Assembly: GCA_019693395.1 (NCBI GenBank) | Contig: JAAMXP010003610.1 | Coordinates: 1-19,358, forward strand | Direction of reading: 5' to 3' | Origin: Ettlia oleoabundans | Taxonomy: Eukaryota > Chlorophyta > Chlorophyceae > Chlamydomonadales | DNA length: 19,358 bases | Shown: piece by piece, positions 1-19,358 of the stretch | Position numbering within the stretch: the stretch's first letter is position 1 | Layout: each line of letters starts with the position of its first letter | The notes under the pieces: model-generated | Told to the model about the DNA's origin: nothing | The model's input: the letters and a program-made list of their open reading frames with translations, nothing else | Database searches by the model: none | Translations under genes and position numbers: made by a program

Positions 1-143
1 GTGCAGGCACTACATGTGAGCACAGCGGGAGGGGTAGGGTGGGCTGGCGGGACCTCGGGGGGAAAGGGGGCATTTCACATCATTCGGTTATTTTCTTCAC
101 ACATTCTCCGCCAAACTATGAAAAACACCGCAGAGAAGGATGG

Positions 144-2961
144 TCACCCCAATTGTTGCACAAAGCTCTCCGGCATACGCCCCAGCACCACAGGCGTGTC
201 GTCGTGTGTGGCCACTGTTCGGTCCATGCGGAACTCCAGCACCAGCTGCTGCCGCGGCAGAGGCACGCCTGCAGAGCGACAGTGGGGTTGTTTGTGTGTG
301 TGTGTGTGTGGTGATGGGGCGGGGGGGTGGGGGGCGGCGGCATGATGTAAATACGAGGTAGCGTGATAAAGGATTGAGATGGTGACAAAAAACTGATGAA
401 AACTGTGAAAAAAGAAGAAGCGGAGTAAGGTTGAGGTATGTCCTGGCCAACCGCCAGGTGCTAGCTGTCGCTGCCCCACCAGCGCACACGCGGACAGTGA
501 CAGTGGGGGCAGCAGGACGGCAGTTTGAACAACGCCAGGGCTCGGGCTGCTGCTGCTGCTGCTGGGGCAGCTGCACAACAAAAGATGTGGTGCGTACCTG
601 TCGTCTCATGTACCTGTTGGCAGTTGTGTTTGGAATCAGCGATCAAAGCAGCCAACCTGCCATGGCCAACTACCACTGCCTCTGCATCAATGCAATCAAG
701 AACAAGAAGCGAGGGCCAACTCCACCCACCACCCACCCCACCCCACGTGACCCCACTCCACTCCACTCCACCCACACCACACCCCACCTTACTCCACGAC
801 CCCACAACCCACCCTTCGCGACCCCACCCACCTGCCGCATCTGTGTCAATGAAGTACCGGCTGCTGGCGGCATCCTTCCACAGCAGGGCCAGCGGGGTCT
901 GACCCGGACAGTACTGCGCCTCCTTGTGAAGCAGCAGCAGGCCGTCCCGGCAAAAACTGCACGCGGAATAAGCCACACAGTTAGGGGATCTAAGAGAAGC
1001 GACAACAGGCCGTGCCAGCAAAAACTGCAGGGCAGAACAGGCCACACAATCACGGGAGTAGAATGAAGCAGCAGCAGGCCGTCTTGGCAAAAAACTGCAG
1101 GCAGAATAAGCTACACAACCAGGACATCACTCCAAGCGACAGAAGGCCGTTCCGGCAGAAGCAGCAAGTGGTAGAGACGGGGGGGTACTACTGTGGCAAG
1201 GTTGCAGCCAGGGATGCTGAGTTTACTAAAGCAAGAAAGGAAGAGAATTAGACACGATTTAAGAAAGACTGTGAAAAGCTAGGGTGGGATGCAAACAGAT
1301 GTGCTGCTGGAAGTGTGTTCTCTTTGCATGAGAGCTTACCTGACCGGGTGGCTGTGGGCCATCTGCAGCCCTTCCAGGGTGCACCGGTAGGCCGGCAGCG
1401 GCAGGAAGCGCCGCGTTTGTAACAGCTGCTGCTGCCGCTGCCCGGCCTGCTGCTGCGCCTGCTGCTGGGCAGCGCCGTTGGCACCCCCGCTGCTACTTCT
1501 GCTGCTGCTGCTTGTGCCGCTGATACTGGTGGGGTGTGGTTCGGTGGCGCCGCTCTCTGCCAGCTTGCTCTGCACCCAGAACAGGCGGAACTCCGCGGTA
1601 CAGCTGTACAGGCTGTACCCCTTCCAGCACATAAGGTCTGCAACCAGACATGTAGACAGGCAGAGCAGTGGAGCGGCGGAGAAGCAGCGGTGTTGGATAC
1701 TACGGGCAGCGATTGCAGGACAGGGGCAGCAAGGGTACAATGGTGCGTAGAGTGAAGAGGAAGGGAAAAGATTAGGACCAGAAGTTTGCAAGCACCACTG
1801 CTCACAGGCACTTGGTTGGATGGCGTGCTGCCTGCCTGGTGCCATTGTGCGAAGCACTTGAGCGGCAGCATGCAAAGCAGGCACCATGAAAGGGCTGCCC
1901 CCCCACACACCCACACACACCACCACCACCAATGGTGGGGTGGGGCGCACGCACCTACCTAGAATGTAGTACGTTTGGTCTGCTTCGTGGTACACGCAGT
2001 CCAGGATGCAGAAGTTGTCGTCGCTGCTGCGCTGCCGGGGCCCTCCCCCAGGCAGCAGCGAGGCAAAGCGTTCTAGGATTGAGCCGTTGCGCAGGCGGGC
2101 GGTGGTGGCGCCGCGCGCTGCGATCACCAGGCAGCGTTGGCCCTCGGGCCGTGGTAGGGCATACCTGCAGCAACGGAACCCACATGCGGGAGTGTGTATG
2201 GCAACTGAATGTAGCGGACCTTGCTTGCTTGGCACCTGGCCCACAAGCCACCAAGAGAAATATATCGACACAATGATGGGGTCCATGTTAGGATGCATAT
2301 GGGACGCAAATTGTGCGACACAATTCCCACGTGGCAGTTACGGCATGAATGCAACAGGCCGGGACAGCAGCGCGGGACGGGTGCGGTACAAGCAACTCTG
2401 TGAGCTCACCAATCCGTGCCGAGGTCAGGCGGTACATCCACCAGCCACTCTGGCTGCATGAGCTGCGACGCATAGTGCTGCCTTAGTCGGCTGCCATCGC
2501 CTGGCGACCTGCTGCTGCCGCCGCCGCTGGTGCTGCCTCGCCGCCGGCTGCTGCTGCTGCTGCGCATTTCAACCTCTGGCGAGGCCTCTGCGCTGATGCT
2601 GCTGTCTTGTAGTACCTCTTCATTCTGCGGCAGCAATGAACGAAGATTCATGATTGAGGAAGGCTGGTGAGCAGGTGGGACATCTGCTTTAAGCGCAGCG
2701 GCAGAGCGGGTGCGGGCCTTGGCCAACGGAGCGGAGCCTAGGCAGCAAGGCATAGTGATCAGCTGGTGTTTTGGCGGCCCTCCTCAGGACCTGCTGCGCC
2801 GCATCCTGAATGTCCTCTGAGTCTGCAGCGCCAAGGGCAAGCTTCCGGGCCCGATCGGTGGCCTGCTTGCGAGCGGTCTTCTGCTTTTCAAGCGCTGCTG
2901 CTCTCCGACGCTCCTGGTATGAGAGTTTGAGCAGCTTGACTGAGCTTCTGTCCATTTGCAT
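144..2961 (-). CDS. SNUPN: Snurportin-1 (m3G-cap snRNP import adaptor), six exons
   Basis: Exons read on the minus strand: 2961-2791, 2663-2410, 2164-1959, 1637-1340, 956-832, 268-144, giving 392 residues and TGA at 146-144. Snurportin binds the trimethylguanosine cap of spliceosomal U snRNPs and carries them into the nucleus with importin beta. Residues 14-45 (SYQERRRAAALEKQKTARKQ and following) match the importin-beta-binding segment. The cap-binding domain follows: LMQPEWLVDVPPDLGTDW (125-142), CILDCVYHEADQTYYILD, LMCWKGYSLYSCTAEFRLFW, then DGLLLLHKEAQYCPG and TPLALLWKD. Trp130 and Trp336 correspond to tryptophans that contact the cap in the human protein. An in-frame TAG precedes the first ATG. 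All junction phases agree. The first intron is least certain: its donor GTCCTG is weak, and it was chosen because the 127-base length restores frame. Exon 4 has a Gln/Ser-rich insert. The C-terminus is shorter than I recall for plant homologues. Confidence 0.88.
269..831 (-). other. Snurportin intron 5 with simple-sequence tracts
   Basis: The longest intron of the snurportin gene (563 bases). It holds a CCACC/CCCCA-rich tract at about 718-835 on the plus strand, a CTG run near 547-563, a (GT)n run at about 292-311 and G-runs at 313-342. Open frames here look like low-complexity artefacts, and no extra exon was identified. The exons on either side join in phase and in the right family order without one. 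Confidence 0.6.
928..1171. repeat. 68-bp tandem repeat, about 3.5 copies, at a snurportin splice acceptor
   Basis: Copies begin near 928, 996, 1065 and 1134, each opening with a form of GAAGCAGCAGCAGGCCGT. The first three contain AAAAACTGCA. Period is 67-69 bp. The leftmost copy overlaps the start of the fifth snurportin exon (acceptor at 957-958, exon from 956). The others lie in the intron just upstream on the minus strand and carry near-copies of the same acceptor and exon start. Confidence 0.85.
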
Positions 2962-3766
2962 GCAGAAAGCAGGCTATCGAAGTTGCAAACCAAGACTAGC
3001 GCGCCCGGCTGCTCTTTGCTCTTGTTGTAAGCACAGAAATCCTCAGTCGGGACTCAATGGGCAGATCGTTCCGATCAGACAGCTCCGCAGGTTTCGCGCC
3101 CGCCACCTCAGGCTGTCGCGCGCAAGTTCGTTTCGTGCGCCACGATGCAGCCTCTGAACCGTCCATCGGCCTGTCAAGTTGAATTTCGGACGTCATTAAT
3201 GCTTCAACTAGAGCCACTTGCCCGCGACAACATTGAAGCTCTCGCCACATGTGACGCATGCCATCCCGCTGTGGACCGGCCATCCGGGGTGCAGCTCTGC
3301 TAGTCTTGCTGGGCAAGTGCCACCTGCGAAAGCGGGAGCACAACCCATCAGGAGAGCGCATGTCTGCTGGTCCAGGTGGGCTGCCTTCCCCAATGGCGCT
3401 CCACCGCCTTGCGTCAACAGCCCCACCAACATATGTTTTGGCTTTTTGGCTTGTGTAGGGCACCCTGGGCTGCCAAGGCCATCCAATCCACTGCGTCACT
3501 GAGCACCCTGCAATCCACGACACCAGACCTGCATTCAAAGGCCAGCTACTGTGTCCGCTGTAACACAATGTCATGTCACATTGTTCCAACGGGTGGTGCT
3601 GTTCACAAGGCAGCATTCCCAGTAAAAAGAAGGAAGAACAGCAACACTAGCAATCCATTAGTGAGTTCAGAACATTGTCGCAGAGTACATCAGTTTTATT
3701 TCTTTTTGACAGAGATGGTAAGAGAAGAGATCGACCGTATGCAAGCCTGCCTGCAAGGTGCAGAGC
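2962..3766. other. Intergenic region, no gene recognised
   Basis: This 805-base gap lies between the snurportin start and the ankyrin-RING stop, both on the minus strand. It should hold the ankyrin-RING 3' UTR and the snurportin promoter and 5' UTR. A 206-codon minus-strand open frame (3616-2996) spans much of it, but its translation resembles no family I know and has no splice-linked partner. I see no tRNA, repeat or clear TATA box. No TGTAA was found on the minus strand below 3767, so the poly(A) site of the ankyrin-RING gene is unplaced. Confidence 0.5.
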
Positions 3767-4657
3767 TCAATACGCAGCCGAAGCAAGGTCAAGGATGGAA
3801 ATTGTGAGGGTCTTATAGATGCGCTTGCAGCACACAGGGCACTGCTTGGTCGCCTCTTTTTTCGCGGCACACCCAGCGCACAGTGCCAGGTGCCCACAGG
3901 GCGACAGTGGCACCGTGCGCGGCGCCTCCAGGCACACCACACACTCGATGCCGTCACCACCAGCTGAGACGTTCTCTGCCGGCCGCCTGGCCTTGATCAG
4001 CTGGCGCACAGCCGAGGCTGCCAGCTTCACCACTTGATGTGCACCGCTAGCGGCTACCGCGGTGCCTCCTGCTGCCTCCTCACCCACTGCCGGGTCGCCA
4101 GCAGGTGCCAGCAGCTGCAGCAACTGGCCGCAAGCTGCTGCATCCGGCCGCTCCAACATCAGCAGCCAGGGCGGACTGCCGTCCTTGTCACATGCGCTGG
4201 GGTCGGCTCCCGCCGCCAGCAGCGCTCGAGCCGCAGCTGCTGCCGTCTCGGGCACCTTGTTTTGCGTGGCCCAGTGCAGAGGCTGCATGTGCTGGTCACT
4301 GGTCTGCATGCATGCACATCAGCTGCTTCCAGTGCCTCGATTGCTGCAGTGACTGAGGACGCTCTGCCAGAAGCTGCTGCCCAGTGCAAGGGCTCAGTGC
4401 CCTTGCCGGAGCGCGCCCTCACATCGCCGCCAGCTGCAACCAGCGCTTCAACCGCGGCGGATGCTGTCGCTGCATCTCTGTTGAAGGCCACCCAATGCAG
4501 CGGGTGAGTATTCCTGTTGGTACGTGCCGTCACTTCTTCTCCCGCTGCAACCAGAGCATGTATGGCAGCAGTTCGCCACACAGAGTGAGCGAAAGGGACT
4601 TCAGCAGTGGAGCGCGGTGCAGCTCCGGGGCAGCTCGCTCCAATGCTGTCTCAAACA
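3767..4657 (-). CDS. Ankyrin-repeat protein with C-terminal RING finger; apparent frameshift
   Basis: Likely an E3 ubiquitin ligase: ankyrin repeats bind the target and the RING recruits an E2. The first segment (open from 4657 or the 4581 region down to 4304) carries ankyrin units with HPLHWVAFNRDAATA and EPLHWAAASGRASSVTAA. The second (4303-3767, TGA at 3769-3767) carries QPLHWATQNKVPETAAAAAR and LLAAGADPSACDKDG. It ends in a C3HC4 RING: CVVC, CGH, CAGC, CPVC. The two segments are in different frames, offset by two bases at a GCAT repeat (near 4304-4316), in the middle of an ankyrin repeat. A 50-base GT-AG intron could also bridge them but would remove most of a repeat helix and is far shorter than neighbouring introns. 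The true N-terminus is unresolved. A 62-codon frame from an ATG at 4718 may hold the start but needs another splice or frame change. Family assignment is firm; intactness is not. Confidence 0.7.
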
Positions 4658-4718
4658 CAACAAATGTGTCCAATGCTTCACGGACAACAGAGAGGAACTG
4701 TGCCTGTATCCGCTGCAT

Positions 4719-4977
4719 GTGCTGGGCATGCTGTGGCAGGGCGGCGCTGGGTGCTGCACGGCAGGTCTCAGCAGCTTGCTAACGATAATCAAGCACAGCT
4801 AACTATCGCCCCCCTAGTTTGGAGTGTGGTACGCACAGAGCCAGCTCAAGCATGTTAATGGTTGCCAGCCGATTGCCCTGCTGGTCAGCATGACCCTAGT
4901 TTGACCAGAGGGGCTGTGCACTGCCAAGTTTTAATAACGCATTGCATGCGTGTTCTGACTTTTGCAAAACAATCTCG
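4719..4977. other. Short gap between the RCC1-gene 3' end and the ankyrin-RING gene
   Basis: It should contain the promoter and any missing first exon of the ankyrin-RING gene. Only short, unremarkable open frames are present, and no clear TATA box was found. Confidence 0.4.
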
Positions 4978-4982
4978 TTACA
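4978..4982 (-). terminator. TGTAA poly(A) signal of the RCC1-repeat gene
   Basis: TGTAA on the minus strand, about 295 bases past the RCC1-repeat stop codon (5280-5278). TGTAA is the standard chlorophyte polyadenylation signal. The gap 4983-5277 is then that gene's 3' UTR. I see no other gene in it. Confidence 0.5.
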
Positions 4983-5277
4983 ACAGATACAATCAATAAG
5001 TAATGTACAAAACTCATGGCGGCCGAATAAGAACCTCAGCCGTGCAGCAGGCACGAGCACGTGCGACTGTAAAGTACAGAGCGCCGCCTTTGGCGCATTC
5101 AATGATTCGCTTGATGGCTGGCCACCTCATAAGCTGTCGGTGGTAAAAGGGACTGAGCCTAACTGGCTGCAAGCTTTGCGGTCCCCCATCTTGCCAACAC
5201 GAGCCGCAAGACGGTAATAATGCCGCAGACGCGTCTCAAGAAAGCCAGCCAGCCAGGTAGGTCACACAGACATCTTT

Positions 5278-8040
5278 CTAGGCGACAACCGCCAGTGCAT
5301 GGTGTGTTCCCAGCGACACCTGCTGCACCTTATGCAGGCCAGGCACCCGCCTCGGCTCCGGCCCGCCCAGCCCCTCCCACCCGCTCCACTGCAGGGCTGC
5401 AGGGTCGGCGGTACTGCTGTAGGCCCAGTGACCAAGGCCTTCCTCCTCTGCAGTGTGAGGCAACGAGCATCGAGCAGGTAATGCGGGGATTAGTCATTAC
5501 CAGATGGATGGGGGAGAGCCAAGAAAGGAACGCAGGGAGGGAGGCTGCTTGAAGACAGACCACGGGCACCTGCCTCCTGTGCTGCATTAGTAATACACAC
5601 CTGCCCCACCCACTCTTGCAACAACCTGCCAGCTACACACAGCTGGCTGCAACACGCTGCTTGAACCAGGCTTGTACTTGTCAACAAAGGCCAGGTGCAA
5701 CCACCCAGCACCCACTTGGGCGTCCTGCTTGACCCACTGCGCGGCAAGCTGCCCATTGCCCACCTGACTGCTTCAGAAGCGCGCTAGAGGCACCCTCTGA
5801 TAGGATCGTGCCCCACAGGTAGAGGTCCCCAGCGCCTGTGATGGCGGCAGTGGAAAAGGCGCCTGCTGCCAAGCTGGAAATGCCGGCATCGGGCTGGTGC
5901 ATCACGCGGTGCGGCTGCAACCAATCGAGTTCTGGTGAGGTGGATGAACCGCTGCCGCTGCTCCCGCTGGTGCTGCTGCTACCATCGCTGGGTGAGGCAG
6001 CAGGAGACCCCTGCCGCCCAATTGTCCACACGCTGCTGCCATCAGTCATTGCAATGTGTGTGAAGCCCGCTGCAACTGAGGTCATCGGGGGGAGATCGGT
6101 GACTTCTGCCACTAGCATGCCAGGCTGGCGCAGCAGACGCAGGTTGGGAATTTGCTCTATATCCAGCTTGGGCGGCGCCTGTGCTGCTGACCTGGTGGCA
6201 GTTAGAACTGCGGGAGCTGGGGACACTGGCGCCGCTTGCGCCGACGGTCGCCGCAACGGCCTCCGCCGGCGGCCGCGTTGCCGCTGCGGCATAGCGGGAG
6301 CGCCCGTTGCTGCTGGTGCTGCTCCTGCTGTCACTGCTGCTTGCGATGGAATCTTCAGCGCTTCGCTGCCACGAGGCTGGCCCCACAAAACCACCCGCCC
6401 CGACTTTGTAAGAGCCACACAGAATGCACCGCCAGCTGCCACTTGCACCGCACCGCCGTTGTCCTTCAGCACCTGCAAGGAGAGGAGGGGGCGTTAATCG
6501 GTTATCCATGCCGGGAGTATTAGCTCAACAAGATGAGGAACATGAAACAACAAGATGTTCATTTGCCTGAAACGCGGGGCTGATACTGGTAGTGCAGCAA
6601 GCAGCAAGCAACACACGCTCACCACGGCCTGCTCCAGTGCACCTATTTCAACTGACATCCACTCTTCACGCTTACTTGAAAGGGAAAAGACTGATACATC
6701 TGCCCACCTGCGCTAGAATGCCCTCCACCCGGCGAGGAGTGGGCGACCAGCTTGAGCCGCTGCTGCCACCCAGCTCCCCATTGAAACCGCCACCAAACGT
6801 CCACACCTCCCCCGCTACCGTCACAGAGGCACTCATGAAGCGGCCGGCTGAGAGCTGCAGGCGGGAGAGATGGCAGGGAGGAAGAAAGCAATAAGGACAC
6901 AACAACAATGGGTTGAGGAGGGTTGCAATACTATCTTCAGCTGCTGCCTGCCGATCGCACGACCCTTGGAGACATCCGGCCCACAGCGGACGCCACATAT
7001 TCTTAAGGGTTTTGTATACACACATGACTATCGAAAAAGGTTGCAGAAAATACAGCTCAAACACATCTAGAAATAAAGCCGTGCAGGCGGCGGCGCAGCA
7101 AGCAGTACATGTACCTGCACAATGCGCTCTGAATCCAGGCCTGCCAGCTCGGGCAGCATGGGGGAGAAAATGCCCTGCCTGGCACGCCCCAGTCGCACAG
7201 GGGAGGCAATCTGGCCCGGCATGAGGCCCGGGATAGCTATGTCTGCAGGTTGTGAAGGGGGATGATGGGACAGGGGCAGGGGAGATAAGGTCAGGGTGAA
7301 GCAGAATCAAGCAGCAAGCACAAGCACGATGGAGGTACATGGAGCTGCATGCCAAAAGAGCACAGCAGCTAACAAGCCAGCCATGGAGGATGGCAGCCTG
7401 TAACTCATGCGGCAGTCGTGCAGTAAGGCAAAGGACAGTCGGGCGCGTAGACGGGCATGCAAGCATTGTGGATCCAGCAGGCGACCACTTCGGACCGGCC
7501 GGCTAACACAAACAGTAGCACGCAAAAGCGGGCAGGCAGGCAGGCCATGCTAGTGGTCTACCGGCGCTGTGGGCCACTGGGATACAGTCACCAGGGCTGC
7601 TACCCCACCTGCTCCCTTGGCTGCCTCAAACCGCTGCCAAGCGCTCCGCTGCTGCACCAGGCGGCGCATGCTGGCGTCATACCTGCGGCGCATAGGAGGG
7701 GAAGCAGCGGCAGGCAGTGGTGAGCGGCCAAAGCAGGGGTATTGGACCACAGGTGTTCTAGCAGTTCGCCTTCGTACACGCACTATCACACAGCGGCAGA
7801 TGCAGCAGGCAATGCAGTGGGGGGAAGCTGCTTGTTGCTGAACAGCATGGCAGTGCTGAACAGCATTGCAGCGCTGCTCAACAGCTGTTGTATCACCATG
7901 GCAGTGGACCCACATTGAAACGGCGGTTTCCAGCTCAGACGAACGCTCTCCATGCTCCACAAACGGCAGGAGGTGCGTGTTCTGCCATGCGTTCTGGGCA
8001 AACCACTCCACACTGCGCTGGAACTGCTGCTGCTCGTAAG

Positions 8041-8071
<31 letters not shown>

Positions 8072-9003
8072 AGCTGCGGCGGCGGCGCCGCCACCACTGG
8101 TGCTGGCGGCCGCCGCTGCGAGGCCGCCAGCCACTGACGGCCTCCAGCCTGGAAGCGCCCCCGCCGCTTCGTACTGCTGCCGTTGCTGCCGCGCAAGCTC
8201 CTCAAGAGGTGTGCCCAGCCCGCACTGCCCCTCCTTGTTCTCTCCAGTAGCCCAGGCTTGGCCGCTGGAGTCCAGAAATAGGGTGTGCTGCCGACCCAGC
8301 GCAGCACCCACCACATGCACCCTCCCCGCCAGGGACTCCACGCACTGCGGCACGTGGCAGCTGTCTGCAGGCAGGCAAGTGTGGGTGGCTGTTGCAAAAT
8401 AGTTGATAGTGATGCATGACTGATAGCAGGGAGAGGCAATAGGGCAGGCCAGAAGCCAACCAGCCAGCCAGCCAGCCAGTCAGCCAGAGAGTGGGCAGGG
8501 CAGCAGCACCACAGAGCGCTGCCACACATCTCCCAACCCTGGAAAGAGCGTCCCATGCCCACATACCAGTGCTGCCGTGGCCCAGCTTGCCATCGCGGCC
8601 GTCACCCCAGGTCAGAACCTCGCCATTGCTCAGCACGCCAGCCGAGTGTGTTTTGCCCGCCGTCAGCACCGCGACCGGCAGACCTGTAAATGCCTCAACC
8701 TCACGCGGCTGTAGCAGCACCGGAAGGTACGTGGCCACCCCGCACTGGCCCTCAGTATTGCTGCCCCTGCACAGCGGGAGCAGCATTCGGAGCAAGCGTG
8801 AAAGTGTCAGGGTTGAGTGACCATGGCTTATGGTGGCGGAGGCAGCGCGTGTGTTGACGGCAGGGCAGGCGAGTGAATTGCCCCACGCAGGCCGCTGCGG
8901 CTCCACGCCAGCCACGTAACTCTTACAGCAGGTCTCACCAGGCCACCACGCTGTAGCTGCGGCCCAAGCCTGGACCCGACAGGGCTCGCTTGAGCCACCG
9001 CAT
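5278..9003 (-). CDS. RCC1-repeat protein with mitochondrial-type presequence, eight exons
   Basis: Exons: 9003-8939, 8766-8567, 8364-7914, 7682-7609, 7242-7115, 6854-6708, 6472-5764, 5447-5278. The total is 1944 bases (647 residues) with TAG at 5280-5278, and every junction phase agrees. RCC1 blades are clear: VVAWGSNTEGQCG (about 19-31), AGKTHSAGVLSNGEVLTWGD, ALGRQHTLFLDSSGQAWATG, SAGRFMSASVTVAGEVWTFG, AAGGAFCVALTKSGRVVLWG, AAGFTHIAMTDGSSVWTIG and a final VSLGTHHALAVVA. The N-terminus MRWLKRALSGPGLGRSYS is basic with no acidic residue, like a mitochondrial presequence. Mitochondrial RCC1-like proteins (RCC1L in animals, RUG3 in plants, FMP25 in yeast) act in organelle RNA processing or respiratory assembly, so a role of that kind is inferred. 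Two inserts interrupt the propeller: a poly-Gln run at 187-196 and an Ala/Pro/Arg-rich stretch with RQRGRRRRPLRR in exon 7. A nuclear RCC1/UVR8-type role is less likely. Confidence 0.88.
8042..8071. repeat. (CTG)10 encoding a poly-Gln run in the RCC1-repeat protein
   Basis: Ten perfect CTG units on the plus strand, read as ten CAG (Gln) codons at residues 187-196. They sit between an Ala-rich stretch and another Gln-rich segment. Length probably varies between strains. Confidence 0.9.
8458..8488. repeat. Imperfect (CCAG)n tract in RCC1-gene intron 2
   Basis: Repeated CCAG units with one CAGT variant, inside the 202-base second intron (8566-8365). Related CCTG/CTTG tetranucleotide tracts recur at 16371 and near 18145, so this is a repeat style of this genome. 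Confidence 0.7.
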
Positions 9004-10872
9004 GGTCGCGACCCCAGCGGCTTAGCCTTGATATTCTAATATATTCAGACAGAGCAGGTTTAGCGGCCCTGGGAAAACACCGCGCAAGCCGGCAGCAGTG
9101 CCCCCGAGAGGTGTGCTTTTTCACCAATAGCCGAGGCCCCCGATCAATGTTGTTGTGCCGCTTGCAACTCACAAAGACCACCCGGCGAGGGTGCCAGCGA
9201 TTCCGCTTTCTTCATGCCAGCATGGCAAGCGTGCCGCTGCCGCCATGGCTGCCACCAACTGGGCGGTTGAGCCCCTGGACTGAGGCGTTATCAATGCAAC
9301 TCGCTAAGCAGCGCCTACCTCGTTCACGCCCCAAACAGGTGCGCTTGCTGGCTGTTATAAAGGATAAACCCTGCAAACGGCATGCGGACCTGTCTGATCG
9401 GGAATGACGCCATCCACATCCACATCCACTGTGCAACGTCTTGGCAGTTGTAGATGAAGCTAAAAAGGACAAATGCTGCAGCAGCAGACCTTGTAGATAG
9501 GATAGTAACGCGTGCCTCAATTCAATCTGCCATTCTTGAATCAATCCAACGCATGTCCCAATGGGAATAGGAACCCAACACCCTTTCACGCTGCATACCC
9601 CCACCTCGAATGCATCCCCAAACCGGGAGCTGGTGAGCGGAGCTGCTGCACCTTGCTGGCTTATCCATCGCATTCCGCTGCAGACCAAGGATATGCTAGC
9701 TAGCCCTGCAGCTGCTAGATCCAGCCTTGCACGCGCAGGCTGTATACTCCTACCCAATGTAGCCGGCTGCAGGCCCGCTGCAAGCTGCTTTGCCCACTGC
9801 CGTTTGGTGTGCCGCCGGCATGACCTTCAACCGACTAGCCAGGTGGACGCTGGGTATACAGGGCCTGATGCAGGCTGCTGGCTTGGTACAACAGCAGGAA
9901 GCGCCCCAGAACCAGGCGCAGGGCAGACCAGTCACACCTGCCTATGCGTGCTTGACGCTCCGCTGTTGGGAGGTCCAGGTGAATGGTAACTCCAAGGTTG
10001 CACCTCCTGCAAATTCTTGAATCTCTAGGGTGATCAGGGCGATGCATATTTCCGTGTTGTTTTTCTCGCGAAACCCCCGCATGACAGTGTGCCCAGGAAG
10101 TGATTGGGGGACTCTTGAGGTCGCAGCCCCAGTCCCTCTGCCTGCCAGGCCCTGGCGCCTCATCAGCACTGCACCTGCCTTACTTTCCTCATGCCAGTTT
10201 GCAGTACACTGCAGCTGAATCCTCGGCGTATGTTGCTGTTCCAACGTTCTGATACCGCCTCTAGGTCTCTTACAGTGTCTAGCACACCAAGACGCCCTCC
10301 TAAAGCAGTCCAAGGTTCTGCCGCTGGCCACATAGCTACCTTGCCTTGGCGTGCAGCCCCAATTGCCCTGCCTGCCTGGACAGTGCAAGACGAAATTCAA
10401 GGAATAAGACATTGCTCTTGACCTTTGGCATGCAGGGCACCTGCCGCGCTGGTGGCGGCACTAGCCGGCTGCCTCCTGCTTTGCACGATGTGCAGGGCAG
10501 GTCGTTGTTCCAGGTGACACTCAGTAGTTTTGTTGGTGTAAAACAAACTTCACGGCTACTTCACGCCTGCACAGGGACCTCCACCTGGAGAACAGCCTTC
10601 AACAGCCTCTTCTCTGGGCAAAGGGTTGCCATATGCCTGGCGGAGCCCCTGCTAGCGCTGCTGCACCAGGAGGTGCCAGTGGCTTTACCACTACCGCAAG
10701 CGCTGAGCCCACCATCACTCCAGGCACTGTCCCTGCCACTGTTCCTGGCGGTGGCCCTACCCTAGTCACCTCCTTTCCTCAGGCGACATGGCAGCTGCCT
10801 GTGAGGTCTTCTCTCCCGCCACCATGTCCAACTTTCTGACGCGATTGTCAATGCAGGGGCAGCGGTAACAGC
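9004..10872. other. 1.9-kb stretch without a recognisable gene
   Basis: It lies between the RCC1-gene start and the truncated SelU-family fragment. An AT-rich patch at 9029-9047 lies about 30-45 bases upstream of the RCC1 start codon and may belong to its promoter. A 181-codon minus-strand frame (9757-9212) and several plus-strand frames of up to 142 codons are open, but none resembles a known domain. A plus-strand stretch at 10633-10839 reads as Ala/Gly/Pro/Thr-rich protein-like sequence. The missing downstream exons of the SelU fragment were looked for here and not found. Confidence 0.5.
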
Positions 10873-11163
10873 TCAGAACGGACCCCACAGCGACGTGATG
10901 TCCACCTGTTGCTGGCTGGATGCCAGGTACACCTGCTGGCCGATCAGCTTGCCATAAGGTGACTCCAGCTCTGCTGTGCCAGGTGCATCAGCGTGAGCGG
11001 CGGAGCAGCACACCCGCAGGCCTGCGGCGATCTGATGACGGCCTGCGCTGGCCGCTGAGCGAGCAAAGGCTGGAACAACGATGCCAAGTTGCGGCAGGAG
11101 GCGAGCGCCGCAGGGAGAATTGGCGACCGTCCTCACGGCGGGCGGCAGGGCGGCGCGAGCCAT
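10873..11163 (-). pseudogene. Truncated SelU/PRXL2-family copy (first exon only)
   Basis: From ATG at 11163 the frame resembles the first exons of the two full genes to its right: a short Ala/Arg-rich targeting-like N-terminus (MARAALPPAVRTVANS), then a conserved block with GQQVYLASSQQQVDITSLWG. Similarity stops after WGP near 10881 and TGA follows one codon later. The following segment (ERVVLVFGR in the intact sister), the splice donor, the CxxC exon and the C-terminal exons are all missing to the left. It is most simply a partial tandem duplication whose breakpoint fell inside exon 1. The open frame could still express a short, probably non-catalytic protein. An upstream in-frame ATG exists near 11325. 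Confidence 0.7.
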
Positions 11164-11530
11164 GCTGCCCGGTTGCTTGCTGGCAGCAGAAACGTTGCTT
11201 CTTTTAACAACGGCCCATTGCATTGCAAAAGCTGGTTGAAGGATGCCCGGGGAAGTTGTCCGGCCACAACTCAACCCCGTATATCTAGGAAGCTGAAATG
11301 GCCAAACCCTACCTGCAGGTTTCACATGGAGTGAGCATACGGGTGTAACAGAGCAACAGAAGCCCTTCTGTGCCTTCTATGCAGCGATGGTGCTTGGGCA
11401 CTGCAGCATCCGACAAGAACAAGAACTCTCAGCAGCTCTGACTCAGGCATCTTTCAAGAGGCCTCAGCGGTCATCCCGCCAGCGTTCCACCCAGACGTGC
11501 TTCAACCTGGCCATGGGGCTGCTACAATTG

Positions 11531-11535
11531 TTACA
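11531..11535 (-). terminator. Candidate TGTAA poly(A) signal of the Cys SelU-family gene
   Basis: Minus-strand TGTAA, 341 bases past the stop at 11877. The spacing closely matches that of the sister gene (TGTAA 345 bases past its stop). Confidence 0.45.
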
Positions 11536-11574
11536 AGGACAGGTGCAACAAGGATGGGTGCATCTACAGTAACT

Positions 11575-11613
11575 ATGATATACATTAACTTAGTAATCAA
11601 GTGAATATATCAT
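11575..11613. repeat. AT-rich inverted repeat past the 3' end of the Cys SelU-family gene
   Basis: ATGATATA at 11575-11582 and TATATCAT at 11606-11613 form a perfect 8-bp inverted repeat around a 23-base loop, in an unusually AT-rich patch. It lies about 265-300 bases past the stop of the Cys gene and before its candidate TGTAA, so it would fold in that 3' UTR. It lacks the quartet and AA features of a SECIS. Confidence 0.55.
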
Positions 11614-11876
11614 GACATGCAACCACAAACGTCTGAAAAAGGCACGCCAGATAACACCCGATAACTGCCAAGCTGATAGGCTTCCCATCTTGAGCCGACA
11701 GCCTCAAGTGGGTGTTGATTCGGAAGGTGCCTGGCTGCGTTCGTTCATCAATGGTTGCGCAAAAGACGCAGTAATGGCGAAGTGTGGTTTGCGCAAATCT
11801 GGGCTGGCTGGCACGCCCAGGTGGAATGAGGGTTGACTTCAGGCGGCAGCACCCACAAAGCCCTCCGTTGGCGGGC

Positions 11877-13591
11877 CTACGACCCCTCAGTAGCCACCTT
11901 CACCACCTGATCCAGGTCAGCATGAAGTGCGGTGGCACGGTCAGCATGCGACCACAGCAGGCGGCGCCCCTCAAACACAAGCACCCCGCCTTGGAACAAC
12001 AAATCCTCCAGGCGTGGTGGCAAGATGAGCTTATAGTTCTGCAGAAAGCAAGAAAAAACAGGCACGGAAAATGATATGCAGGTCAGAACAAAATGTGCAA
12101 AGGTTGTGCACAATGATGAATAAATTTGTGCAGTTGCAACCCATCGTGCATTTTGAGCAAGTTGGTAGCAACTTGGAGTGGTTTAGAGTGGTGACGTGTG
12201 CAGCACGCTGCTCACTGACTGGTACACCCCTGTACTAAAGCAGACGATAATAGACACAACATTGACAGTTGCACTGTCCACATTGACTAAGACTATGTGT
12301 GATAGGCACGAGAGGGCGCGGGCGGCCATGGAGGTGGGAGGTGCGGAGGTGGGGGGCAGGCCCCTAGGCTGATCTAAGTAACTTTCTTATGTAGACAATT
12401 GGCAGCTTCGTGCGCAGGCAGAACGGTTCAACAGGCTGAAACTCCACATATTACGGGCCTACAGCTTATTTGCTGGCCATCCCCAGCCGCACACCCAACC
12501 ATGTTGACCGCCCCCCCCCCGTGTTGGGAAAGCAGCTATCCTCCGCCCACCTTTAAGGCCTCTTTCAGATGCGTGCCTGTGCCACTCATGCGCTCCCTGA
12601 GTGCTGCATAGGTATCCCCAGCAAGGTAAGCAGGTTTGAAGCCGCGAGTGAAATCCAAAGCTTTGTAGCACGCGCTGTCAGTGTCGATGAGCAAGCGATC
12701 AGCAGGGAAGCCCGACCGCTCAACAAACTCTGCAGCGTCCTGCAGGGGAGCACTAGCAAACCGCATTGACCTTCAAAATTACAGGGGCTGGAGGTGCCAG
12801 AGTGTGAAATTGTAGAGTTGGCGTTTGTATCATCGGGGCACTGTGGCTTAGACTGTGTTGCAAGCCTGGGCTGGCGCAGCACCAGGATCGTTGCAAGAAA
12901 CTGGGGCAGCCAGTCAGCCGCGAGAACCCACCTGCGGAGTTGTGATGGTGGTGAGGAAGAGTTTGACTGAGGCTGCATCAAGCACTGGCATGATGTCATG
13001 CTGCAACTGCCGCGCCAGCTCCCAGCAGAAGAAGCAGCCTGGATGAATGGGACAAGGGGCAGCGGAGAAGCTCGTGGTGGGAAAGGAATGCTTGAAGCGC
13101 AACCAAGGCATGACTGACACACCGCGGGCATTGAGCAGAAGGTGAGAGGATGCCTGGCGCTTTCCCCTGAATTGCAAGCTTAAGCGTCGGTGGAGCTGTA
13201 CACATGGTGCTGCCAAACTGTACCTCCCAATTGCTGCCGTTAGCAGGCTCTCACCAGTGGTGCGGCCAAAGACCAGCACAACCCGCTCGGCGGGTCCCCA
13301 CAGCGATGTGATGTCCACCTGCTGCTGGCTGGATGCCAGGTAGACCTGCTGTCCACGCAGCTGCTCGAATGCTGACTCCCGCTCTGCAACGTTGGGTGAA
13401 CCCAGTGGAGTGGCGGCAGCAGTGGCGCATACCCTTAGGCTTGCGGCAGCCTGGCGACCGGCTGAGCCAACCTCTGGGCGAGCAAATGCTGGCAAGCCGG
13501 TGACATGTCGCACGCGGCCGCCGCAGAGCAAGCTGGAGAGCCCTGACGCGGGCACTGCCCTGACACCCGGGTTCAAGAAGGCGCGGCTCAT
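11877..13591 (-). CDS. SelU/PRXL2 (AAED1-like) thioredoxin-fold protein, Cys form, likely plastid
   Basis: Exons: 13591-13255, 13038-12932, 12739-12551, 12038-11877, giving 264 residues with TAG at 11879-11877 and consistent phases. It belongs to the AhpC/TSA antioxidant family related to selenoprotein U and plant AAED1 proteins, probable thiol oxidoreductases. The N-terminal 60 or so residues are Ala/Arg/Ser-rich with few acidic residues, like a chloroplast transit peptide. The core begins at FEQLRGQQVYLASSQQ and VDITSLWGPAERVVLVFGR. The active site GCFFCWELARQL spans the first intron (Cys114 and Cys117). Then come FPADRLLIDTDSACYKALDF and the C-terminal LLFQGGVLVFEGRRLLWSHA and HADLDQVVKVATEG. 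Exon plan and two exon lengths (107 and 162 bases) are identical to the sister gene at 14570-16100. Start chosen as the ATG opening the targeting-like segment. I saw no SECIS-like fold after the stop, as expected for a Cys form. Confidence 0.9.
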
Positions 13592-13759
13592 GCTGCTCAG
13601 TTGCTTCCCGGGAACTGTACAAGTGATAGAACTGAGAGAGAAGACGTTGGGTTCGAATGGCGCGCTGGGGTTCTACTTGTACTGCGACAACGCCCGCAGG
13701 GAGCTGCAGGGAATGTGCATGGGGAAAACGGAAATCACCTTCTCTCGCGCTTCTATTAG

Positions 13760-13765
13760 TTTATA
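13760..13765 (-). promoter_or_regulatory. Candidate TATA box of the Cys SelU-family gene
   Basis: TATAAA on the minus strand, 169 bases upstream of the start codon at 13591. Judged by position and sequence only. Confidence 0.35.
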
Positions 13766-13952
13766 CCCTCAGTTTCTCAGGAAGCTGAGCTCAGCTGAGG
13801 CTATTTCCACGTTGCACCGGCGTTCGCAGTTGCCCGGGGGCAACGTTCCCTCACTTGGTTGCTTTGCTTTAAAACTTGTTTTCTTACGTGGTTTCTTACT
13901 CGATTGAATCCTCATTTGAGTTTGGGACTCTGCCTTCCCACCACTGTCGGCA

Positions 13953-14014
13953 TTTCCAGGCGTTTCCAGCTGTTTCCAGCAAGAATTTCCAGAACAAATT
14001 TCCCTGGCTGGAAA
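13953..14014. promoter_or_regulatory. Cluster of TTTCCAG motifs, four direct and one inverted
   Basis: TTTCCAG occurs at 13953-13959, 13963-13969, 13973-13979 and 13986-13992, with its complement CTGGAAA at 14008-14014. The first three are spaced exactly 10 bases apart, one helical turn. The cluster lies about 190-250 bases upstream of the candidate TATA box of the Cys gene and beyond the poly(A) signal of the Sec gene. It may be a transcription-factor array for the Cys gene, or a minisatellite. Confidence 0.45.
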
Positions 14015-14219
14015 CGCACTTTTCCCCCAAGGAAATCCTGACTATATAGCAGGGAACCTGGAGGCTGTCGCGCCAGGAGCAGATGTGAATTGCAAGGACT
14101 GCGAAGGCTTTATGCGAGCGGTATGTTTGAAGCTACACAGGGCCAGATGTGCCATTTGGGCGCAGCGCTGGTAGGCCGTGTTGCTGGCCAGTACTTATAA
14201 GTGCTGTAAGGGAACGTCG

Positions 14220-14224
14220 TTACA
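14220..14224 (-). terminator. TGTAA poly(A) signal of the SelU (Sec) gene
   Basis: Minus-strand TGTAA 107 bases past the SECIS end and 345 bases past the stop codon, so the SECIS lies inside the predicted 3' UTR. Confidence 0.6.
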
Positions 14225-14330
14225 TCGGCTGCGACAATGCTTTGTGGATAGCAGCTGTAAAATCAAAAGGATCACTGCAACTAGTTGCACATGCAACAGC
14301 AGGTGCTGCAGCAAGACACACTCCAGCGCA

Positions 14331-14405
14331 AGCACCACAGGGTCAGCCCCCGGCTCGGCAGGTAGTACCATGCCTTTCAGCCCAGAAGCGTCATGAATGG
14401 GTGCT
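14331..14405 (-). promoter_or_regulatory. Putative form-II SECIS element in the SelU 3' UTR
   Basis: All parts of a eukaryotic SECIS can be drawn. Helix I: AGCACC (14405-14400) pairs with GGTGCT (14336-14331). A small internal loop follows. The non-Watson-Crick quartet is TGAC (14393-14390, within ATGA at 14394) facing TGAC (14345-14342). Helix II: GCTTCTGG (14389-14382) pairs with CCGGGGGC (14353-14346) with G-U wobbles. After one bulged G it is extended by CT (14380-14379) with AG (14355-14354), ten pairs in all. The conserved AAA (14377-14375) sits 13 bases after ATGA. Above it a mini-hairpin (14374-14357, GGCA/TGCC and GGT/ACC arms) gives the form-II shape. It lies about 165 bases past the stop codon. 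Drawn by hand; no folding energy was computed. Confidence 0.8.
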
Positions 14406-14569
14406 GGTCTGGCTGCTGCCTGCTGCTGCACCTGGCGTCTGTCAGGTGCAAACTTTGGAAGAAGGGGTGATTGGTCCAGGCAAACTGGGGCTGATAGGCA
14501 GTTGCTGCTCACCAGAGTGCGTGCAGCATGCAGCAGCACTCGCAAAACCTGCCAGCTGGCTGGCCTGGC

Positions 14570-16100
14570 CTACAGACCCTCAGTAGCCACCTTCACCACC
14601 TGATCTAGGTCAGCGTGTACTGAGGTGCCGGGGTCGTAGTGGGACCACAGCATGCGGGGCCCCTGAAACACAAGCATTCCGCCTTGGAACAGCGCTTGCT
14701 CCGATCTTGGCGGCATGAGCGGCTTGTAGGTCTGCGGCAAGGCAGCAACAGGAGGAACCAGGCATACTCGGTTTGCAAGGTTGACTCTAAATGGTGGTAC
14801 AGGGTGGTTGAGGTGTCAACAAAAGCCACAGTTGCAGCTATGAAGTCTGTGTCATGCCCGGCATTACCGTTCTGGCGGTGCCAACTGGCACCTTTGTGCG
14901 CAGGGGAAGCATCACTGGCACCTGTGCCAAACACAACTTGCATCTGCACCTGACCACATCTTTGCAGCAACCAAACGCATGAGGGGTCATCTGGACAGCC
15001 CCAAATCCTGCCCTGCATCCCAGGCCCGCTGCCCACATTGTCCCCCTCTCGTCTGTCACCCCCACACCCCACCCCCCCACCCCGGCCGTGCCAACCTTAG
15101 CCTCACCTTGAGCATCTCCTTCAAATCGGCATCACCACCGCTATCTATGCGCTTCTTGATGGCAGCAGGCGTGTCACTGTTGAAGAAGGTGGCACGCAGG
15201 CCTCGCTTGAAGGCCAGTGCCTTATAGCATGCATTCTCTGGGTCCGCCAGCAGGCGATCAGGCGGGAAGTCCGTCTGCTTAGCAAGTTCCACGCCGCTCT
15301 GCAGGGTACAAGCGGGAAAGAATACTACGACAGCTTATGAAGCCTGTTTTGCCATGAGACGAGGATTCATGGCAGCCCTTGCATGGTGTTAGCCAGCAGT
15401 TTTCAGGTGGTTCGCCCCAACCAGCAGCCAAGTGAGCAGCCGCTGCAGCTAGATAGTCTGCTGTGCACCTGGGGCGTGCCGATTGTAATGAGGAAGAGTT
15501 TAACGGAGGCTGTGTCGAGAGCTGGCATGACGTCGCGCTGCAACTGCCGCGCCAGCTCCCAGCAGAACAGTCAGCCTGGCAAGTGGAAGGAGGAAAACGA
15601 GGGGCATGGCAAGGGCTTCAATCAATAAATAATGCCTTCATTACGATGCATGCACATTGGTGTGCATAGCAACTTCTGCATACTGCGCCATACAAAACGC
15701 AATGCGTGTGACACTGCAGCACTGAGCTGATGCCATAGATTTCCAGCAGCCCGTGGCAGGCAGGTACACACTCACCCATATGGCGCCCAAAGGCCAGAAC
15801 AACACGCTCAGAAGGACCCCACAGCGATGTGATGTCCACTTCTTGCTGACTGGACACTAGGTGCACCTGTTGTCCACGCAGCTGCTCGTATGATGCCTCC
15901 AGCTCTGCAGTGGTCGGTGCATTGCTGGGCCCAGCCGAGGCGTGCAGCCGCACGGGGGCGGCTGCCGAGCGGCGGACGGCGCAAGCGTCCGGGCGCGCAT
16001 GCGCTGGAGCTACTACTGCATGCTGCGGCAGAAGGCGCGCAGGTCGGTGCAAAGCGAGGCTCGGCCCGCTGACAGCAGGACTCGCTGCCGCCCGAGCCAT
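14570..16100 (-). CDS. SELU: Selenoprotein U (SelU/PRXL2 family) with in-frame TGA read as selenocysteine, likely plastid
   Basis: Exons: 16100-15776, 15575-15469, 15298-15107, 14731-14570, giving 261 residues with TAG at 14572-14570. All phases agree and match the Cys sister gene exon for exon. Joining exons 1 and 2 gives FGRHMG, then TGA (15573-15571), then LFCWELARQL. The sister reads FGRTTGCFFCWELARQL, so TGA replaces the first Cys of the CxxC active site and the product has U110-L-F-C113. The frame is open after TGA for 151 more residues with strong conservation (FPPDRLLADPENACYKAL, ALFQGGMLVFQGPRMLWSHY, VHADLDQVVKVATEGL). A SECIS at 14405-14331 supports Sec insertion. SelU-family proteins are probable thiol/selenol oxidoreductases, and Sec forms are known in fish, green algae and diatoms. 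The Ala/Arg/Ser-rich N-terminus suggests chloroplast import. A nonsense mutation is the alternative, but the clean downstream frame and SECIS argue against it. Confidence 0.88.
15571..15573 (-). other. TGA predicted to encode selenocysteine (residue 110)
   Basis: The second codon position of exon 2, two bases after the acceptor CCAG (15579-15576). It aligns with TGC (13036-13034) in the Cys paralogue. Two introns remain downstream in the pre-mRNA. Confidence 0.85.
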
Positions 16101-16342
16101 ACTGCTTGCACAGTGCCGTAGCGGCAGGGCCGATGAGGTTGTGTCGTGTTTGAAACGACGCCTCGGGCCAAGCGAGCCAGCATGCGTGGCGGAATCGGCG
16201 GCAAGCGCGGCTGCTGCTGCGCACGCTGCGGTTGCCGCCGTTGCTGCCGGCACAATGCACTGCTCTGTCAAGAGTGGGATGTCAAAGCCCAGGTATGATT
16301 CTCTTTTGTAGCAAGGATTGAGACCCGATGTCTCGCGAAGTC

Positions 16343-16348
16343 TTTATA
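16343..16348 (-). promoter_or_regulatory. Candidate TATA box of the SelU (Sec) gene
   Basis: TATAAA on the minus strand, 243 bases upstream of the start codon at 16100. Positional evidence only. Confidence 0.3.
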
Positions 16349-16370
16349 AGCTCCAAACGCCCGATTCTTT

Positions 16371-16391
16371 GCCTGCCTGCCTGCCTGCCTG
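16371..16391. repeat. (GCCT)n microsatellite
   Basis: About five GCCT units just upstream of the candidate TATA box of the SelU gene. Confidence 0.8.
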
Positions 16392-17287
16392 CCCGCCCAA
16401 CCTGCCAAGATGGGTGCCTTGCAACATTCCTGAGACCGGTGTGCCTGAGAACTGGTGTGAGCATGTTTGCTGTAAACTTAATGTAGATGAAAGGCATTGC
16501 TGAAGCTGCCTTACAGGAAGCCCACCTCCGTCCACCAAGACTGTCATCAACTCTACATGCACGTGCCAACCGACACCCCATGCCAACATGGACTGGTTGT
16601 GTCGACTGTTGCGAGCAGTGTTGGCAGCCTGGCTAGAGCTTCTGTAGCGAGATGTGCAACTGTGTCAGAAGTCACTTTGGCACCCTGTGCAACTTATGCT
16701 TGGCTGCAATGCGCATTGCTCCAAGGAAGTGGCGACAACAGGCTGACTGGAGTACTCTGGTCACTATGGTCTCACTGCCAGCAAAAACAACTAGCTTCCA
16801 TGCGGGTGGCCGCAGATAGACGTGTCTGGTACAGCCTTGCAAAATCATGGATCAAGGGATACCATTCATGGGCTGCTGCAATGCAGGCGTGGGCAAGGCA
16901 TCCGCCGCGTGTGCGCGCTGCATTGCCTGCAGACAGGCCCTTGCCGCACACGATCGGCCGATAGAGTGCCGCTCTCAATTCAGAGTTCCATTAGCACGTA
17001 CATATGTGAAAGCCTACTCTGCTGCGTTGAACGCAGCCTGAACGCGGTGGACATGCCACCATGTCGATGGTTAGCTCAACTTGGGCAGCGGCCATTGGGC
17101 CGCCCGCACTACGAACTGGCGGTCAGAACATGCCGACTTTCCCAACAATGGAGGCTTTTGGGCGCCTTTCCAAGAAAGTTGTCCACTGGGGCAGGAGGCG
17201 ATTGCACCACCCCATTTTGCCATCGGCGCCGCCACATCAATCGTTTGCAGCTGTTTGAAGTGTCGGGGGTTCCCCTAGCACACCAGT

Positions 17288-19278
17288 ATGGCATCCGCAG
17301 TCGCAGCCACCGCCACCAGCCTGGCCCGGCCTGTGCCCAGCGTCTCGGCCGCCAAGCACTCTAGCTTCTTCGCTGGTAGCGCCCGGCTGGCGCCTCCCCG
17401 CGCCCAGAGCGGCGCCCTGCTGTCGGCCCGCGCCCGCCAGGCCGCCACCATTGAGGCCCGCGCCGCCGCCAAGACCACCGGCCAGCAGATCACAGTTGAT
17501 GTTGAGAAGCCCCTTGGCCTGGTGCGAACATCACCACACTAATCAGAAACGCTGGGTCAATGGCAGCGCACTTTGGAACACAAGCCGCGGCCTTGGCTTC
17601 AGCCACTGCCGCTCCCTGCCGCTGCCCGCTGCTCTCCATTATTGGGTGCTGGGCAGAGCCATGGGGAACCCCCCATTGCAAACCATATGTCTGCCTGCTG
17701 TGCTTGCCTTGCCTTCTGAAGGTGTTGGACCAGGCACGTGGGTCCAAGGGAGGCCTGGTGGTGAAGTCTGCCAGCGGTAATGCAGCCAAGGTGGGCAACG
17801 GCAGGCTTACCATAGCCGGCGGTTGCTTCTTCTGTGGCCGCCAGCTTTGCCAAATGTGCCAGCCGCAACCATGCATATGCCTGGCATCTCGCCCCCAGTC
17901 CTGCTTTTGCTTCTTCACTCACCTCATTGCGCTTCATTAATACATCAAGTTTTATTTCTTGCTATCTGCAGGCGGGCATCCAGTCAGGCGACACCGTCAT
18001 CTACACCTCTTCTTTCTTCGGCGATGAGCTCTGGCCTGCCGACAAGCTGGGGTTCACACGCAGCGCCCTGCAGGTACACATGCCTGCCTGTCTGCCTCTT
18101 GGTCCTGCCTCCCTAACTGCAGTCCTGCTCACACTCTGCGCGCTGGCTTGCTTGCCTGCTTGTTTGCTTGCTTGCTGTTGCCTGCCTGGTGTATGCATGC
18201 ATCCCTATGAGAGCGCAGCGATGTTTCTTTTTCTCTTTGGTCTTTGCCATATTCATGGCAAGCTGGACTTAAGGCTGCACCCCAGTTATGTTCTGTGAGA
18301 CGCATCCGTAGCAGCTTGCAAAATGCATTGACTGCGTGTGGTTGTGCTGTCTGGTCTGGGGCCCTGGGTGATGCCAACACGCGCTGTCACTCAATTTGCC
18401 AACTTTTGCGTTCAACAACGTTGTTGGAAATATTCTCATCTTCAGCTTCTGCTGCATCAAACTTTCCAATCATCACATCTTGTCTCAGCCCTCCATGGCT
18501 GGCCACCACTGCTCCCAACGGCCCGCTCTCCCGCTTCTCAAGGGTGCTGCAGGCAGCCCCTTCCCCCGGTAACCTGAATAGTCTCTCCCTGCTCCCCATT
18601 CTCTTCCACAACCACCCATCCTGCCTTTTGTCCGTGCCACTGCTGCAACAAGCCCCTCCTCTCCCTCGCTGCAGGCCGCCCCCTCCCCAGTGACCCTGGT
18701 GCTGGTGAAGGGCGCCAACGAGAGCGTGGACGTGAAGAAGCTGCCAAAGAAGCCGGCACCCGCACGCTTTGGCCGCCGCCTGACCGCGGCGCAGAAGGCT
18801 CGCGCCACACACCTCTGTGTCGATTGCGGCTACGTGAGTTTCATCTGTATGGTGTCTCTGTGTGTGTCCTTTCGTCCTGAGTGCATTTTGTATGCACCAT
18901 ACTGCGCCTATCTGGGTGCCCACTGACGCAAGTGCCCTCCTGCACCGCTGCCACTTTGCTCCTTTGTGCTGCCTGACACTTTGCACTGCGCCTGCTAGAA
19001 ATGCCTGGGGGTCGGGCATCAGGCTCTGTGGTTGGCGGCACAGCGCAACCGCTTTACACCATGTGCACTGCCCGTCCATCTTTTACACCTTTGCTGACGA
19101 CTAGTTGACGAGTTGGGCTTCAACCATGTGTACTGCCCGCTGGTGGTGGCGGTCTCATTCTGTACTGCAGATCTACTGCGACGAGACACCCTTTGAGCAG
19201 CTGCCCAGTGACTACCGCTGCCCACAGTGCAATGCACCCACGCGCCGCTTTGCAAGGTTCAATGTGGAGACGGGCAAG
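17288..19278 (+). CDS. ENH1: Chloroplast PDZ-rubredoxin protein (ENH1 type), 5' part, runs off the window
   Basis: Exons in the window: 17288-17521, 17722-17790, 17972-18073, 18675-18833, 19171-19278, 224 codons. Each exon length is a multiple of three and every intron is phase 0. Residues 1 to about 58 form an Ala/Ser/Arg-rich chloroplast transit peptide ([20 protein letters not shown]). A PDZ-like domain follows: [57 protein letters not shown]. Then [19 protein letters not shown] and ARATHL lead into a rubredoxin fold with CVDCGY and YRCPQC, so Cys183, 186, 205 and 208 would bind one iron atom. The order matches plant ENH1 (rubredoxin family), linked to ion and redox homeostasis; related rubredoxins help photosystem assembly. 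In family members a short tail, often with a membrane helix, follows the rubredoxin domain. That part lies beyond the right edge, after the donor at 19279. Confidence 0.92.
18140..18182. repeat. (GCTT/GCCT)n tract in PDZ-rubredoxin intron 3
   Basis: Degenerate tetranucleotide repeat in the 601-base third intron (18074-18674). The rest of that intron is pyrimidine-rich and shows no coding resemblance. Confidence 0.6.
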
Positions 19279-19299
19279 GTGTGTGGGGGTGTGGGGGAT

Positions 19300-19358
19300 G
19301 GTGTGGTGTGGTGTGGTGTGGTGTGGTGTGGTGTGGTGTGGTGTGGTGGGGTGTGGTG
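19300..19358. repeat. (GGTGT)n pentanucleotide satellite at the right edge
   Basis: Nearly perfect GGTGT units run from about 19300 to the window end, beginning 21 bases into the intron after rubredoxin exon 5. The array probably continues past the edge and may mark an assembly break. Confidence 0.9.

Follow-up and report, generated by a model that had tools for sequence, protein, structure and literature searches.

A predicted selenocysteine-form SelU gene beside a cysteine-containing sister gene in the green alga Ettlia oleoabundans

We find that the green alga Ettlia oleoabundans very probably has a genuine selenoprotein gene at positions 16100-14570 of the minus strand of contig JAAMXP010003610.1. 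This gene is predicted to encode the selenocysteine (Sec) form of SelU, a peroxiredoxin-like thiol oxidoreductase of the PRXL2 type, and we infer that Sec is incorporated at its in-frame UGA, codon 110. The Sec reading, which the earlier note had proposed, is well supported by a match to the Pfam domain AhpC-TSA_2, a SECIS-like element past the stop codon, genes for tRNA-Sec and SepSecS in the same genome, and the same pattern of TGA plus SECIS in a second SelU paralogue and in SelT. The window, by which we mean the whole stretch of DNA analysed (19,358 nucleotides), is an entire contig (C966) of the genome searched, which comprises 32.9 Mb in 1230 contigs. The family members and associated elements are as follows.

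16100-14570, minus strand: SelU gene (predicted Sec form), four exons of 325, 107, 192 and 162 nt
15776..16100, minus strand: exon 1 of the Sec gene, from the start codon to FGRHM-G, phase 1; possible transit peptide, judged from the N-terminus only
15469..15575, minus strand: exon 2 of the Sec gene, with the predicted UxxC redox motif (U-L-F-C-W-E)
15571..15573, minus strand: in-frame TGA, codon 110, putatively read as Sec; TGC in the Cys sister, TGA in the paralogue on C521
15107..15298, minus strand: exon 3 of the Sec gene, carrying the AhpC-TSA_2 exon match
14570..14731, minus strand: exon 4 of the Sec gene, with TAG at its end
14331..14405, minus strand: SECIS-like element in the predicted 3' UTR of the Sec gene, 175 nt beyond the stop
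13591-11877, minus strand: Cys sister gene, four exons of 337, 107, 189 and 162 nt
13255..13591, minus strand: exon 1 of the Cys sister (gene model)
12932..13038, minus strand: exon 2 of the Cys sister, with the CxxC motif (C-F-F-C-W-E)
12551..12739, minus strand: exon 3 of the Cys sister (gene model)
11877..12038, minus strand: exon 4 of the Cys sister, with TAG at its end
11653..11716, minus strand: probable decayed SECIS in the 3' UTR of the Cys sister, beginning 160 nt past the stop
10867..11163, minus strand: third copy of the family, a pseudogene fragment made up of exon 1 alone, its frame disrupted towards the end
C521:34941-36589, plus strand: second SelU paralogue (L036), six exons, TGA at the same codon (GUPFCWEL)

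The position of the TGA at the active site of a SelU-family exon 2 (15575-15469) had been noticed before, and both the coordinates and the exon starts proved exact: exon 2 begins GC-TGA-CTG-TTC-TGC-TGG-GAG in the Sec gene and GC-TGC-TTC-TTC-TGC-TGG-GAG in the Cys sister. The TGA is the first residue of the UxxC motif, and its exon is joined in frame with the three other exons. In both gene models all introns are gt..ag and the coding sequence is a multiple of three; the product of the Sec gene has 261 residues, with TGA as codon 110 followed by 151 sense codons and TAG, in agreement with the claim of a frame that continues to a normal stop. Exon 2 is 107 nt long in both copies and identical at 86 of 107 positions. 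The TGC versus TGA difference at the first redox residue stands, but the next codon also differs, being CTG in the Sec copy and TTC in the sister. Similarly, the claim that exon lengths are conserved holds for exons 2 and 4 (107 and 162 nt in both), whereas exons 1 and 3 differ slightly between Sec and Cys copies (325 versus 337 nt and 192 versus 189 nt). Over the 150 codons past the TGA, pN between the two copies is 0.218 and pS is 0.568. This persistence of protein similarity past the TGA, together with the TGA at the same codon of the C521 paralogue, suggests that the pattern is more than chance.

Judged by profile matches, the Sec gene and its sister are members of the SelU/PRXL2 family, with AhpC-TSA_2 (PF13911, cut-off 27) scoring 63.9 bits in the Sec copy, 49.2 in the Cys copy and 73.5 in the C521 paralogue. 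A profile built from ten family members had a single match in the PDB at E up to 0.01, the human prostamide/prostaglandin F synthase (9us9, E 3.2e-6). C44/C47 are named in the entry title for this enzyme, of which a second structure, 9usa, is the C44S/C47S mutant. The same enzyme ranks first by fold: the predicted structure of a Cys-containing relative, P0006 (mean pLDDT 81.4), has 9usa as its first PDB match (TMt 0.74), with many other peroxiredoxins fitting nearly as well. The human enzyme differs in having Cys rather than Sec, the identity is 17%, and the substrate need not match. In the P0006 model, C113-x-x-C116 lies at the start of helix 114-131; the thioredoxin/peroxiredoxin-like fold and the position of the motif at this helix are established on this Cys relative's model only, not on the Sec gene. 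By analogy, the UxxC of the Sec gene product would sit where the first catalytic helix begins, with Sec110 and Cys113 forming a selenenyl-sulfide redox pair, and the N-terminus suggests that the protein may be plastid-targeted.

The SECIS-like element (14405-14331) lies in what the gene model makes the 3' UTR, and it has the SECIS core with helices I and II. Helix I is AGCACC/GGTGCT, the core consists of ATGA (first A at 14394) and TGA, and helix II leads to an apical AA and a mini-stem that is type-2-like; the predicted fold has the expected SECIS shape, including the apical mini-stem. We scanned the 800 nt past the stop for the pattern ATGA-(10 to 14 nt)-AA-...-GA together with both helices, using dinucleotide shuffles as controls. 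The element was the best candidate, with a score of 38 that was reached by 0 of 200 and 0 of 2000 shuffles, while a score of 30 was reached by 10 of 2000 shuffles of this region. The scanner was designed after the SECIS elements of the Sec gene and of the C521 paralogue had been spotted by eye; those of SelT and two glutathione peroxidase (GPx) loci then came from the scanner. Across 295,240 strand-bases of loci, several of them overlapping and with 11 loci that overlap the window or L034 excluded, it returned eight candidates scoring at least 28, five of which are on the correct strand past genes with a TGA at a Sec position and three of which are not. Rfam, used at its gathering score and again with E allowed to rise to 10, reported no SECIS in the whole window or in 10500-16400, a search run without a known algal SECIS as control. 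The folding-energy z of the element is unremarkable (0.36 in 121 nt and -0.38 in a second run; -1.04 for the SelT element and -1.30 for that of C521). MAFFT did not bring the SECIS elements into register. Taken by its anatomy, this element would direct the recoding of UGA 110 as Sec by tRNA-Sec(UCA).

Components of the Sec machinery are found elsewhere in the genome. A tRNA-Sec on C534 scores 68.9 bits (cut-off 47) with the anticodon TCA and is called SeC(tca) by ARAGORN, and SepSecS is present on C399 with eight exon matches. Profiles for SPS (TIGR00476) and EFSec (PF21208), which are ill-suited to intron-rich genes, matched nothing in the genome, PF21208 being silent in every control genome too. 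Wider profiles gave two AIRS and seven SelB-profile matches, none of which is recognisable by eye as SPS or EFSec. We take the two AIRS matches to be PurM-like, and the SelB-profile matches presumably represent EF-Tu (C1228, C1095), eIF2-gamma (C652), an eRF3-like factor (C725), IF2 (C1149), a TypA-like protein (C164) and another GTPase (C453).

The combination of TGA and SECIS recurs in other genes. In the C521 SelU paralogue the SECIS lies 112 nt past the stop, with its core near C521:36702 and a score of 30 that was reached by 0 of 200 of its own shuffles. This copy is diverged, and its first intron is in phase 0 versus phase 1 in the window gene. Likewise, SelT on C257 has TGA for the U of its motif CTSU, and the SECIS that follows the stop codon at 144 nt scores 39.5 (0 of 200 shuffles). 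Five GPx loci divide into two with TGA and three with Cys. C551 (L019; ITASK-TGA) and C833 (L020; NVASE-TGA) have a TGA as the catalytic codon, with a SECIS further downstream; here the scanner found the SECIS first and the TGA was noticed afterwards, and both are kept as candidate Sec loci. The other three were rejected as Sec cases: C481 and C979 have Cys (SACG and SQCG), as does C387 (SKCG), where a TGA falls just past the PCNQ exon in intron-like sequence. We further note a family member on C395 (L037; 31748-32071, minus strand) whose motif region, FGDLSSTEL, is without Sec or Cys and which is possibly a non-redox homologue. Among viral contigs, 15 pattern matches included no relative.

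Three database searches, in one of which the best 7996 candidates by word sharing were scored, gave 28 homologues, the nearest named ones being Micractinium tetrahymenae P0001 (57% identity to the Sec gene product over 93% of the query) and a Chlorella variabilis relative (75% over 52%), which suggests a chlorellalean alga. The motif GCxxC is present in 10 of them and the first redox residue is missing in 18; a motif match in P0026 lies elsewhere in the protein and was set aside as chance. Some of the 18 are fragments ending at introns, so that a missing motif is not by itself evidence of a TGA. The tree has 17 rows, including 14 of the 28 homologues hand-picked without a preset rule, and its midpoint root serves for drawing only. 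The homologues omitted (P0002, P0003, P0008, P0009, P0012, P0018, P0019, P0021, P0022 and P0024-P0028) are mostly fragments, intron read-through or near-copies. This tree replaces an earlier one with the long-branched P0003; it is the clean repeat of a second one, in which P0001 had alignment gaps, and has the same topology. The Sec and Cys copies are placed as sisters (88/84), a pairing that is moderately supported, within a group that contains the Chlorella and Micractinium copies. Clade tests, chosen after a tree had been viewed, reject a single clade of all eight visible Cys rows (p 7.6e-6) and do not reject a grouping of the Sec copy with Chlorella that leaves out the Cys copy (p 0.27). 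The Cys copy has a branch length of 0.54 and is still constrained; that of the Sec copy is 0.11. The third, broken exon-1 copy (10867-11163) indicates more than one duplication of the family at this locus.

Past the Cys sister, the stretch 11716-11653 resembles a SECIS that has decayed. Helix I (AACACC/GGTGTT) and helix II are kept, with one G-C pair of the Sec copy's helix I replaced by A-T through changes on both sides; the 5' core reads TTGA, with AA 12 nt on, and the 3' GA core is missing. The scanner found no SECIS candidate in the 800 nt past the Cys sister stop. When the stretch was aligned to the putatively functional SECIS region, 8 of 1000 shuffles did as well, compared with 0 of 1000 when the beginning of the UTR was taken in full; the BLAST match of the stretch by itself is weak (E 0.097). 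With the 3' core left free, the skeleton scores 36.5, which was reached by 0 of 300 shuffles in a test devised after the stretch had been noticed, and the folding z is -1.66. We read the stretch as a probable fossil SECIS, which would make the Cys gene a descendant of a Sec gene.

The tree and the relic together argue for a replacement of Sec by Cys in the sister after tandem duplication, which we consider likely. The neighbouring gene would then be a duplicate in which TGA changed to TGC and the SECIS subsequently lost its core while its helices were kept. The reverse direction, in which both genes of the pair started out with Cys and Sec arose later in the rightmost copy, is quite unlikely. 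It draws on the fact that every relative with a visible motif has Cys and on the midpoint root used for drawing, but it is opposed by the decayed SECIS skeleton at a matching distance in the Cys copy, by the C521 Sec paralogue, which the tree places on the pair's own side, and by the longer branch of the Cys copy. Beyond the replacement of Sec by Cys, it is conceivable, but in our view unlikely, that the tandem genes form a selenium-dependent pair, the Sec enzyme acting at adequate selenium and the Cys enzyme standing in for it, with the Cys gene mid-way in Sec loss and its intact SECIS helices perhaps still bound by a SECIS-binding protein.

Three alternatives to the Sec reading itself were weighed. 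A very improbable one is that another acceptor splices the TGA out, leaving a mature mRNA whose product lacks the motif. The Micractinium P0001 model indeed goes straight from FGRHM to LARQL, without just GUxxCWE, and GGGAG|CTGGCG is a possible acceptor in the window too. Such a splice would, however, remove both redox residues and leave the SECIS purposeless, and Sec codons are known to be mishandled by gene finders, as treated in PMC12822975. We further note that P0003 and P0017 start at the residue right after the Sec position, and we infer a TGA at this codon in the Micractinium, P0003 and P0017 genes. It is more improbable still that the TGA arose by plain nonsense mutation, in which case the rightmost copy would be a pseudogene recently derived from the Cys gene: TGA and TGC are one base apart and the window does contain a genuinely broken third copy of the family, but the Sec copy has a SECIS where expected and on the expected strand, coding constraint past the TGA and the shorter of the two branches, and the diverged C521 paralogue has the same TGA with a SECIS of its own. 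A sequencing or assembly error is the least credible, for although the TGA was read from one assembly only, two SelU genes have it, each with a SECIS, and the gene models of some relatives break at the same codon.

Other features of the window include a multi-exon gene at 17288-19279 (plus strand, spliced by eye), probably for a plastid protein, with a PDZ-like stretch recognised by eye; its C-terminus has a rubredoxin-like domain, for which the Pfam Rubredoxin match (E 3.5e-4, 21 bits) stays below the cut-off of 23. On the minus strand, 3767-4650 combines frames that look ankyrin-like by eye with a C3HC4 RING finger (Pfam 1.8e-11, in the 3767-4318 frame); 5681-9035 holds a gene for an RCC1-repeat protein, probably of several exons, with Pfam RCC1_2 matching at 1.8e-9 on the 5681-6493 frame only; and 927-1166 contains imperfect direct repeats of about 100-130 nt that are 75-78% identical.

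With a Sec gene beside its probable Cys replacement and the decayed signal still visible, the order of events in Sec loss becomes testable at this locus. Our comparisons also suggest that some public protein models truncate or conceal SelU, those of Chlorella variabilis and Micractinium tetrahymenae and perhaps those of Parachlorella and Nannochloris, so that the selenoproteins of these algae may be undercounted. Flawed annotation of Sec codons in vertebrates is the subject of a 2026 paper (PMC12822975), and Trebouxiophyceae, along with Sphaeropleales and Streptophyta, are given 0-5 selenoproteins in one survey (PMC7539508).

The earlier note was right that Sec forms of this family are established in algae: Sec SelU is reported in Ostreococcus and Thalassiosira (PMC2375036) and in Chlamydomonas (PMC3473315), Sec SELENOU in the majority of 36 algal genomes (PMC7539508), and a possible SELENOU, by blastP, in Picochlorum SENEW3 (PMC11092101). 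Sec loss with tandem duplication is described for mammalian GPx5 (PMC3316567), fossil SECIS elements are named for Drosophila SelK in a supplementary legend (PMC2500217), and SECIS traces after Cys genes are stated to have been reported earlier (PMC7539508). In the literature searched, supplements aside, we found no earlier report of a tandem Sec/Cys SelU pair, and these genes may stand in published surveys. Two close parallels come from the algal survey (PMC7539508). Its Fragilariopsis cylindrus glutaredoxins are likewise Sec and Cys duplicates in one genome, with a Sec-to-Cys change inferred after duplication, but they belong to another family, while in Ettlia the copies adjoin and the Cys copy has a probable relic SECIS. 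The Emiliania huxleyi cluster of two SELENOU genes, attributed there to local duplication, is similar in having adjacent SELENOU genes and differs in being presented as a selenoprotein-gene cluster, with no Cys replacement mentioned in the account of it. There are published precedents for algal SelU with Sec, for duplicates of which one has Sec and the other Cys, and for fossil SECIS elements; the gene adds a new and well-supported case to a known protein family rather than defining a novel type of system. It shares with the known SELENOU forms the AhpC-TSA_2 domain, UxxC and a TGA with a SECIS in the 3' UTR, and it differs from them in its tandem Cys neighbour, which apparently retains a decayed SECIS.
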